Source: Enterobacteriaceae bacterium 89 (GTDB lineage Bacteria > Pseudomonadota > Gammaproteobacteria > Enterobacterales > Enterobacteriaceae). Taken from it: a stretch of DNA of 64,000 bases. Both the position numbers and the translations under genes were made by a program. Where the stretch lies: positions 1,022,331-1,086,330 of the forward strand of contig RQJH01000002.1 in assembly GCA_014156375.1 (NCBI GenBank), given 5' to 3'. Position 1 is the stretch's first letter, and every line of letters starts with the position of its first letter. The notes beneath the pieces were generated by a model. That model did no database searches. It had not been told where the DNA came from and was given only the letters and a program-made list of their open reading frames with translations. Shown one piece after another: positions 1 through 64,000 of the stretch.

Positions 1-651
1 TGGGCCGCTCGTGAGCTGGAAAAACTGGGCAAACTGTCCCGTAACGAAATCCTGCTGCTGGTCTTCGTGTGCGCCGCGCTGATGATGTGGATCTTCGCCG
101 CCGACTGGATTGAGCCTGCGATGGCTGCCCTGCTGGTTATCGTGCTGATGCTGTGGACCGGCGTGCTGAGCTGGAACGACATTACCAATAACAAAGCGGC
201 GTGGAACACCTTCGTGTGGTTCGCCACTCTGGTTGCGCTGGCCGACGGCCTCTCCTCTACCGGCTTTATCAGCTGGCTGGGTAAAGAAGGTGGCGCGCTG
301 ATGGGCGGCATCTCTCCGGGTACCGCAACTATCGTCCTGCTGCTGGCGTTCTACCTGCTGCACTACCTGTTTGCCAGCACCACCGCGCACACTACCGCGC
401 TGCTGCCAGCGATGCTGACCATCGCCTCCACCATTCCGGGCATGAATATGGAAGTGTTCTGTCTGCTGATGGTGACCTCGCTCGGCGTGATGGGGATCAT
501 CACCCCGTACGGTACTGGTCCAAGCCCGATTTACTACGGCAGCGGCTACCTGCCAACCAAAGACTACTGGCGCCTCGGCACCATCTTTGGTGCCATCTTC
601 CTGGCCGCCCTGCTGCTGATTGGCTATCCGTGGATGTCGATGATGTTCTAA
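1..651 (+). CDS. DASS-family anion:Na+ symporter (CitT/TtdT/YbhI type), 3' part
   Basis: The reading frame is open from the first base, so the gene begins upstream of the window; 216 C-terminal residues are present. The protein is a chain of hydrophobic segments typical of inner-membrane carriers of the divalent anion:sodium symporter family (SLC13-like), which move succinate, malate, tartrate, citrate or 2-oxoglutarate. The segment with FASTTAHTTALLPAM and the later MGIITPYGTGPSP motif correspond to the conserved substrate/sodium-binding regions of the C-terminal half of CitT/TtdT/YbhI proteins. A class I fumarase lies 116 bp downstream on the same strand, which fits a dicarboxylate import and catabolism unit, although a REP element separates them. 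The exact substrate cannot be read from the sequence. Confidence 0.85.
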   Translation, partial: WAARELEKLGKLSRNEILLLVFVCAALMMWIFAADWIEPAMAALLVIVLMLWTGVLSWNDITNNKAAWNTFVWFATLVALADGLSSTGFISWLGKEGGALMGGISPGTATIVLLLAFYLLHYLFASTTAHTTALLPAMLTIASTIPGMNMEVFCLLMVTSLGVMGIITPYGTGPSPIYYGSGYLPTKDYWRLGTIFGAIFLAALLLIGYPWMSMMF

Positions 652-657
652 ATAAAC

Positions 658-744
658 TGCCCGGTGGCGCAAGCTTACCGGGCCTACAAATTCAGCATAA
701 TCCTTTGATTTTGTAGGTCTGATAAGCGAAGCGCCATCAGGCAA
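658..744. repeat. REP/BIME palindromic element
   Basis: This imperfect inverted repeat has GCCCGGTGGCGC near one end and GCGCCATCAGGC at the other, with inner arms carrying CCTACAAA and TTTGTAGGT. It is the typical enterobacterial paired-REP arrangement. It lies between the transporter and fumarase genes and could stabilise the upstream transcript's 3' end. Confidence 0.85.
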
Positions 745-767
745 TAAAACAGATTCTGGAGTTGAGT

Positions 768-2417
768 ATGTCGAATAAACCCTTTGTATATCAGACCCCT
801 TTCCCGCTCGCCAAAGACGACACCGAATACTATCTGCTGAGCCGTGAACACGTCTCCGTGGCGGATTTTGACGGTCAGGAAGTGCTGAAAGTCGCCCCTG
901 AAGCCCTGACTCTGCTGGCTCAGCAGGCGTTCCACGATGCGGCGTTTATGCTGCGCGTTTCCCATCAGAAGCAGGTTGCATCCATTCTTCTGGATCCCGA
1001 AGCCAGCGCTAACGATAAGTACGTGGCACTGCAATTCCTGCGTAACTCTGAAATCGCCGCCAAAGGCGTACTGCCAACCTGTCAGGACACCGGCACCGCG
1101 ATCATTATGGGTAAAAAAGGCCAGAACGTCTGGACCGGTGGCGGGGACGAAGCCGCACTGGCCCGTGGGGTGTACAACACCTACACCGAAGACAACCTGC
1201 GCTACTCGCAAAACGCCCCGCTGGATATGTACAAAGAGGTCAACACCGGCACCAACCTGCCCGCGCAGATTGACCTCTACAGCGTCGACGGCAACGAATA
1301 CAAATTCCTGTGCATGGCGAAAGGCGGCGGCTCAGCCAACAAAACCTATCTGTATCAGGAAACCAAAGCGCTGATTACCCCGGCGAAGCTGAAAAATTAC
1401 CTGGTGGAGAAAATGCGCTCCCTGGGTACCGCAGCTTGCCCTCCTTATCACATCGCGTTTGTGATTGGCGGGACTTCCGCAGAAGCGACGCTGAAAACCG
1501 TGAAGCTGGCCTCCGCCCGCTACTACGACGAGCTGCCAACCGAGGGTAACGAACACGGTCAGGCGTTCCGCGATGTGAAGCTTGAGCAGGAACTGTTGCA
1601 GGAAGCGCAGAACCTCGGCCTGGGCGCGCAGTTCGGCGGTAAATACTTTGCTCACGATATCCGCGTGATCCGCCTGCCACGCCACGGCGCATCCTGCCCA
1701 ATCGGCATGGGCGTTTCCTGCTCGGCAGACCGTAACATCAAAGCGAAAATTAACCGCGACGGCATCTGGATTGAGAAACTCGAATCCAATCCGGGTCAGT
1801 ACATTCCTGAAGAGTTGCGTAAAGCCGGCGAAGGTGAAGTGGTCAGCATCAACCTGAACCAGCCGATGAGTGAGATCCTGGCTCAGCTTTCGCAGCACAC
1901 CGTCTCTACCCGTCTGTCGCTCAACGGCACCATCATCGTGGCGCGCGACATTGCCCACGCGAAGCTGAAAGAGCTGCTGGATAACGGCGAAGAGCTGCCG
2001 CAGTACGTGAAAGATCATCCGATCTACTACGCAGGTCCGGCGAAAACGCCAGAAGGTTATGCTTCTGGCTCTCTCGGCCCAACCACCGCTGGCCGCATGG
2101 ATTCCTACGTTGATTTGCTGCAATCCAACGGCGCCAGCATGGTGATGCTCGCCAAAGGCAACCGCAGCCAGCAGGTCACTGACGCGTGCCATAAACACGG
2201 CGGTTTCTACCTCGGCAGCATCGGCGGCCCGGCGGCAGTCCTGGCGCAGCAGAGCATTAAGAGCCTCGAATGCGTGGCTTATCCGGAACTGGGAATGGAA
2301 GCTATCTGGAAAATTGAAGTGGAAAACTTCCCGGCGTTTATCCTCGTGGATGACAAAGGCAACGACTTCTACCAGCAGATCCAGAACAAGCAGTGTGAAG
2401 GTTGCTCTCAGCGCTAA
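768..2417 (+). CDS. Class I [4Fe-4S] fumarate hydratase (FumA/FumB type)
   Basis: This enzyme interconverts fumarate and (S)-malate in the cytoplasm. The 549 residues match E. coli FumA and FumB nearly end to end (548 residues each); some C-terminal stretches (ACHKHGG, AQQSIK, NKQC) look more like FumB. The three cluster-ligand cysteines are in the conserved contexts [16 protein letters not shown] and GASCPIG. The ATG at 768 is preferred because GGAG at 758-761 sits six bases upstream; an in-frame TTG at 762 would lie directly on this site. A strong hairpin terminator follows. The preceding gene encodes a dicarboxylate-type carrier, resembling the pairing of E. coli fumB with dcuB, so a role in anaerobic dicarboxylate use is inferred. 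Function is near certain, paralogue name is not. Confidence 0.95.
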
Positions 2418-2440
2418 TTGAATCTGTACAACTCTCTTCA

Positions 2441-2467
2441 ACGGCCAGAATTCTCTGGCCGTTTTTA
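2441..2467 (+). terminator. Rho-independent terminator after fumarase
   Basis: A nine-base perfect stem, ACGGCCAGA and TCTGGCCGT around an ATTC loop, is followed at once by a T tract. It lies 24 bases after the fumarase stop codon. Confidence 0.9.
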
Positions 2468-2532
2468 TTTCCCCCTGCCTACTGCTTGTCTACGCTTTAA
2501 TCACTCTCCTTTGCTGATGAGCCCTGCCGATA

Positions 2533-3534
2533 ATGAATAAATCCGTCCTGATCTCCGGCCTGCTGTTCGGATGCAGCGCTCTGGCCCACGCCGATCCGCT
2601 CCCGGCATGGAATGACAGCGCCGCAAAACAGTCCATAGAACAGTGGGTGCAAAATGCCACCAAAGAAGGTAGCGCAACCTTTATCCCGGCGGATAAGCGC
2701 TATGTGGTGTTTGATAACGACGGCACGCTGTGGCCGGAAGCGCCGCTGACTTATCAGGTTCAGTTCGTCATTGATGAAATTAAACGCCAGGCAGCCGACC
2801 ATCCTGAATGGAAAAAGGATCCTCTGATCGATGCCGTCCTGGCCAACGACTTTAAAACCGTAGCAAAAGCAGGTGATAAAGGACTGTTAAAGCTGCTGGC
2901 AATGACCCACAGCGGCATGACTACCGAAGAATTTGATAAGCGCGTTGCCAGCTGGCTGGAGACACAGCGGGATAAGCGTTTTGGCTGCCGCTACGACCAG
3001 ATGGGCTACCAGCCGATGCGCCAACTGCTGGACTACCTGCGCGACAACGGCTTTAAAACCTGGATTATTTCCGGCGGCGGGATCGACTTTATGCGCGTGA
3101 TGTCGCAGAAGATGTACGGTATACCGCCCGAACAAGTGGTGGGCTCCTTCGCGCTGGGCGAGTTCAGCCTGACGGATAATGGCACGCAAATTCGTAAAAC
3201 CATGAACGGCGCATTCAACGACGACGCGGCGAACAAACCCGTCGCTATTCATCTGTTTATGGGTCATCGCCCGGTTGCCGCCTTCGGCAACAGCGATGGC
3301 GACCTGCAAATGCTGCAATACACCGCCAGCAATCCGGACTACAAAACCTTCAGTCTGCTGGTCCACCACACCGATGCCGCACGTGAATATGCCTATGACA
3401 GTCATCCTCCCGCCAGCGGTAAGCTGATTGCAGGGCTGACTGAAGCCAAAGAAAAAGGCTGGACGGTGGTGGATATGAAACAGGACTGGAAAACGGTGTT
3501 TGATCCGGCGCTTTGCTCGGCGACAGCCAAATGA
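2533..3534 (+). CDS. Exported HAD-family phosphatase (SerB-like)
   Basis: The 333-residue protein begins with a signal peptide (about residues 1-20, ending SALAHA), so it should act in the periplasm; a lipobox-like LFGC at 11-14 is a poor match. The haloacid dehalogenase motifs are clear: DNDGT at 61-65 with the nucleophile and acid/base aspartates, a motif II serine in IISGGG, and the acidic motif GNSDGDLQML near the C-terminus. The family hydrolyses phosphomonoesters; the substrate here is unknown. The gene stands alone between two hairpins, convergent with the LacI-type regulator. Related proteins are usually annotated as haloacid dehalogenase-like hydrolase, and nothing nearby narrows the function. 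Confidence 0.8.
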   Translation: MNKSVLISGLLFGCSALAHADPLPAWNDSAAKQSIEQWVQNATKEGSATFIPADKRYVVFDNDGTLWPEAPLTYQVQFVIDEIKRQAADHPEWKKDPLIDAVLANDFKTVAKAGDKGLLKLLAMTHSGMTTEEFDKRVASWLETQRDKRFGCRYDQMGYQPMRQLLDYLRDNGFKTWIISGGGIDFMRVMSQKMYGIPPEQVVGSFALGEFSLTDNGTQIRKTMNGAFNDDAANKPVAIHLFMGHRPVAAFGNSDGDLQMLQYTASNPDYKTFSLLVHHTDAAREYAYDSHPPASGKLIAGLTEAKEKGWTVVDMKQDWKTVFDPALCSATAK

Positions 3535-3538
3535 AACT

Positions 3539-3568
3539 CCAGAACATCTTCAGGAACAGATGTTCTGG
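3539..3568. terminator. Hairpin between convergent genes
   Basis: CCAGAACATC and GATGTTCTGG form a perfect ten-base stem with a ten-base loop, immediately after the phosphatase stop codon and just beyond the end of the convergent regulator gene. There is no strong T tract, so bidirectional termination is likely but not certain. Confidence 0.6.
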
Positions 3569-3573
3569 TCTCG

Positions 3574-4584
3574 CTAATTGATCGTTGAAGAGTCGCGGAT
3601 TTTCAGACGCCCGGCCAGGGTGACCCGGGTGGCAATATCTTCGGCATTGCAGAGATATTCCACTGCCAGTCGTCCGAGCTCGCCATAGGGCAGCTGAATA
3701 CTGGTCAGCGGTGGCGTCATTTGTTCGGAGAGTTTCTGGTCGTCATAGCCGGCTACCAGCACATCCTGCGGCACGCGCACGCCCTGGGCGGCAAGCGCCT
3801 GGTAGCAGCCAATCGCCAGCCAGTCGCTGGCGCAGAAGATCGCCTCCGGCGGTGTTTCCAGCGCCAGCAGCGCCACGGTAGCCTGGTAGGATTCGTTAAA
3901 CTGCCAGTTGGTTTCCCGTACCCATTCCGGCAGGGCTTCGATACCCGACTGAGCCAGCGCGGCCTGATAGCCCGCCAGCCGCTGACGGGTCGCTTCCATC
4001 CATGACTCCCCGGTAATATGCGCAATGCGTCGCGCTCCCTGGGCTATCAGATGGCGCGTCACCTGGAAAGCATTGGCGAAATCGTCCGGCACGAACGACG
4101 GCAGCAGTGGAGAATCCGGATCGCGCTGGTTAAGCAGCACCAGCGGCAGCGAGGTACAGCCCTGGAACGCGGTCATGTCGGTTTCTGTCGTCACCGGCGA
4201 AGCCAGAATAATCCCGACGCAGTTACGCTTTTCCAGCTGACGGATAATATTCAGCGCCAGTTCGTTGTCATCGCCATAGTCGTACACCGTCAGCAGCACT
4301 TCATTGCGCCATGCGGCTTCCCGCGCCTGACTGATGGCATCGATAAAGGGATCGTAGCTCTGCATTGAGCTTATCAGCAGCGCGATCTCTTCCTGATTAC
4401 GCGGTGAGTGGATGGCGGGCAGGCGGTCATAGCCCAGCTCCGTCGCCACGGCAATCACCCGCTGGCGCGTCTCTTCGCTGAGCTTAATATTGCGCGACTG
4501 ATTGAGCACCAGCGACACTGTGGCCTGAGAAACCCCGGCCGCACGCGCAATATCGTTCATCGTGATTTTCGTTTTCCGCTTCAT
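3574..4584 (-). CDS. LacI-family transcriptional regulator of the adjacent glycoside cluster
   Basis: The 336-residue protein has the standard LacI layout. The N-terminal DNA-binding helix-turn-helix at about residues 10-29 reads NDIARAAGVSQATVSLVLN, then a hinge, and a periplasmic-binding-protein-like sugar-sensing core follows to the C-terminus. It is transcribed divergently from the glycoside hydrolase and symporter genes, the usual place for a local repressor. The 190-bp shared upstream region contains a 14-bp perfect palindrome beside a plausible promoter. The inducer is probably a sugar or glycoside released by that hydrolase, an inference from position only. It is convergent with the HAD phosphatase, with which it is probably unrelated. 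Confidence 0.88.
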   Translation of the reverse strand: MKRKTKITMNDIARAAGVSQATVSLVLNQSRNIKLSEETRQRVIAVATELGYDRLPAIHSPRNQEEIALLISSMQSYDPFIDAISQAREAAWRNEVLLTVYDYGDDNELALNIIRQLEKRNCVGIILASPVTTETDMTAFQGCTSLPLVLLNQRDPDSPLLPSFVPDDFANAFQVTRHLIAQGARRIAHITGESWMEATRQRLAGYQAALAQSGIEALPEWVRETNWQFNESYQATVALLALETPPEAIFCASDWLAIGCYQALAAQGVRVPQDVLVAGYDDQKLSEQMTPPLTSIQLPYGELGRLAVEYLCNAEDIATRVTLAGRLKIRDSSTIN

Positions 4585-4714
4585 TATCCCTGTTCCTGCG
4601 CTGATACCCTCAACATCATACCTGTCATCCCTCGCCCTGTGCGCTGCCGGTCACGTTTCTTTCTCATCGCCCAGCGATCTTTGTGATTCTCGTCGCTTTT
4701 TCACACCATGCCAT

Positions 4715-4743
4715 TTGCTGGTTTTGTCGACAACTAATATTTA
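4715..4743 (+). promoter_or_regulatory. Putative promoter of the glycoside cluster
   Basis: TTGCTG at 4715-4720 and TATTTA at 4738-4743 are separated by 17 bases, a fair sigma-70 match, 33 bases before the hydrolase start. The -10 box falls within the palindrome at 4734-4747, which would suit repression by the LacI-type protein. Confidence 0.4.
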
Positions 4744-4747
4744 TTAG
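4734..4747. promoter_or_regulatory. Candidate LacI-type operator palindrome
   Basis: CTAATA and TATTAG are perfect inverted repeats separated by TT. The site lies between the divergent regulator and hydrolase genes and overlaps the predicted -10 box. It lacks the central CG common in LacI-family operators, so assignment is tentative. Confidence 0.4.
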
Positions 4748-4775
4748 CTAAATTTTATCAGCTAACGAGGTCAGG

Positions 4776-5864
4776 ATGAAACAGCAGTGGACGAAAGAAC
4801 AGGCTCAAGCCTGGTACCAGCAGCAAGGCTGGCTGTGCGGCTTTAACTATCTGCCGTCGACGGCGGTGAACTGGACAGATATTTGGCAGAAAGAGACCTT
4901 TGATGCGCCTACCATTGAACGCGAACTGGGCTGGGCGGCAGAAGCGGGCTACAACAGCCTGCGCATCAATCTGCCGTTTATCGTCTGGGAAGACGACCGC
5001 GACGGCCTGATCGCCCGCATTCACCACTTCCTGCAAATTGCTGACGACCACGGTTTTCGCACCATGCTGACGCTGATGGACGACTGCGGTTTTTCAGGCG
5101 ATGAGCCTTATCTCGGTCCACAAAAAGCGCCGGTTCCCGGAAAACATAACAGCCAGGCCGCTGCCAGTCCGGGCCGCGCCAAGGTCTGCAACCGCGACGA
5201 ATGGCCACAGGTTGAACGCTATGTTCGCGATATCGTGCGCGAGTTCCGCAGCGACAAACGCGTGCTGCTGTGGGATCTGTATAACGAACCGGGCAACCGC
5301 GGCATTTTCGCCACCGGCACGGTGGAAGTGCAGTATGACGAAAAACTCGAAGACTATGCGCACGAGCTGATGCGCAAAGCCTTTGAGTGGGTGCGGGACG
5401 AAAACCCGGAGCAACCCCTTACTGTCTGCGCCTGGCGCCTGCCTGCTGAAGTTGAGGGCGAAACGTTCTATCAGCATCCGCTGGATCAGACTGCGCTTGA
5501 GCTTTCCGACGTGGTCAGCTTCCACGCCTACACCAACACAGCGCGGATGGTCGCCATCATCCACCAGCTGGAGCAGCTCGGTCGCCCGATGTTCTGCACC
5601 GAATGGCTGGCCCGTCATGTTGGCAGCACCATTGAGGAACAGTTGCCGCTGATGCACGCCGCCAACGTTGCGCCATATCAGTGGGGGCTGGTGCGTGGGA
5701 AAACCCAGACCTGGCTGCCGTGGCCAGTCGTGATGACTAGCTCACCGGATTATTGTCGCCTGTGGTTCCACGACGTATTTGAAGAAAACGGCATTCCTTT
5801 CTCCAAAGCTGAAATGGCGCTTGTGCGAAAACTGAGCCGCATTGGCCTGCACCCTTCCCGCTAA
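4776..5864 (+). CDS. Clan GH-A glycoside hydrolase (GH5-like)
   Basis: This 362-residue protein has no signal peptide and should be cytoplasmic. It has the TIM-barrel glycosidase signature: WDLYNEPGN with the presumed acid/base Glu171, and MFCTEWLAR with the presumed nucleophile Glu276. A conserved FHAY stretch lies between them. Such enzymes (cellulase, mannanase and related GH5/GH39-like families) cleave beta-linked glycosides. A cytoplasmic enzyme next to a GPH symporter suggests hydrolysis of a small imported glycoside rather than polymer attack. The symporter gene follows 51 bp downstream on the same strand and is probably co-transcribed. The ATG at 4776 has AGG-type ribosome-binding sequences just upstream. 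Exact GH family and substrate are not determined. Confidence 0.8.
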   Translation: MKQQWTKEQAQAWYQQQGWLCGFNYLPSTAVNWTDIWQKETFDAPTIERELGWAAEAGYNSLRINLPFIVWEDDRDGLIARIHHFLQIADDHGFRTMLTLMDDCGFSGDEPYLGPQKAPVPGKHNSQAAASPGRAKVCNRDEWPQVERYVRDIVREFRSDKRVLLWDLYNEPGNRGIFATGTVEVQYDEKLEDYAHELMRKAFEWVRDENPEQPLTVCAWRLPAEVEGETFYQHPLDQTALELSDVVSFHAYTNTARMVAIIHQLEQLGRPMFCTEWLARHVGSTIEEQLPLMHAANVAPYQWGLVRGKTQTWLPWPVVMTSSPDYCRLWFHDVFEENGIPFSKAEMALVRKLSRIGLHPSR

Positions 5865-5915
5865 TAACAATAACAACGGCCCGGCAGATCAGTGTCGGGC
5901 TGACAGGTACGCACT

Positions 5916-7310
5916 ATGGCAAATTCAATGAAAATACCGTCTCGCGAGTTGTGGTCTTATTTTGGCTATGGTTTAGGTCAGTGTTTTAGCTTTGGTTTAG
6001 TGGGTTCATTTATTAACTATTTTTATACCGACGTGCTGGGTATTTCCGCTCTGGCCGCCAGTACTATTTTTCTGATTGCCCGCGCCTGGGATGCGATCCA
6101 CGATCCGCTGTTTGCCAGCATTATGGATACCATCAACAGCCGCTTTGGCAAGTTCCGCCACTTTATGCTGATTGCGCCGCTGTTGATTACCGGCGTGACG
6201 CTGCTGTCGTTTTATAAAATCGAAGCCGACACCACCACCAAAATCCTCTATGCCGGGGTGACCTATATTTTATGGGGCACGCTGTACGCCATTTCGGATA
6301 TTCCGTTCTGGTCGATGTCTTCAGTGATGACCAATGATTCCGGCCAGCGCACCCGCGCAGTCACCGCCGCGATGCTGGGGGTTAACGCCGGGATCGCCTG
6401 CGCCAATATTTTCTTCCCCAAACTGGCGGCCTTCTTCGCGCAGTACAGCAATGACAAAGGCTATTTTATGGCGGCACTGGTGATGATGCTGGTCGGTCTG
6501 CCGCTGATGCTGAACGGCTTTTTGCAAATCAAAGAGCGCGTGCCGCCAAGCCCGGAAAAGGTCACCATGCGGGATACCTTCCGCAATTTAAAGCAGAACA
6601 AGCCACTGTTTATCATCCTGCTGTCGTTCTTCTTCTGCGTATTCCATAACGTTGCCAACGGCATTTATATCTACTTCTTTATCTACAACATGGGCGATGC
6701 CAGTCTGCAAATGGTGATTGGCCTGATGGGAATTGTGGCGGCGGTGGTATGTCTGGTGGCCCCTCTGCTGACGCGCAAAATGCAGAAGCGGAAACTGTTT
6801 ATGATCCTCTGCGGGCTGGATATCGTGGTACGAGTGGTGATGTGGTTTATCGGCTACCAGCACGCCGTGCCGCTGTTTATTCTGCTGGGCCTCAGTACCA
6901 TTTTCGTGATGATGACCAACATTCTGACCTCGTCGATGATTGCCGATACTATCGAATATGCGGAATACCATACTCACAAGCGCTGTGCGGCGATCACCTT
7001 CTCCGGGCAGACGTTCACCGGCAAGATGTCGGTCGCCGTGGGCGGGGGTTTGATTGGCGTGTTTCTGACGATGATTGGCTACGTGCCGCAGGCGCAGAGT
7101 CAGAGCGGTGAGGTACTGAATGGCTTGTTCTTTGGGATTTGCCTGCTGCCAGCGATTGGCTCGCTGATCCGCCTCGGGTTTATGTCGCGCTTTACCTTTA
7201 CCGAAGAAAAACATGCGGAAATTTGCAGGCTGTTGGCGGAGCGACGCCATGCGACGGAAGGTGAAACGAAAGAGGAAGATTTGACGACAAGGCCGGTTTC
7301 TGCGAATTGA
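5916..7310 (+). CDS. GPH-family sugar:cation symporter (MelB/YicJ-like)
   Basis: The 464-residue protein has about twelve membrane segments. The signature of the glycoside-pentoside-hexuronide:cation symporter family (MFS_2) is present early: RAWDAIHDPLFASIMD followed by GKFRHF, with Asp59, Asp63 and Asp71 in the positions used for cation and sugar coupling in MelB relatives. It would import a glycoside across the inner membrane with sodium or protons. The gene lies 51 bp after the glycoside hydrolase, so import and hydrolysis of one substrate is the natural reading. A perfect BIME palindrome follows the stop codon. The charged C-terminal tail (about 30 residues) is cytoplasmic by analogy. 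Confidence 0.88.
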   Translation: MANSMKIPSRELWSYFGYGLGQCFSFGLVGSFINYFYTDVLGISALAASTIFLIARAWDAIHDPLFASIMDTINSRFGKFRHFMLIAPLLITGVTLLSFYKIEADTTTKILYAGVTYILWGTLYAISDIPFWSMSSVMTNDSGQRTRAVTAAMLGVNAGIACANIFFPKLAAFFAQYSNDKGYFMAALVMMLVGLPLMLNGFLQIKERVPPSPEKVTMRDTFRNLKQNKPLFIILLSFFFCVFHNVANGIYIYFFIYNMGDASLQMVIGLMGIVAAVVCLVAPLLTRKMQKRKLFMILCGLDIVVRVVMWFIGYQHAVPLFILLGLSTIFVMMTNILTSSMIADTIEYAEYHTHKRCAAITFSGQTFTGKMSVAVGGGLIGVFLTMIGYVPQAQSQSGEVLNGLFFGICLLPAIGSLIRLGFMSRFTFTEEKHAEICRLLAERRHATEGETKEEDLTTRPVSAN

Positions 7311-7314
7311 TAAA

Positions 7315-7390
7315 TGCCCGGCGGCGCAGGCTTGCCGGACCTACAACATCCACGAAACCTGTAGGTCCGGCAAGCCTGCGCCGCCGGGCA
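7315..7390. repeat. BIME with perfect 31-bp arms
   Basis: Two perfectly complementary 31-bp arms (7315-7345 and 7360-7390) beginning TGCCCGGCGGCGCAGGC flank a 14-base loop. This is a pair of REP units in opposite orientation between the convergent symporter and roxA genes. It may act as a bidirectional transcript-end stabiliser. Confidence 0.9.
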
Positions 7391-7397
7391 ACATAAA

Positions 7398-8519
7398 TTA
7401 CTCGTCGAAGAACCAGTAACCCTGGTTAATCAGCGCGGTCAGCTCGGCGATAAACACCGGGTTTTGCAACGCATCGCCCAGCTCCAGCTGGCCCAGTTCG
7501 GTAAAGCGGGAAAGCGCATCGGCGGCTTTGGTATCTGAAATCAGCATCGGCTCGCTGTTCACAAAGAAGCTGTCGCCAACGTGCAGCACACGCAGACCGC
7601 TCAGGCGCACCAGTGTTTCCCCGTTCAGCAGCGCATCCTGCACTTCTTCTGCTTCATAGGCAGGCTCCGCTGGAGCAATATCCAGCTCGTGACGCGGCGT
7701 GCTGGCAAAACGACCAAACCACTGTTTGAAATCTTCTGGCTTGCTGATGACCTCAATCATCATCTCACGCAGGCGATCCAGCTCGAACTCTTCGACACGG
7801 CCCGCGTGTTCACGGCAGGTCATATCCGGATCGCTGTAGTGCTCGCCGCCCAGATCGTTTTCCAGCGCGTAGTCGGCAAAGCTGCTCAGCAGATCGCGAC
7901 CGTTCGGACCGCGGAAGCCCACGGAATAGTTCAGCGTGTCTTCATAGGTAAAGCCGTCGTGCGGGAATCCAGGTGGGATATACAGGATATCGCCCGGTGC
8001 CATTTCCACGTCGATGATCGGCTCGAACGGATCGACGTGCAGCAGAGCCGGATGCGGACAGAACTGACGCATTGGCAGCGCATCACCCACGCGCCAGCGG
8101 CGGCGGCCCATGCCCTGAATGATAAACACGTCGTAATTGTCGATGTGTGGACCCACGCCGCCGCCCGGCACGGAATAGGAGATCATCAGATCGTCCAGAC
8201 GCCATTCTGGCAGCACGCGGAACGGACGCACCAGTTCAGCCGCAGGCATATGCCAGTGGTTCACGGCCTGCGCCAGCAGCGACCAGCCCTCTTCGCCCAG
8301 ATCGTCGAATTGCTCGAACGGACCGTGGCTCGCCTGCCACTGACCGTCGCGATGGCTCACCAGGCGGCTGTCCACTTCTGGCTCCATGGCCAGCCCCGCC
8401 AGTTCATCCGGGGTGATCGGGTCGACAAAGTTGGGGAACGCGTTTTTTAACACGACAGGTTTTTTCTGCCAGTACTTCTCTAAAAATTCCGGCCAGTTCA
8501 GATTCAGTTGATAAGCCAT
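7398..8519 (-). CDS. roxA: 50S ribosomal protein uL16 3-hydroxylase RoxA (YcfD)
   Basis: This JmjC-type Fe(II)/2-oxoglutarate oxygenase hydroxylates an arginine of ribosomal protein uL16 (L16) in E. coli. The 373-residue length equals that of E. coli YcfD. The facial triad is in place: His125 and Asp127 in HIDNYD and His187 in FPHDGF. The start at MAYQLNL is chosen by homology; the open frame extends 35 codons upstream without support. In E. coli the gene is next to phoQ; here it lies between a sugar symporter and a WbuC cupin gene, so the neighbourhood differs. It is convergent with the symporter and divergent from the cupin gene, with a large palindromic element in the 305-bp upstream gap. 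Confidence 0.95.
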   Translation of the reverse strand: MAYQLNLNWPEFLEKYWQKKPVVLKNAFPNFVDPITPDELAGLAMEPEVDSRLVSHRDGQWQASHGPFEQFDDLGEEGWSLLAQAVNHWHMPAAELVRPFRVLPEWRLDDLMISYSVPGGGVGPHIDNYDVFIIQGMGRRRWRVGDALPMRQFCPHPALLHVDPFEPIIDVEMAPGDILYIPPGFPHDGFTYEDTLNYSVGFRGPNGRDLLSSFADYALENDLGGEHYSDPDMTCREHAGRVEEFELDRLREMMIEVISKPEDFKQWFGRFASTPRHELDIAPAEPAYEAEEVQDALLNGETLVRLSGLRVLHVGDSFFVNSEPMLISDTKAADALSRFTELGQLELGDALQNPVFIAELTALINQGYWFFDE

Positions 8520-8626
8520 GGTTTCACACCGCAATAAGGATAACGAGCGAGAGTATGCGAGAGATGGCGCCAGGCTTTCTTGTTGAGGGTCAAGATAGAG
8601 CGAAAAAGTGAGCAAGTGCGGCATGG

Positions 8627-8726
8627 CCCCTCACCCTAACCCTCTCCCCAGAGGGGAGAGGGAACTGTGCGGTGCAGGTTTTGACTTTCCCCCTCGCCCC
8701 TTTGGGGAGAGGGCCGGGGTGAGGGG
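8627..8726. repeat. CCCTCTCCC-type intergenic palindrome
   Basis: The element has nested inverted repeats: outer arms CCCCTCACCC and GGGTGAGGGG, inner arms CCCTCTCCCC and its complement. It fills most of the roxA-wbuC gap. Related copies occur at 41224-41317 and 58680-58891 in this window. Confidence 0.8.
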
Positions 8727-8824
8727 AAGAGAAACCGGCTCAGAACACTCTCCTCACTTTTCTGCTGCACAGGAGCCTGCTACTCTTTGCGCATCTCATC
8801 CTGAACATCGACCAGGCAGAACAC

Positions 8825-9301
8825 ATGAAAACCATCACCCTCAGTGATATGAAGCAACAAAGTGAAGCAGCCGCCGCTGCTCCGCGCCTGCGTGCGCACC
8901 GTAATCTGCATCCGGATCTGAGCGATCCGGTTCAGCGTCTGGCTATCGCCATGGAGCCAGGCACCTACATTCGTCCGCACCGCCATCCGCACACCTTCGA
9001 ACTGCTGATCCCGCTGAGCGGTCGTTTCCTGGTACTGAATTTCGACGACCAGGGCACAGTCACTCGCCGCGTGGTTCTGGGCGAAGAGTGCAAAGTGATC
9101 GAGATGGAAGCTGGCACCTGGCATGCGGTTGTCTCACTGGACAAAGGCGGGGTGATTTTCGAAGTCAAACACGGCGGCTATCAGCCGGTAACGGAACAGG
9201 ATTCCGCCCCGTGGTCACCTGCTGAAGGCCAGCCGGGTACGGCTGAACTGATGCGCTGGTACGCGCTGGCGCAGGTCGGCGACGGCGGTTTTAGCCTCTG
9301 A
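8825..9301 (+). CDS. WbuC-family cupin-fold metalloprotein
   Basis: The 158-residue protein matches the WbuC cupin family. The metal-binding cluster RPHRHPHTFELL and the later WHAVVSL histidine fit a single cupin barrel. The family is best known from O-antigen loci, where its exact role is unclear; here no polysaccharide genes are near, so this is a stand-alone paralogue. It has its own upstream gap and is followed by a strong hairpin terminator, so it is probably monocistronic. No catalytic function can be assigned. Confidence 0.82.
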   Translation: MKTITLSDMKQQSEAAAAAPRLRAHRNLHPDLSDPVQRLAIAMEPGTYIRPHRHPHTFELLIPLSGRFLVLNFDDQGTVTRRVVLGEECKVIEMEAGTWHAVVSLDKGGVIFEVKHGGYQPVTEQDSAPWSPAEGQPGTAELMRWYALAQVGDGGFSL

Positions 9302-9309
9302 CCCCTTCT

Positions 9310-9337
9310 GGCGCGAAGCACAATGCCGCTTCGCGCC
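9310..9337 (+). terminator. Hairpin terminator after WbuC gene
   Basis: GGCGCGAAGC and GCTTCGCGCC form a perfect ten-base stem with an eight-base loop nine bases after the stop codon. The following sequence is moderately T-rich. Confidence 0.75.
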
Positions 9338-9464
9338 TTACTACTTTTCAGTTCCTTTCTAAGCTGTTCCGCTTCACAACTCTGACCTTCTCAGGCAACG
9401 GCAGCGTCGTAGTCGTGGTAGATTTTTCCGATCGCTCTACCAGGATTTTTCTACAGCGGGTCCC

Positions 9465-11120
9465 ATGAAACGCAGACTGCCTTTTCAGGTGAAGCTTTTT
9501 TTATCGCTGGTGCTCTTTTCCTGCCTGCTGCTGGCGCTGCTGGGCAGCATTCTCTTTCATATCATTGACCGCCAGGTGCATCACGACCTCGGCCAGCGCG
9601 CGCGGGTGCAGGCCAGCGAACTGGCGCTGATGCCGGGGCTGGCAGCAAAAGTTGCCGCGCGGGACACCAAAGGCATTGCCGAGCTGATCCAACCGATGCG
9701 CGCCGAAAGTGATGCCAGCTACATTGTGGTTGGCGATGCCAACGAGCAGCATCTGTATCATTCCGAGTCCCCCGAGCGTCTTAATCTGCCGATGATTGGC
9801 GGCGATAACGCCGAAGTGCTGAAAGGCAAAACTATTATTTCCGTACGCCAGGGTGGCATTGGCGTGTCGTTACGCAGTAAAGCGCCCATATTCGACGACC
9901 AGCATCGGGTGATCGGCATTGTTTCCGTTGGCTATCTGACCTCTTATATCGCCAATATCAACGCCCGCTTCCTCTGGCGCACAGCGCTGTATGGCGGCGC
10001 GCTGCTTCTGTTGCTGTTCATCTTCTCCTGGGTGTTTACCCGCAATCTGAAAAAGCAGATGTTCTGGCTGGAGCCGAAAGATATCGCCCTGATGGTGCTG
10101 CAACAAAAAGCACTGCTGGAAGCCATGTATGAGGGAGTGATCGCCGTCAATGAAGAAAAACGGCTGATCCTGATTAACCGCGCGGCAAGGGAGATGCTCG
10201 ATATTCGCCAGAGCGAAACCGATCTTATCGGTAAACCGCTGATGGAAGTCATGCAGGCGCCACCGGCGCTGTTCTCCGCCGATGAGACGCCGGATCGCCA
10301 CGATCACATCGCCGTGCTGAATCAGCGGCAGGTGATCGTCAACCGCGTCCCAATCGTTCTGGAACCGGGCGCGGAAAGCGGCTGGGTGTTCAGCTTCCGC
10401 GATCGGAATGATATCAATATGCTCAGCAGCCAGCTGAGCCAGGTTAAACGCTACGCCGACAACCTGCGGATCATGCGCCATGAACAGCTGAACTGGACTG
10501 CCACGCTGGTCGGTCTGTTGCAGATGCAGCGCTATGACGATGCGATGCGCTACATCAAAGCGCAGTCAGACGGCGCGCAGAGCGTGCTGGATTTTGTCTC
10601 GGCTCATTTCACCTCTCCGGCGCTGTGCGGTCTGCTGCTGGGCAAATACGTCAGCGCGCATGAGAAAGGCATTGAGCTGATGTTCGATCCGGCCTGTCAG
10701 CTTACCCGAATGCCGGAAAGCTTAAGCGAAACAGAGCTGATGTCGGTGATTGGCAACCTGGTGGACAACGCCGTGGATGCAACGCTGAATTCCGCCACGC
10801 CCACCGCGCCGGTAGAGCTCTACATTTCAGACCGCAATCAGGAGCTGCTGATTGAAGTCGCCGACCAGGGTTGCGGCGTGGATGACGCCCTGAAGCCACA
10901 GATTTTCGGCCAGGGCTTCACCAGCAAACCAGCCGGGCATCGCGATCTTGCCGGCGGCGAACACGGCATTGGCCTTTACCTGGTGGCAGGCTATGTACAA
11001 AAAGCGGGCGGCAGCATCGACGTCAGCGACAACACGCCACGGGGCACCATTTTTTCCGTTTTTATTCCTTATCCGTCTTCCTCATCGGGGCATGACCATG
11101 ACCAACACCAAAGCGCTTGA
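9465..11120 (+). CDS. CitA/DpiB-family sensor histidine kinase
   Basis: The 551-residue sensor has membrane segments at about 11-33 and 172-192 enclosing a periplasmic PAS-like domain, then a cytoplasmic PAS domain, a phosphoacceptor region around RHEQLNW, and an ATPase domain (NLVDNAVDA, DQGCGVD, GEHGIGLYLV). The periplasmic domain aligns by eye with Klebsiella CitA (GIVSVGY, SLRSKAP, QHLYH). Of the citrate-binding residues of CitA, His69, Arg107, Lys109 and Ser124 are kept (His99, Arg137, Lys139, Ser154), but Thr58, Arg66 and Ser101 are replaced by Val88, His96 and Gly131. A related but different carboxylate ligand is therefore inferred. The response regulator gene overlaps the 3' end, and an ABC transporter follows. 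Confidence 0.9.
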   Translation: MKRRLPFQVKLFLSLVLFSCLLLALLGSILFHIIDRQVHHDLGQRARVQASELALMPGLAAKVAARDTKGIAELIQPMRAESDASYIVVGDANEQHLYHSESPERLNLPMIGGDNAEVLKGKTIISVRQGGIGVSLRSKAPIFDDQHRVIGIVSVGYLTSYIANINARFLWRTALYGGALLLLLFIFSWVFTRNLKKQMFWLEPKDIALMVLQQKALLEAMYEGVIAVNEEKRLILINRAAREMLDIRQSETDLIGKPLMEVMQAPPALFSADETPDRHDHIAVLNQRQVIVNRVPIVLEPGAESGWVFSFRDRNDINMLSSQLSQVKRYADNLRIMRHEQLNWTATLVGLLQMQRYDDAMRYIKAQSDGAQSVLDFVSAHFTSPALCGLLLGKYVSAHEKGIELMFDPACQLTRMPESLSETELMSVIGNLVDNAVDATLNSATPTAPVELYISDRNQELLIEVADQGCGVDDALKPQIFGQGFTSKPAGHRDLAGGEHGIGLYLVAGYVQKAGGSIDVSDNTPRGTIFSVFIPYPSSSSGHDHDQHQSA

Positions 11121-11787
11121 TGTCGTCATTGTTGAAGATGAACCGCATCTGGCTGAATTACATCGCGAATATATCGAGCAGAATTTCCATCTGCGGGTGG
11201 TAGGCATCGCGGCCACGCTTGAGCAGGCGAGTACCCTGCTGCGTCAACACCAGCCGAGGCTTATCCTGTTGGATAACTATCTTCCGGACGGTCAGGGCGT
11301 GGATCTGATCGACAGCCCGCTGCTGAAAAGCTTTGAATGCTCGGTGATTTTCATCACCGCCGCCAGCGACATGCAGACCTGCAGCCACGCCATGCGTAGC
11401 GGCGCATTCGACTACCTGATCAAACCCGTGTTCTTCCAGCGGCTGCGAGTTTCGCTGGAGCGCTTTATGCGCCTGATCCACACCATGAAGCAGGTGAAAA
11501 ATGTCGATCAGCAGGCGCTGGATAAGCTGTTTAATCTGCCCACCAGCGAAGTGCCTACCGGCCCGTCGACCAAAGGCATCGAGCCGATCACCCTGGAGAC
11601 GATCAAACGCGCCTTCACCGACGAGCCGGATGCGCTCTGGTCGGTCGATCAGGTGGTGGAAAAAGTGGGGATCAGCAAAACCACGAGCCGTCGTTATCTG
11701 GAGTACTGCGTGGAAACGGAGTTTCTCAGCGTGGAGATCCTTTATGGCAGCGTCGGGCATCCCCGGCGGTTGTACCGGAAGAAGTGA
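11098..11787 (+). CDS. CitB/DpiA-family response regulator
   Basis: This 229-residue regulator has an N-terminal receiver domain with acidic pocket VEDE (13-16 region), phosphoacceptor Asp59 in LLDNYLPDG and a conserved TAASD, then a C-terminal helix-turn-helix (SVDQVVEKVGISKTTSRRYLEY) typical of DpiA/CitB. The reading frame is open further upstream, but the start is placed at the ATG at 11098 (alternative 11092) because the receiver domain begins there and GGGG lies just upstream. It overlaps the sensor gene by 23 bases, so translation is probably coupled. The nearest candidate target is the ABC transporter operon 250 bp downstream. Confidence 0.9.
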   Translation: MTNTKALDVVIVEDEPHLAELHREYIEQNFHLRVVGIAATLEQASTLLRQHQPRLILLDNYLPDGQGVDLIDSPLLKSFECSVIFITAASDMQTCSHAMRSGAFDYLIKPVFFQRLRVSLERFMRLIHTMKQVKNVDQQALDKLFNLPTSEVPTGPSTKGIEPITLETIKRAFTDEPDALWSVDQVVEKVGISKTTSRRYLEYCVETEFLSVEILYGSVGHPRRLYRKK

Positions 11788-11800
11788 GGAGTTACAGACC

Positions 11801-11874
11801 TTGCCCGGTGGCCGCGGACGCCTTACCGGACCTACAGGTTACGTAGGTCTGATAAGCAAAGCGCCATCAGGCAA
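11801..11874. repeat. REP/BIME element
   Basis: TTGCCCGGTGGC at one end and GCGCCATCAGGCAA at the other, with inner CCTACAGGT and ACGTAGGT arms, form the standard paired REP. It lies directly after the response regulator gene. Confidence 0.85.
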
Positions 11875-11970
11875 GGGATTTATCGGCACCTCTCCCTGTG
11901 GTTTTAATGGTGTTAATCCCTTAAACGACGCCAACAGTCACAGTTCAACAATCGCACAACGGCCCCCCTA

Positions 11971-11998
11971 TTGCCTGCAAAATCCCTTCAGCTATGTT
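11971..11998 (+). promoter_or_regulatory. Putative promoter of the ABC transporter operon
   Basis: TTGCCT at 11971-11976 and TATGTT at 11993-11998 have a 16-base spacer and lie about 40 bases before the binding-protein start. This is a modest sigma-70 match in the expected position. Confidence 0.35.
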
Positions 11999-12038
11999 GA
12001 CCATTAGTTCCTCAAATGTAACTAAAAGGTTAACTATA

Positions 12039-13127
12039 ATGTCGAACATCTTCCGTTTATCTCTGATTACTGGTGCTGTGCTCCTCTCCACTTCAGCCAT
12101 CGCGGCCGTGCAGCAGGGCTACCCTGCCGACTATCAAAAAGTGATTGATGCGGCGACCAAAGAAGGCAAAGTGGTGATTTACTCCACCACCGATACCAAA
12201 GCGGCGGGCCCGCTGATCCAGGGCTTTGAGGCCACCTATCCGGGCATCAAAGTGGAATATAACGATTTGAACAGCACCGAGCTGTACAACCGTTATATCA
12301 GCGAGCAGGCTTCCGGCAGCGGTAGCGGCGACGTGGTCTGGAGCTCATCAATGGATACCGCGCTGAAACTGGCGACCGACTACGCGCAGGAGTATAAGTC
12401 CCCTGAGCAGAGCCAGCTGCCAAAATGGGCGGTGTGGAATAACAAAGCCTACGGCACCACCTACGAGCCGGTGGTATTTATCTACAACAAACGTCTGATC
12501 CCGGCGAACGAAGTGCCGGACTCACACACCGCACTGGCGAAACTGATTGCCAGCCAGGCGGATAAATTCAAAAGCAAGGTTACCACCTACGACATCGAGA
12601 AATCGGGCCTCGGCTTTATGCTGTCAGTACAGGATTTCAAAGCCGATCCGAACTACTTCAAAACGCTGGCGGACGTGGCGAAAGGCGGCCTGTCGGTGCA
12701 GTCCTCGACCGGTACGATGATGGAACGCGTCTCCTCCGGCGAAAACCTGATTGGCTTTAACATTCTGGGTTCTTACGCCGAAGCGCGCGCCAAAACCGAT
12801 CCTTCATTAGGCATTTCTTATCCGAAGGATTACACCCTGGTGCTGTCCCGCGTCTCCTTTATCAGCAGCCAGGCGCAAAACGCCAATGCGGCTAAACTGT
12901 GGCTGGATTATGTGCTGTCTGAAAAAGGCCAGAATATCCTCGCTAATCAGGCCGATATTCCCTCCATCCGAAATGATATCGATGGCAAAAATGATATTGA
13001 CGGCATGACCAAAATGCTCGGCAAAGCGCTGAAACCTATTCCGGTTGATGAAAGCCTGCTGGAATATCTGCAGCCGAAAAAACGCCTGGATTATATCAAA
13101 CAGTGGCGCGAAGCTGCGGCAAAATAA
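12039..13127 (+). CDS. ABC transporter periplasmic substrate-binding protein (Fbp/Afu-like)
   Basis: The 362-residue protein starts with a signal peptide (residues 1-22, ending SAIAA) and continues with the fold of family-1/type-6 binding proteins: VVIYSTTDTKAAGPLIQGFEATYPGIKVEY at the mature N-terminus and a LWLDYVLSEKGQ segment near the C-terminus. The ATG at 12039 is chosen because AAAAGG lies about nine bases upstream and the signal peptide begins there. The relatives include ferric-ion (FbpA) and sugar-phosphate (AfuA) binders; the paired tyrosines typical of FbpA iron binding were not seen, so iron is not assumed. Permease and ATPase genes follow after a REP element. The CitA-like sensor upstream hints at an anionic organic substrate. 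Confidence 0.85.
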   Translation: MSNIFRLSLITGAVLLSTSAIAAVQQGYPADYQKVIDAATKEGKVVIYSTTDTKAAGPLIQGFEATYPGIKVEYNDLNSTELYNRYISEQASGSGSGDVVWSSSMDTALKLATDYAQEYKSPEQSQLPKWAVWNNKAYGTTYEPVVFIYNKRLIPANEVPDSHTALAKLIASQADKFKSKVTTYDIEKSGLGFMLSVQDFKADPNYFKTLADVAKGGLSVQSSTGTMMERVSSGENLIGFNILGSYAEARAKTDPSLGISYPKDYTLVLSRVSFISSQAQNANAAKLWLDYVLSEKGQNILANQADIPSIRNDIDGKNDIDGMTKMLGKALKPIPVDESLLEYLQPKKRLDYIKQWREAAAK

Positions 13128-13153
13128 CCCCTCAGTAAATACCCGGTAGCTGA

Positions 13154-13244
13154 TTGCCAGGTGGCGGCTAACGCCTTACCGGGCCTACAAAACCTGCTGT
13201 TTTTTAGGCTTTTGTAGGTCTGATAAGCGAAGCGCCATCAGGCA
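13154..13244. repeat. REP/BIME between binding-protein and permease genes
   Basis: TTGCCAGGTGGCGG and GCGCCATCAGGCA ends with inner CCTACAAAA and TTTTGTAGGT arms form a paired REP. Its place inside the operon suggests 3' protection of the binding-protein message, giving more binding protein than permease, as in the malE-malF gap of E. coli. Confidence 0.85.
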
Positions 13245-13280
13245 TATTGACCTACCGGATGGCCAGACCAGGGATATTCT

Positions 13281-15042
13281 ATGAACGCATTAACAAGAAA
13301 GTGGCAAAGCCTGCCGCGCGGCGTGGTGGTATTGATAACCGCACTGGTTATCTATATTCCGCTGTCGTTTATCGTGGTCCAGAGTTTTTTATCCGCGCCC
13401 TTCTTTTCTCCGGCAAAAGAGTGGAGCCTGGAATCTTTTGGCTTTATTTTCACCGACCCTGATTTTTATAAGGCGCTTAAAAGCGGCTTTATTCTGGCCT
13501 TCGGCCTGGTGGTTATCGCTATTCCGCTCGGGGGCGTGCTGGCCTTTTTAATGGTGCGTACCGATTTACCGGGCCGACGCCTGATTGAACCGCTGATCCT
13601 GGTGCCGATTTTTGTTTCACCGATGGTTTTAGGCTTTGGCTACGTGGTTGCCGCCGGTCCGGTCGGGTTCTTATCGCTGTGGGCGCAGTCGCTGATTGGC
13701 TTCGTGCCGTGGAATATCTACGACATGTCGAGCATCGTGGTGATTGCCGGGCTGACGCACGTTCCGCACGCCTATCTCTACATCTCCTCTGCGCTGCGCA
13801 GCGTGGGCTCGGACGTGGAGGAAGCCGCGCGCATCTCCGGCGCTTCGCCTTTGCAGGTGATGACCTCCGTCAGTCTGCCGATGGTGCGCCCTTCTATTCT
13901 GTACGCCATCGTGCTGCTGTTTTTCCTCGGGCTGGAAGTGTTCGGCCTGATGCTGGTGCTGGGAGACCCGGAGGGCAACATGGTGCTGGCAACCTACCTC
14001 TACCAGCTGACCAACAAGCTCGGCACGCCTTCCTATCATTTGATGGCCGCCGTCGCCGTGGTGTTGATTTGCATCACCATTCCGCTGGTGATGCTGCAGC
14101 GCAGACTGATGCGCACCGCCAACCGCTTTGTGACCATGAAGGGCAAAGCTTCGCAGGCCCGCGCGCTGCCGCTCGGCAAATGGCGTTGGGTTGCCGGAGC
14201 CGTGGTGGCTTTCTGGCTCACCGTCACCATCGGGGTGCCGCTACTCGGCGTAGTTCTGCGCGCGTTTATCTCCAACTGGGGCGTGGGCGTGTCAATTTGG
14301 GATGAGCTGTCGCTCAACACTTTCCGCACCATCTGGGCGCAGCCGAACCTGCTGCGTGCGATCGTCAACTCGATGGCGATTGGCGTGTTTGGCGGCGCGC
14401 TGGCGGTGGCCTGCTACCTGTTTGTCGGCATCGCCATGCACCGCAAACCGGACAACACCACGCGCTTCCTCGACTACAGCGTGCTGGTCCCACGCGCGGT
14501 GCCTGGATTACTCGCCGGTCTGGCATTTTTGTGGGTGTTCCTGTTCCTGCCGATGTGGCTCGATAACGCGCTGAAATCCGGCTGGCTCTCTGGAATGCCG
14601 TGGTCGCAGTGGCTGCGCGATAACCTGATCGTCTGGCTGCGTGGGCTTCGTAGCACCATCTTCAGCGTGTGGCTCGCCTACACCGTGGTGTGGATGGCAT
14701 ACGGCCTGCGGCTGATCTCCTCCACTTTGTTGCAGGTGGGACCGGAGCTGGAAGAAGCAGCGCGCAGCACCGGGGCCACGCGCGGGCAAATCACCCGTCA
14801 CGTCACCATCCCGCTGTCGCGCTACGGCCTGATTGGATCCTGGCTGCTAATGTTCCTGATTTTTGAACGTGAATATTCAACGGGCGTGTACCTGCTGTCG
14901 CCGGGCACCGAGACTATCGGCTCGATGCTGGTGTCTCTGTGGGCGGCCGGAGCCATCGACATCGTGGCGGCTCTCTCTTTTATTAACATCCTGCTGGTCG
15001 TGGTGGGTCTGGGTATTGCCCTGCGTTTCGGAGTGAAATTAC

Positions 15043-15050
<8 letters not shown>
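13281..15050 (+). CDS. ABC transporter permease, fused double-domain (FbpB type)
   Basis: At 589 residues this is a tandem fusion of two permease halves, each with about six membrane segments and its own EAA loop: EEAARISGASPLQVMTSVSLPMVRP in the first half and EEAARSTGATRGQITRHVTIPLSRYG in the second. This organisation is that of FbpB/AfuB-type permeases, so no second permease gene is needed. GGGA at 13271-13274 precedes the ATG by six bases. The 3' end overlaps the ATPase gene by eight bases, implying coupled translation. It forms the inner-membrane channel for the substrate delivered by the preceding binding protein. Confidence 0.92.
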
Positions 15051-16113
<1,063 letters not shown>

Positions 16114-16123
16114 ACGGAATAAA

Positions 16124-16209
16124 TTGCCCGATGCGCTGGAGCTTATCGGGCCTACGGGTCAGAGATTCATGTCATTCCGTAGGCCGGATAAGCAAAGCGC
16201 ATCCGGCAG
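16124..16209. repeat. REP/BIME element
   Basis: TTGCCCGATGCGCT and AGCGCATCCGGCA ends with inner CCTACGG and CCGTAGG arms form a paired REP between the ABC operon and the AAA ATPase gene. Confidence 0.85.
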
Positions 16210-16217
16210 TCAGTATC

Positions 16218-16226
16218 TGCTATAGT
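16218..16226 (+). promoter_or_regulatory. Extended -10 promoter of the AAA ATPase gene
   Basis: TGCTATAGT is an extended -10 element (TGnTATAGT) 28 bases before the ATG. No convincing -35 box is present because the REP element lies directly upstream. Confidence 0.45.
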
Positions 16227-16254
16227 GGCCCAGCATTTTTCAGTTGGAGCCATC

Positions 16255-17346
16255 ATGATCAAACAAATCCAAATTCAAAACTTCCGCTCGGTGCGTAACC
16301 TCGAGCTGGAGCTGGATAACCTGAACATTGTGTTTGGCCCTAACGGCTGCGGGAAATCGAATATCTATAAGGCCATTCAGCTGCTTTCTGCGGCGGCCAA
16401 CGGCAACTTTTCGCAGTTTCTGAGCGAGGAAGGCGGGCTGGAAAACGTGATGTGGTCCGGTCAGGCGGCGCTCACATCACGTGCTAAAAAGCGCATGCTG
16501 CTCTCCTGCGAAACCACCGACTATGAATATGAGCTGCAGGTTGGTTTCCCTGAACCCCTGGTCTCGATGTTTAACCTTGATCCAAAGTTCAAAGAAGAAC
16601 ATATCTGGCTCAGCGGCCATCGCCGCCGCCCTTCCGCCTGTGTGCTGCAGCGCAAATACAGCGCCGCGTTTCTCACCAACGTCAACGGGGAAAAGAGCAC
16701 CTACAGCAAGACCATTTATGAGAATGAGTCAGTGTTTGGTCAATTGAGCGATCCGCACCTTTACCCGGAAGTGTCGCAGGTGCGTGAATCGATGCGTAAC
16801 TGGCGCTTCTATCATGAGTTCAATATCTCCCGCCATTCAGCGCTGCGTATTCCGCAGGTGGGTTACCGTTCTCCGGTGTTAGCCAGCGATGGCAGCAACC
16901 TGGCGGCAGCGTTTCAGACCCTGGTGGAAATCGGCGGCGTGAAAGAAATGGAAGAGATCCTCGACAGCGCCTTCCCGGACTGCCGGTTCTTCGTCGAAAA
17001 TGAGCGTTCGCGCTTTACCCTGCTGATGCAGAAACGCGGATTAATCCGCCCGCTTTCCACCGCAGAACTGTCTGACGGAACCCTGCGTTTTCTGTGCCTG
17101 ACGGTGGCTTTACTCAGCCCTCGCCCGCCCGCGTTTATCGCGCTTAATGAGCCAGAAAACAGTCTTCATCCGCAAATGTTACCCGCACTGGCTAAGCTGA
17201 TTATTGAAGCATCGCGCTATACGCAAATCTGGCTTACCAGCCACTCTCCGGTACTGGCGGAGCTGATTGGTAAAGAGATAGCGTTCCGGTTTTATGAGCT
17301 GGAGAATAACGACGGGGAAACAAAAATCCGCGAGCAGAACTTTTGA
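16255..17346 (+). CDS. Solitary AAA-family (RecF/SMC-like) ATPase
   Basis: The 363-residue protein has an SMC/RecF-like N-terminus (IQIQNFRSVRNLELE), Walker A GPNGCGKSN at 28-36, a signature-like ELSDGTLRFL, and a Walker B region FIALNEPENSLHPQM. The asparagine where the catalytic strand usually has aspartate seems usual for the COG4637 group, as far as I recall. The ATG at 16255 follows TTGGAG with good spacing. There is no TOPRIM domain, nuclease, methylase or other partner, so an anti-phage OLD/RloC-type role is not supported. It is preceded by a REP and followed by a long AT-rich gap, and is probably monocistronic. Cellular function is unknown. Confidence 0.8.
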   Translation: MIKQIQIQNFRSVRNLELELDNLNIVFGPNGCGKSNIYKAIQLLSAAANGNFSQFLSEEGGLENVMWSGQAALTSRAKKRMLLSCETTDYEYELQVGFPEPLVSMFNLDPKFKEEHIWLSGHRRRPSACVLQRKYSAAFLTNVNGEKSTYSKTIYENESVFGQLSDPHLYPEVSQVRESMRNWRFYHEFNISRHSALRIPQVGYRSPVLASDGSNLAAAFQTLVEIGGVKEMEEILDSAFPDCRFFVENERSRFTLLMQKRGLIRPLSTAELSDGTLRFLCLTVALLSPRPPAFIALNEPENSLHPQMLPALAKLIIEASRYTQIWLTSHSPVLAELIGKEIAFRFYELENNDGETKIREQNF

Positions 17347-17457
17347 TTGGGTTATTTAATCACAGAACACAATCAATTTATTTTTAAATAATCACACCCC
17401 TATTATTTATTAATAAACATAATAGCTCATTGCCTCAGATAAAAAACAACAATACAG

Positions 17458-17484
17458 TTGCACGCTATTTATGTTTTTTATAAT
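17458..17484 (+). promoter_or_regulatory. Putative promoter of the His-Pro repeat gene
   Basis: A consensus TATAAT at 17479-17484 lies 48 bases before the ATG. TTGCAC at 17458-17463 is the best -35 box, but the spacer is only 15 bases. The surrounding 185-bp gap is very AT-rich. Confidence 0.45.
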
Positions 17485-17531
17485 CACCGATACGGACCTG
17501 AAATATCAGGTCGGCATCATTGAGGTAACCC

Positions 17532-17831
17532 ATGAAAAAAATCATTATCGCTCTGGCCTTCGCTACCACTGCACTTCCGGCTCTGGCTGGTTATCACCCG
17601 GTTGCACGTACTGCCGTTGTTGCTGGATCTGACCATCCTGTTGCGATGGCGGCGGCCACCTCAGGTAACGGCAACCACCCGGTTGCGCGTGGCACAGTTA
17701 TCGCAGGCTCCGATCATCCTGCGGCGATGGCCGTTGCCACTGGCGAAGGTCACCATCCGGTTGCCCGCACCGCCGTTGTTGCGGGTTCCGATCATCCTGC
17801 GGCCGCTATGGCTGCCACGGGGCATTATTGA
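17532..17831 (+). CDS. Small exported protein of 13-residue His-Pro repeats
   Basis: The 99-residue protein has a textbook signal peptide (1-19, ending LPALA). The mature 80 residues are a repeat: His-Pro pairs at 22, 35, 49, 62, 75 and 88, that is every 13 residues with one extra residue in one unit. Units alternate between type A (HPVARTAVVAGSD) and type B (HPAAMAVATGEGH), giving three A-B pairs. There are eight histidines and no cysteine or lysine in the mature part. The gene has its own TATAAT promoter, a GAGG ribosome site eight bases or so upstream, and a downstream hairpin, so it looks real. I do not recognise the family. Periplasmic or secreted metal binding is a guess from the histidine pattern. 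Confidence 0.75.
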   Translation: MKKIIIALAFATTALPALAGYHPVARTAVVAGSDHPVAMAAATSGNGNHPVARGTVIAGSDHPAAMAVATGEGHHPVARTAVVAGSDHPAAAMAATGHY

Positions 17832-17841
17832 TAGCCTTCCT

Positions 17842-17861
17842 CCCCGGCAGTTATGCCGGGG
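17842..17861 (+). terminator. Hairpin after the His-Pro repeat gene
   Basis: CCCCGGCA and TGCCGGGG form a perfect eight-base stem with a GTTA loop eleven bases after the stop. The T run (CTTTTTATTCTT) begins eleven bases later, so termination is likely but not ideal. Confidence 0.6.
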
Positions 17862-18088
17862 CAGATTCTGACCTTTTTATTCTTAGCATCTCACCCTCTT
17901 CAGCTAACAATTAGTCCTCATCAATAATACTTATAATATCGAGCAAAAAGTTTTGCTGATCACAAAATGACCTGCCCATTCTTTGCTCCCTTCGTCATCC
18001 AGGCTTACTTTACTCATGAAAGATTCGGATATCTTACTTACGCAAAATAAGCTTAGCCTTACGATGCGCTATTCAGGGAGTCATAGAT

Positions 18089-20782
18089 ATGAGCCATTCA
18101 ACAACGAAGAAAAGCTTATTTACTCTTTCAGCTTTAGCTGCCGTGGTTCTTCAGGCCATTGCCTGCCCGGCATTAGCGGAAGAGAGGGAGAGTGAAGATA
18201 AAAATCGCCTCACTCAGAGTACTAATAGCAGCATCACTTTATTCTCCTCACCTCCAGTCAATACAGGCAGTTATGCGGTAATTAACAATGGCGATACGCT
18301 GATACTTTCCCAATCCGATAACACCGGTAATGTGTGGGATAAGTTTAAAAGTATTACGGTGGGTGATAACACTAATGGCACGCTGATTATCGATAACCGG
18401 CAAATCACCACCACCAGCGGCAGTATTGGTAACAACGCTTTGGGCTCAGTCACCTTAACCAATCAGGCAAATTGGACGCTGGAAGGTGGAAATTTAGTCC
18501 TGGGGACTAATAACGGCTCGGCTTTGCTGACGGTAGAAAAAGGGAGTCAAATCTCCGGTATCAAAGAGTTCAGGGTCGGTGAGTTTTATGCTGGGGCCGT
18601 AGCGAAAGTGGCTATCGATGGCCCTGACTCCTCAGTATCCTCTGGATGGATCGTCGTGGGCGATCAGGGGAAAGGCCATGTTGACATAACGAATGGCGGT
18701 AGTATGACTTCTGCCAAACATATGAATATTGGATATGTGGGTAACACCGATACGACACAAAGAAACGGCTACGGTAGCGTTCATCTTGATGGAGAAAATT
18801 CAACGCTGAATGTGGCTTCCGGTCTTTATCTGGGTGGCTTTGACCCCGCTAAAAATAATGACGCGACCGGCATACTGACCGCCAGCAATGGCGCTATCGT
18901 CAATGTTGGAAGTTTTATCTGGCTGGGTACAGGCAAAGGCAGCACCGGAATAATGAATATCGGTGGCGAACAGGATAAAGCCGCTCAGGCTGCAGGACAG
19001 GTGAACACCAGGCAGATTTATCTCGGTGAAACAGCATCTACTGGCACCACCGCGGTGCTTAATTTTAATCATCTGAGCGATGATTTTGTTCTGGCCGCCG
19101 CTATTAATGGTAAGGGCACGGTCAACCACGTTGGGCAAGGCACCACTACCCTAACCGGTAATAATAGCTATTACGGCATAACTGACGTCAAGAACGGGAC
19201 TTTGCGCGCTGGTAGTCAGAATGCGTTTAGCTCCAACTCCGATTTTAACGTTGGCACCAACGGTATTCTGGACCTCGGCGGCTTCGATCAGACCATCAAC
19301 TCATTAGTGCTGGCCGGAACAATTAACACCAGTCAGACCTCACATAGCCCTGACGAAAGTACCCCGGCAAATAACATTTTGACCATCAAAGGCAATTACC
19401 ATGGTGAGAATGGTCTGCTGATCTATAACGCCGCACAAAAAACGGATGACAATACCTCAGTGGTGAACCAGCTGTACGTTGAGGGAAATACTTCGGGTAC
19501 CACAAGAGTCAGCATGCAGGAAATTGGCTCGGTGGCGGTCAGCGATCTTAACGGCATGAAGGTGGTTCACGTTGAAGGAGAGTCTAACGGTCACTTTGTC
19601 CGCGAAGGACGACTGGCCGCGGGCGTGCATGAATACTCATTACAACGCGGCCCGGTCACTGAGGAGACAGCACTCGCCCGCTCTGCCGTAGATGACTCCA
19701 ACCACTGGTATCTGACCAACCAAACCTGGATTGCTCCGACCGATCCGACAGAAGAGCTTCCTCCAGGTGAAACACCAGAAACTCCACCGATCGCACCGCC
19801 TGGAGTCGTGCCGAAAGAAGGCGTGGTTTATCGCCCGGAAGTGGGCAGCTATTTAGCCAACCGCATGGCAGCCAACACCATGTTTAACACCCGCCTGCAT
19901 GACCGCTTGGGGGAAACGCAGTATATCGATCCCGTTACCGGCGAATCCCGGGTCACCAGCATGTGGCTGCGCCAGGTTGGGGGGCATATGCGCTTTCGCG
20001 ATAATACCGGGCAGATGAAAACCCAGAGCAATCGCTATGTTGCGCAGCTGGGCGGCGATATTGCCCAGTGGAGCAGCGACGGTCTGGACCGCTGGCATCT
20101 GGGGTTGATGGCCGGTTACGGCAACAACAGCAGCTCAACACAATCTTCAGTGACGGGCTATCACGCCAAAGGGAAAGTCACCGGCTACAGCGCAGGCTTG
20201 TACGCAACCTGGTATGCGAATGAAGCTGACAAAACAGGACTTTATGTAGACTCCTGGGCATTGTGGAACTGGTTTGACAATCAGGTGAATGGTCAGCAGC
20301 TTGCCACAGAGAAGTACGATTCCGACGGGCTGACGGCTTCGGTCGAGACAGGGTACACCTTCAAACCTGGCGGCAGCGTGCAGATACAGCCAAAAGCCCA
20401 GCTCACCTGGATGGATGTGTCTGCCAACGATCACTATGAGGAAAACGGCACCCGGATCCGCGATACAGGAAAAGGTAATCTGCAGAGTCGTCTGGGTTTA
20501 CGCGCCTCTATCGAGGGCTACAGCCAGCTCGATGAAGGAAAAGGCAGGATGTTCCAGCCCTTTGTTGAAGCGAACTGGATCCACAACACTCAGGATTTCT
20601 CCGTCGCCATGAACGAGTTTGATGCCAACGTGAAAGGCAGCAAAAACATTGGCGAGCTTAAAGCCGGACTTGAAGCCAGAACCAGTAAAAACCTGCATTT
20701 GTGGGGTAACGTCGCCCAGCAGATTGGCGGCGATGGCTACAGCGATACTCAGGCCATGCTCGGCGTAAAATGGGTGTTCTAG
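18089..20782 (+). CDS. Type V autotransporter adhesin (pertactin/AIDA-like barrel)
   Basis: The 897-residue protein has a long signal peptide (about 1-30, ending CPALA), a passenger rich in Gly, Asn, Thr and Ser forming beta-helix repeats, and an autotransporter-associated strand repeat near residues 350-410 (GTTTLTGNNSYYG, NGTLRAGS, DLGGFDQTI). A proline-rich linker near 555-575 (ELPPGETPETPP) precedes a C-terminal barrel of about 300 residues ending in the outer-membrane signature VKWVF. It should display its passenger at the cell surface. The passenger is cysteine-free after the signal peptide. It is monocistronic, followed by a terminator. A MarT/FidL-like regulator pair lies 3 kb away, recalling MarT control of the MisL autotransporter in Salmonella. 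Confidence 0.92.
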   Translation: MSHSTTKKSLFTLSALAAVVLQAIACPALAEERESEDKNRLTQSTNSSITLFSSPPVNTGSYAVINNGDTLILSQSDNTGNVWDKFKSITVGDNTNGTLIIDNRQITTTSGSIGNNALGSVTLTNQANWTLEGGNLVLGTNNGSALLTVEKGSQISGIKEFRVGEFYAGAVAKVAIDGPDSSVSSGWIVVGDQGKGHVDITNGGSMTSAKHMNIGYVGNTDTTQRNGYGSVHLDGENSTLNVASGLYLGGFDPAKNNDATGILTASNGAIVNVGSFIWLGTGKGSTGIMNIGGEQDKAAQAAGQVNTRQIYLGETASTGTTAVLNFNHLSDDFVLAAAINGKGTVNHVGQGTTTLTGNNSYYGITDVKNGTLRAGSQNAFSSNSDFNVGTNGILDLGGFDQTINSLVLAGTINTSQTSHSPDESTPANNILTIKGNYHGENGLLIYNAAQKTDDNTSVVNQLYVEGNTSGTTRVSMQEIGSVAVSDLNGMKVVHVEGESNGHFVREGRLAAGVHEYSLQRGPVTEETALARSAVDDSNHWYLTNQTWIAPTDPTEELPPGETPETPPIAPPGVVPKEGVVYRPEVGSYLANRMAANTMFNTRLHDRLGETQYIDPVTGESRVTSMWLRQVGGHMRFRDNTGQMKTQSNRYVAQLGGDIAQWSSDGLDRWHLGLMAGYGNNSSSTQSSVTGYHAKGKVTGYSAGLYATWYANEADKTGLYVDSWALWNWFDNQVNGQQLATEKYDSDGLTASVETGYTFKPGGSVQIQPKAQLTWMDVSANDHYEENGTRIRDTGKGNLQSRLGLRASIEGYSQLDEGKGRMFQPFVEANWIHNTQDFSVAMNEFDANVKGSKNIGELKAGLEARTSKNLHLWGNVAQQIGGDGYSDTQAMLGVKWVF

Positions 20783-20817
20783 GGAATAGCCATTTACGCT
20801 AATAACGGCAATATTTA

Positions 20818-20850
20818 GGCCAGCGGAGGAGAAATTCTCTGCTGGCCTTT
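20818..20850 (+). terminator. Rho-independent terminator after the autotransporter
   Basis: GGCCAGCGGAG and CTCTGCTGGCC form a long stem with one G-T pair, followed by TTTT. It lies 35 bases after the stop codon. Confidence 0.85.
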
Positions 20851-21010
20851 TGCATGGAGAGCTCGACTTTTATCCCAACCCATCTTTTGAATACGCTGTT
20901 GGTCCCACGCTCAAACACGCTATCCTGACTGTAATACCGCTGCTTCAGGTCAGAGGATTATCTTCATTGATGGCCAGTTGTTCGTCTTGCTCAAGGAGAG
21001 GGATCGTTCC

Positions 21011-21946
21011 TTATTTCAGCGCGGCGCACAGCGCTGCAATATCTTTTGGCGTGGTCCGGCAACAGCCGCCAATCAGTTTTGCCCCTGCTTCCAGCCATTG
21101 CGGCAGATAGTCCGCCAGCGTCTGGCAGGCTTCCCCGTGATGGTGCCAGGTCTTGGTCACAGCGTCGTAGTGTTCACCCGAGTTCGGGTAAACCACCAGC
21201 GGCAGCTGCGTCAGGTTTTGCAGGTGTTTCAGCGCCGCCGTGGTGTTTTCCAGTGCGATGCAATTGATACCGAGCGCCACAATTTGCGGCGAGCCCGCCA
21301 GCGCAGAGATAACGTCACGCAGAGGAGTACCGTCGCTCAGGTGTTCGCTGTCACGCAGGGTAAACGAGAACCACGCCCGGGCACGAGGATATTCTGATAA
21401 CAGTGCCGCCAGCGCCTTGATCTCCGCAAAGGCTGGCATCGTTTCACAGGCCAGCAGATCGGCTCCGGCATCCAGTAACGCCTCAATGCGCGGACGATGG
21501 AATGCCTTAAATTCTTCATCGCTGCGAAGGTAGTCGCCGCGATATTCCGAGCCATCGGCCAGAAAAGCGCCGTACGGTCCCACGGAACCGGCCACCAGCA
21601 GTGGCCCCGCCTGGGCATTCTGCGCAAACCAGGCCTCACGCGCCTGGCGCGCCAGCTCCACGCTTTTACCAATCAGCGCGAGTGACTGCCCCACATCAAG
21701 GCCTCTTGCGGCAAAGCCCTGCGGAGTGGCCTGATAGCTGGCCGTTATGGCTATCTGCGCTCCGGCACGGAAATAATCAAAATGAACCTCCTGGATAAGA
21801 CCCGGATTTTCCATCAGCACTTTGGCCGACCACAGGCTGTCCGCCAGGTTACAGCCTCGCGCTTCCAGCTCCGTTGCCATCGCGCCGTCCAGCACCACAA
21901 AAGGCTGTGTTTCAAGGAGAGCGGCGAGCGGATTATTCTGCGACAT
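21011..21946 (-). CDS. mmuM: Homocysteine S-methyltransferase MmuM
   Basis: MmuM transfers a methyl group from S-methylmethionine to homocysteine, giving two methionines, in the cytoplasm. The 311-residue length matches E. coli MmuM. The zinc-binding cysteines are visible: one in [10 protein letters not shown] and the pair Cys295-Cys296 in [10 protein letters not shown]. The gene overlaps the end of mmuP by 14 bases on the same strand, so the two are translated together. Control by MetJ is expected from the met boxes upstream of mmuP. Confidence 0.95.
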
Positions 21947-23330
21947 GTTCAGGCTCCTGCGTTTTCACACGTTCAGTGAGGTAATAAGCCCCGTAGCAGA
22001 GGGCAACAAATGGCAGGCCGCAGTAAAGGGCGATTCTCTGGCTCGGGTCAAACGCCAGCCCCACGCAGGCCACTGCGCACAAAATAAAGCCCAGCACGGG
22101 CACCAGCGGATACCAGGGCGCACGATACTGAAGAGCCGACAGCGGCAAACCGGCCTGCAAATGACGGCGGCGGAACATAAAATGCGATGCGCAGATACTT
22201 AGCCATACCGCCACCACCGCAAAACCAGAAATGGCCGACAGCGCGACAAACACCGTATCCGGCGCGACAACGCTGGTGAACAGCGCCATGACCCCGCCAA
22301 GCATCGACACTGACAGAGCTGTCAGCGGAACGCCGTTTTTGTTGAGGCGGGCAAAGCAGCGCGGCAGCGTCTTCTCATTGGATAATGACCACAGCATACG
22401 ACCCGCAGCGTACAGCCCGGAGTTTGCCGCAGAAAGGATCGCCGTCAGGATCACAAAGTTAAAGATATCCGCCGCATACGGGATCCCCACTTTTTCGAAC
22501 ACCAGCACGAACGGGCTTTTTTCCACCCCGGCCTGCTGCATTGGGATCAGCGCCGCCAGCACAAACACGGTACCGATAAAGAAGATGATCAGACGTGCAA
22601 TGGTGGTGCGAATCGCCACCGGAATAACCCGGTGCGGATCCTGCGTTTCGCCCGCCGCAATGCCGATAAGCTCGGTCCCGGAAAACGCAAAGTTAACCGC
22701 GACCATCGTCATCAGAATAGGCAAGCCGCCGTGAGGGAACCATCCCTCAGCTGTGATATTCGCTAACCCCGGCGCCGGGGAACCATCCTGCATCGGGATG
22801 AAGCCAAAAATGGCGGCTCCGCCAAGGATAATAAAGGCGATGATGGTGATGACCTTCACCAGTGAGAACCAAAATTCCCCCTCGGCAAAGAAACGGGTCG
22901 AGATGACGTTAAGACCAAAAATGACCACGCAGAAGAGCACGCACCACGACCAGACGGGCACCTGCGGGAACCAGTACTGCATGCAGAATCCGGCGGCAGT
23001 AAAGCTCGAACCCAGCGCGACGGTCCAGGTCAGCCAGTAGAGCCACGCCACCGTGTAGCCCGTTGCCGGGCCAAGATAGCGGGCTGCATAGACGTGAAAC
23101 GCGCCGGTTTCCGGCATAGCGACGGAGAGTTCGCCCAGGCACTGCATCACCAGCCACACGACCAGCGCACCAATCAGATAAGCCAGCAGCGTTCCCGCCG
23201 CTCCGGTGGTCGAAATGATGTAGCCCGTGTTGAAAAACAGCCCTGTGCCGATCACGCCCCCCAGGGAGAGCATGATCAGATGACGGGTTTTCATGGTGCG
23301 CTTGAGCTGTCCATTTTGTTCTGTTTGCAT
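21933..23330 (-). CDS. mmuP: S-methylmethionine permease MmuP
   Basis: This 465-residue amino-acid/polyamine/organocation permease imports S-methylmethionine for MmuM. It has twelve predicted membrane segments and is nearly identical by eye to E. coli MmuP, including the N-terminal [15 protein letters not shown] signature and the C-terminal QEPEHVAE. The start at 23330 (MQTEQNGQ) is chosen by homology and the AGAAGG ribosome site just upstream; the frame runs eight codons further without support. Tandem met boxes overlap the promoter region. It is the first gene of the mmuPM operon. Confidence 0.95.
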
Positions 23331-23340
23331 ATTACCTTCT

Positions 23341-23364
23341 ATACGTATGGACATCTAAACATCC
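23341..23364 (-). promoter_or_regulatory. Three tandem met boxes (MetJ operator) before mmuPM
   Basis: On the minus strand three adjoining 8-mers, GGATGTTT, AGATGTCC and ATACGTAT, each match the MetJ consensus AGACGTCT at five or six positions. MetJ binds such contiguous boxes cooperatively, and mmuPM belongs to the methionine regulon in E. coli. Confidence 0.65.
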
Positions 23365-23500
23365 AATGAAGGTTTGTTATACCGTGATTGTTACGTAAAA
23401 GCCAGCGCTGACCCCGGGCTTAAGGAACCTGCTACACCAATATCATTTTCTGCCTGGCGCATCTGCCGCGCTGAAGGACTGCCGGTCGAGCATGGCGAAA

Positions 23501-23977
23501 TCAGGTGACTTTCCCTTGTTTATTTTGTCTGGCGCAAATGAAGAACGGCGTGGATACGCCTCTGAAATAAAGTCCGTTCTTACCAGTGCTGTATATTTCC
23601 ATATTGAAGTGCTGGCTGTATATTTTCGCCATCAATGCTGCAGGTGCATTATCAATACCTTTCTTTAATTCAAGACGATGAATGGAAATATCATAAAGGT
23701 TATCATTGAGCTCATTGCGCCAGTCAAACCATACCTTTCTGTTGACCATCCAGAGCTCTTTACTGTCCGTCAGCGTACCATACAGATTAACAAAACCGGT
23801 GCCATTGGCCATCATAAAAATAGAAGCCATGGCATCCAGAACGATATTATTCTCTGCGGTTTCAATAGTGTGCACGACTTCGGCTTCACATCTTACATCG
23901 AGCGCCGCTGTGGGTTTTATAAAAACGACCAGCAGAGCCATGACAATGGCAGAAAACGCTGCAAGATAATATTTCAC
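23501..23977 (-). CDS. FidL-like membrane protein
   Basis: The 158-residue protein has one N-terminal hydrophobic segment (about 5-25), then a periplasmic domain with two cysteines (RCEAEV and ICARQN). The layout and the four-base overlap with the upstream winged-helix regulator match the FidL family, named for the gene beside marT in Salmonella pathogenicity island 3. FidL-like proteins probably assist or modulate the membrane-bound regulator, as ToxS and similar partners do for ToxR-type proteins; this is inferred. Codon use is more AT-rich than in the surrounding backbone. Confidence 0.7.
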   Translation of the reverse strand: MKYYLAAFSAIVMALLVVFIKPTAALDVRCEAEVVHTIETAENNIVLDAMASIFMMANGTGFVNLYGTLTDSKELWMVNRKVWFDWRNELNDNLYDISIHRLELKKGIDNAPAALMAKIYSQHFNMEIYSTGKNGLYFRGVSTPFFICARQNKQGKVT

Positions 23978-24768
23978 ACCTTCCCCCAGGAAACCATTTT
24001 ACTGTTCTCACAGCGGGTATACTTTCCCCCTTCTGCACGCTGACACCAGGCAACAAACGCCATATGTCGCCGTTTTCCTGGCTCCTCATAATGAGTCAAA
24101 AAAACGTCCCATGGATAATGTTCGCAGTTTAAGTTGATATCAAATTTCTTCAGCCCAGCCAGCGCGTCATTCTGAGTGATTGGCGTGTCCTGCATCTGAT
24201 AAAAGCGACACTGGCTATGAGTAAAAATAAGACGCTCGGCCATCGCTGGCACAGACGCTGAATGCCCATACCAAATGCATGCCGCCAGCAGTGCCCCAAC
24301 GCTCAAAATAACGCTTAACAGCTGAGGTATTCTTTCCCTGCGGCGGGTGGATCCGCTCACGGTCAGGACCAGCGCACCGCCATTTTGTTCTACAACAATA
24401 GCTTCTTCGCTGTCAGCTAACGCATTATTCTGAATGATAATATCCACTTCAGCCTGAAAAATGATTCCCTGCTTCGGCAGCGTCGTTATCAGGGTGGACT
24501 GAGGTAACAGATCCGAAAGGTTACGTCGTAATATGCTGAGGTAATTATTGAGATTGCTGTTTGATGCCCGATAACCATAATCTTCCCAGACGTGGGCGAG
24601 TAACACTTCACGCGACACCATAGTCCCATTGTTTTTTATAAGCTCACTAAGTAATCGGGACGAAGGAGCTGGCAGGCTAAGGGTATTTTCATGTTCTCCG
24701 CGAATGGATAACGCCTGCGTTTCTTCATTAAAAAGAAGACAGTTTTCAATAATGTATATTTTACTCAT
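23974..24768 (-). CDS. ToxR/CadC/MarT-like membrane-anchored winged-helix regulator
   Basis: The 264-residue protein has an OmpR/PhoB-type winged helix at about 1-108 (SRLLSELIKNNGTMVSREVLLAHVWEDYGYRASNS region), one membrane helix at about 148-166, and a periplasmic C-terminal domain with cysteines that may form disulfides. This is the one-component ToxR architecture, in which an envelope signal directly alters promoter binding. It overlaps the FidL-like gene by ATGA, matching the marT-fidL pair. MarT activates the autotransporter gene misL in Salmonella; here an autotransporter, an EAL protein and two fimbrial operons lie within 15 kb. Target genes are not known. Confidence 0.82.
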   Translation of the reverse strand: MSKIYIIENCLLFNEETQALSIRGEHENTLSLPAPSSRLLSELIKNNGTMVSREVLLAHVWEDYGYRASNSNLNNYLSILRRNLSDLLPQSTLITTLPKQGIIFQAEVDIIIQNNALADSEEAIVVEQNGGALVLTVSGSTRRRERIPQLLSVILSVGALLAACIWYGHSASVPAMAERLIFTHSQCRFYQMQDTPITQNDALAGLKKFDINLNCEHYPWDVFLTHYEEPGKRRHMAFVAWCQRAEGGKYTRCENSKMVSWGKV

Positions 24769-25037
24769 TACAAATCATTTGTATCTGCATAGCCAAAAAC
24801 TGCTTAAAAAACAGGTCATCAAAAAAACTTTAACCTGATGATTTCACTTCGATTAATTCCGGGTAATTTTATCGGACTTCATGCCGGCAACAAAAGCATT
24901 ATTCCCCATTATTTCTTCCAATCACCTCAGAAAACAGAACAAAAAACTATGTTCCTCGTCAGGGTTGAGTTAATGACGGCCTTTAAAAGGAAGTGCTGTA
25001 GGCTTTAAATGGAAATACGTCGTAAAGAGTACAAGAA

Positions 25038-25691
25038 ATGAATATCATGAAAAGTATCCGATTGCAGCCCATTATTGACCTGAGAGAAAAACGGACATTT
25101 GGCTATGAGGTGCTATCGGAATTATCTTCCACTACAAATAATGAAGCGTGGTTTCACCAACAAACCCCAGACCTGCTGCTGTTCCTTTATCATTGGCAAT
25201 TACAGCAGCTGGAAGGACTGGCGATGAAGGAAAAGCTGTTCATTAATTTAACGCTGGACACCCTGCTGATGCCGGGCATTGAGGTAAAGCTTGCGGTGAA
25301 GGATAGGGAAATCATAGTGGAACTGCAGGATCCAGAAACCTTATTGACCATCAGCGGCTCGCAGCTTGACATATTGCGCCAACGGTTAGCCAAACTGAGT
25401 ATGGCGGGTATTTCGGTCTGGCTGGATGATTATCGACCTGAATACAACACGGCGCTGAATCATCTTAACTGGCATTTTGACGGAATAAAGATAGACCGGC
25501 ACATCTTTAAAGTCCTTCGTCATAATCAGGCAGAATTTAACCACCTGGTCATTGAGACGCGCCGCTATGGAAAAGAGATCCTTGTCGAAGGAATCGAAAC
25601 CGCAGGCGATCTTTTCATCGCTATACAGTCTCCGGTTGACCTGGCGCAGGGTTATTTCTGGAGCGAAGTCCGCATTCCTGTAACCGGTTAA
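25038..25691 (+). CDS. EAL-domain protein, probable c-di-GMP phosphodiesterase
   Basis: The 217-residue protein is a lone EAL domain with no membrane segment. The expected catalytic residues look intact: YEVLSEL (EVL at 24-26 for EAL), the Asn of INLT, the Glu of ELQDPE, the paired Asp of WLDDY, the Lys of IKIDRH, the Glu of VEGIET and the Gln of AQGYFW. It should hydrolyse cyclic di-GMP. It sits convergent with a fimbrial operon; Klebsiella MrkJ and a Salmonella EAL protein beside fim occupy similar places, so control of fimbriation or motility is inferred. A second ATG at 25047 is a possible start. Confidence 0.85.
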   Translation: MNIMKSIRLQPIIDLREKRTFGYEVLSELSSTTNNEAWFHQQTPDLLLFLYHWQLQQLEGLAMKEKLFINLTLDTLLMPGIEVKLAVKDREIIVELQDPETLLTISGSQLDILRQRLAKLSMAGISVWLDDYRPEYNTALNHLNWHFDGIKIDRHIFKVLRHNQAEFNHLVIETRRYGKEILVEGIETAGDLFIAIQSPVDLAQGYFWSEVRIPVTG

Positions 25692-25697
25692 TTCTCG

Positions 25698-25723
25698 TCC
25701 GGCCAGCAATAATACTGGCCGGA
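25698..25723. terminator. Bidirectional hairpin between EAL gene and fimbrial operon
   Basis: TCCGGCCAG and CTGGCCGGA form a perfect nine-base stem with an eight-base loop, between the two convergent stop codons. T tracts are weak. Confidence 0.65.
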
Positions 25724-25732
25724 ACGCGAAGG

Positions 25733-26875
25733 CTAATCGTAATTAAACATCAGCTGCGCCGTTCCCAATACGCTTCCCGTTGACAGCACGGACTTGTCAT
25801 AGACCTGATAATAAGCCACCAGCCGGATATGAGAGCGTGGCGTGATTTCCTGTCCTCGCGCATAGCGTAACAGTTCGGTAGTGCCGGGCACGGTTCCGAT
25901 ACCGTTAGCAATGGCTACCCTGGTCCCGTTGGGCAGACGCAAACCAATTCCAACCCCAAGCGCATCGCTGTCATCATTGACCAGGGTGTAACCCGTCTGA
26001 CCATTTTCAATCAAATCATTGCTCGCAAGCCACGCTGAGATATTGCGCGTGACCCGGGTTCCCCCTTTCAATCCGACGCATTCAATCGGCAGGCTAAAAG
26101 CCCGTTCTCCCGCTTTGCCTTTGATCCGCAGCTCATCAATAGAAACTGGATTAAGGGTAATCGTCATGTCATGAGGTAAATCGCAGGTGGTTTCATTAGG
26201 GGAAAACTGGATAGAGAGTTGCTCGAAAGCGAGGTAATGATCCGTGTTCCAACCTGTTGCCGGGGTGCCCTGTTGAACATACCCCCAGACTTCATCACCG
26301 TAGCTGTATTTGCTGCCGCTCACGCCGCCATAACCCTTATCCGCCCCGCCGTGTCCGCTCATCACCGCCATGGGAAGATTAAGCACCCCGTTGGTCAGGG
26401 TCGTCATTCGCCCTTCAGCGTCCTGCGGCTTTTCCTTCAGCAGCTCCGCGGTAAAGGTGTAATCGGTACGGTAGCGGGAAATACTGTACACGCCGGGAAA
26501 ACCGCGAACTTTTGTTTTGACAGGCCCGGTAATTTTGACCGTAAACTTAATCCAGTGATAAGACTCATCGTTCGGATGAGTAAACAGCGCATAGTAAGGT
26601 CCATCCCCTATTGCGCTAAAAAAGAAGACATTATCCGCGCTACCCAGACAGTTCATCTTCCCCGCCCAGCTGGTGTTCCAGGTATAAGACACTTTATCGG
26701 TGGTTAAAAATGCGGTGGATAAGTTGATGGTTTTAATCGATTCCTGAACGCGCTTTTTCTTTAGCACGAAACCATAAGGGTCGCAGGTATTTGCCACCAC
26801 GCCCTTATCCCCTTCGGCTCTTGCCCCGGTAACGACTCCCATCATAAGGAAAATCAACAATATATACTTATACAT
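25733..26875 (-). CDS. Fimbrial tip adhesin-like subunit
   Basis: The 380-residue protein has a signal peptide (about 1-20, ending TGARA) and is the last gene of a four-gene chaperone-usher operon. Its length and two-part composition suggest a two-domain adhesin: an N-terminal receptor-binding domain (about 21-230) and a C-terminal pilin domain starting near NETTCDLPHDMTITL and ending in the donor-strand-type TAQLMFNYD. Position after the usher and size match YehA or MrkD-type adhesins. The receptor is unknown. The gene starts five bases after the usher stop codon. Confidence 0.78.
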   Translation of the reverse strand: MYKYILLIFLMMGVVTGARAEGDKGVVANTCDPYGFVLKKKRVQESIKTINLSTAFLTTDKVSYTWNTSWAGKMNCLGSADNVFFFSAIGDGPYYALFTHPNDESYHWIKFTVKITGPVKTKVRGFPGVYSISRYRTDYTFTAELLKEKPQDAEGRMTTLTNGVLNLPMAVMSGHGGADKGYGGVSGSKYSYGDEVWGYVQQGTPATGWNTDHYLAFEQLSIQFSPNETTCDLPHDMTITLNPVSIDELRIKGKAGERAFSLPIECVGLKGGTRVTRNISAWLASNDLIENGQTGYTLVNDDSDALGVGIGLRLPNGTRVAIANGIGTVPGTTELLRYARGQEITPRSHIRLVAYYQVYDKSVLSTGSVLGTAQLMFNYD

Positions 26876-26879
26876 GACA

Positions 26880-29336
26880 CTAAACCTTTGCTGGTTTGCA
26901 AATATTAAGGGAATTTCTGACCGGTTTGGTCAGGACGCAGCCGTTGGATCGCGATGAGTGGCCAATACGAAGATATTCCGGCAGTGCGTCCGCTTTAATA
27001 AAAGCCTGACTGCCCTGGGCAACATAGCCCACTTCCACTCCGGCACCGTCGTAAACCGGCGTGCTGAAAGCCACCGGGGAGCCATTGTCATGACGCAGTT
27101 TGAGGATGAACAGTTTGCGCGTATCGGTTTTGTACTTAACCCACGAAATGCTTCCCTCATAGGGGGCAATGTGGGCAACGTTGCCATGCACATCCACGTC
27201 CGGGTTCTCGCTGCTGGCGGTATCAAGCCAGAACTGATTCATCCTGTAGGCCACGGCACCAGAAACCAGGGCCTGCCCCCGACCATTGGTCCGCTGAGTT
27301 TTATCACTATTGATCGTCGCCCCTTCGATACCGGGCGCCTCCACAATCACAAAGTTATTGCCCGACTCCGGCCCTGCCAGCACGCCACCTCGCCATGCCA
27401 GCAGGCTGCCGCTCGCCCCAACCGCAAACTGTCGGTAGTCGGTGGAGTTTGCAACGCCCGCATTCAGACGCGCCCACGGCGTTTTCCAGCCGCTGTACAA
27501 ATCACTGGAGAGCCCTCCATTACGGCTGTGTGAAAGATCCACGCTGTAATCCACTTCACCGTTAGTGCCACTAAGCCCAACGCTCGACGTTTCATATTTA
27601 CCGTTATGGGAACGCGCGCGGGAGTTAATGCTCACTGGAGAATCAAACAGGGAAAAAGGCACAGTCAGCGTGATGGTGGCATTGGTTTCACTGCGTCTGG
27701 CTTCAGGGCGGCTTATGTCCGATGAACGGCTGTATTGGCTACGCCCCAGGGAGAACGAATAGTTCACTTTGCCGACGCGGTTGCTGTAGGTCAGATTGTA
27801 CTGTCGGGTACCGTGGCGTTCTCCACGATAATCTCTGAACCAGGCATCAAGCGAAAGTCGTCCGGCATCGCCGCCTAACGGCTGGCTCATCGATACGCTA
27901 AAAGCCTGCCGGCTTCCCTGGGTGGAGTCATACTGCCGTTGTTTATCGCGGTCTGCGAACTCCTGCAACGTGGTGTAATCACGCGTGCGGTAATACCAGG
28001 TAGCCAGCGCGATATTGGTTCGGGTGGGGAGATATTTGCTCCATGCCAGTGAGTACTTCTCACCGCGGTGAGTGTCGGCATCGCGCCAGCGCGTTTGTTC
28101 AGCGCTGGCAGTGACGGAACCCAACCAGGGGAATGAGACGGCCCCTCCCAATATCAGAGCGTTGTAACGCTGGCTCAAGGTTAACCCGTTGAACCACGTC
28201 AGATAGTTATTCAGCCCTCGGGTGTAATCCATTTGGCCAAACGCAGGCTTTTCATCGCCCGCCGACGACTGCACTTTCCCTATATTAAAGCGATAATCAG
28301 AGGTCCCGGGGCGCAGCATCGTCGACATGGTGGCAAAAGGCACCGTGAAGGTCTCCGTCACCCCTCCGCTATTGCGGACCTCCACCGTCAAATCTTCTCT
28401 TGATCCTGTCGGCATCAGATCCCGAATCGCAAACGGGCCAGCGGGGATCGTCACCTGATAAATCACCTTGTCACCCTGAGAGATACTCACGACCGCATTT
28501 GACGCAGCGGTCCCGGTCACCACCGGCATGTACGTCTGGTCCTTATCGGGGAGCATCTGCAGGTCTTTGTTAAGCGTTATCCCGCGAAACGCAACGGTGT
28601 CAAAATAATCGGAGGAAGAATACATGTCCCCGGCTCTGAGCATCATGGTCAGAGGTGCGATGGGTTTCTCAACGTAGCGGCTGGTCGTATACACATTCGA
28701 ACCGCTTTTGTTATCAGTCTGCCACGAAGAGTGATCGACAAGGTGCCAGCCAAACAGGTTCAGGCCACTGCGTAATGACAGAAATGCTGCCCGGGAATTC
28801 CCTCCTTCAGCACTTTTCTCATTCCCGCTATAGCCATTGAAACTGTAATTGGTGTAAAGGCCATTAATGCCCTCATCCCAGAGCGCAGGGGCTACCCAGT
28901 TTTTATCATTATAAATGACCCAGGCTTGCGGAATTTCCAGGTCCAGACGCAGATCCCCGGTGCGCAGCGTACTTTTGCCTCCATGTAAAAAGTCCTCAAG
29001 GATAATATCCTCGCTGTCGTCTTTTTCTTTCAGATGCTCAAGTCCTCCAATGCCCAATAATAAGACATCGCGTTTCTTCATGGTTAATTCATGACTGCCA
29101 CTGCCGCTGATATTAACAGGGTATTTCCCCTTCCATTCGTCATCGACAAAAATATCAAGTTCATAGCGTCCAGGGGCAATAATGGGAGCACCACTCCCCC
29201 ATTGTTGCTGAGAGGAATCGCCAACCAGCAGGCTGCTATTAAAGGTTTTCGCGTCACCGTAATATGGCCACATGGCAAGGGTTATTGCGTTCAGCAGCAA
29301 TCCTTGCCTGATACTCCAGGCAATACTCATTTTCAT
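26880..29336 (-). CDS. Outer-membrane fimbrial usher
   Basis: At 818 residues this has the size of a PapC/FimD-type usher that recruits chaperone-subunit complexes and secretes the growing pilus through its 24-strand barrel. Visible family features are the N-terminal periplasmic domain (FNSSLLVGD, GRYELDIFVDDEWKGKYP), the barrel segments with LRAGDMYSSSDYFDTVAFRGI, the plug region (PAGPFAIRDLMPTGSREDLTVEV), and a C-terminal domain with paired cysteines (NGCVL and NICKP). It most resembles the YehB-type ushers by eye. It lies 21 bases after the chaperone gene. Confidence 0.92.
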   Translation of the reverse strand: MKMSIAWSIRQGLLLNAITLAMWPYYGDAKTFNSSLLVGDSSQQQWGSGAPIIAPGRYELDIFVDDEWKGKYPVNISGSGSHELTMKKRDVLLLGIGGLEHLKEKDDSEDIILEDFLHGGKSTLRTGDLRLDLEIPQAWVIYNDKNWVAPALWDEGINGLYTNYSFNGYSGNEKSAEGGNSRAAFLSLRSGLNLFGWHLVDHSSWQTDNKSGSNVYTTSRYVEKPIAPLTMMLRAGDMYSSSDYFDTVAFRGITLNKDLQMLPDKDQTYMPVVTGTAASNAVVSISQGDKVIYQVTIPAGPFAIRDLMPTGSREDLTVEVRNSGGVTETFTVPFATMSTMLRPGTSDYRFNIGKVQSSAGDEKPAFGQMDYTRGLNNYLTWFNGLTLSQRYNALILGGAVSFPWLGSVTASAEQTRWRDADTHRGEKYSLAWSKYLPTRTNIALATWYYRTRDYTTLQEFADRDKQRQYDSTQGSRQAFSVSMSQPLGGDAGRLSLDAWFRDYRGERHGTRQYNLTYSNRVGKVNYSFSLGRSQYSRSSDISRPEARRSETNATITLTVPFSLFDSPVSINSRARSHNGKYETSSVGLSGTNGEVDYSVDLSHSRNGGLSSDLYSGWKTPWARLNAGVANSTDYRQFAVGASGSLLAWRGGVLAGPESGNNFVIVEAPGIEGATINSDKTQRTNGRGQALVSGAVAYRMNQFWLDTASSENPDVDVHGNVAHIAPYEGSISWVKYKTDTRKLFILKLRHDNGSPVAFSTPVYDGAGVEVGYVAQGSQAFIKADALPEYLRIGHSSRSNGCVLTKPVRNSLNICKPAKV

Positions 29337-29357
29337 AGAAAGCTCAATTTTTACCTG

Positions 29358-30083
29358 TTAAAGCACCTGGGAAACCACGGCAAAGTGCTTACTCCCAAAG
29401 TCATTCATTCGAGCAATTCGATACTGTGAATGCTTACTCACTTCGACAGGCAAGGGATAGCAACTAAAGGGCGAAACAAAAAGGGTGTCCTTAAGCAGGT
29501 TGAGCTTCAGCGGTTTTTTAAGATCGCCTCCCTGCCACGGCGCCATCTCCATCAAAGTGACATAATACGGCGAGTCATTGTTTATGCAGCGAGAGCCATT
29601 CTTCACGCGCACGGAAAGATGCTCATCAATATCTTCAGCCTTCAACTTCAGTGCGCCAGGGCGATAGAAAAGCTTAATCCGGCTGCGTAACGCTACCTGC
29701 AGGTAATTCGCTTTATCTTCGCTGACTTCAGGCACCGGTGGAACATCCAGAACGTTCAGCCAAAATACCGACTCACGATCTTCCGGTAGCGCATTGGCTT
29801 CCCGCTGCATGATTTTTAAAATCTGACCTTCGTGACTCGCAATTTGCACCACCGCAGGCGAAACAGAAAACGGGACCTCAATCTTTTCTGGTGATATTTC
29901 AGGATTACCGTTATCAATCCAGCTTTGAATTAAATGCGCTGCCGTGCTTTTATTTACTAACTGCACGTTCACAACTTTCGCACCCTGAGAATAAATCACT
30001 CGGGTAGAATTAATGACCACGCTGGCAGCAGTCAATCCTGTCCAGCATAGCGCGGTCAGCAACGTAAAATAACGCAGCATCAT
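29358..30083 (-). CDS. Periplasmic fimbrial chaperone
   Basis: About 241 residues with a signal peptide and the two-immunoglobulin-fold chaperone signature: STRVIYSQGAKVVNVQLVNKS, FWLNVLDVPP, and the subunit-anchoring SRIKLFYRP. It caps fimbrial subunits by donor-strand complementation and hands them to the usher. The ATG at 30083 is used; a GTG at 30092 in frame is an alternative that is closer to the AAGAG sequence. A terminator-like hairpin separates it from the upstream major subunit gene, so it is probably transcribed by read-through. Confidence 0.9.
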   Translation of the reverse strand: MMLRYFTLLTALCWTGLTAASVVINSTRVIYSQGAKVVNVQLVNKSTAAHLIQSWIDNGNPEISPEKIEVPFSVSPAVVQIASHEGQILKIMQREANALPEDRESVFWLNVLDVPPVPEVSEDKANYLQVALRSRIKLFYRPGALKLKAEDIDEHLSVRVKNGSRCINNDSPYYVTLMEMAPWQGGDLKKPLKLNLLKDTLFVSPFSCYPLPVEVSKHSQYRIARMNDFGSKHFAVVSQVL

Positions 30084-30103
30084 TTTGCTCACTCTTATTG
30101 ATG

Positions 30104-30126
30104 AAAAAACGGGGGCGGCCCCCCGT
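30104..30126 (-). terminator. Terminator between major pilin and chaperone genes
   Basis: On the minus strand ACGGGGG and CCCCCGT form a seven-base stem with a four-base loop followed by TTTTTT. It lies just after the pilin stop codon and would let the pilin message accumulate over the assembly genes. Confidence 0.8.
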
Positions 30127-30134
30127 GGAAGGGA

Positions 30135-30692
30135 TCACTCGTAGTTAAAGGTATAGGTTGCGGTAGTAACAATATTACCCGTTTCGATGGCGCTGCCACC
30201 GTAGTTGTAGTAGTTGGCATAGAAGCTGACATCAGCACCGCCCTCACTGCCAGCTACGTCAGCTTTAACGCCCGTATCAACAGCTTTATCAAAATCAATA
30301 GTCTTAGAGCCGTCGGTTGTCAGAGCAATACCAACCCCTTCAGCAGAGCCAGTGGAATTCTTCAGATATTTTTCATCATCTGAAACATGCGGGCTGGAGA
30401 AGGTAATTTTCAGCGCAGAGGCATTCTCTTTTGAGCTCTTACAGCCGGAGACGTGCAGGGTAAATTTTTGCGCATTATGGGTCACAACGCCTGGCTTAAC
30501 CCCAACCTGCTCGGTGGTGACCGGCGCCAGGTCGACGGTGAAATCCGCCCCCTTATTGGTGGTGACATTACAGGTTGTGTCGGTAACCATCCCGCTAAAA
30601 GTAATTGTCCCCCCTGCGACATTAGAATCTGTCGCAGCTATCGCCTGGCCTGCCACCAGCAAAGAAGTCACCACTATGCATTTTTTAAACAT
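30135..30692 (-). CDS. Major fimbrial subunit (type 1-like pilin)
   Basis: The 185-residue protein has a signal peptide (1-19, ending GQAIA), a pilin-fold cysteine pair (TCNVTTNKG and GCKSS), and the C-terminal YTFNYE used in chaperone binding. The N-terminal extension NVAGGTITFSGMVTD has the alternating hydrophobic pattern of a donor strand. It is the first gene of the subunit-chaperone-usher-adhesin operon and is followed by a terminator-like hairpin, as expected for the most abundant subunit. The fimbrial type is not recognised with certainty. Confidence 0.88.
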   Translation of the reverse strand: MFKKCIVVTSLLVAGQAIAATDSNVAGGTITFSGMVTDTTCNVTTNKGADFTVDLAPVTTEQVGVKPGVVTHNAQKFTLHVSGCKSSKENASALKITFSSPHVSDDEKYLKNSTGSAEGVGIALTTDGSKTIDFDKAVDTGVKADVAGSEGGADVSFYANYYNYGGSAIETGNIVTTATYTFNYE

Positions 30693-31094
30693 GTTAGAAC
30701 CTTGGTTGATTTATAGAGATTAGGGTTCTGCTTGCGAAGAGGCTTCTGAACGAGGGCGTCATCCATCGCTCATTGCACTTCACACCAGAACAGGATCATC
30801 ATTACACGCGGCTCTGATAACCAACAGTTAACGCTAGCAGTTAACAAATAAATAGATTTTTATTCTGAATAAATGCGATGAAAATGAAGTTTACGTCTAA
30901 GAAAGGAGCTCAGAGCAATGAAGATGGGTTTATCAGGGGAGTACGATCCCGGGTTTCACAGGTAAGTGCATTTTGATGCCGGGGGTCAGAGAAATGTCAA
31001 AATATCGCGGTTGAGCACGCGACAATAAAATTCAGCTATCTCAGGGAGTACAAAGCAAAGAAAGAGAGTTCTGGACAAGAGGTTGAAATGAAAA
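30693..31094. promoter_or_regulatory. Upstream region of the four-gene fimbrial operon
   Basis: This 402-bp AT-rich gap holds no convincing gene. A minus-strand promoter candidate is TTCGCA (30733-30738) and TATAAA (30710-30715) with a 17-base spacer, although it would leave only about eleven bases before the ATG. Direct repeats of CAGTTAAC at 30825-30832 and 30838-30845, 13 bases apart, are a possible activator site. Confidence 0.4.
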
Positions 31095-31171
31095 TGGCAC
31101 GCCCTACAGGATTCGAACCTGTGACCTACGGCTTAGAAGGCCGTTGCTCTATCCAGCTGAGCTAAGGGCGC
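31095..31171 (-). tRNA. argU: tRNA-Arg(UCU)
   Basis: The 77-base minus-strand sequence begins GCGCCCTTAGCTCAGCTGG, has the anticodon loop CTTCTAA giving anticodon UCU, the T-arm GGTTCGAATCC, and an encoded CCA end at 31097-31095. It matches E. coli argU closely and decodes the rare AGA codon. It sits beside the fim regulator genes as in E. coli and Salmonella. argU 3' ends are known phage and island attachment sites, and the 3' side here faces the accessory fimbrial operon. Confidence 0.97.
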
Positions 31172-31208
31172 ACTGAGAAGATGTACTTCGCGGTGTGGAA
31201 CGCCTGGA

Positions 31209-31236
31209 ATTATACGGTCAACGCCTGTTGAGTCAA
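31209..31236 (-). promoter_or_regulatory. argU promoter
   Basis: On the minus strand TTGACT (31236-31231) and a consensus TATAAT (31214-31209) are 16 bases apart and 38 bases before the mature tRNA 5' end. This is a strong sigma-70 promoter. Confidence 0.8.
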
Positions 31237-31463
31237 TGGCTTTTCCTGCAAGCTGGTGATTCCCCCACGATAAGCGTAAAACACCCGCATTAACTGCTTA
31301 AAGGTTGAGCATTCAACCTTCTCTGTCTCGTCTATGAGAAAAATCCCATCTTGGTTTAAGCCGCGCCTGGTACCGTCATTCTTTCGGAGTGATGACAATA
31401 GATGCCTGGCCGATACTTAACTCAGGTTCGGCATCCACTACCGGACGTGCTGAGAGGGATACT

Positions 31464-32180
31464 ATGCGGGTACTGCTACGCAGGGAAAGGCGGCGGCGAA
31501 ATATCATCAGCTTTCAGGGGAATGCTCTGCCGCTTCCTCATAACACGCTGGTCGATCGTCATGAGCTGTTCAGCCATCCCACCCGCTATCCCGAAAACCG
31601 CATGCTCGTCACCCGCAACCACTTCCTCGCTTCCGGCGTTCGCCACAGCCCCCTGCCCCTTTCGCATTGCTCTGTCTACGACGACATCGAGGTGGCGCTG
31701 GAGAGCGCTTTGGCCAGAAGGCCATTAAGTCTGATTATCGATCTGGAGGGCTGGTCGACGCCGGTGCTGGTGTTACTCGACCGGCTTCGGGCGCTCAGGC
31801 AAAAGTATCCAACGCTTGAACTCGCACTGTTAACGGGCTCCCATGACAGCCTGTTACTGCATTTTCTACGCACCGCCTGCGACTGTCGGCTGATAGATAA
31901 AGGCCTGACGCTCCAGCTCATGCGTCAGCAGCTTCAGCTCCACCATCCAGAGCTGCCGGTACGGCTGAGAAAATTCAAAGCCAGGGAGTGGAGCGTTTTA
32001 CTGTTGATGTCGCAGGGGCTGGCCTTTTGTGACATCGCCCGTCTGCAAAACCGCCCCTACCACCGGATCATCTATCGGGCTGGCTGCGTGCTTTCCCTGC
32101 TCCAGCTGGAGCACCGCCATCAACTGCTGCGCTTACTACAGCGAATCAACAGCCTGAGCACTCCACATCATTCGAAATAA
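31464..32180 (+). CDS. fimY: FimY-like fimbrial regulator with LuxR-type helix-turn-helix
   Basis: The 238-residue protein lies between argU and fimZ, the place of fimY/fimW in Salmonella, and its length is close to that of FimY (240). The C-terminal third carries a LuxR-like helix-turn-helix (FKAREWSVLLLMSQGLAFCDIA then RPYHRIIYRAG); the N-terminal part resembles a degenerate receiver-like fold with SLIIDLEGW in the phospho-site region. The ATG at 31464 is chosen because GAGAGGG lies five bases upstream; the frame runs 25 codons further. FimY works with FimZ to activate fimA in Salmonella. FimW, a repressor, is the main alternative identity. Confidence 0.65.
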   Translation: MRVLLRRERRRRNIISFQGNALPLPHNTLVDRHELFSHPTRYPENRMLVTRNHFLASGVRHSPLPLSHCSVYDDIEVALESALARRPLSLIIDLEGWSTPVLVLLDRLRALRQKYPTLELALLTGSHDSLLLHFLRTACDCRLIDKGLTLQLMRQQLQLHHPELPVRLRKFKAREWSVLLLMSQGLAFCDIARLQNRPYHRIIYRAGCVLSLLQLEHRHQLLRLLQRINSLSTPHHSK

Positions 32181-32230
32181 CCGACTAATGGTCCCGTTGT
32201 TTTAAGAAATTACTTAAAATTAGGTTAACT

Positions 32231-32251
32231 AAAGGTTATTTTTTAACCTTT
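32231..32251. repeat. AT-rich inverted repeat after the FimY-like gene
   Basis: AAAGGTTA and TAACCTTT are perfect eight-base arms around TTTTT, 50 bases after the stop codon. It could be a weak terminator or a regulator site; nothing decides between these. Confidence 0.4.
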
Positions 32252-32371
32252 TATTAAAAATTATAACTATTCCTAAAGACCACGGCGTATCCCTATGATC
32301 GGCTATGTCAGGATCGATAGCTGATATTTATCGCTGCTTAATAAGAAGAAAGTTCATTGATAAGGATATTT

Positions 32372-32494
32372 ATGCGGATAAATTGTGAGCAATACGACAC
32401 TCTGCACAGGGGGACTCTCGTAACAACCGGAGATCCTGCTGAGAGAAAAGTGATGCAGCAAAAGATGATCAGCCGAGCACTGGTTGAAGGTTAA
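32372..32494 (+). CDS. Possible 40-residue small protein in the fimY-fimZ gap
   Basis: An ATG at 32372 with a good AAGGA ribosome site (32362-32366, five-base spacing) opens a 40-codon frame starting MRINCEQYD and ending SRALVEG. It has no membrane segment or recognised domain. A Rho-independent terminator lies about 85 bases downstream, so the region could be a short transcription unit encoding this peptide or a small RNA. It is in an otherwise empty 900-bp gap between two fimbrial regulators. The assignment rests on ribosome site and context only. Confidence 0.4.
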   Translation: MRINCEQYDTLHRGTLVTTGDPAERKVMQQKMISRALVEG

Positions 32495-32576
32495 CTTCAT
32501 GCTGGTATTCACTTTTTTCTGCGCCACGATCGGTTGTTTTTGGCGATAACAATCAGAATAATTTTTAACAATACAG

Positions 32577-32604
32577 CAACATGCAGCCGCATGTGTTGTT
32601 TTTT
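32577..32604 (+). terminator. Rho-independent terminator in the fimY-fimZ gap
   Basis: ACATGC and GCATGT (32579-32594) form a stem around AGCC, followed by GTTGTTTTTT. The only candidate gene before it is the 40-codon frame at 32372. Confidence 0.65.
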
Positions 32605-33079
32605 GCTATTACATCCATACTAACCTGGTCCAAAACAAGTAAAGCCAGAAATTCCCGCCAAAAGAAAATTACAGAAGAATCTCGTTCAGAATATCCTAAT
32701 TAGTAAAGCGATTTATCTGAATCGCAGACTTTTTCCTGGATCGTTACACGGTATAATCGCCACCAATGAGACAATTAACAAAAAATCATTAATCAACACC
32801 CCAGAGGACTAAAACCTTTAGCACCGACATCACTGTACTGGTACATACGGAAAGCAGTATTCAGTAACACAATAAATAACGTTTGATTGGTTGCTGAAAC
32901 TGAACCTTTCCATTTACACCCTGCTGAAGTGTCAGCCAGAGTTCTCTACTTCGTAAACCTGTAGCTCCGCACTCTTCTGCTATTCCTGGTTTTTAAAAAC
33001 GATGACAGCACTCAAACTCAGCTGATAATCAGCCGACGAACACTCAGCATCACTAAGCACATAATCTGAGGAACAGAAA
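32605..33079. promoter_or_regulatory. Long upstream region of fimZ
   Basis: This 475-bp AT-rich stretch has no supported gene. A consensus TATAAT at 32752-32757 with a weak TTTTTC about 16 bases upstream is the best promoter candidate and would give fimZ a leader of about 300 bases. Long regulatory leaders are plausible for a fimbrial switch gene. Confidence 0.4.
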
Positions 33080-33712
33080 ATGAAACCGGCTTCCGTAATT
33101 ATTATGGATGAACAGCCTATTGTCAGGATGTCGATAGAGGTTTTGCTGCGTAAGAACAGCGATATCCGGGTAGCTTTGAAGTCAGACAACAGCAGAGAAG
33201 TCATTGATTATGTTAAAAAACATAACATTGACCTGCTCATTCTTGATGTTGAACCACCGGGTGCCGACGGCTTTTCGTTACTCAAACGAATCAATGCCAT
33301 CAGCCCACAAACTAAGGTTTTGTTTTTATCTGCTAAATCGGAAGACTATTATGCCGGAAGAGCTATTCGCGCCGGAGCAAATGGTTTTGTCAGCAAAAGG
33401 AAGGATTACAATGACATCTATAAAGCTGTGGAAATGTTGTTATCCGGATATTCATTCTTCCCGGCCGATACGGTTAACTTATTCAGCCAGAAAGCGGCCC
33501 GTCGTGGTGATGTGACCGAGTTACCTTTATCAAACCGTGAAATGACCGTACTACGTTATTTGGTTAACGGCTTAACCAATAAAGAAATCGCTGATCAATT
33601 ACTGCTCAGCAATAAAACTATAAGCGCACATAAATCCAATATATTTTCAAAACTAGGGGTCCATACTATCGTTGAGCTTATTGATTACGCTAAGTCTCAC
33701 GAATTGCTTTAG
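33080..33712 (+). CDS. fimZ: FimZ, NarL/LuxR-family response regulator of type 1 fimbriae
   Basis: The 210-residue protein matches E. coli/Salmonella FimZ from end to end. It has an N-terminal receiver domain with phosphoacceptor Asp56 (LLILDVEPPG) and a C-terminal LuxR helix-turn-helix (LSNREMTVLRYLVNGLTNKEIADQLLLSNKTISAHKSN). FimZ activates fimA and, in Salmonella, lowers motility. No partner sensor kinase is encoded here, as in relatives. The gene is convergent with fimF, separated by a strong hairpin, and has a long upstream region. Confidence 0.95.
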   Translation: MKPASVIIMDEQPIVRMSIEVLLRKNSDIRVALKSDNSREVIDYVKKHNIDLLILDVEPPGADGFSLLKRINAISPQTKVLFLSAKSEDYYAGRAIRAGANGFVSKRKDYNDIYKAVEMLLSGYSFFPADTVNLFSQKAARRGDVTELPLSNREMTVLRYLVNGLTNKEIADQLLLSNKTISAHKSNIFSKLGVHTIVELIDYAKSHELL

Positions 33713-33718
33713 GAACAT

Positions 33719-33749
33719 CCTCATTCCCGGCAGAAGATCGGGAATGAGG
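33719..33749. terminator. Bidirectional hairpin between fimZ and fimF
   Basis: CCTCATTCCCG and CGGGAATGAGG form a perfect eleven-base stem with a nine-base loop in the 41-bp gap between convergent stop codons. Confidence 0.75.
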
Positions 33750-33753
33750 CGCG

Positions 33754-34278
33754 CTAGTTATAATTGATGGTAAATGTGGCGTCTGCATCGGCCGTGCCGG
33801 GCTGCGGATCCTCAGCGGTGGCAATGTAGTTAGCATAAAACTGCAGCCGCACGTTCCCCTGCGCGTCTACCGCCACCTCGCGGCTGGACTGCTGCAAAGG
33901 CAGACGACTGCGGTCGCTGTCGCGGATCTCCACCGCCACCCGGCTGGCACCGCTGCTGGCATTCAGCCCCAGCAGCGAAGGATCGCTGCCATCCGGCTTG
34001 CCGGAAAAAGCAATCGATGCCGAACCCGGCGGGCAGCCGGTCAGGCTTAGCGTGAAAGGAACCTGTGAAGTGGTGCTCCCCGTCTGGCGCAGCTGCTTTG
34101 TCGCCCAGCGCCCCAGCTCCACGGTCTTATCGCTGTCTCCTGCTTCCGCCACGCAGCTAAAATCCACCACGTTGCCGGTCAGCTCGATATTGATCTGCCC
34201 GAGCGGGGAATCAGCCTGCGCTGCGCTGCTCAGGAAAATCCCCGCCACCAGCAGCGCCTGGGGTAATGTTTTAATCAT
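33754..34278 (-). CDS. fimF: Type 1 fimbrial minor subunit FimF
   Basis: The 174-residue protein has a signal peptide (ending SSAAQA), the pilin cysteine pair (FSCVAEAG and TGCPPGSA) and the C-terminal ATFTINYN of chaperone-bound pilins. It is the last gene of the fimAICDHF operon and overlaps fimH by eight bases. FimF-type subunits link the tip adhesin to the rod. The name follows the Salmonella operon order and is not based on unique residues. Confidence 0.88.
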   Translation of the reverse strand: MIKTLPQALLVAGIFLSSAAQADSPLGQINIELTGNVVDFSCVAEAGDSDKTVELGRWATKQLRQTGSTTSQVPFTLSLTGCPPGSASIAFSGKPDGSDPSLLGLNASSGASRVAVEIRDSDRSRLPLQQSSREVAVDAQGNVRLQFYANYIATAEDPQPGTADADATFTINYN

Positions 34279-35269
34279 AATCCACCCGCAAATAGCCCCT
34301 GGCAGTAAATTTGCCCTCTGCCGGTTTGTTGCCGGTCACGCTGACAGGCCACGCCCGGATCCCCACCTGCGCCTGAGCACTGGCATCCAGGCGGAACGGA
34401 ATTTTGCTGCTGATATTATTTGGCGTCAGCGGTGTGCCGCTGCTGTCTGAAATCACAAAGCCCAAATCAGGGTTGTCGGAGATCATCGCGTTACCCTGTG
34501 CTTTCTCAGCTTCCACTCGCATCGTCAGATAAGCCTGCGACTCCACGTTAGTGCATTTGATAGCGATAGTTTTTTGCTGAGCGGGCACGCTTTCCGGGCG
34601 ATTCCCGGCCCCGGCCTCGCTGAACAGCGACGCTCCAATATCACCAAAATCAAACTGCACCACCGAGCCTGCGTTGATCTCACAGGTCTGCGGCACGTTG
34701 ATGGTGCCGCTGTAGCTGATGGTGTAAACCGGTGTATCCAGCGCTTCGCCGTCCTTGGTGGTGACATAAACGGTGAACATGGTCTGTTTGGGGATCACCA
34801 CCATGTTGATAAAGCGCCGCGTGACCTTGAGACGAAACACCAGGTTGGAATCCTGAACCGGAAACGCCTGCTGTTTGGGTACGTTCGGGTGCGAGCCCAT
34901 CTGGATGTAATTTCTCGGCGGATAAAACACGCCTGCGGTGCTGTCCGTTATCTGCATCGCACCGTTCAGGTAATCATTAAGCTTCAGATACTGAAAGCCC
35001 CCTTCGGTGCTAACCACCGGGAAACTGGTCACGTAGCTACGTTTGGTAGTGGTTCCCGTGGTGCCTGCCGGGCAAACCGCCTGCACGCCAACCCAGCCGG
35101 ATTTCTGGCTGAGCGTCACGGTTGCGCCTATCTGGTTATTGGCGCTGGTAAAGGTATCGGTCAGATCGTAGAACACGTCCGTCGGCACACCGTTGACGTT
35201 TTTGCAGACCGTTGCGGCTGCGGGCATCGCCACCAGCAGCATCAACAAAGTAAGAAGTCTATTGATCAC
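34271..35269 (-). CDS. fimH: Type 1 fimbrial tip adhesin FimH
   Basis: About 332 residues with a signal peptide ([18 protein letters not shown]), an N-terminal lectin-type domain beginning VCKNVNG, and a C-terminal pilin domain from about [17 protein letters not shown] to the end. The GTG at 35269 is preferred because GGAGG lies six bases upstream and the signal peptide starts there; the frame runs 21 arginine-rich codons further inside fimD. It overlaps fimD by eleven bases. Type 1 FimH binds mannosylated glycans; ligand specificity of this Salmonella-like form is not readable. The two-domain size fits the family. Confidence 0.9.
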
Positions 35270-37853
35270 AGCGAACCTCCGTGAGCGTGATCGCCTGTTG
35301 CAGGCTCTTTTCAGGAAGGCTGTAGTGCGCACGACACTGCGCGCCTGGCGTATCTCCCCATTGAATCAACAGCTCACCGCTGAGCGGTAAACCACTTAAA
35401 TAGATCTGACCATCGTCGCCCACCATGCTGGTCACCCCGCTGGTGGTTTCCCGCACCACGGCACCGAACGGCACCGGCTGAGTCCCTCTGCGCACGGTAA
35501 TCAAGGCACGCACGCCAATGCGCGTGTCGAACGCAGCGCGCACCACGGCGCCTTCGGTTGGCACCACGCTGCTGACGTTGTTCTCCACGTCGGTGCTGTC
35601 ACTCATCGTGTTGGTATCCAGCGCCACGCGGTTGTAGCGGTAAACGGTGGCGTAAGGCATGACGGCATAGCCGCGCCAGTCGGTTTTCACACCGGTCTGG
35701 TTTTCGACGGCGACTCCGCTTGCGCCCGGTGCTTTAATCAGCACGTTGGTGTCACCCAGCGGCTGGCTGAAGGTCACGCCGTCAGAGTGCGCCACGACGC
35801 CACCCGATGCCTGCCAGTTCAGAGAGTGCTGGTCGCGGTCGTAGTTATAGGCACCGCTAAGCGTGCCGTAAGTCGCCTGCCAGTTGGCGCTGGCGCTGCC
35901 GGTGTAGCCGCGCCCGCTGGCGTTACCCTGGGTCACGCTGTAGCTCAGGTTGCGGCCTTCCAGCGCCGTGCCGCTAATCCCGCTTTGCCAGGCGTTATCG
36001 CCATCGCTGTTACGGCTGGCGGTGACCGTGGCATAGGCCCGGTCAAACGCGGTATTCCGACGTTCCGCGCCGTTGTTGAAAATGCTGAACGGGATCGAGA
36101 GGTTGAGCGAAACGATGCGGTCCGTGCCGGGAATACCGATAGATTTGTTCCACGACATCGACGTGGAGTAACTCACCCCGCGCCAGCCGCCGGAATAACC
36201 AAACTGATACCAGGTGTTGCTTTGGTCCGATCCCCAGTAGGTCTGTTGGCTTCCCGACAGGTACAGCGATCCGTAATCCGCCAGCGACTGGGAAATGTTG
36301 ACCTGGAAGCGGCCTTTTTTATTCTGCGTCAGGTTGTGATAGCTGACGACGTCCGGAATGCCGTCATTGTCCTGATCTTTATCGCTGTACTGATAGCCAC
36401 TCATGGTTTTCCAGGTGGTGTCGTCGAGCGTGAAAAATCCTTTGGTGGAATAGCGGTAGCCCAGCAGCTGGAAGTTAGTGCCGAAGGTATTCAGCGATTT
36501 GGCGTAGAGAAAGCGCAGTGACTGCCCTTCGTGAGTACTGTCGTCCACCAGCTTGCTGCGCGCCTGGGTAATGTCGACCGACACTGCCCCCCAGTCGCCC
36601 AGGTTTTTGCCGAGGCCGATTGCCAACGCGGTATAGTTTTCCGAAAGCTGCGTGCCGCCATACAGGGTATAGCCTTCTTTCAGCCCGGTTATCAGCGTGC
36701 CCTGCGCGAAGAACGGCGTGTCCTGATCGTCGTTACCGGAACGGAAATCACCCGCCACCAGATCGTATTTCCAGCGCCCTTCTCGCTGCAACAACGGAAC
36801 CGAGGAATACGGCACGGTGTAGCGCTGTTGGCTGCCATCTTTCTCATCCACGGTCACCTCAAGGTCACCGCTGGACGACGTTGGGTTCAGATCGCTAATG
36901 GCGAACGCCCCGCTCTGCACGTAGCTCTGATATACCACGTAGCCGTTCTGACGGATGGTGACTTTGGCCGGGGTTCGGGCGATGCCACGCACGGTTGGCG
37001 CGAAGCCCTGCATGCTATCCGGATACATACTGTCCGAGGAGTAAACTCGTGCACCGCGAAAGCCGACGCTGTCGAACACGTCGCTGCCGGTATTGCTGTC
37101 GCCCAGCACCAGCTCGCTTTTCCATGGGATGATGGAACGCTGCGCCCAGGTCGCCACGTTCTGCCAGCTGTTCACTTTATTGTTGTTGCTGTTGGAATAG
37201 CTCCAGGTTCCGCTGTTGCGCAGCCGCCACGCGCCGTAGTTCAGACCGCTGGTCAGGCTCAGGAAGTAGCTGTCGTCGTTGCTGCCGCGAGTGCCGCTGA
37301 AGCTATAGTTGGCCAACAGCGCGGGGATCCCTTCGTCCCACTCTTCCGGCGGAATGTAGCCACGCGCGCTGTTCAGCATCGCCACCTGCGGCAGGCTGAT
37401 GTTGAGCCTGAGCGCCGCAAAGTTGAAGCCTATCTCAGTTCCGGGGATCGTTTTTGCCAGATCCACGCAGGCATCCTTGCTCTCTTTCAGCAGCGCCGGG
37501 AAGGCCGCACTGTTCACTCCGAGACGCTTCAGCAAAGCCGGAGTAATACAAGGGGCCAGTCCACCGGCAGCTGGCGGAGCACCTTCTGCCGGAGTGAAGG
37601 TCAGATCCTGCGAGCCAATAAATTCATCGTTGCGCCAGATATCGACGCGATAGACGCCCGCAGGCTGCTGATGGCCCTTTTCAAAGCGCGACAAATCAGC
37701 CACGCCCGCCGCATCGTCTGACAGGAATGCGGGGTTAAAATAGCTTTCAGCCCACGTCGCCGGAACCAGCCAGGCTCCGGAAAGCGCGATCGTTAAGAGC
37801 TTCACCTTCGGCCATCTTCGTGGGGCGAAAGCGGGTTTCAGCACGTTCATCAC
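35259..37853 (-). CDS. fimD: Type 1 fimbrial usher FimD
   Basis: This 864-residue outer-membrane usher assembles and secretes the type 1 pilus. It has a signal peptide (about 1-35, ending PATWA), the N-terminal domain [20 protein letters not shown], barrel motifs ([36 protein letters not shown]), the plug ([22 protein letters not shown]) and the C-terminal cysteine pair ([13 protein letters not shown]). The length is typical of FimD/SfmD. It overlaps fimC by four bases and fimH by eleven, indicating coupled translation. Confidence 0.95.
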
Positions 37854-38542
37854 AGATTCACACGACGGGCAGGCGTAATGGCACCGTAATCATTGACGCT
37901 CTGCCAGCTCAGCGTGCCCTGCGCTCCCGCAGGAAGCGTCACGGATGCCGTGCTTTGCGGCGCAATCATCACGTTATCCACTTTTTTCCCTGCCATTTGC
38001 AGGTTCACCAGGGTGATGTAATAAGGCGAAGGGTTGTTGATGCTGATGGCCCCGCCGCTGCGGGTAAACGCCAGTTTGTCCAGCGCCTGAGCAGGCTGGA
38101 TTTCAAGATTTTTCGGGCGGACGAATAGCTTAATGCGCGAGAGGATAGCCAGCTGCAACACGTTGCGGTTTTCACCCTCTTTTTTATCGACCGACGGGAT
38201 CGCCTTCACGTTCATATAGAACAGCGACTCTTTATCGGCAGGCAGCGTCGGGCCGGCGTAGATAATACGCAGCGTGTTTTCACTATTGGGCTCACTGACA
38301 AACAAAGGCGGGGTAATGACAAAGGCTTTTTCTTTCTGCCCGCTGGCGTTCTCAATCCAGGCGTTAATCAGATAGCGTTCCTGCTTGTTGCTGTTACTCA
38401 GCGCCAGTGACGTTTGTTTCGCCCCTTCAGGATAAATCACGCGGGTGGCGCCCAGGGCAATACCGCCCGCAGCACGAGCCGGCAGCGCGGAAGCCATCGC
38501 CAGCAGTGACAGTAATACGATATTTTTTATTAAGCGAATCAT
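37850..38542 (-). CDS. fimC: Type 1 fimbrial chaperone FimC
   Basis: The 230-residue periplasmic chaperone has a signal peptide ending ALPARA and the family motifs [39 protein letters not shown] and the C-terminal [11 protein letters not shown]. It folds and delivers fimbrial subunits to FimD. The ATG at 38542 is used; a TTG six bases upstream lies better placed relative to an AGG and cannot be excluded. It overlaps fimD by ATGA. Confidence 0.93.
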
Positions 38543-38584
38543 AGCCAAATAACCTGTTTCTTATTGTCTGACACACTCTGAACG

Positions 38585-39130
38585 TTACGGATAAACCAGC
38601 GTAAACCAGACATCCGTGAGTAAATTCCCTGGCACCAGTGGTAATGAAATAACGCGATAGCGGGCGGTAAAATGGAATGTCATTTCTTTGCTGGTTATCG
38701 GTAAATAAAAATTGGGCGGAGCATTAGGGGTAATTAGCTGTTGTTCTGGATCGAAAAGCGCCAGGCCCAAACCGCTTTCTCCAGGCACGCCGCTGGCCTG
38801 CGCCGAAGCGACAAACACCTGCGGATCTTCAGCCGGACTCAATCCCTGAAAAGCCATGCCAACCAGACTTGCCACATCGGGGCGACACTCGACCAGCCGC
38901 AGCGTAAAGGGGACCGTGACGGTTGAGTAAGTGCCTACATCGCCAAACGTATTGCTGCGGTATTGCCCCATTTCCACGCGCAGATCCTGGCTGTCCGGTG
39001 CCACCGCGCAGGCGCTGTTCACCAGCTCTCCGCGCAGATGCACGTTTCCGCCATCCACCACCACAGTGTGGGCCAGCGCAGGCAGCGACGCGGCAATCAG
39101 CAGAGCCGGTAAGGCAAACATCCGTATCAT
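38585..39130 (-). CDS. fimI: Fimbrin-like protein FimI
   Basis: The 181-residue pilin-like protein has a signal peptide (ending LPALA), the cysteine pair (SACAVAPD and ECRPD) and a pilin-type C-terminus (WFTLVYP). Its position between fimA and fimC is that of fimI, a gene of poorly known role, possibly pilus termination. It is preceded by AAGGAG and lies 70 bases after fimA, beyond a terminator-like hairpin. Confidence 0.85.
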   Translation of the reverse strand: MIRMFALPALLIAASLPALAHTVVVDGGNVHLRGELVNSACAVAPDSQDLRVEMGQYRSNTFGDVGTYSTVTVPFTLRLVECRPDVASLVGMAFQGLSPAEDPQVFVASAQASGVPGESGLGLALFDPEQQLITPNAPPNFYLPITSKEMTFHFTARYRVISLPLVPGNLLTDVWFTLVYP

Positions 39131-39154
39131 GTTGATTTCCCGGAAGGAGTAAAA

Positions 39155-39175
39155 AGCGCCTCGTCCCTGAGGCAG
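39155..39175 (-). terminator. Terminator-like hairpin between fimA and fimI
   Basis: On the minus strand GCCTC and GAGGC (39173-39158) enclose AGGGAC and are followed by GCTTTTTAC. The modest stem suggests partial termination, which would raise the FimA to assembly-gene ratio. Confidence 0.6.
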
Positions 39176-39200
39176 AACTCATCCTGAGCGCGACTGGACC

Positions 39201-39752
39201 TTATTCGTATTTCATAACGAAAGTGGCGTCAGCGTTGGCCTGGCCTGGTTCAGTGGTATCCGCGGTAGATTTGTAGCGCGCGCTGAAATGCAGGGTGTTG
39301 GTGCCCTGAACCAGCGTCTGTGCCGCAGAATAAACGCTGCCGTTTGGCGTCAGCGTGGCGGATTTGCTGTCCAGAATTTCGATACCTACACCTGCTGCGG
39401 TATCAGCGTTATTGCCGGAAGCCACCGCCAGCAGGGTGTTGTCATCAGCATCAACCTGGCCGGTGAACGCAACGGCCGCAGTTGCAGCAACAGTTGGATC
39501 GCAGTCATTCAGCACGATGTTGAATGGGATTTTGGCAGAAGTATCACCGGTCGCGGTGAAAGAAGCCGTACGGTACTGGCCCAGCTCCACGGTCTGGTTA
39601 GAGGAGTCGGTGCTGACTGCACAGGCCGCGTTAACCAGTTCACCTTTAAAATGCACGTTGCCGCCGTTAACGGTGGTGGTGGCTGCATTTGCCGAGGCTG
39701 CAACCAGTCCAAATGTTGCGACCAGAGCGTAGGCGATTTTACTTACTTTCAT
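39201..39752 (-). CDS. fimA: Type 1 major pilin FimA
   Basis: The 183-residue pilin has a signal peptide (ending SANA), the donor-strand-bearing N-terminus [22 protein letters not shown], the second cysteine in NDCDPT, and the C-terminal ATFVMKYE. The start at 39752 is chosen because AAGGA lies seven bases upstream; the frame runs six codons further. It is the first gene of the fimAICDHF operon. FimZ with a FimY-like protein is the likely activator; no invertible fimS element or fimB/fimE recombinase gene was seen. Confidence 0.93.
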
Positions 39753-40114
39753 GAGTTTTCCTTGATTCATCTAATTATCCACGGCGAAGAAACAACCCGA
39801 AAAATAATTCCCATTGTTCCTTCAACACTGAACGGAAATAAGGCCCGCAGCAGTAGGCATAAATTAATCAAATGACCTGATACAAAATACGTATAAAGGC
39901 TGGGATTTCCTTCAGCCCTTTCCTATTCAGGATTAGGAAAGGACTCTTGTAAAACGCAGGAACGGGAAAGTACTCAGTTTTACTGTGGTTTTTTACTGCC
40001 TCCGGCGGCGGTGAAATGCACAAAATCGCAAACGGTGACTGACATCACGCCCGGCTTCTGACACACTATGAGCATCCCCCTTTTATGATTTTGACAGACG
40101 GAATCCTCTCTCTG
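39753..40114. promoter_or_regulatory. Divergent control region fimA/folD with a 9-bp inverted repeat
   Basis: The 362-bp gap has no gene. It contains a perfect inverted repeat, CCTTTCCTA and TAGGAAAGG with an eight-base spacer, at 39917-39942. This is a candidate site for FimZ or another fimA regulator. No inverted repeats of the fimS type were seen. Confidence 0.5.
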
Positions 40115-40981
40115 ATGGCAGCAAAGATTATTGACGGTAAAACGATTGCGCAGCAGGTACGCTCTGAGGTCGCGGAAAAAGTGAAGGCCCGAATTGAGGC
40201 CGGAAAACGCGCCCCTGGACTGGCAGTCGTGCTGGTAGGCAGCAACCCTGCCTCGCAAATTTATGTCGGCAGCAAACGCAAAGCCTGTGAAGAAGTGGGT
40301 TTCCTCTCCCGCTCTTACGATCTGCCAGAAACCACCAGCGAAGCAGAACTGCTGGAACTTATCGATACCCTTAACGCCGACAACTGTATCGACGGCATTC
40401 TGGTGCAGCTGCCGCTGCCGGCGGGCATTGATAATGTGAAAGTGCTGGAGCGTATCGCACCGGATAAAGATGTGGATGGCTTCCATCCTTATAACGTTGG
40501 TCGCCTGTGCCAGCGCGCACCGCGCCTGCGTCCTTGTACGCCGCGCGGCATTGTGACGCTGCTCGAGCGTTACAATATCGACACCTACGGCCTGAACGCG
40601 GTGATTATCGGCGCTTCCAACATTGTTGGCCGTCCGATGAGCATGGAGCTGCTGCTGGCAGGTTGCACCACCACCGTCACCCACCGCTTCACCAAAAACC
40701 TGCGTCAGCACGTTGAAAATGCCGACCTGCTGGTTGTGGCCGTGGGCAAACCTGGTTTTATTCCCGGCGAGTGGATTAAAGAAGGTGCGATCGTCGTCGA
40801 CGTCGGCATTAACCGTCTGGAAAGTGGTAAAGTAGTCGGCGATGTGATTTTTGACGATGCCGCCGCGCGCGCATCTTATATCACCCCCGTACCGGGTGGC
40901 GTAGGCCCAATGACCGTGGCGACGCTCATCCAGAACACGCTGCAGGCGTGTGAAGAATATCATGATGTTGAGGACGTATAA
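40115..40981 (+). CDS. folD: Methylenetetrahydrofolate dehydrogenase/cyclohydrolase FolD
   Basis: FolD oxidises 5,10-methylene-THF to methenyl-THF with NADP+ and hydrolyses it to 10-formyl-THF in the cytoplasm. The 288 residues align throughout with E. coli FolD. Typical motifs are [13 protein letters not shown] with the catalytic lysine, QLPLPAGID, and the nucleotide-binding [15 protein letters not shown]. The start at MAAKIIDG follows homology; the frame runs ten codons upstream. It is divergent from fimA and followed two bases later by ybcJ. Confidence 0.97.
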
Positions 40982-40983
40982 GC

Positions 40984-41196
40984 ATGGCCACTTTTTCTCT
41001 TGGCAAACACCCGCACGTTGAACTGTGCGATCTCCTGAAACTGGAAGGCTGGAGCGAAAGCGGCGCTCAGGCGAAAAATTTCATCGCCGACGGGCTGGTG
41101 AGCGTCGACGGTGCGGTTGAAACCCGTAAGCGCTGCAAGATTGTTGCCGGTCAGACGGTGAGCTTTGCCGGGCAGAGTATTACTGTGGTTGCCTGA
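40984..41196 (+). CDS. ybcJ: S4-like RNA-binding protein YbcJ
   Basis: The 70-residue protein matches E. coli YbcJ, a small S4-type RNA-binding fold (FIADGLVSVDGAVETRKRCKI is the core). Its physiological RNA target is unknown. It starts two bases after the folD stop codon and is probably co-transcribed, as in E. coli. A palindromic CCCTCTCCC element follows. Confidence 0.92.
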   Translation: MATFSLGKHPHVELCDLLKLEGWSESGAQAKNFIADGLVSVDGAVETRKRCKIVAGQTVSFAGQSITVVA

Positions 41197-41223
41197 GTTT
41201 TTTGCCATTCAGAGTTGTTTTCC

Positions 41224-41317
41224 CCCCTCTCCCTAACCCTCTCCCTTAAGGGAGAGGGAACTATTCGGAGCTGTTTGTCTTTCTCCCTCTCCCCTGGGAG
41301 AGGGCCGGGGAGAGGGG
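41224..41317. repeat. CCCTCTCCC-type intergenic palindrome
   Basis: Outer arms CCCCTCTCCC and its complement enclose an inner CCCTCTCCCTTAAGGGAGAGGG palindrome. It is the second copy of the family in the window, after ybcJ. Confidence 0.8.
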
Positions 41318-41450
41318 AAAACTTCGCACTTTCTCTCTTCGTCACCTTCCCCACATCACGCAATTTTACGATCCACTTCAAATAAATACGTAAATCCTCT
41401 GACCGGATGTGAAATTTAAGTTGCACGTTTTGCCGACTTCTTCGACGATA

Positions 41451-41479
41451 AGTAGAACGTTCTACTAAAACGTTCTACT
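41451..41479. promoter_or_regulatory. Operator pair for the LacI/MalI-type repressor
   Basis: A perfect 16-bp palindrome, AGTAGAACGTTCTACT (41451-41466), has the central CG typical of LacI-family operators. A second copy of its right half, ACGTTCTACT, follows at 41470-41479, 13 bases on. The sites lie 57-85 bases before the PTS gene, beside a TTGCAC box at 41421-41426. Confidence 0.75.
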
Positions 41480-41535
41480 TACTACAACAGCACGTAAAAA
41501 GTGCATCTCAGGGTCTCGGGTCGGGGGAAAACAGC

Positions 41536-43035
41536 ATGAGTCTGTTCTCAGGATTTGTTAAATCATTGTCAAAACTATCTATGATTGGTCGCGCGCTGAT
41601 GCTGCCAATTTCGCTGTTGCCTGCCGCCGGTCTGTTGCTGGCCTTCGGTGACAAATTCCATCTGCCGCTGATGATGAACGCGGGCGGGGTTATTTTCGAT
41701 AACCTGCCGATGCTGTTTGCTATCGGCTCGGCGGTTGGTCTGGCTTCGGAATCCGGGATTGCCGCGCTTTCTGCCGCGGTTTCGGTATTCGTCACCAACA
41801 TCACCATCAGCACGGTACTGAGCATCACGCCGGAGATGGCCTCTCAGGGCGGAAAATATGCGATGGTCGTCGGGATCCCGACGCTGCAGATGGGCGTCTT
41901 CGGCGGCCTGATCTGCGGCGTGCTGGCCGCGTGGTGTTACAACCGCTTCCACCAGATGCAGCTGCCAGAGTTCCTTGGCTTCTTCTCCGGTAAACGCTTT
42001 GTTGCCATCGCCACCGCGTTTCTGTCGTTCATCATGGGCCTGCTGCTGCCGTATGTCTGGTCGCACATTCAGTCCGGTATCGATGCGCTTTCCGTGGTGG
42101 TCAACGGCGACAATCAGGCGGCTTCTACCTTTATCTTCGGCCTGGTTGAACGTGCGCTGATCCCACTCGGTCTGCACCACATCTGGTATCCGTCGTTCTG
42201 GTACTCCTTCGGTGATTACACCACTCAGGCGGGCCAGGTTATCCACGGCGATCAGACTATCTGGTTCAAAATGCTGGAAGAAGGGGTGAAATCCTTCAGC
42301 AGCGATTCATACCAGAATGCCGGTAAGTTCATGCAGGGTGAGTTCCCGCTGATGCTGTTCGCACTGCCTGCGGCCTGTCTGGCGATGTATCACGAAGCTC
42401 ATACCGCGAACAAAAAAATCGCGGCTGGTATTCTGTTCTCTGCGGCGCTGACCTGCTTCCTGACGGGGATCACCGAGCCGGTAGAGTTCACCTTTATCTT
42501 CGTGGCTCCAATCCTGTACGTGTTCAACGCCATCATGGCGGGCCTGGCGTACATGACCATGTACCTGATGCACGCGCATATCGCCAAATCCTTCTCCGCC
42601 GGGTTTATCGATTACCTGTCATTCGGGATCCTGCCATCGTTTAACGGTTATCAGACCAACTTCCTGAGCGCCATTATCATCGGTATCCCGATGGGTCTGA
42701 TTTACTACTTCACCTTCCGCTTTGTGATCCGTCGCTTTGACGTGAAAACCCCAGGTCGCACCAGCGTCACGGCTAACGCCAACGACAAAACCGATACCGA
42801 GCTGGCAACGGACATCATCGGCCTGCTGGGCGGCGCGCAGAATATCGACTCCGTCGGATCCTGCATCACTCGTCTGCGTCTGGAAGTGGCGAAGAGCGAT
42901 ATGGTTGACCGGGACGGACTCAACGGCATCGGCGCTCGCGGCGTAGTGTTCGTCGGCGACAACGGTATCCAGGTCATTTTCGGTGCCCGCGCGCAATTTA
43001 TCGCACAAACCATGTCGACGATGATTGGCAAATAA
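41536..43035 (+). CDS. PTS glucose/maltose-family EIICB permease (MalX-like)
   Basis: The 499-residue inner-membrane enzyme imports and phosphorylates a sugar. The IIC domain (about 1-400) has ten or so membrane segments with the family motifs GLHHIWYPSFW and GITEPVEFTFIF. The IIB domain (about 420-499) carries the phosphorylated Cys443 in SVGSCITRLRL. There is no IIA domain, so EIIA-Glc (Crr) probably supplies the phosphate. A LacI/MalI-type repressor gene follows, and a 16-bp palindrome precedes the promoter. Substrate is a glucose- or maltose-like sugar by family; the exact one is unknown. Confidence 0.9.
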   Translation: MSLFSGFVKSLSKLSMIGRALMLPISLLPAAGLLLAFGDKFHLPLMMNAGGVIFDNLPMLFAIGSAVGLASESGIAALSAAVSVFVTNITISTVLSITPEMASQGGKYAMVVGIPTLQMGVFGGLICGVLAAWCYNRFHQMQLPEFLGFFSGKRFVAIATAFLSFIMGLLLPYVWSHIQSGIDALSVVVNGDNQAASTFIFGLVERALIPLGLHHIWYPSFWYSFGDYTTQAGQVIHGDQTIWFKMLEEGVKSFSSDSYQNAGKFMQGEFPLMLFALPAACLAMYHEAHTANKKIAAGILFSAALTCFLTGITEPVEFTFIFVAPILYVFNAIMAGLAYMTMYLMHAHIAKSFSAGFIDYLSFGILPSFNGYQTNFLSAIIIGIPMGLIYYFTFRFVIRRFDVKTPGRTSVTANANDKTDTELATDIIGLLGGAQNIDSVGSCITRLRLEVAKSDMVDRDGLNGIGARGVVFVGDNGIQVIFGARAQFIAQTMSTMIGK

Positions 43036-43056
43036 TCGGAAAGTGATACGCTGTGC

Positions 43057-43088
43057 CTGTCTCCTGCTTCGGCGGGAGACAGTTTTTT
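43057..43088 (+). terminator. Terminator after the PTS gene
   Basis: CTGTCTCC and GGAGACAG form a perfect eight-base stem, followed by TTTTTT. It lies between the PTS and repressor genes. Confidence 0.85.
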
Positions 43089-43125
43089 ATCTGGCTGATT
43101 GTGGCGGTTTTTTCAGGGAGCAGGT

Positions 43126-44142
43126 TTGAAAAAAGTCAGCATTATTGATGTCGCGAAGCAGGCGGGTGTCTCCGTCTCTACCGTCTCGCTGGTTTTACGC
43201 CAGAAGGGTAAAATTTCCGACGCCACTATCGAAAAAGTCCAGGCCGCCATCCAGAAGCTGGGCTACGTGCACAACGTTGCCGCCGCCAACCTGCGTTCCA
43301 ACACCTCTAATCTGATTGGACTGATCCTGCGGGATTTCAGCGACAGCTTTTCCATCAAAGTGATGGCAAGCGTGGTTCAGGAGCTGGAAAAGCAAGGGTT
43401 TATGGTTTTTCTCGGCCAGCCGCTGGATGACAGATCCAGCCTTGAGCGTTGCCTGCTGTCGTTTAAGCAACAGGGCGTGGCAGGCGTGATTTACCTCGCT
43501 TCCGATAACACACGTACCGCCCTGCCTGAACTGCTGCGCCAGTGTCCGCTGCCGCTGGTGGTGGTTTCTCAGTCGCTGATGGAAGAAAACTGCAACCTGG
43601 TGATGCGCGACAACCGCCAGGCTGCCAGCCTCGCCACGCGCTATCTGATCGAACGCGGGCATCGCGGCATCGGCTATATTGGCGGCCAGGTGGATTGCCT
43701 GATCCGCCAGCAGCGATTGCAGGGTTTTCGCAGCGCGCTGGTGCAAAGCGGGATGGTCTATAAAGAAGACTCAGCTCCGGCATGCAGCGACGACACTCAG
43801 GCCGCCAGCATTGCCACCCGGCAGCTGCTGGAGAAGCACAACACCATCACCGCCCTGCTGTGCCACTCTCCGGCAGCGATGATTGGCTGTATCAACGGGA
43901 TTCACCAGGTGGGTCGTACCATCGGGAAAGACGTGTTTCTGACCCAGCAGGTCGCGCTGATTGGCTTTGAGGATATGCTGCACGTCAATCTCACCTCCCC
44001 TTCTTTCACCTACGTTTCTTCCGCCAGCGAAGAAACCGGGCGCCAGGCCGCCAGCCTGATTATCCGCCAGTTGAAAGAGCCAGAGCTGCAAACACAGCGC
44101 ATCACGCTTTCCGGGCAGCTCATTACCCGGGAATCGGCATAA
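43126..44142 (+). CDS. LacI-family repressor (MalI-like) of the PTS gene
   Basis: The 338-residue protein has the LacI helix-turn-helix at about 5-25 (IDVAKQAGVSVSTVSLVLRQ) and a sugar-binding core resembling MalI. A TTG at 43126 is the best start: AGGGAG lies five bases upstream and the helix-turn-helix starts right after. The longer frame from 43099 lacks support. It probably represses the upstream PTS gene through the CG-centred palindromes at 41451-41479. It lies beyond the PTS terminator, so it may depend on read-through or an unseen promoter. Confidence 0.87.
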   Translation: MKKVSIIDVAKQAGVSVSTVSLVLRQKGKISDATIEKVQAAIQKLGYVHNVAAANLRSNTSNLIGLILRDFSDSFSIKVMASVVQELEKQGFMVFLGQPLDDRSSLERCLLSFKQQGVAGVIYLASDNTRTALPELLRQCPLPLVVVSQSLMEENCNLVMRDNRQAASLATRYLIERGHRGIGYIGGQVDCLIRQQRLQGFRSALVQSGMVYKEDSAPACSDDTQAASIATRQLLEKHNTITALLCHSPAAMIGCINGIHQVGRTIGKDVFLTQQVALIGFEDMLHVNLTSPSFTYVSSASEETGRQAASLIIRQLKEPELQTQRITLSGQLITRESA

Positions 44143-44168
44143 AAAAAGCCGCTATCAATAGCGGCTTT
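44142..44168. terminator. Bidirectional terminator after the MalI-like gene
   Basis: GCCGCTA and TAGCGGC flank TCAA, with seven A before and TTT after the stem. It can serve the repressor gene and, with the REP, the convergent cysS. Confidence 0.8.
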
Positions 44169-44180
44169 AGATAGATTGTT

Positions 44181-44250
44181 TTGCCTGATGGCGCTTCGCT
44201 TATCAGACCTACCTTTTGTAGGTCCGCGCAAGCGTAGCGCCGCCGGGCAA
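44181..44250. repeat. REP/BIME element
   Basis: TTGCCTGATGGCGCTTCGC and GCGCCGCCGGGCAA ends with an inner ACCTAC and GTAGGT pair form a paired REP between the convergent repressor and cysS genes. Confidence 0.85.
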
Positions 44251-44259
44251 TTCATACCA

Positions 44260-45645
44260 TTATTTACGACGCCAGGTGGTGCCCTGAGGACCATCTTCCA
44301 GCACGATGCCCATCTCGTTCAGACGGTCGCGAGCCGCATCAGCCGCCGCCCAGTCTTTCGACTGACGCGCATCCAGACGCTGTTTGATGAGCGCTTCGAT
44401 TTCTGCCACTTCGCCGTCGTCCGCCTGCGCACCGCTTTGCAGGAACGCTTCCGGATCCTGAGCCAGCAGGCCGAGCACCGCGGAGATTTTACGCAGCTGT
44501 GCCGCCATGCCGTTCGCGGCAGCCATATCCTCACCCTTCAGGCGGTTCACTTCACGCGCCATGTCGAACAGCACGGAGTACGCTTCCGGGGTGTTGAAAT
44601 CGTCATCCATTGCTTCGCGGAAACGCGCTTCAAACGCTTCGCCGCCTGCGGCTTCAGCGCTGGCATCCGTACCGCGCAGTGCGGTGTAGAGGCGCTCCAG
44701 CGCAGAGCGGGCCTGCTTGAGGTTCTCTTCGCTGTAGTTCAGTTGGCTGCGGTAGTGGCCGGACATCAGGAAGTAGCGCACGGTTTCGGCATCGTAGTAC
44801 TTCAGCACGTCGCGCACGGTAAAGAAGTTATCCAGCGATTTGGACATTTTCTCGCGGTCGACCATCACCATCCCGGAATGCATCCAGGTGTTAACGTATT
44901 CGCCGTCGTGCGCACAGGTGGACTGAGCGATTTCGTTTTCATGGTGCGGGAACATCAGATCTGAACCGCCGCCGTGAATATCGAAATGGGAACCCAGCTG
45001 TTTGCAGTTCATCGCCGAACATTCAATGTGCCAGCCTGGACGACCCTCTCCCCAAGGAGAAGACCAGCTCGGCTCACCGGCTTTGGACATTTTCCACAGT
45101 ACGAAGTCCATTGGATTACGTTTAACGTCAACCACGTCAACGCGCGCACCGGCCTGCAGCTGCTCGAGATCCTGGCGAGAAAGCAGGCCGTAGTTCGGAT
45201 CGCTTGGCACAGAGAACATCACGTCGCCGTTGTCAGCCACATAGGCGTGACCGCGGGCAAGCAGCTTCTCGGTGATTTCGATGATCTCGTGAATATGATG
45301 GGTAGCGCGCGGCTCGCTGTCCGGACGCAGAATGTTCAGAGCATCAAAATCTTTGTGCATTTCGGCGATCATACGATCGACCAGCGCGACAAAGTCTTCG
45401 CCGTTTTCGTTAGCACGCTTGATAATTTTGTCGTCAATATCGGTGATGTTACGCACGTACTTCAGCTGATAGCCGAGGAAACGCAGGTAGCGTGATACCA
45501 CGTCGAACGCCACGAAGGTACGGCCATGGCCGATATGACAGAGATCGTAAACGGTAATACCACACACGTACATGCCGACTTCCCCGGCATGGATAGGTTT
45601 GAATTCCTCTTTTTGGCGCGTCAGTGTATTAAAGATTTTTAACAT
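44260..45645 (-). CDS. cysS: Cysteinyl-tRNA synthetase
   Basis: CysS charges tRNA-Cys in the cytoplasm. The 461 residues equal the E. coli length. The class I signatures are HIGH-type CHIGHGRT near residue 38 and KMSKS; the zinc ligands include the Cys in YVCGITVYD and [11 protein letters not shown]. The residue after KMSKSL is Asp where E. coli has Gly. The start at MLKIFNTL is by homology; four extra codons upstream are open. It is divergent from ppiB as in E. coli. Confidence 0.97.
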
Positions 45646-45817
45646 CGAAGATTCCATATAGACGTGTGTGGACGTAAACCGCGTATTCTACCCGCTATTC
45701 AAACCGGAAGCAGCACAAGATGCAAGGTGATCCGGCCCTGCGGTTATGCTATAACAGGCCCCTATACGTGACCCGTCTGCGGGTATTCGCACCACTATAT
45801 CGGAACAGGATGCAAAA

Positions 45818-46312
45818 ATGGTTACTTTCCACACCAATCACGGCGACATTGTCATCAAAACTTTTGACGATAAAGCGCCTGAAACAGTTAAAAACTTCCT
45901 GGACTACTGCCGCGAAGGTTTTTACAACAACACCATTTTCCACCGTGTCATCAACGGTTTCATGATCCAGGGCGGCGGTTTTGAGCCGGGCATGAATCAG
46001 AAAGCCACCAAAGATCAGATCAAAAACGAAGCCAACAACGGGCTGAAAAACACCCGTGGTACGCTGGCAATGGCCCGTACTCAGGCTCCACACTCTGCTA
46101 CCGCACAGTTCTTCATCAACGTAGCTGACAACGACTTCCTGAACTTCTCCGGCGAAAGCCTGCAGGGTTGGGGCTACTGCGTATTCGCAGAAGTGGTTGA
46201 AGGCATGGACGTGGTTGACAAGATCAAAGCCGTTTCTACCGGCCGCAGCGGCATGCACCAGGACGTTCCTAAAGAAGACGTTGTGATCACAAGCGTGACC
46301 GTCAGCGAGTAA
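45818..46312 (+). CDS. ppiB: Cytoplasmic peptidyl-prolyl cis-trans isomerase B
   Basis: The 164-residue cyclophilin matches E. coli PpiB throughout, with the catalytic-site segments [13 protein letters not shown] and [16 protein letters not shown]. No signal peptide is present, so it is the cytoplasmic form. It assists proline-limited folding. lpxH follows three bases after the stop codon and is probably co-transcribed. Confidence 0.97.
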
Positions 46313-46315
46313 TTC

Positions 46316-47038
46316 GTGGCGACACTCTTTATTGCAGATCTGCATCTGCAAACAGAAGAACCGGCGATCACCGCCGGTTTTCTGCGTTTTTTACGCGGTG
46401 AAGCGCGCCAGGCCGATGCGTTATACATTCTTGGCGATCTGTTTGAAGCCTGGATTGGCGATGACGATCCCGAGCCGCTGCATCGTGAAATAGCCAAAGA
46501 GATCAAAGCGCTGGTCGATTCCGGCGTGCCCTGCTATTTCATCCACGGCAACCGCGATTTCCTGCTCGGCAAACGCTTCGCGCGCGAAAGCGGCATGATC
46601 CTGCTGCCGGAAGAGCAGGTGCTGGATCTGTATGGCAGAAAAGTGCTGATCATGCACGGCGACACGCTTTGTACCGACGACGCTGGCTACCAGGCGTTTC
46701 GCGCTAAAGTCCATCAGCCCTGGCTACAGACGCTATTTCTCGCCCTGCCGTTGTTTATTCGCCGCCGTATCGCCGCCAAAATGCGCGATGGCAGCAAAGC
46801 CGCCAACAGCCATAAATCAATGTCGATCATGGACGTTAACCAGAAGGCTGTGGTCAAGGTGATGGAAAAACATGGCGTGCAGTGGCTGATCCACGGACAC
46901 ACCCATCGCCCTGCCGTTCATCCACTGACAGCCAATCAACGCTCCGCAAAGCGCGTGGTGTTAGGTGCCTGGCATGAGGAAGGATCGATGGTCAAAGTGA
47001 CCACCGATAGCGTTGAATTGATCAGCTTCCCGTTCTGA
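46316..47038 (+). CDS. lpxH: UDP-2,3-diacylglucosamine diphosphatase LpxH
   Basis: LpxH cleaves UDP-2,3-diacylglucosamine to lipid X and UMP, the fourth step of lipid A synthesis, at the inner membrane surface. The 240-residue protein shows the metallophosphoesterase motifs [28 protein letters not shown] and HGHTHRP. It begins with GTG, as does the E. coli gene. It lies three bases after ppiB and ends one base before the convergent small membrane-protein gene. Confidence 0.97.
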
Positions 47039-47039
47039 A

Positions 47040-47300
47040 TTAGCCGCGATCGTCTTTTGGGCCGAGGAAGTAAAAGCCAAACGGCAGTGAGCCGATGATG
47101 GTGAACATGATGCTGTAAATAGCGGCCCATGCTCCCTGAATGAAGTACATCGACACGCTCCACTGCTCCATCGGCAGGTTGTACTGATCCTCAACGCCCT
47201 GGAACGTGACTTTTGAAACCACCGTCACGGCGATCAGGAACACAATCGCTACGGCAGTCAGAAATTTTTTCCCTTCCGGGGTGCGAAGTATCGCCAGCAT
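47040..47300 (-). CDS. Small inner-membrane protein of unknown function
   Basis: The 86-residue protein has two hydrophobic stretches (about 14-31 and 54-77) and a charged C-terminus GPKDDRG. It begins MLAILRTPEGKKF, after an AGGAGAG ribosome-binding sequence. It is convergent with lpxH, with one base between the stop codons, and divergent from yedE. E. coli has no gene here. I do not recognise the family, and no motif suggests a function. Confidence 0.65.
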   Translation of the reverse strand: MLAILRTPEGKKFLTAVAIVFLIAVTVVSKVTFQGVEDQYNLPMEQWSVSMYFIQGAWAAIYSIMFTIIGSLPFGFYFLGPKDDRG

Positions 47301-47516
47301 ACGCTCTCCTCATGTCATGCTGCGCTGCCGGTATCTGGCAGCAGTTTTCACAGTCAGGCAACAACTTTACCGCATTTCTGCTCACATTGCGGCAAATTTA
47401 CAGCGGCAACCAGACATTGATCCTTTCGAGGTTTTTCTCTCACTAAGTCACGTATCCTCTCGTCTCTTTCCACCCGTTCGCGGGAAATGACCCTTCTGAG
47501 TTCAGAGGCATTTGTT

Positions 47517-48722
47517 ATGACATGGCAGTACTTTAAACAAACCTGGCTGGTGAAATTCTGGTCACCGGTTCCTACCGTTATCGCCGCAGGCATCCTTTCC
47601 ACCTACTATTTTGGTCTCACCGGCACCTTATGGGCCGTTACCGGCGAATTCACCCGCTGGGGCGGGCAGTTGCTCCAGCTGGCAGGTATCCATGCGGAAA
47701 CCTGGAGCTACTTTAAGCTGATCCACCTTGAGGGAACGCCGCTGACCCGCATCGATGGCATGATGATTATCGGCATGTTCGGCGGATGTTTTGCCGCAGC
47801 GCTGTGGGCCAATAACGTTAAGCTTCGTTTTCCGCGCAGCCGTATCCGTATTGTTCAGGCAGTCGCCGGCGGCATCATTGCCGGTTTTGGTGCTCGGATG
47901 GCGATGGGCTGTAACCTGGCGGCGTTTTTTACCGGCATCCCGCAGTTTTCTCTGCACGCCTGGTTCTTTGCGATTGCGACCGCCATTGGCTCCTGGTTTG
48001 GCGCGCGCTTCACTCTGCTGCCGATGTTCCGCATCCCGGTGAAAATGCAGAAAGTCTCTGCCGCCTCGCCGTTAACGCAGAAACCTGATCAGGCCCGTCG
48101 CCGTTTTCGTCTTGGGGTCATTATCTTTCTCGGCATGCTGGGCTGGGCGCTGCTCACTGCGGCTAATCAGCCTAAACTCGGCATCGCCATGCTGTTTGGC
48201 GTGGGGTTTGGCGTGCTGATTGAACGCGCGCAAATTTGCTTTACCTCCGCATTCCGCGATATGTGGATTACCGGACGCACCCATATGGCGAAAGCGATTA
48301 TTTTCGGCATGGCGGCCAGCGCCATCGGTATTTTCAGCTATGTGCAGCTGGGGATGGAACCCAAAATCATGTGGGCAGGCCCGAACGCGGTGCTTGGCGG
48401 ACTGCTGTTTGGCTTTGGCATTGTGCTGGCAGGCGGTTGTGAAACCGGCTGGATGTACCGTGCAGTCGAAGGCCAGGTGCACTACTGGTGGGTGGGATTA
48501 GGCAACGTGATTGGCTCCACCCTGCTGGCGTACTACTGGGACGATCTTTCACCGCTGGCGACCCACTGGGACAAAGTCAATCTGCTGGAGACCTTCGGCC
48601 CGTACGGCGGTCTGCTGGTCACCTATCTGCTGCTGGCTCTGGCGCTGCTGCTGGTGATCGGCTGGGAAAAACGCTTCTTCCGCCGCCAGGCGTTAGCCAC
48701 TACTCATGAGAAGGAGGCCTGA
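47517..48722 (+). CDS. yedE: Selenium metabolism membrane protein YedE (FdhT)
   Basis: The 401-residue polytopic inner-membrane protein equals E. coli YedE in length and nearly in sequence, with the YeeE/YedE repeats GGIIAGFGARMAMGCNLAAF and GIVLAGGCETGWMYRA whose cysteines are thought to pass sulfur or selenium species. The family is associated with selenium metabolism by genome context. The ATG at 47517 has AGAGG eight bases upstream. It overlaps yedF by one base. In E. coli the pair lies near the flagellar genes; here it is between lpxH and purE, 2 kb from selU. Confidence 0.93.
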   Translation: MTWQYFKQTWLVKFWSPVPTVIAAGILSTYYFGLTGTLWAVTGEFTRWGGQLLQLAGIHAETWSYFKLIHLEGTPLTRIDGMMIIGMFGGCFAAALWANNVKLRFPRSRIRIVQAVAGGIIAGFGARMAMGCNLAAFFTGIPQFSLHAWFFAIATAIGSWFGARFTLLPMFRIPVKMQKVSAASPLTQKPDQARRRFRLGVIIFLGMLGWALLTAANQPKLGIAMLFGVGFGVLIERAQICFTSAFRDMWITGRTHMAKAIIFGMAASAIGIFSYVQLGMEPKIMWAGPNAVLGGLLFGFGIVLAGGCETGWMYRAVEGQVHYWWVGLGNVIGSTLLAYYWDDLSPLATHWDKVNLLETFGPYGGLLVTYLLLALALLLVIGWEKRFFRRQALATTHEKEA

Positions 48723-48955
48723 TGAAAGCCATCGTTCCTGATTACCGACTCGATATGGTCGGTGAACCCTGCCCTTATCCGGCAGTGGCTACCCTGGAAG
48801 CCATGCCGTCGCTGAAAAAAGGCGAGATCCTGGAAGTGGTCAGCGACTGTCCGCAGTCCATCAATAATATTCCCCTGGATGCCGCCAATCATGGCTACAC
48901 CGTGCTGGATATCCAGCAGGATGGTCCGACGATCCGCTATCTGATCCAGAAGTAA
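48722..48955 (+). CDS. yedF: TusA-like sulfurtransferase family protein YedF
   Basis: The 77-residue protein has the SirA/TusA fold with the conserved GEPCPYPAV motif, whose cysteine carries a persulfide or related group in the family. It matches E. coli YedF. Its start overlaps the yedE stop codon, so the two are co-translated. A role in sulfur or selenium delivery with YedE is likely by family and context; direct function is not established. Confidence 0.93.
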
Positions 48956-49019
48956 TCTTTGCCGACCCCGATCTTTCGATTGTGGTCGGTTTAGCGCGAA
49001 GCCGGGCTGAGTTTTGTCC

Positions 49020-49035
49020 GCGCAACCGTTTTCCT
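49020..49035. promoter_or_regulatory. PurR operator of purEK
   Basis: GCGCAACCGTTTTCCT matches the PurR box pattern ANGCAANCGNTTNCNT at all but the first fixed position. It overlaps the likely promoter (TTTTCC at 49029-49034 and TATTCT at 49052-49057, 17-base spacer), as in E. coli purE. Confidence 0.85.
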
Positions 49036-49107
49036 TGCCGGTTTTCCATGCTATTCTCTGTGGCCTTCAAAGCAGTGTGTTCCACACCCACAGGAGTTTT
49101 AAGACGC

Positions 49108-49617
49108 ATGTCTTCCCGCAACAATCCGGCGCCTGTCGCCATCGTGATGGGGTCCAAAAGCGACTGGGCTACCATGCAGTTTGCCGCCGAAATCCTTGAT
49201 ATCCTGAACGTTCCCCACCATGTGGAAGTGGTTTCCGCACACCGCACGCCGGATAAGCTGTTCAGCTTTGCCGAAACGGCCGAAGAGCAGGGTTATCAGG
49301 TGATCATCGCGGGCGCGGGCGGTGCAGCGCACCTGCCGGGAATGATCGCCGCAAAAACGCTGGTACCTGTACTGGGCGTTCCAGTTCAGAGCGCCGCGCT
49401 AAGCGGTGTCGACAGCCTTTACTCCATTGTGCAGATGCCGCGCGGCATTCCGGTAGGAACCCTGGCGATTGGCAAAGCAGGTGCCGCCAACGCCGCCCTG
49501 CTGGCCGCACAAATTCTGGCTCAGCACGATGCCGAACTTCATCAGCGCATCGCCGCCTGGCGTCAGGCGCAGACCGATGAAGTGCTCGACAACCCGGATC
49601 CGCGGGGTGCGGAATGA
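49108..49617 (+). CDS. purE: N5-carboxyaminoimidazole ribonucleotide mutase PurE
   Basis: PurE converts N5-CAIR to CAIR in purine synthesis. The 169 residues match E. coli PurE, with [16 protein letters not shown] and [15 protein letters not shown] as active-site segments. The start at MSSRNNP is by homology; the frame runs 42 codons upstream across the promoter. It overlaps purK by ATGA and is controlled by the PurR box upstream. Confidence 0.97.
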
Positions 49618-50681
49618 AACAAGTTTGCGTCCTTGGCAACGGCCAGCTAGGCCGCATGCTGCGCCAGGCGGGCGAACCAATGGGGATCAGCGTCTGGCCC
49701 GTCGGGCTGGAAGCAGACCCGGAAGCCGTGCCCTTTCAGCAGAGCGTGATCACTGCGGAAATTGAACGCTGGCCGCAAACCGCGCTGACCAAAGAGCTGG
49801 AACTTCATCCGGCCTTCGTTAACCGCGATGTGTTCCCGATTATTGCCGACCGCCTGACGCAAAAGCAGCTGTTCGACAAACTCGGGCTGGCCACGGCTCC
49901 GTGGCAGCTGTTGGAAAACGCAGCGCAGTGGCCTGCGGTGTTTGAGCGTCTGGGTGAGCTGGCGATCGTGAAGCGCCGCACCGGTGGCTACGACGGCCGC
50001 GGCCAGTGGCGTCTGCGCGCCGCTGAAACAGGTGAACTTCCCGCCGACTGCTACGGCGAATGTATCGTTGAGCAGGGCATTAACTTCAGCGGCGAAGTCT
50101 CGCTGGTTGGCGCACGCGCTCACGACGGCAGCACGGTGTTTTATCCGCTGACCCACAACCTGCATCAGGACGGCATTCTGCGCGTCAGCGTTGCCTTCCC
50201 GCAGGCCAACTCGCAGCAGCAGGCGCAGGCAGAAAGCATGCTCAGCGCGATCATGAACGAGCTGAACTACGTCGGCGTGATGGCGATGGAGTGCTTTATC
50301 ACCCCGTCAGGCCTGCTGATCAACGAACTAGCGCCGCGCGTGCATAACAGCGGTCACTGGACGCAGAACGGCGCGTCTATCAGCCAGTTCGAGCTGCACC
50401 TGCGAGGCGTGACGGATTTACCTCTGCCGCCGCCGGTGGTGAACAGCCCTTCGGTAATGGTGAATCTGATCGGTACCGATTTGAACTACAGCTGGCTGAA
50501 GCTGCCGCTGGTGCATCTGCACTGGTACGACAAAGAGGTGCGCGAAGGCCGAAAAGTGGGCCATCTGAACCTTAACGACAGCGACACCGGACGACTGAGC
50601 GCCACTCTGGAAGCGCTGATCCCGCTGCTGCCGCCGGATTATGCCAGCGGTATTGCCTGGGCGCAGGCCAAACTCAGTTAA
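49614..50681 (+). CDS. purK: N5-carboxyaminoimidazole ribonucleotide synthase PurK
   Basis: PurK is an ATP-grasp enzyme that carboxylates AIR to N5-CAIR, the substrate of PurE. The 355 residues match E. coli PurK, including GNGQLGRML at the N-terminus, [13 protein letters not shown] of the ATP-grasp region and the metal-binding [14 protein letters not shown]. Its start overlaps the purE stop codon, giving coupled translation. Confidence 0.97.
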
Positions 50682-50771
50682 GCAAATCCTGCCGGGGATT
50701 GATCTCCCCCCTTCCCCGGCTCTCCCTCCAGCGCGTAGAATCCTTCCATGCTATTCAGGAAGGATTTTTTT

Positions 50772-51842
50772 ATGACTAATGGGACAGATTTCCGCGCCAT
50801 TCTGCGCGCCGGAACGCCCATCATCGACGTGCGCGCCCCCGTTGAGTTCCAGCAGGGAGCCGTTCCCGCCGCCTGCAATCTGCCACTGATGAACGATGAC
50901 GAGCGTGCTGCCGTGGGCACATGCTACAAGCGTCAGGGCGCAGAAGCGGCTCTGAAGCTCGGCCATTCGCTGGTCAACGGCGAGATCCGCCAGCAGCGCC
51001 TCGAAGCCTGGTGCAACGCCCTCCAGCAGGTGCCGAATGCTTATCTTTGCTGCGCGCGCGGTGGGCAACGTTCGCATATCACGCAACAGTGGCTACGTGA
51101 GGCCGGTGTTGATGTGCCGTTGATCGTTGGCGGCTATAAGTCCCTGCGCCAGACGGCTATCGCGGTGACGGCAGAGCTTGTTCAGCGCCCGATCGTGCTG
51201 ATCGGCGGCTGTACCGGGAATGGCAAAACATTATTAGTCCGTTCACAGCCTTCAGGCATTGACCTGGAAGGCCTGGCACATCATCGCGGCTCGTCGTTTG
51301 GGCGGACACTCCAGCCGCAGCTGTCGCAGGCCAGCTTTGAAAATGCGCTGGCGGTTGAGCTGCTGCAAAAAGAAAGTCCGCGCTGGGTGCTGGAAGATGA
51401 AGGTAATATGATTGGCTCGAACCATCTGCCAGCCTGCCTGCGCGAACAGATGGCGCAATCCTCCATTGCTGTTGTCGAAGATCCGTTTGAGATCCGCCTG
51501 GAGCGCCTGCGCGAGGAGTATTTCACCCGCATGCAGCACGACTTTGTGCAGGCCTTTGGCGAAGAACAGGGCTGGCAGGAATACGGCGAGTATCTGCACC
51601 ACGGGCTGTTCGCCATTCGCCGTCGGCTGGGGTTACAGCGGTTCGCTGAGCTGACGGCAAAGCTGGATATTGCGCTGGCCGATCAGCAGCGTAGCGGCTC
51701 CACCGACTCGCATTTCAGCTGGCTGAAGCCCTTGCTGGTTGAATACTACGATCCGATGTATCGCTATCAGCTGGAGAAAAAGGCTGAGAAGATTGTGTTT
51801 CGCGGGACGTGGCAGGAAGTTGCCAGGTGGCTGGAGAGCTGA
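50772..51842 (+). CDS. selU: tRNA 2-selenouridine synthase SelU
   Basis: SelU (YbbB) converts 2-thiouridine to 2-selenouridine in the wobble position of certain tRNAs using selenophosphate. The 356-residue protein has an N-terminal rhodanese domain with the catalytic cysteine in [11 protein letters not shown] and a C-terminal P-loop domain with [12 protein letters not shown]. The ATG at 50772 is preferred over an earlier in-frame start because AGGAAGGA lies upstream. It follows purK by 90 bases as a separate unit. yedEF, also linked to selenium, lie 2 kb upstream. Confidence 0.95.
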
Positions 51843-51848
51843 AGCTGT

Positions 51849-51929
51849 TTGCCCGGCGGCGCTTCGCTTGCACGGACCTACATACGTCAATAGTTTTGTA
51901 GGCCCGATAAGCGTTAGCGCCACCGGGCA
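51849..51929. repeat. REP/BIME element
   Basis: TTGCCCGGCGGCGCTTCGC and GCGCCACCGGGCA ends with an imperfect inner pair form a paired REP between the convergent selU and porin genes. Confidence 0.85.
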
Positions 51930-51940
51930 GTTTAGTTTAA

Positions 51941-53086
51941 TCAGAAATCGTAACGCAGACGCACCAGGTTCATATCACCCAGATCGTCGGTGCTGGAAGT
52001 GAACACGTGTTCGTAGTCAACCTGGAAGCCATAATCCAGTTTGAAGCTGATACCTACGCCGTTGTCGATACGCTGGTAGTTACGACCAGTGGTGTATTGC
52101 AGACGGTCGCCCATGAAGTATGGCTGTACGGATTTGAGCGCGTACTGACCGATTGGGAAGGTGTAACCTGCAAAGTATTCGATACCCCATGCGTCACCGG
52201 CAAAGTAGTCGTTGACCGACACTTTTTTGGTGGTCAGGAAGTTCTGATACCAGCCGCCGCCGAACGCGAAGGTCCAGTTATCCGGGGTATAGCTCAGCGC
52301 GGTACCAAGGATGTTCTGGTCGTAGGATTTGCTGTCGTTGTTGTTCGGGTTACGCATATCCGCGCGGGTGTAGTTCCAGGATGTACCCCAGGCCAGATCG
52401 TCAGTAATGTGGTAGTTCACACCCAGTGAACCGCCGCCTTTACGTTTGTAACGCAGGCCGTTGCCCGGCAGATATTCGTTATCGTTGAACAGATAGGACG
52501 CGTAGAGATCGACATCGCCCACGGTTTTCTTATATTTCAGCATTTTGCGTGAACGATAAGATCCGTCGTAGTCACCGTTGATCCCGTTACCTGGTGCCTG
52601 ACCGATCATGTCGTAGTCCCAGATATCAGTTTTGGCACCGACCACGTCGTAGTAAACGCTGTTCTGCTGACCAAAGGTCAGCGTACCCCAGGTTTTGCTC
52701 TTCAGGCCGGTGTACAGCATACGGCGCTGGGTATTATTTGCGCCTTCAGCGTAGTGATTATCCCAGTCGAAGAGTGCCGGAATATTCACACCCAGCTCGT
52801 AATAGCTCAGCCAGCTAATATCATCAAACAGATAATAGTCAGCGGTGAAACGGAAACGAGTGCCGCCATCAAAGCCATTACGTTTATATGAACCTTTATC
52901 GCCGTCGCCGGTCATATTATTAAACTGTGGACGAATACTGCCGCCGACGGTGAAATTAAGACGGCTCAGCGGGTCGCCGGCCTGTGGATCCTGCTTGAGA
53001 AGGGTAATTTCTGCCTGAGCCGCCATTGACGACATGGCCACCGCTGTACCGACAATAAGAGCCAGTTTGTTTTTTGTTATTTTCAT
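51941..53086 (-). CDS. Outer-membrane porin
   Basis: The 381-residue protein has a signal peptide (about 1-25, ending SSMAAQA), alternating amphipathic strands rich in Tyr and Gly, and a terminal phenylalanine (RLRYDF), all typical of a 16-strand porin. The segment YTGLKSKTWGTLTFGQQNSVYYDVVG matches the constriction-loop area of general porins, but the protein is not OmpC, OmpF or PhoE. The ATG at 53086 follows an AGGGA site. It stands alone between selU and ybbP, where E. coli has other genes. The permeating solute is unknown. Confidence 0.85.
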   Translation of the reverse strand: MKITKNKLALIVGTAVAMSSMAAQAEITLLKQDPQAGDPLSRLNFTVGGSIRPQFNNMTGDGDKGSYKRNGFDGGTRFRFTADYYLFDDISWLSYYELGVNIPALFDWDNHYAEGANNTQRRMLYTGLKSKTWGTLTFGQQNSVYYDVVGAKTDIWDYDMIGQAPGNGINGDYDGSYRSRKMLKYKKTVGDVDLYASYLFNDNEYLPGNGLRYKRKGGGSLGVNYHITDDLAWGTSWNYTRADMRNPNNNDSKSYDQNILGTALSYTPDNWTFAFGGGWYQNFLTTKKVSVNDYFAGDAWGIEYFAGYTFPIGQYALKSVQPYFMGDRLQYTTGRNYQRIDNGVGISFKLDYGFQVDYEHVFTSSTDDLGDMNLVRLRYDF

Positions 53087-53220
53087 GTTATATCCCTGAT
53101 TATAATTTACACGCATTTACTTAACGGATATTAACTATTAAAAATAAATTTGTGTTGGTGTGTTTTTAATGATTTGTGCGGTTAAGACAAAACCTTTATC
53201 TTTCTGTGCCTTTTAAAATA

Positions 53221-53248
53221 AAAAAAACCGGCACGGTGGCCGGTTTTA
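53221..53248 (-). terminator. Terminator of the ybbA-ybbP operon
   Basis: On the minus strand AACCGGC and GCCGGTT enclose CACCGT and are followed by more T residues. It lies 20 bases after the ybbP stop codon and upstream of the porin promoter. Confidence 0.88.
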
Positions 53249-53266
53249 ATTAATATCGGAAATTAA

Positions 53267-55678
53267 TTAACTGCTGAACTGGCGAAATAATGCCTTGCCT
53301 TTCAGCAGGCGAATCCCCAACCAGCCGCCACACAGTGAAAGCAGCACCGCGCCGCAAACGGGCAGCGTCACCCACAGGCGCCAGTCTGGCTCCCACGGGA
53401 AATCAAAGACCTTCGTCTGTAGTGCCGCCAGCGCTGTTTCTGCGCCGATAGCGGCCACCAGCCCGGAAACCAGCCCCAGTAGCGCAAATTCAGCCCATAG
53501 CGTGGTGCGCAGCAGCGACTTGCCCGCGCCCAGAGTACGCCAGACCACCAGTTCCTGATGGCGCTGGCGCATTCCCACCTGCACCTGTGCCAGCAGTAAC
53601 AGCACGCCGCAGGCGGTGACCAGCACCACCATCACCTCCAGCGCGCGGCTGACCTGGCTCAGCACCTGGCTGACCTGCTTCAGGATCGCCCCGATGTCCA
53701 GCAGGCTGACGGTCGGGAACTCGCGGTTTAGCTGCGTCAACAGCGCGTTGCCGCTATCCCAACGGAAGCTGGTGAGCCAGCTTTGTGGCTGCCCGTCGAG
53801 CGCGCCCTGCGGGAAGATAAAGTAGAAGTTTGGCCGCAGGCTCTCCCAGTCCACCTTACGCAGGCTGGTCACTTTGGCGCTGAAGGCCTGAGTATCTCCG
53901 GTGAACGTGACGCTCTCGCCAACGGAAATGTTCAGCCGTTTTGCCAGTCCCTCTTCCATCGACACTTCTCCCGCTTTTGGCGGCCAGCTTCCGGCGGTCA
54001 CTGAGTTGTGATCCAGTTGCTGCTCCCAGGTCAGGTTCAGTTCGCGGTTGAGCGCTTCGTCGGGGTTGCCGTCGGTAGACTGGCCGTTAATCTCTGTCAG
54101 TCGCGCACGCACGATGGGATAAAACGCCGACGGGATCACCTGATGTTCGGCCAGAAACTCTTTAACGGGCCCCACCTGCTCCGGAGCAATGTTGATCAGA
54201 AAATAGTTCGGGCTGTCCGGCGGCATCTGCTGCTGCCAGCGGTCGAGGAGATCGCCACGCAGCACTAACAGCAGAGCCAGCAGCATAAAGGAGAGCGAAA
54301 ATGCCGCCAGTTGGCTGAGCGTCGACCACGGCTGGCGCAGCAGTCTGCTGACCGCCAGGCGCAGCGGCAACGACTTCAACGTCAGGCGTTTCAGCACGTT
54401 CAACAGCAGCCAGCCTACAATGCCGCAAAGCACGGCCAGTACCACCGCCCCCGCCAGCACCGACCACAGCAGCATCGAACCGCCCATCAGCCCGGCGAGC
54501 AGGACGACGACCACAACAGTAATCGTCGGGATGTAAAACTTCAGCGGCCAGACGTCCGCCACTGCGTCACGGCGCAGCACGCGTAACGGCTGAGTCGCCA
54601 GCAGCAAACGCCACGGGCGTAAACCGACGAGCAGCGAAATCACCACCATTGCACCAGCGGCCCACAGCCACGGCCACAGGCTGGCAGGAGGAAGCGCGGC
54701 AGGCAGAACCGGTTTCAGCAGCACCATCAGCACTTTTTCAAACAGCAGCCCTAATGCCCCACCGGTGACCAGCGACAGCGCCAGCAGCATCGCCCACTGC
54801 CCGAGGATCAGCTTACGCAGCTGCGCTCGCCCTGCTCCCAGCGTTTTCAGAATGGCGACCAGATCGTAACGACTGCGGCAGTAGTGCCCCATCGCTACCG
54901 CAACGGCCGCCACCGCCAGCAGCAGCGTCAACAATGCTGACAGCAGCAGGAACTGCTGCGAGCGCTCGAGCGATTTTCCCAGCGCCCCTTCGTCCTGCTC
55001 AAGTCCAATCCAGCGCTGATCTGGTTTTAACTGCGGCAGCAGCCATTTCTCATAGGACTCCAGCTGCTGCGGTGTACCGCCAAACTTATAGCGCCAGCCC
55101 ACGCGGCTGCCAGGCTGGACGGCCCCGGTTTTCGCCACGTCGGCGACGTTCATCATCAGCCTCGGGGCGATTTCGAACGGATTGAATCCGGAATCTGGCT
55201 CCTGGATCACCTCTCCGGCGATGCGCAGAGTGGCGTCCCCGACGTCAATCGAATCACCCGGTTTCAGGTTCAGCAGCGCCATTAAGCGCGGCGCAAGCAG
55301 TACGCTGCCCGCCTGAGGTTTCAGCCCCGGCGGGTCGGTATCCAGCACGCCGTACATCGGATACACATCATCCACCGCCTTGACGCTGGCAAGCTGCGGG
55401 GTGTTTCCGGCGTAGGTCATAGTGGCGAAGGTCAGCTGCTCGCCTACCTTCAGGCCCAGCTCGCGAGCTTTACTCAGCCATTCAGCGGGCACTTCCCGCG
55501 AGGTGCGCAGGGCTCTGTCGCCCGCCATAAATTCGCGGCTTTGCTGGCTCAGGCCTTTGTCCATTCTGTCGCTGATATTGCCAAGCGCCAGCACGCAGGC
55601 CACTGCCAGACTCAAAGCCAGCCAGACAATCAGCAGCGACGGCGAGCGCCATTCGCGCCAGAACCAGCGGGCAATCAT
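53267..55678 (-). CDS. ybbP: ABC transporter permease YbbP
   Basis: The 803-residue protein matches E. coli YbbP (804). It has an N-terminal membrane segment, a large periplasmic domain and FtsX-like permease domains with membrane segments in the middle and at the C-terminus. With YbbA it forms a MacB/LolCDE-type exporter of unknown substrate; YbbAP has been linked to removing hydrophobic compounds or lipids, but this is not settled. It overlaps ybbA by four bases. Confidence 0.94.
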   Translation of the reverse strand: MIARWFWREWRSPSLLIVWLALSLAVACVLALGNISDRMDKGLSQQSREFMAGDRALRTSREVPAEWLSKARELGLKVGEQLTFATMTYAGNTPQLASVKAVDDVYPMYGVLDTDPPGLKPQAGSVLLAPRLMALLNLKPGDSIDVGDATLRIAGEVIQEPDSGFNPFEIAPRLMMNVADVAKTGAVQPGSRVGWRYKFGGTPQQLESYEKWLLPQLKPDQRWIGLEQDEGALGKSLERSQQFLLLSALLTLLLAVAAVAVAMGHYCRSRYDLVAILKTLGAGRAQLRKLILGQWAMLLALSLVTGGALGLLFEKVLMVLLKPVLPAALPPASLWPWLWAAGAMVVISLLVGLRPWRLLLATQPLRVLRRDAVADVWPLKFYIPTITVVVVVLLAGLMGGSMLLWSVLAGAVVLAVLCGIVGWLLLNVLKRLTLKSLPLRLAVSRLLRQPWSTLSQLAAFSLSFMLLALLLVLRGDLLDRWQQQMPPDSPNYFLINIAPEQVGPVKEFLAEHQVIPSAFYPIVRARLTEINGQSTDGNPDEALNRELNLTWEQQLDHNSVTAGSWPPKAGEVSMEEGLAKRLNISVGESVTFTGDTQAFSAKVTSLRKVDWESLRPNFYFIFPQGALDGQPQSWLTSFRWDSGNALLTQLNREFPTVSLLDIGAILKQVSQVLSQVSRALEVMVVLVTACGVLLLLAQVQVGMRQRHQELVVWRTLGAGKSLLRTTLWAEFALLGLVSGLVAAIGAETALAALQTKVFDFPWEPDWRLWVTLPVCGAVLLSLCGGWLGIRLLKGKALFRQFSS

Positions 55679-56361
55679 GCCTCCTCCTGTAGCTGACCGT
55701 TGACCAGCCGCAGACGTCTGTCACAGCGCGCGGCAAGTTCGGGATCGTGCGTCACCAGCACCAGCGTGGTGCCATGTTCGCGGTTGAGGGAAAACAGCAG
55801 GTCGGCAATTTTGTCCCCCGTTTGCCTGTCGAGGTTGCCGGTTGGCTCATCGGCAAACAGTAAATCAGGGCGGCCGTTAAAGGCGCGGGCCAGCGCCACA
55901 CGCTGTTGTTCCCCGCCGGAAAGCTGCGCCGGAAGGTGGTGCAGACGTTTACCAAGGCCGAGTTGTTCAAGCAGCGCTCTGGCGTGGCTGCGACCCTCGC
56001 TGTCGCTTTCCCCACGCAGCAGCGCCGGGAGCTCGACGTTTTCCAGCGCGTTCAGCGTCGGGATCAACATGAATGACTGGAAAACAAATCCAACGTGGCG
56101 CGCACGCAGCACCGCACGGGCTTCTTCGTCCAGCGCGTGCAGCGGCTGGCCGATCAGATTGACTTCGCCGCTGCTGCCGTCATCCAGCCCGGCGAGGATC
56201 GCCAGCAGCGTCGATTTACCCGAGCCCGACTCGCCCACCAGCGCAATGCTCTCCCCCCGTTTGACAAGCAGCTCAACTCCGGTGAGGATGGAGAGCTCCT
56301 GCTCACCCTGACCGACGGATTTCTTAAGATGATGAACTTCAAGTATGTTTTCCGCTGGCAT
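55675..56361 (-). CDS. ybbA: ABC transporter ATP-binding protein YbbA
   Basis: The 228-residue ATPase matches E. coli YbbA, with Walker A GESGSGKST, signature LSGGEQQR, Walker B LLFADEPTGNLD and the switch histidine in LVTHD. It belongs to the LolD/MacB-type subfamily and powers YbbP. Its 5' end overlaps the 5' end of the divergent tesA gene by 33 bases, so the promoters of each gene must lie inside the other's coding region. Confidence 0.95.
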   Translation of the reverse strand: MPAENILEVHHLKKSVGQGEQELSILTGVELLVKRGESIALVGESGSGKSTLLAILAGLDDGSSGEVNLIGQPLHALDEEARAVLRARHVGFVFQSFMLIPTLNALENVELPALLRGESDSEGRSHARALLEQLGLGKRLHHLPAQLSGGEQQRVALARAFNGRPDLLFADEPTGNLDRQTGDKIADLLFSLNREHGTTLVLVTHDPELAARCDRRLRLVNGQLQEEA

Positions 56362-56955
56362 TTGCCTTTCCTGTTTATGATCCTGTTCAGCTTCCGCGCC
56401 ATGGCGGCGGACACGCTGCTGATCCTGGGTGACAGCCTGAGCGCCGGCTATCGTATGGCGGCGACCGCCGCGTGGCCTGCGCTCCTGAATGAAAAGTGGC
56501 AGCCGAAGACCGAGGTTGTCAATGCCAGCATCAGCGGCGACACTTCGCAGCAGGGGCTGGCCCGGCTGCCTGAGTTACTTAAGCAGCATCAGCCGCGCTG
56601 GGTGCTGGTTGAGCTTGGCGGTAACGACGGCCTGCGCGGTTTTCAGCCGCAGCAAACCGAGCAGACGCTGCGCACTATTTTGAGCCAGATAAAAGCCGCC
56701 AATGCCAAACCGCTGCTGATGCAAATTCGCCTGCCGGCCAACTACGGTCGTCGGTATAATGAGGCCTTCAGCGCGATCTACCCGCAGCTTGCCCAGGAGT
56801 TTGATATTCCTCTGCTGCCGTTTTTCATGGAAGAGGTCTATCTGAAACCGCAGTGGATGCAGGACGATGGTATTCATCCCAATCGTGACGCCCAGCCGTT
56901 TATTGCCGACTGGATGGCGACACGCCTGGCCCCCTTAGTTAAACACGACTCCTGA
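56329..56955 (+). CDS. tesA: Acyl-CoA thioesterase I / protease I / lysophospholipase TesA
   Basis: The 208-residue SGNH hydrolase has a signal peptide (about 1-26, ending RAMA) and acts in the periplasm on acyl thioesters and lysophospholipids. The catalytic residues appear in the block motifs GDSLSAGY (Ser), GGNDGLRG (Asn), and DGIHPNRDAQ (Asp and His). The double ATG at 56329/56332 follows the E. coli start. It overlaps the divergent ybbA start by 33 bases. ybbO follows 28 bases later. Confidence 0.96.
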   Translation: MMNFKYVFRWHLPFLFMILFSFRAMAADTLLILGDSLSAGYRMAATAAWPALLNEKWQPKTEVVNASISGDTSQQGLARLPELLKQHQPRWVLVELGGNDGLRGFQPQQTEQTLRTILSQIKAANAKPLLMQIRLPANYGRRYNEAFSAIYPQLAQEFDIPLLPFFMEEVYLKPQWMQDDGIHPNRDAQPFIADWMATRLAPLVKHDS

Positions 56956-56983
56956 AAGTAGCGAGTTGTCTTCAGGTAAAGTT

Positions 56984-57754
56984 ATGCAAAAAACGGTCTT
57001 AATAACAGGATGTTCCAGCGGAATCGGTCTGGAAAGCGCACGCGAGCTGAAACGTCAGGGCTTCCGCGTGCTGGCGGCCTGCCGCAAACCTGAGGACGTG
57101 GCGCGGATGTCGGGAATGGGGCTGATCGGCATTATTCTCGATCTCGACTCTCCCGAAAGCGTGGAGCGCGCCGCCAACGAAATTATCGAACTCACCGGCA
57201 ATCGCCTGTTCGGTATTTTCAACAACGCCGGTTACGGTCTGTATGGCCCGCTGTCCACGCTGAGCCGCAGCCAGATGGAACAACAGTTCTCAACCAACTT
57301 CTTTGGCGCGCACCAGCTGACCATGCGTCTGCTGCCCGCCATGGAGCCGCACGGCGAAGGCCGCATTGTGATGACCTCTTCCGTCATGGGGCTGATTTCC
57401 ACGCCAGGCCGCGGAGCTTATGCCGCCAGCAAATACGCGCTGGAAGCCTGGTCCGATGCGTTGCGCATGGAGCTGCGCCACAGCGGGATTAAGGTCAGCC
57501 TGATTGAACCCGGCCCGATTCGCACACGCTTCACGGAAAACGTCAACCAGTCTCAGGCTGATAAACCCGTTGAAAACCCAGGCATCGCCGCCCGCTTCAC
57601 GCTGGGCCCGGAGGCAGTGGTGGAAAAAGTGCGCCATGCTTTCGTCAGCGATAAACCGAAAATGCGTTATCCGGTGACGATGGTGACCCACGCAGTGATG
57701 CTGCTGAAACGTCTGTTGCCAGGCCGGATGATGGACAAAATTTTACAGGGCTAA
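56984..57754 (+). CDS. ybbO: NADP-type short-chain dehydrogenase YbbO
   Basis: The 256-residue protein matches E. coli YbbO. It has the classical short-chain dehydrogenase motifs: nucleotide-binding TGCSSGIG, NNAGYG, the catalytic serine in MTSSVMG and YAASK with the catalytic tyrosine and lysine. E. coli YbbO reduces aldehydes and some retinoids in vitro; its physiological substrate is uncertain. The ATG at 56984 with CAGG upstream is used, although a TTG at 56966 is in frame. It follows tesA by 28 bases and probably shares its transcript. Confidence 0.92.
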   Translation: MQKTVLITGCSSGIGLESARELKRQGFRVLAACRKPEDVARMSGMGLIGIILDLDSPESVERAANEIIELTGNRLFGIFNNAGYGLYGPLSTLSRSQMEQQFSTNFFGAHQLTMRLLPAMEPHGEGRIVMTSSVMGLISTPGRGAYAASKYALEAWSDALRMELRHSGIKVSLIEPGPIRTRFTENVNQSQADKPVENPGIAARFTLGPEAVVEKVRHAFVSDKPKMRYPVTMVTHAVMLLKRLLPGRMMDKILQG

Positions 57755-57812
57755 GTTGAAGCGGCTGCCATAGCCCCCATGTAAAAGTAAAATCGACTAA
57801 AGGGAAGACCCC

Positions 57813-58667
57813 ATGTCCTTACAGACTATTGTTAACATTAACGAAGCTAACCTGCAGCAGACGCTGGAGCTGTCGATGACGACGCCGGTGCTGTTCTATT
57901 TCTGGTCGCCGCGCAGCCAGCACTGCGAACAGTTAACGCCGGTGCTGGAGAGCCTTGCGGCTCAGTACAACGGCCAGTTTATTCTCGCCAAACTCGACTG
58001 CGATGCCGAGCAGATGATCGCTTCTCAGTTCGGCCTGCGCGCCATTCCGACGGTTTATCTGTTCCAGAATGGTCAACCGGTTGATGGTTTCCAGGGCCCG
58101 CAGCCGGAAGAAGCGATCCGCGCGCTGCTGGACAAAGTGCTGCCGCGCGAAGAAGAGCTGAAAGCGCAGCAGGCGATGGCGCTGATGCAGGAAGGCAAAC
58201 ACGCTGAAGCCCTGCCGCTGCTGAAAGATGCCTGGCAGCTGTCGAATCACGACAGCCAGATTGGCCTGCTGCTGGCAGAAACGCAGATAGTGTTAAACCG
58301 CTCGGAAGATGCTGAAGCCACGCTGAAAACCGTGCCGTTGCAGGATCAGGATACGCGCTATCAGGGGCTGGTCGCGCAGATTGAGCTGCTGAAACAGGCG
58401 GCCGATACGCCGGAAATTCAGCTGTTGCAGCAGCAGGTGGCATATAATCCTGAAGATGCGGCCCTCGCCTCACAGCTGGCACTGCAGCTGCATCAGGTTG
58501 GGCGTAATGAAGAAGCGCTGGAGCTGCTGTTCAGCCATCTGCGCAAAGATTTAGGCGCCGCCGATGGTCAGGCCCGCAAGATGCTGCAGGAAATTCTTGC
58601 CGCACTCGGTACGGGTGATGCTCTGGCGTCTAAGTACCGCCGTCAGCTTTATTCTTTGCTTTACTAA
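57813..58667 (+). CDS. cnoX: Chaperedoxin CnoX (YbbN)
   Basis: The 284-residue cytoplasmic protein has an N-terminal thioredoxin domain (about 1-110) whose active site is SQHC rather than CxxC, so it cannot act as a normal dithiol reductase, and a C-terminal TPR-like helical domain. In E. coli CnoX is a holdase that works with GroEL and protects substrates from overoxidation through mixed disulfides. The serine variant of the active site matches E. coli CnoX. A tandem palindromic repeat follows the gene. Confidence 0.95.
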
Positions 58668-58679
58668 TCCAGATCAGTT

Positions 58680-58891
58680 CCCCTCTCCCTAGCCCTCTCC
58701 CGTGGGGAGAGGGAACTGTCCGGAACAGCTCGTTTTTCTCCCTCTCCCTAGCCCTCTCCCGTGGGGAGAGGGAACTGTCCGGAACAGCTCGTTTTTCTCC
58801 CTCTCCCTAGCCCTCTCCCGTGGGGAGAGGGAACTGTCCGGAGCAGCTCGTTTTTCTCCCTCGCCCTTTGGGAGAGGGACGGGGAGAGGGG
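58680..58891. repeat. Three tandem 59-bp CCCTCTCCC units plus a partial unit
   Basis: Units begin at 58681, 58740 and 58799 and differ by a single base (GGAACAGC versus GGAGCAGC in the third). A divergent partial unit at 58858-58891 closes the element. Each unit has the palindrome CCCTCTCCCGTGGGGAGAGGG followed by AACTGTCCGGA. It lies between the convergent cnoX and fetB genes and is the third site of this element family. Confidence 0.92.
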
Positions 58892-58900
58892 AATTCACCC

Positions 58901-59680
58901 TCAGTGTTTCTTCAACTGCGTCACTACAAGCTGGTGGCGAGAATTGTAAAACTTCCGGTAGGTCAGATAGCAGGCGATGATCGTCGACAGGCTGGCGGTC
59001 GACAGCAGCATAAACGTCACCATAATCTGATACTTAATCGCCTTTACCGGGTCAATACCGGCGAATATCAACCCCGACATCATTCCCGGCAAACTCACCA
59101 GCCCGACGGTTTTCGCGGAATCCACGGTGGGAATTAACGATGCACGAATACTCTCTCTCAGCAGGCGTTCGGAAGCCATTTTCGGCGTTGCGCCCAGGCT
59201 CAGTTTTTCCTGAATCTGCTGCTGTTCGCTGCTGAAGCGCTGGCCGAGATTGTTGTAGCACAGTCCTACTGCCACCATCGCGTTTCCGGCTATCATTCCG
59301 GAAATGGGGATCACCTGCATCGGCGTGAACTCAATCGAGCCGGAAAAAACCAGCACCAGCAGCGTTAACCCCGCCCCTGTCGTAATCGCAATAAACGACG
59401 AAACAAAAGCGTTATCGATATATTTGCTGCGCTTTTTGGCGTTCCAGGCGGCATTGAAGCAGATAAACAGCACCATCAGGAGCGTCAGAATGGCGTTGTT
59501 AACGTTGAAGATATACTTCAGCACATAGCCCACCAGCACCAGCTGAACGACGGCGCGGCAGATGCTCCAGATAATGTCTTTTTCCAGCGCCAGCTTTTCC
59601 CGATAGCTGACCATAATCGCCACCAGTACCAGCACCATCGACAGCGCCAGTGATTCGTTAGTGATGTTATGCCCGTTCAT
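58901..59680 (-). CDS. fetB: Iron export ABC transporter permease FetB
   Basis: The 259-residue inner-membrane protein matches E. coli FetB (YbbM), with about seven membrane segments and motifs SGMIAGNAMVAVGLCYNNLG and LPGMMSGLIFAG. With FetA it forms a transporter that lowers iron load and oxidative stress in E. coli. It overlaps the fetA end by 14 bases and so is co-translated. Confidence 0.95.
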   Translation of the reverse strand: MNGHNITNESLALSMVLVLVAIMVSYREKLALEKDIIWSICRAVVQLVLVGYVLKYIFNVNNAILTLLMVLFICFNAAWNAKKRSKYIDNAFVSSFIAITTGAGLTLLVLVFSGSIEFTPMQVIPISGMIAGNAMVAVGLCYNNLGQRFSSEQQQIQEKLSLGATPKMASERLLRESIRASLIPTVDSAKTVGLVSLPGMMSGLIFAGIDPVKAIKYQIMVTFMLLSTASLSTIIACYLTYRKFYNSRHQLVVTQLKKH

Positions 59681-60335
59681 GTGCGGCCTCCTGCCTTTCG
59701 CCTGCGTGAGATGGCAGGGTGATCACGTTATCGGCGTGGCGAATTTCATTGCTGTCGTGCGTCACCCACAGCACCGCCAGCTGCTGCTCTTTAACATAAC
59801 GATGAATAATCGTATTCACGTTCTGCTTATTTTGCTCATCCAGCGCGCTGGTTATTTCGTCGAGTAGCAGTACCTTCGGCAAAAATTGCAGATTGCGGAT
59901 CAGCGACACGCGCTGTTTTTCCCCACCGGAGAGCTCAGAGATTGATTTTTGCAGCGTTTCTTCCGGTAATTCAAAGCTTGCCAGGTCGGCAAGAAATTTT
60001 TTCGGATCCGGACGTTGGTTACGGATCTGCCAGGGAAAAATAAGATTGTCATAAACCGTATCGCCAAACAGCGCAGGCGTCTGAGCGCAATAAGAAACCT
60101 GCTGGCGATAAGCTTCCGGAACCAGCGTCATCACGTCGTCACCGCAAAAACTCAGCGTGCCCGCGGTCGGGCTCAGCAGCGAAGCGATAATTTTCAACAG
60201 GGTGCTTTTCCCGCAGCCGGACGGCCCGGTAATAAGCGTAAAGTCCCCCACATTGACCGTCATGGAAACATCATTAAGAATGATATTTTCCCCAATCTGA
60301 TAACCCACCTGATTTAACTGTAATAAAGCCTTCAT
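59667..60335 (-). CDS. fetA: Iron export ABC transporter ATPase FetA
   Basis: The 222-residue ATPase matches E. coli FetA (YbbL), with Walker A GPSGCGKST at 38-46, signature LSGGEKQR, Walker B VLLLDEITSALD, and a switch histidine in VTHDS. It powers FetB. It is divergent from qmcA, with 137 bases between them. Confidence 0.95.
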   Translation of the reverse strand: MKALLQLNQVGYQIGENIILNDVSMTVNVGDFTLITGPSGCGKSTLLKIIASLLSPTAGTLSFCGDDVMTLVPEAYRQQVSYCAQTPALFGDTVYDNLIFPWQIRNQRPDPKKFLADLASFELPEETLQKSISELSGGEKQRVSLIRNLQFLPKVLLLDEITSALDEQNKQNVNTIIHRYVKEQQLAVLWVTHDSNEIRHADNVITLPSHAGERQEAAHERA

Positions 60336-60472
60336 AGCGCATCCGTTTATTTTCGTACTTATGCCCTACATTGTATGCGTATCGCTTTCGCTGATGCGAG
60401 ATTAAAAGTTATACTTTCCCTTAACGACTGAGGATTTTAGTCAGGCAGCCGCTCGCTAACAGGAGGTTTTTC

Positions 60473-61390
60473 ATGCTCGTATTTATTCCCGTCCTAATTT
60501 TCGTGGCTCTGGTGGTGGTGGCCGCCGGGGTAAAAATTGTTCCGCAGGGCTTTCAATGGACGGTTGAACGCTTCGGTCGCTACACCATGACGCTGCAGCC
60601 AGGCCTGAGCCTGGTGGTGCCGTTCATGGACCGTATTGGCCGTAAAATCAACATGATGGAACAGGTGCTGGATATTCCCTCCCAGGAAGTCATCTCCAAG
60701 GATAACGCCAACGTCACCATCGACGCGGTGTGCTTTATTCAGGTGATTGATGCGCCAAAAGCGGCCTATGAGGTCAGCAATCTGGAGCTGGCGATCATCA
60801 ATCTGACCATGACCAATATCCGTACGGTGCTGGGTTCAATGGAGCTCGATGAAATGCTCTCCCAGCGCGACAGCATCAACACCCGCCTGCTGCATATTGT
60901 CGACGAAGCCACCAATCCATGGGGCATTAAGGTCACCCGTATCGAAATTCGCGACGTGCGCCCACCGGCTGAACTGATTGCGTCAATGAACGCGCAGATG
61001 AAAGCCGAGCGAACCAAGCGTGCTTATATTCTCGAAGCCGAAGGGATCCGTCAGGCGGAAATCGTCAAAGCGGAAGGCGAAAAGCAGTCCAAAATTCTCA
61101 AAGCCGAGGGTGAGCGTCAGTCCGCGTTCCTGCAGGCTGAAGCGCGTGAACGTTCGGCGGAAGCAGAAGCCCGCGCCACTCAAATGGTGTCTGAAGCCAT
61201 CGCCGCCGGTGATATTCAGGCGGTGAACTACTTCGTGGCGCAAAAATACACCGATGCGCTGCAGCAGATTGGCTCAGCCAATAACAGCAAAGTGGTGATG
61301 ATGCCGCTCGATGCCAGCAGCCTGATGGGCTCTATCGCCGGGATCGCCGAGCTGATGAAAGACAGCGCCAGCGAACGAGCGAAACGCTAA
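60473..61390 (+). CDS. qmcA: SPFH/stomatin-family membrane protein QmcA
   Basis: The 305-residue protein has one N-terminal membrane helix (about 2-20), an SPFH/band 7 domain (about 20-190) and an Ala/Glu-rich coiled coil ([19 protein letters not shown]). It matches E. coli QmcA (YbbK), a large inner-membrane assembly linked to quality control with FtsH/HtpX. It shares the TAATG junction with ybbJ, the usual NfeD-type partner of stomatins. Confidence 0.95.
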
Positions 61391-61839
61391 TGGACGCCCT
61401 TCTCGCTCATCCGCATCTGGTCTGGCTGAGCCTCGGCGGCCTGCTGCTGATTGCCGAAATGCTCGGCGGCAACGGCTATCTGCTGTGGAGCGGCGTGGCG
61501 GCTATCGTCACCGGGGTGCTTGTGTGGCTGCTGCCGTTTGGCTGGGAATGGCAGGGGGCGCTGTTCGCTGTGCTGACGCTGATTGCGGCCTGGCTGTGGT
61601 GGCGCTGGCTGGCGAATCGCGTTAAGCAACAGCCGCGCGCTGACCGGCAGTTGAATCAGCGCGGCCAGCAGCTGGTCGGTAAAATCTTTACTCTGGACAC
61701 GGCGCTCAGTAACGGTCGGGGCCACATCCGGGTTGGCGACAGTTCGTGGCCGGTTAACGCCGAGGACGATCTTCCTGCCGGAACGCGCGTGGAAGTGGTC
61801 GCGGTGGAAGGCATTACCCTGAAGGTGCGCCCGCACTAA
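61390..61839 (+). CDS. ybbJ: NfeD-family protein YbbJ
   Basis: The 149-residue protein has two to three N-terminal membrane segments and a C-terminal OB-fold domain ([26 protein letters not shown]) typical of short NfeD proteins. It starts on the last base of the qmcA stop codon. NfeD proteins act with stomatin-type partners; the detailed role is unknown. Its stop codon directly abuts that of the convergent cueR gene with no gap. Confidence 0.94.
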
Positions 61840-62244
61840 TTACTGTTTACGATGACAGCAGCCGGAAAGATTATCGATAATCGGACACTCGGCGCTGTCA
61901 TCACCAGGACAGGCATCCGCCAGCGTCAGCAGCTGTTCGCGCATCCCCTGCAATTCTTTGATATGACGCTCAATGTCCGCCACTTTCTGCAAAGTGCGGG
62001 CTTTGACGTCGGCGCTGTGACGGGCCGGATCGTTGAACAAATTGACCAGCTCGCCGCACTCTTCCAGATTAAAGCCCACCTGACGGGCCTGGCGCAGCAG
62101 CGTCAGCTCATCAAGATGTTTCTGCGTGTAGTGGCGATAGCCGTTATCGCTACGCAACGCAGGAGTCACGAGCCCCTTCTCTTCATAAAAGCGGATCGCT
62201 TTGCTGGTTAACCCGGTTTTTTTCGCAACGTCGCTGATGTTCAC
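61840..62244 (-). CDS. cueR: Copper-responsive MerR-family activator CueR
   Basis: The 134-residue regulator has the MerR helix-turn-helix ([23 protein letters not shown]), a dimerisation helix and the metal loop with Cys112 and Cys120 ([10 protein letters not shown]) that bind Cu(I), Ag(I) or Au(I). A further CC near the C-terminus (GCCHRKQ) is as in E. coli. It activates copA by realigning a promoter with a long spacer; that promoter is visible 130 bases away. It is divergent from copA. Confidence 0.97.
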
Positions 62245-62373
62245 ATGTCCTCCGGTAGCTGGATATCAGTTCGTCCCTGAGTAAATTATACCCACGGCAG
62301 CCCGCTCCCGACCAGTTAACCGGGTCGGGTTACTGTGTAAAGTTATCTGTGCTCACTTTCTTTTCCTGCTGTC

Positions 62374-62404
62374 TTGACCTTCCCCTTGATGGAAGGTTTA
62401 AGCT
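62374..62404 (+). promoter_or_regulatory. copA promoter with CueR operator
   Basis: TTGACC (62374-62379) and TAAGCT (62399-62404) are 19 bases apart, the long spacer of MerR-family promoters. Within it lies the dyad ACCTTCC and GGAAGGT (62377-62397) around seven bases, nearly identical to E. coli PcopA. Confidence 0.92.
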
Positions 62405-62446
62405 TATTCACAGTCAGAAAAACATGGCGAACTTAAGGAGTCAGTT

Positions 62447-64000
62447 ATGTCCCACATTATCGATCTGACGCTCGATGGCCTCTCCTGTGGTCACTGCGTG
62501 AAACGTGTTAAAGAGAGCCTTGAACAGCGTCCCGACGTTGAACAGGCAGAAGTCACCGTGACCGAAGCGCGCGTGACCGGCAGCGCCAGCGCCGAAGCGC
62601 TTATCGACACCATCAAACAGGCCGGATACGGGGCGGAGTTAAGCCACCCAAAGGCTGATCCGCTGACAGAGTCATCACTCCCGTCGGAAGCACTGACAGC
62701 GGTCCCTCCAGCGCTTCCGGCAGCCGATGACGTTGACGACAGCCAGCAACTGTTGATCAACGGTATGAGCTGCGCCAGCTGTGTCTCCCGGGTACAAAAT
62801 GCGCTTGCCGCGGTCCCTGGCGTCACCCAGGCACGGGTCAATCTGGCGGAGCGCACGGCGCTGGTGATGGGCCATGCCGCTGCCGCCGATTTAGTACAGG
62901 CCGTAGAGAAAGCTGGCTACGGTGCTGAAGCTATTGAGGACGATCTCAAACGTCGTGAACGTCAGCAGGAAACCGCCGTCGCTACCATGAAGCGTTTTCG
63001 CTGGCAGGCGATTGTCGCCCTGCTGGTCGGCATCCCGGTCATGGTCTGGGGAATGATCGGCGACAACATGATGGTCACTGAAGCCAACCGCTCGCTGTGG
63101 CTGGTCATTGGCCTTGTCACTCTCGGCGTGATGGTTTTCGCCGGGGGCCATTTTTACTCCAGCGCGTGGAAAAGCCTGAAAAACGGCACTGCGACGATGG
63201 ACACCTTAGTCGCGCTGGGCACGGGCGTGGCCTGGCTGTACTCAATGAGCGTCAACCTGTGGCCGCAGTGGTTCCCGATGGAGGCGCGCCATCTTTATTA
63301 TGAAGCCAGCGCGATGATCATCGGTCTGATTAACCTTGGTCATATGCTGGAGGCACGCGCTCGTCAGCGTTCGTCCAAAGCGCTGGAAAAACTGCTCGAC
63401 CTCACGCCGCCTACCGCCCGCGTGGTGACGGAAGCGGGTGAAAAATCTGTGCCGCTGGCGGAAGTTCAGCCGGGGATGACGCTGCGTCTGACCACCGGTG
63501 ACCGTGTTCCGGTGGACGGCGAAATCACTCAGGGCGAAGCCTGGTTTGATGAAGCGATGCTCACCGGCGAGCCGGTCCCGCAACAGAAAACAGATGGCGA
63601 AAGTATTCATGCGGGTACCGTGGTGCAGGACGGCAGCGTACTGTTCCGCGCAAGCGCCGTTGGCAGCCACACGACCCTGTCGCGCATAATTCGTATGGTG
63701 CGCCAGGCGCAAAGCAGCAAACCGGAAATCGGCCAGCTGTCGGATCGCATTTCCGCCGTGTTTGTCCCGACGGTGGTGGCAATTGCCCTTTTCAGCGCGG
63801 CTATCTGGTACTTCTTCGGCCCTGCACCGCAGATTGTTTACACCCTGGTGATCGCCACCACGGTGCTGATTATCGCCTGTCCTTGTGCGCTTGGGCTGGC
63901 CACTCCGATGTCGATTATTGCAGGAGTCGGTCGCGCGGCTGAATATGGCGTTCTGGTTCGCGATGCGGATGCGCTACAGCGTGCAAGCGAACTGGACACA
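62447..64000 (+). CDS. copA: Cu(I)-exporting P-type ATPase CopA, 5' part
   Basis: The gene runs off the window; the first 518 residues are present. There are two N-terminal copper-binding domains (GLSCGHC with Cys14/Cys17, and GMSCASC with Cys109/Cys112), membrane segments from about 185, the actuator motif TGEP at 373-376, and the transmembrane metal-site motif Cys478-Pro-Cys480. The phosphorylation DKTGT motif lies beyond the window. TAAGGAG precedes the ATG by six bases. CopA exports Cu(I) from cytoplasm to periplasm and is induced through CueR. cueR and copA are adjacent, without the ybaST insertion seen in E. coli. Confidence 0.97.

Follow-up and report, generated by a model that had tools for sequence, protein, structure and literature searches.

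The gene at positions 17532 to 17831 of the window, the whole stretch of 64,000 nucleotides that was analysed, is a real and hitherto undescribed gene encoding a small repeat protein, predicted to be exported, and occurs scattered among enterobacteria. A lifestyle as a stand-alone accessory gene is tentatively proposed for it, that is, a gene spread horizontally among enterobacteria, partly as phage cargo, whose envelope product would offer three copies of one short binding module; this account as a whole is rated just short of an even chance. What had been noticed as an isolated oddity is thereby placed within a tractable gene family, which is small, intact and under selection, comprises one- and three-module forms and is easy to test owing to a few invariant residues. 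The features of the gene and its immediate surroundings are the following:

17376–17391, plus strand: AT-rich upstream element ATTTATTTTTAAATAA, found by motif search, the window copy being among the weaker matches
17458–17484, plus strand: possible promoter, consisting of TTGCAC (17458–17463), 15 nt and TATAAT (17479–17484), from the sequence
17522–17526, plus strand: ribosome-binding site GAGGT, from the sequence
17532–17831, plus strand: gene of the predicted exported three-module protein, 99 amino acids plus stop, median dN/dS 0.15
17532–17588, plus strand: predicted signal peptide, residues 1–19 (MKK...ALPALA), with the cut expected before Gly20, from the sequence and the AxA rule
17595–17675, plus strand: module 1 (A 17595–17633, B 17634–17675), from the translation and the units of 17 relatives
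17676–17753, plus strand: module 2 (A 17676–17714, B 17715–17753), from the translation and the units of 17 relatives
17754–17828, plus strand: module 3 (A 17754–17792, B 17793–17828, the latter of 12 residues), from the translation and the units of 17 relatives
17840–17864, plus strand: hairpin 3' of the gene (8-bp core 17842–17861), perhaps the end of transcription, from folding

The predicted signal sequence of the window protein, MKKIIIALAFATTALPALA, is followed by a mature chain of 80 residues (residues 20–99, as set by the AxA rule) that holds the three modules. An export signal, as claimed by the sequence-only reading, is supported, and the composition given there for the mature chain (eight His, no Cys, no Lys) was confirmed; the chain further contains three Arg, three Asp, one Glu and two Tyr, and is free of Phe and Trp. 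Moreover, the 99-residue translation carries all six His-Pro pairs at the residues previously read (22, 35, 49, 62, 75 and 88), with a single 14-residue step from 35 to 49. Likewise, the threefold alternation of A and B units holds, since the window protein consists of three A+B modules. Its A-units 1 and 3 are identical, and its B-units all differ. The self-match of the chain at a lag of 26 residues was 22, compared to a shuffled mean of 6.4, and none of 20000 shuffles reached this value; at lag 27, for which no shuffle control was run, it was 23. At lag 13, a self-match of 16 was obtained compared to a shuffled mean of 8.0, which was reached by 53 of 20000 shuffles. Since the signal at lag 26 exceeds that at lag 13, the main period is represented by A and B jointly (26–27 residues, three copies). 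The 13-residue period originally described thus exceeds chance, but it is a weaker sub-period of a stronger unit, for which the consensus is approximately HP[VI]AR-x7-D followed by HPVAxAAAT-x(4-5).

Expression signals around the gene agreed in part with the earlier description of a TATAAT promoter and a hairpin behind the gene. TATAAT is present, but its partner TTGCAC is poor, the spacer measures just 15 nt and a promoter scan listed no promoter at the window gene. AGAGGT-like sites also precede several relatives. The hairpin is stable (-18.9 kcal/mol, z -2.9; equalled by none of 200 shuffles), and hairpins were also found 3' of the gene in both relatives that were folded (L064 and L065). 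Its T-run, however, begins approximately 13 nt past the stem core, with none adjacent, and the scan listed no intrinsic terminator behind the window gene. Furthermore, an AT-rich motif (about ATYYAAATTAAAYAA) is common to the three-module genes at -114 to -239 from the start codon. It scored 15.0 bits in 16 upstream regions (L003 being omitted as near-identical to L002), compared to 9.6–10.0 bits in six shuffled sets, which were single-base shuffles ignoring relatedness. This element is perhaps an activator site or an UP-like element.

After removal of duplicates and including the window protein, the family comprises 17 different three-module proteins and 16 different one-module proteins, all with intact frames; L098, a further three-module form with a start that escaped the search pattern, and L085 are outside this set. 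The latter, a broken second copy in the Rahnella genome G1043, lacks the start, departs from the family sequence at its end and is a decaying copy. One-module forms consist of a signal sequence and one module, followed by the tail C-N-D-G-(H/R)-C with its two Cys residues. Both types are linked by L016, which combines a three-module-like start with this tail. The search for homologues of variable repeat number suggested by the sequence-only reading thus yielded relatives with three modules or one, and forms with two or four modules were not seen among the family proteins.

Within the bacterial family, the gene is distributed patchily and was detected in 13 of 392 genomes (window genome counted). 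Counting in each case the genome from which the search was made, it is present in six of seven genomes of the window's genus (one of them with two copies), in genus g2 in 4 of 20 genomes and in the Rahnella genus in 3 of 14; for genus g144 the count is 13 of 60 (11 one-module, 2 three-module). Relatives were matched in three Rahnella species and in Enterobacter sp. CC120223-11. No match was obtained in 5,426 E. coli genomes at the DNA level, among plasmids, or in the INPHARED phages with the window protein as query. Six hits outside the bacterial family, obtained in the order and class searches (E 5e-5 to 0.008), lacked a comparable HP-repeat frame at their centres and were not counted. Five weak matches (E 0.002 to 0.01) among the 18 genomes matched by the one-module profile were likewise excluded from the counts; the two of these that were inspected had no HP-repeat frame.

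The sequence-only reading knew no family with this pattern, and the database searches agreed with this: the window protein and three relatives had no match in Pfam and NCBIfam at the curated cut-offs and the window protein had none in PHROGs at E values up to 0.01. Repeat strings of the family were not found anywhere in the text of 5.39 million PMC papers, and nothing on the window protein was found among the matches listed for the topic literature, within the parts of the papers that these matches present.

Pairs with dS between 0.02 and 1.5 gave a median dN/dS of 0.15 among three-module proteins, where 37 of 136 pairs were usable, and of 0.056 among one-module proteins (81 of 120 usable). 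The two medians are not strictly comparable because the one-module pairs are mostly from one genus or from similar viral contigs. These low values indicate that the frame is under purifying selection. The sequence-only reading had named a high dN/dS among close relatives as counter-evidence, and the opposite was found.

Arg (A5), Asp (A13), Pro (B2) and Thr (B9) are kept in 51 of 51 modules of the 17 three-module proteins. The pattern used for splitting the units demands Arg and Asp, and the counts stand because each of the 17 proteins was split into exactly three A-units and three B-units. The His of the His-Pro pairs, in comparison, is kept at 93 of 102 sites (46 of 51 in A-units, 47 of 51 in B-units), and mature three-module chains vary between four and eight His and between zero and four Met. 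Hence, the emphasis previously placed on histidine was not supported. All 16 one-module proteins have Arg, Thr and both His (His at 32 of 32 sites), and 10 of the 16 have Asp. Regarding the history of the modules, identity is 0.76 between modules of the same index across genes, 0.71 within one gene and 0.66 between modules of different index. Since modules of the same index are most alike, the triplication probably took place before these genes diverged, accompanied by some homogenisation within individual lineages.

An IMG/VR phage contig (L073/L076) carries a three-module gene, flanked on one side by a DNA methyltransferase gene, which follows a Q-like antiterminator, and on the other by the terminase genes. 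Similarity of this contig to the phages SfV and mEp460 ends 22–25 nt before the methylase end, approximately 250 nt 5' of the gene, and similarity to Citrobacter phage phiNP reaches about 20 nt beyond the methylase end, approximately 200 nt before the gene. In SfV and mEp460, holin/lysis genes follow at most 80 nt behind the methylase, where L073/L076 has the repeat gene. When 15 bacterial regions were compared to this phage, 11 aligned, in the gene alone plus at most 17 nt before it, and the other four gave no alignment at E 1e-5. Similarity of window positions 15001–22000 to L076 and L075 is also confined to the gene. Neither the phage-borne copy nor the scatter among genomes was visible to the sequence-only reading.

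Further viral contigs are less clear in origin. In L074/L075, the gene is located near the left contig end next to a UmuD-like gene, and a tail-fibre gene is found at a greater distance; because the flanks in genome G1076 resemble those of L074/L075, this copy may be either phage or host DNA. Contigs L077–L081 end at a one-module gene, behind an 11–12-nt copy of the 3' end of tRNA-Arg(CCT). This arrangement is most simply explained by a prophage inserted between the tRNA and the gene, so that in these contigs the one-module gene probably belongs to host DNA outside the att site.

In the window, the gene is neighboured by genes for an AAA ATPase and an autotransporter, no phage gene is found beside it and it is not part of a prophage. 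The upstream neighbour (16225–17346) is an AAA_21-type ATPase, the Pfam name of which mentions AbiEii; such ATPases are often found among defence genes. Further upstream (9465–16113), genes for a sensor kinase (Cache and PAS domains), a solute-binding protein, a long permease-like frame recognized by eye and an ABC ATPase represent an uptake system with its own regulator. The autotransporter is encoded downstream of the gene in the window (18089–20782) and upstream of it in L062 (4030–6945), both genomes belonging to the same genus. Its candidacy as a partner was dropped in view of these opposite sides and of an alignment limited to the C-terminal region (43% identity).

Neighbour clusters shared across genera were sought for 17 copies (15 bacterial regions, L004 and the window). 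For the three-module copies, no syntenic block was found between genera, and within 3 kb just single genes recur at 35–81% identity; accordingly, a conserved operon was rejected for this form. Recurring genes encode a response regulator common to L004 with L058 and L063 (35%), a 148–152-residue protein common to L068 and L071 (49%), and a 261–264-residue protein common to L068 and the one-module region L069 (50%); genes at 81% and 55% identity are common to the one-module region L072 and L064, L067. The one-module regions L070 and L072, which represent two genera and are located at tRNA-Arg(CCT), have four flanking genes in common (79–91% identity), indicating that the one-module form has a stable chromosomal locus there.

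A tRNA-Arg gene is located 132–1854 nt 5' of the gene in four of the 15 regions (two loci, each in two genomes), namely tRNA-Arg(TCT) at 375 and 912 nt in L058 and L063 of one genus and tRNA-Arg(CCT) at 132 and 1854 nt in L072 and L070. From their anticodons, these loci are presumably argU (L058/L063) and argW (L070/L072). What is presumably icd, named from its sequence, lies upstream in two of the 15 regions, approximately 200 nt away in L065 and with one gene between in L064. As stated in the respective papers, the E. coli tRNA-Arg gene argU is the site of DLP12 and icd that of e14 (PMC6379469), and phage Kapi1 has its site at argW (PMC8787464). Direct repeats of at least 12 bases of the tRNA end (four regions) or the icd end (two regions) were not found behind the gene. 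The tRNA-Arg(TCT) gene of the window (31095–31171) is 13.3 kb from the repeat gene, with fimbrial-type and other genes between them.

In the gene tree, the phage copy L073 clusters with one representative of the window's genus (support 0.91), and a copy of genus g65 with those of g144 (0.88). Deep splits are weakly supported (0.19–0.69), so that the gene tree alone is no proof of transfer; the recA tree holds the window's genus together (0.92). Synonymous distances (dS) between the window copy and the six copies of its own genus range from 1.36 to 3.99, compared to 0.44–0.46 for recA, and those to two Rahnella copies, among the pairs listed, are 1.46 and 1.50 (recA 0.82 and 0.86). The window copy is thus about equally far from its own genus and from these two Rahnella copies at distances near saturation, which is just a hint of non-orthologous copies. 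Between genera, dS of the gene exceeded that of recA in all 68 usable pairs of 93. There is consequently no sign of recent exchange, and recent transfer as judged by synonymous distance was discarded as unsupported. Considering together the scattered loci, the absence of blocks common to three-module copies, and the copy found in a phage, horizontal spread is the best, though unproven, account, and we infer such an origin for the window copy as well.

According to the preferred account, the gene would move from one enterobacterial genome to another, phages probably being one of its vehicles. Its product would be exported via Sec to the envelope, either remaining in the periplasm or being released, and cleavage of the signal would leave three modules of 26–27 residues. 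Each module may present the same small binding surface, formed by Asp-His-Pro, Arg and Thr; with three copies, the avidity for one envelope or surface partner would increase. The one-module relatives with their two-Cys tail suggest that one module can suffice; three copies, or one copy plus the two-Cys tail, would then perform the same envelope task, from which the host might benefit. Taken alone, this binding-module mechanism is doubtful. A shade more doubtful is the wider proposition of a new exported binding module, in which Arg and Thr are invariant, Asp mostly so and the His-Pro pair nearly so, and which is swapped as a bare gene between phages and chromosomes and, in its one-module form with two-Cys tail or its three-module form, alters the host envelope, for example to counter a rival phage or metal toxicity. 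If the product does alter the host envelope, it would add a new module to the few understood lysogenic-conversion factors.

Among the alternatives, a periplasmic metal sponge or chaperone is unlikely but still the least improbable. His-Pro sites and an N-terminal X-X-His would bind Cu(II), Ni(II) or Zn(II), similar to SilE/PcoE with Ag/Cu. N-terminal X-X-His is a Cu(II)/Ni(II) site, and a mature N-terminus X-X-His-Pro is expected in 11 of the 17 three-module forms and X-His-Pro in five. Moreover, eight His in 80 residues behind an export signal, the absence of Phe and Trp with two Tyr present, and the one-module forms, which hold both His throughout and contain Cys in 16 of 16 proteins, fit this function. 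However, the His of the His-Pro pairs is replaced at 9 of 102 sites and the mature His number falls to four, in contrast to SilE and PcoE, for which section 5 of PMC5008109 describes all ten His as kept at 48% identity. These losses argue against a strict metal site; H..M or M..H spacing is absent in 33 of 33 proteins, and by eye no metal-handling neighbour was seen within approximately 2.6 kb in 9 of 15 regions. Metal binding is therefore possible but not favoured. Somewhat less likely than this is a structural role, in which the modules would stack, one coil each, into a small beta-solenoid or an amyloid-like fibre carrying Arg-Asp ladders, serving as a cell coat. The regular period of 26–27 residues, the small residues and the invariant Arg, Asp and Thr at fixed places are compatible with it, and strand and helix propensities of the A segment are about equal (1.17 and 1.14), but the B segment favours helix (1.25 versus 1.09); these Chou-Fasman averages do not decide between helix and strand. 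Three units or one provide few coils for a solenoid, and the selective maintenance of one-module forms speaks against a fold dependent on the stacking of many coils. In addition, a curli-type motif was found in none of the 33 proteins, and the sole solved chain below E 0.001 represents a match of periodicity.

An equally improbable explanation is a phage-spread factor for superinfection exclusion or envelope protection, acting by lysogenic conversion. Small exported products are common as phage cargo, and one copy is positioned in a phage between late-gene control and packaging genes; the window copy, however, resides outside a prophage and nothing points to a phage target. A precedent is HK97 gp15, a superinfection-exclusion moron according to a title cited in PMC6379469. 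Least probable by far is a peptide precursor, from which proteolysis would free the modules as peptides with a signalling or antimicrobial role. A tandem array of nearly identical modules following a signal peptide would suit such a precursor, as would a weak profile similarity to the 13-residue lysostaphin propeptide repeats, but the mature window protein has no dibasic site and position-specific differences between modules are kept (0.76 versus 0.66), unlike in a plain array of one peptide. With respect to lysostaphin, the Pfam family Lysostaphin_N (PF25533) was hit at E 0.011 with 16.2 bits, below the gathering cut-off of 60, and 6rk4_A (lysostaphin propeptide, residues 40–255) matched the family profile at E 1.9e-5 for the whole chain. 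Each aligned stretch alone had an i-Evalue of at least 0.21, and the His of His-Pro as well as the invariant Arg were without counterpart. Kinship was set aside after this residue-by-residue comparison, the match reflecting periodicity and composition. It also illustrates that periodic low-complexity repeats inflate profile scores.

Compared to known systems, the family shares with the N-terminal repeats of lysostaphin the 13-residue tandem repeats of a protein destined for export, but the window protein has no enzyme domain. Curli repeats follow the motif S-x5-Q-x-G-x-(G/A)-N, and the unit of CsgA comprises approximately 22 residues. Like CsgA, the family proteins are predicted to be exported and are built of regular short units, but these measure 26–27 residues, lack the Gln/Asn ladder motif and number three or one. 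Members of the SilE/PcoE family bind metal and fold on binding. SilE and PcoE are likewise small and exported with tandem His-containing motifs, described in section 5 of PMC5008109 as repeated MxxHxxxxxHxxM and HxxMxxxHxxM. Neither motif occurs in any of the 17 three-module or 16 one-module proteins, which are devoid of HxxM and MxxH altogether; His is less fixed in the three-module forms, and no Pfam or NCBIfam metal family matched. Finally, phage morons and lysogenic-conversion cargo, such as Bor and Lom, resemble the L073/L076 copy in export signal, patchy spread and position as an extra among phage modules. The term moron is used here in the sense given in PMC6469090. A moron would have its own promoter and terminator and be expressed in the lysogen; at the window copy, the corresponding features are the TATAAT with its 15-nt spacer and the hairpin lacking an adjacent T-run. 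The window copy differs from morons in its location outside a prophage, and no PHROG matched; the L073/L076 copy, in turn, is an extra gene that is absent at the same place in the related phages SfV and mEp460, the two phages compared.
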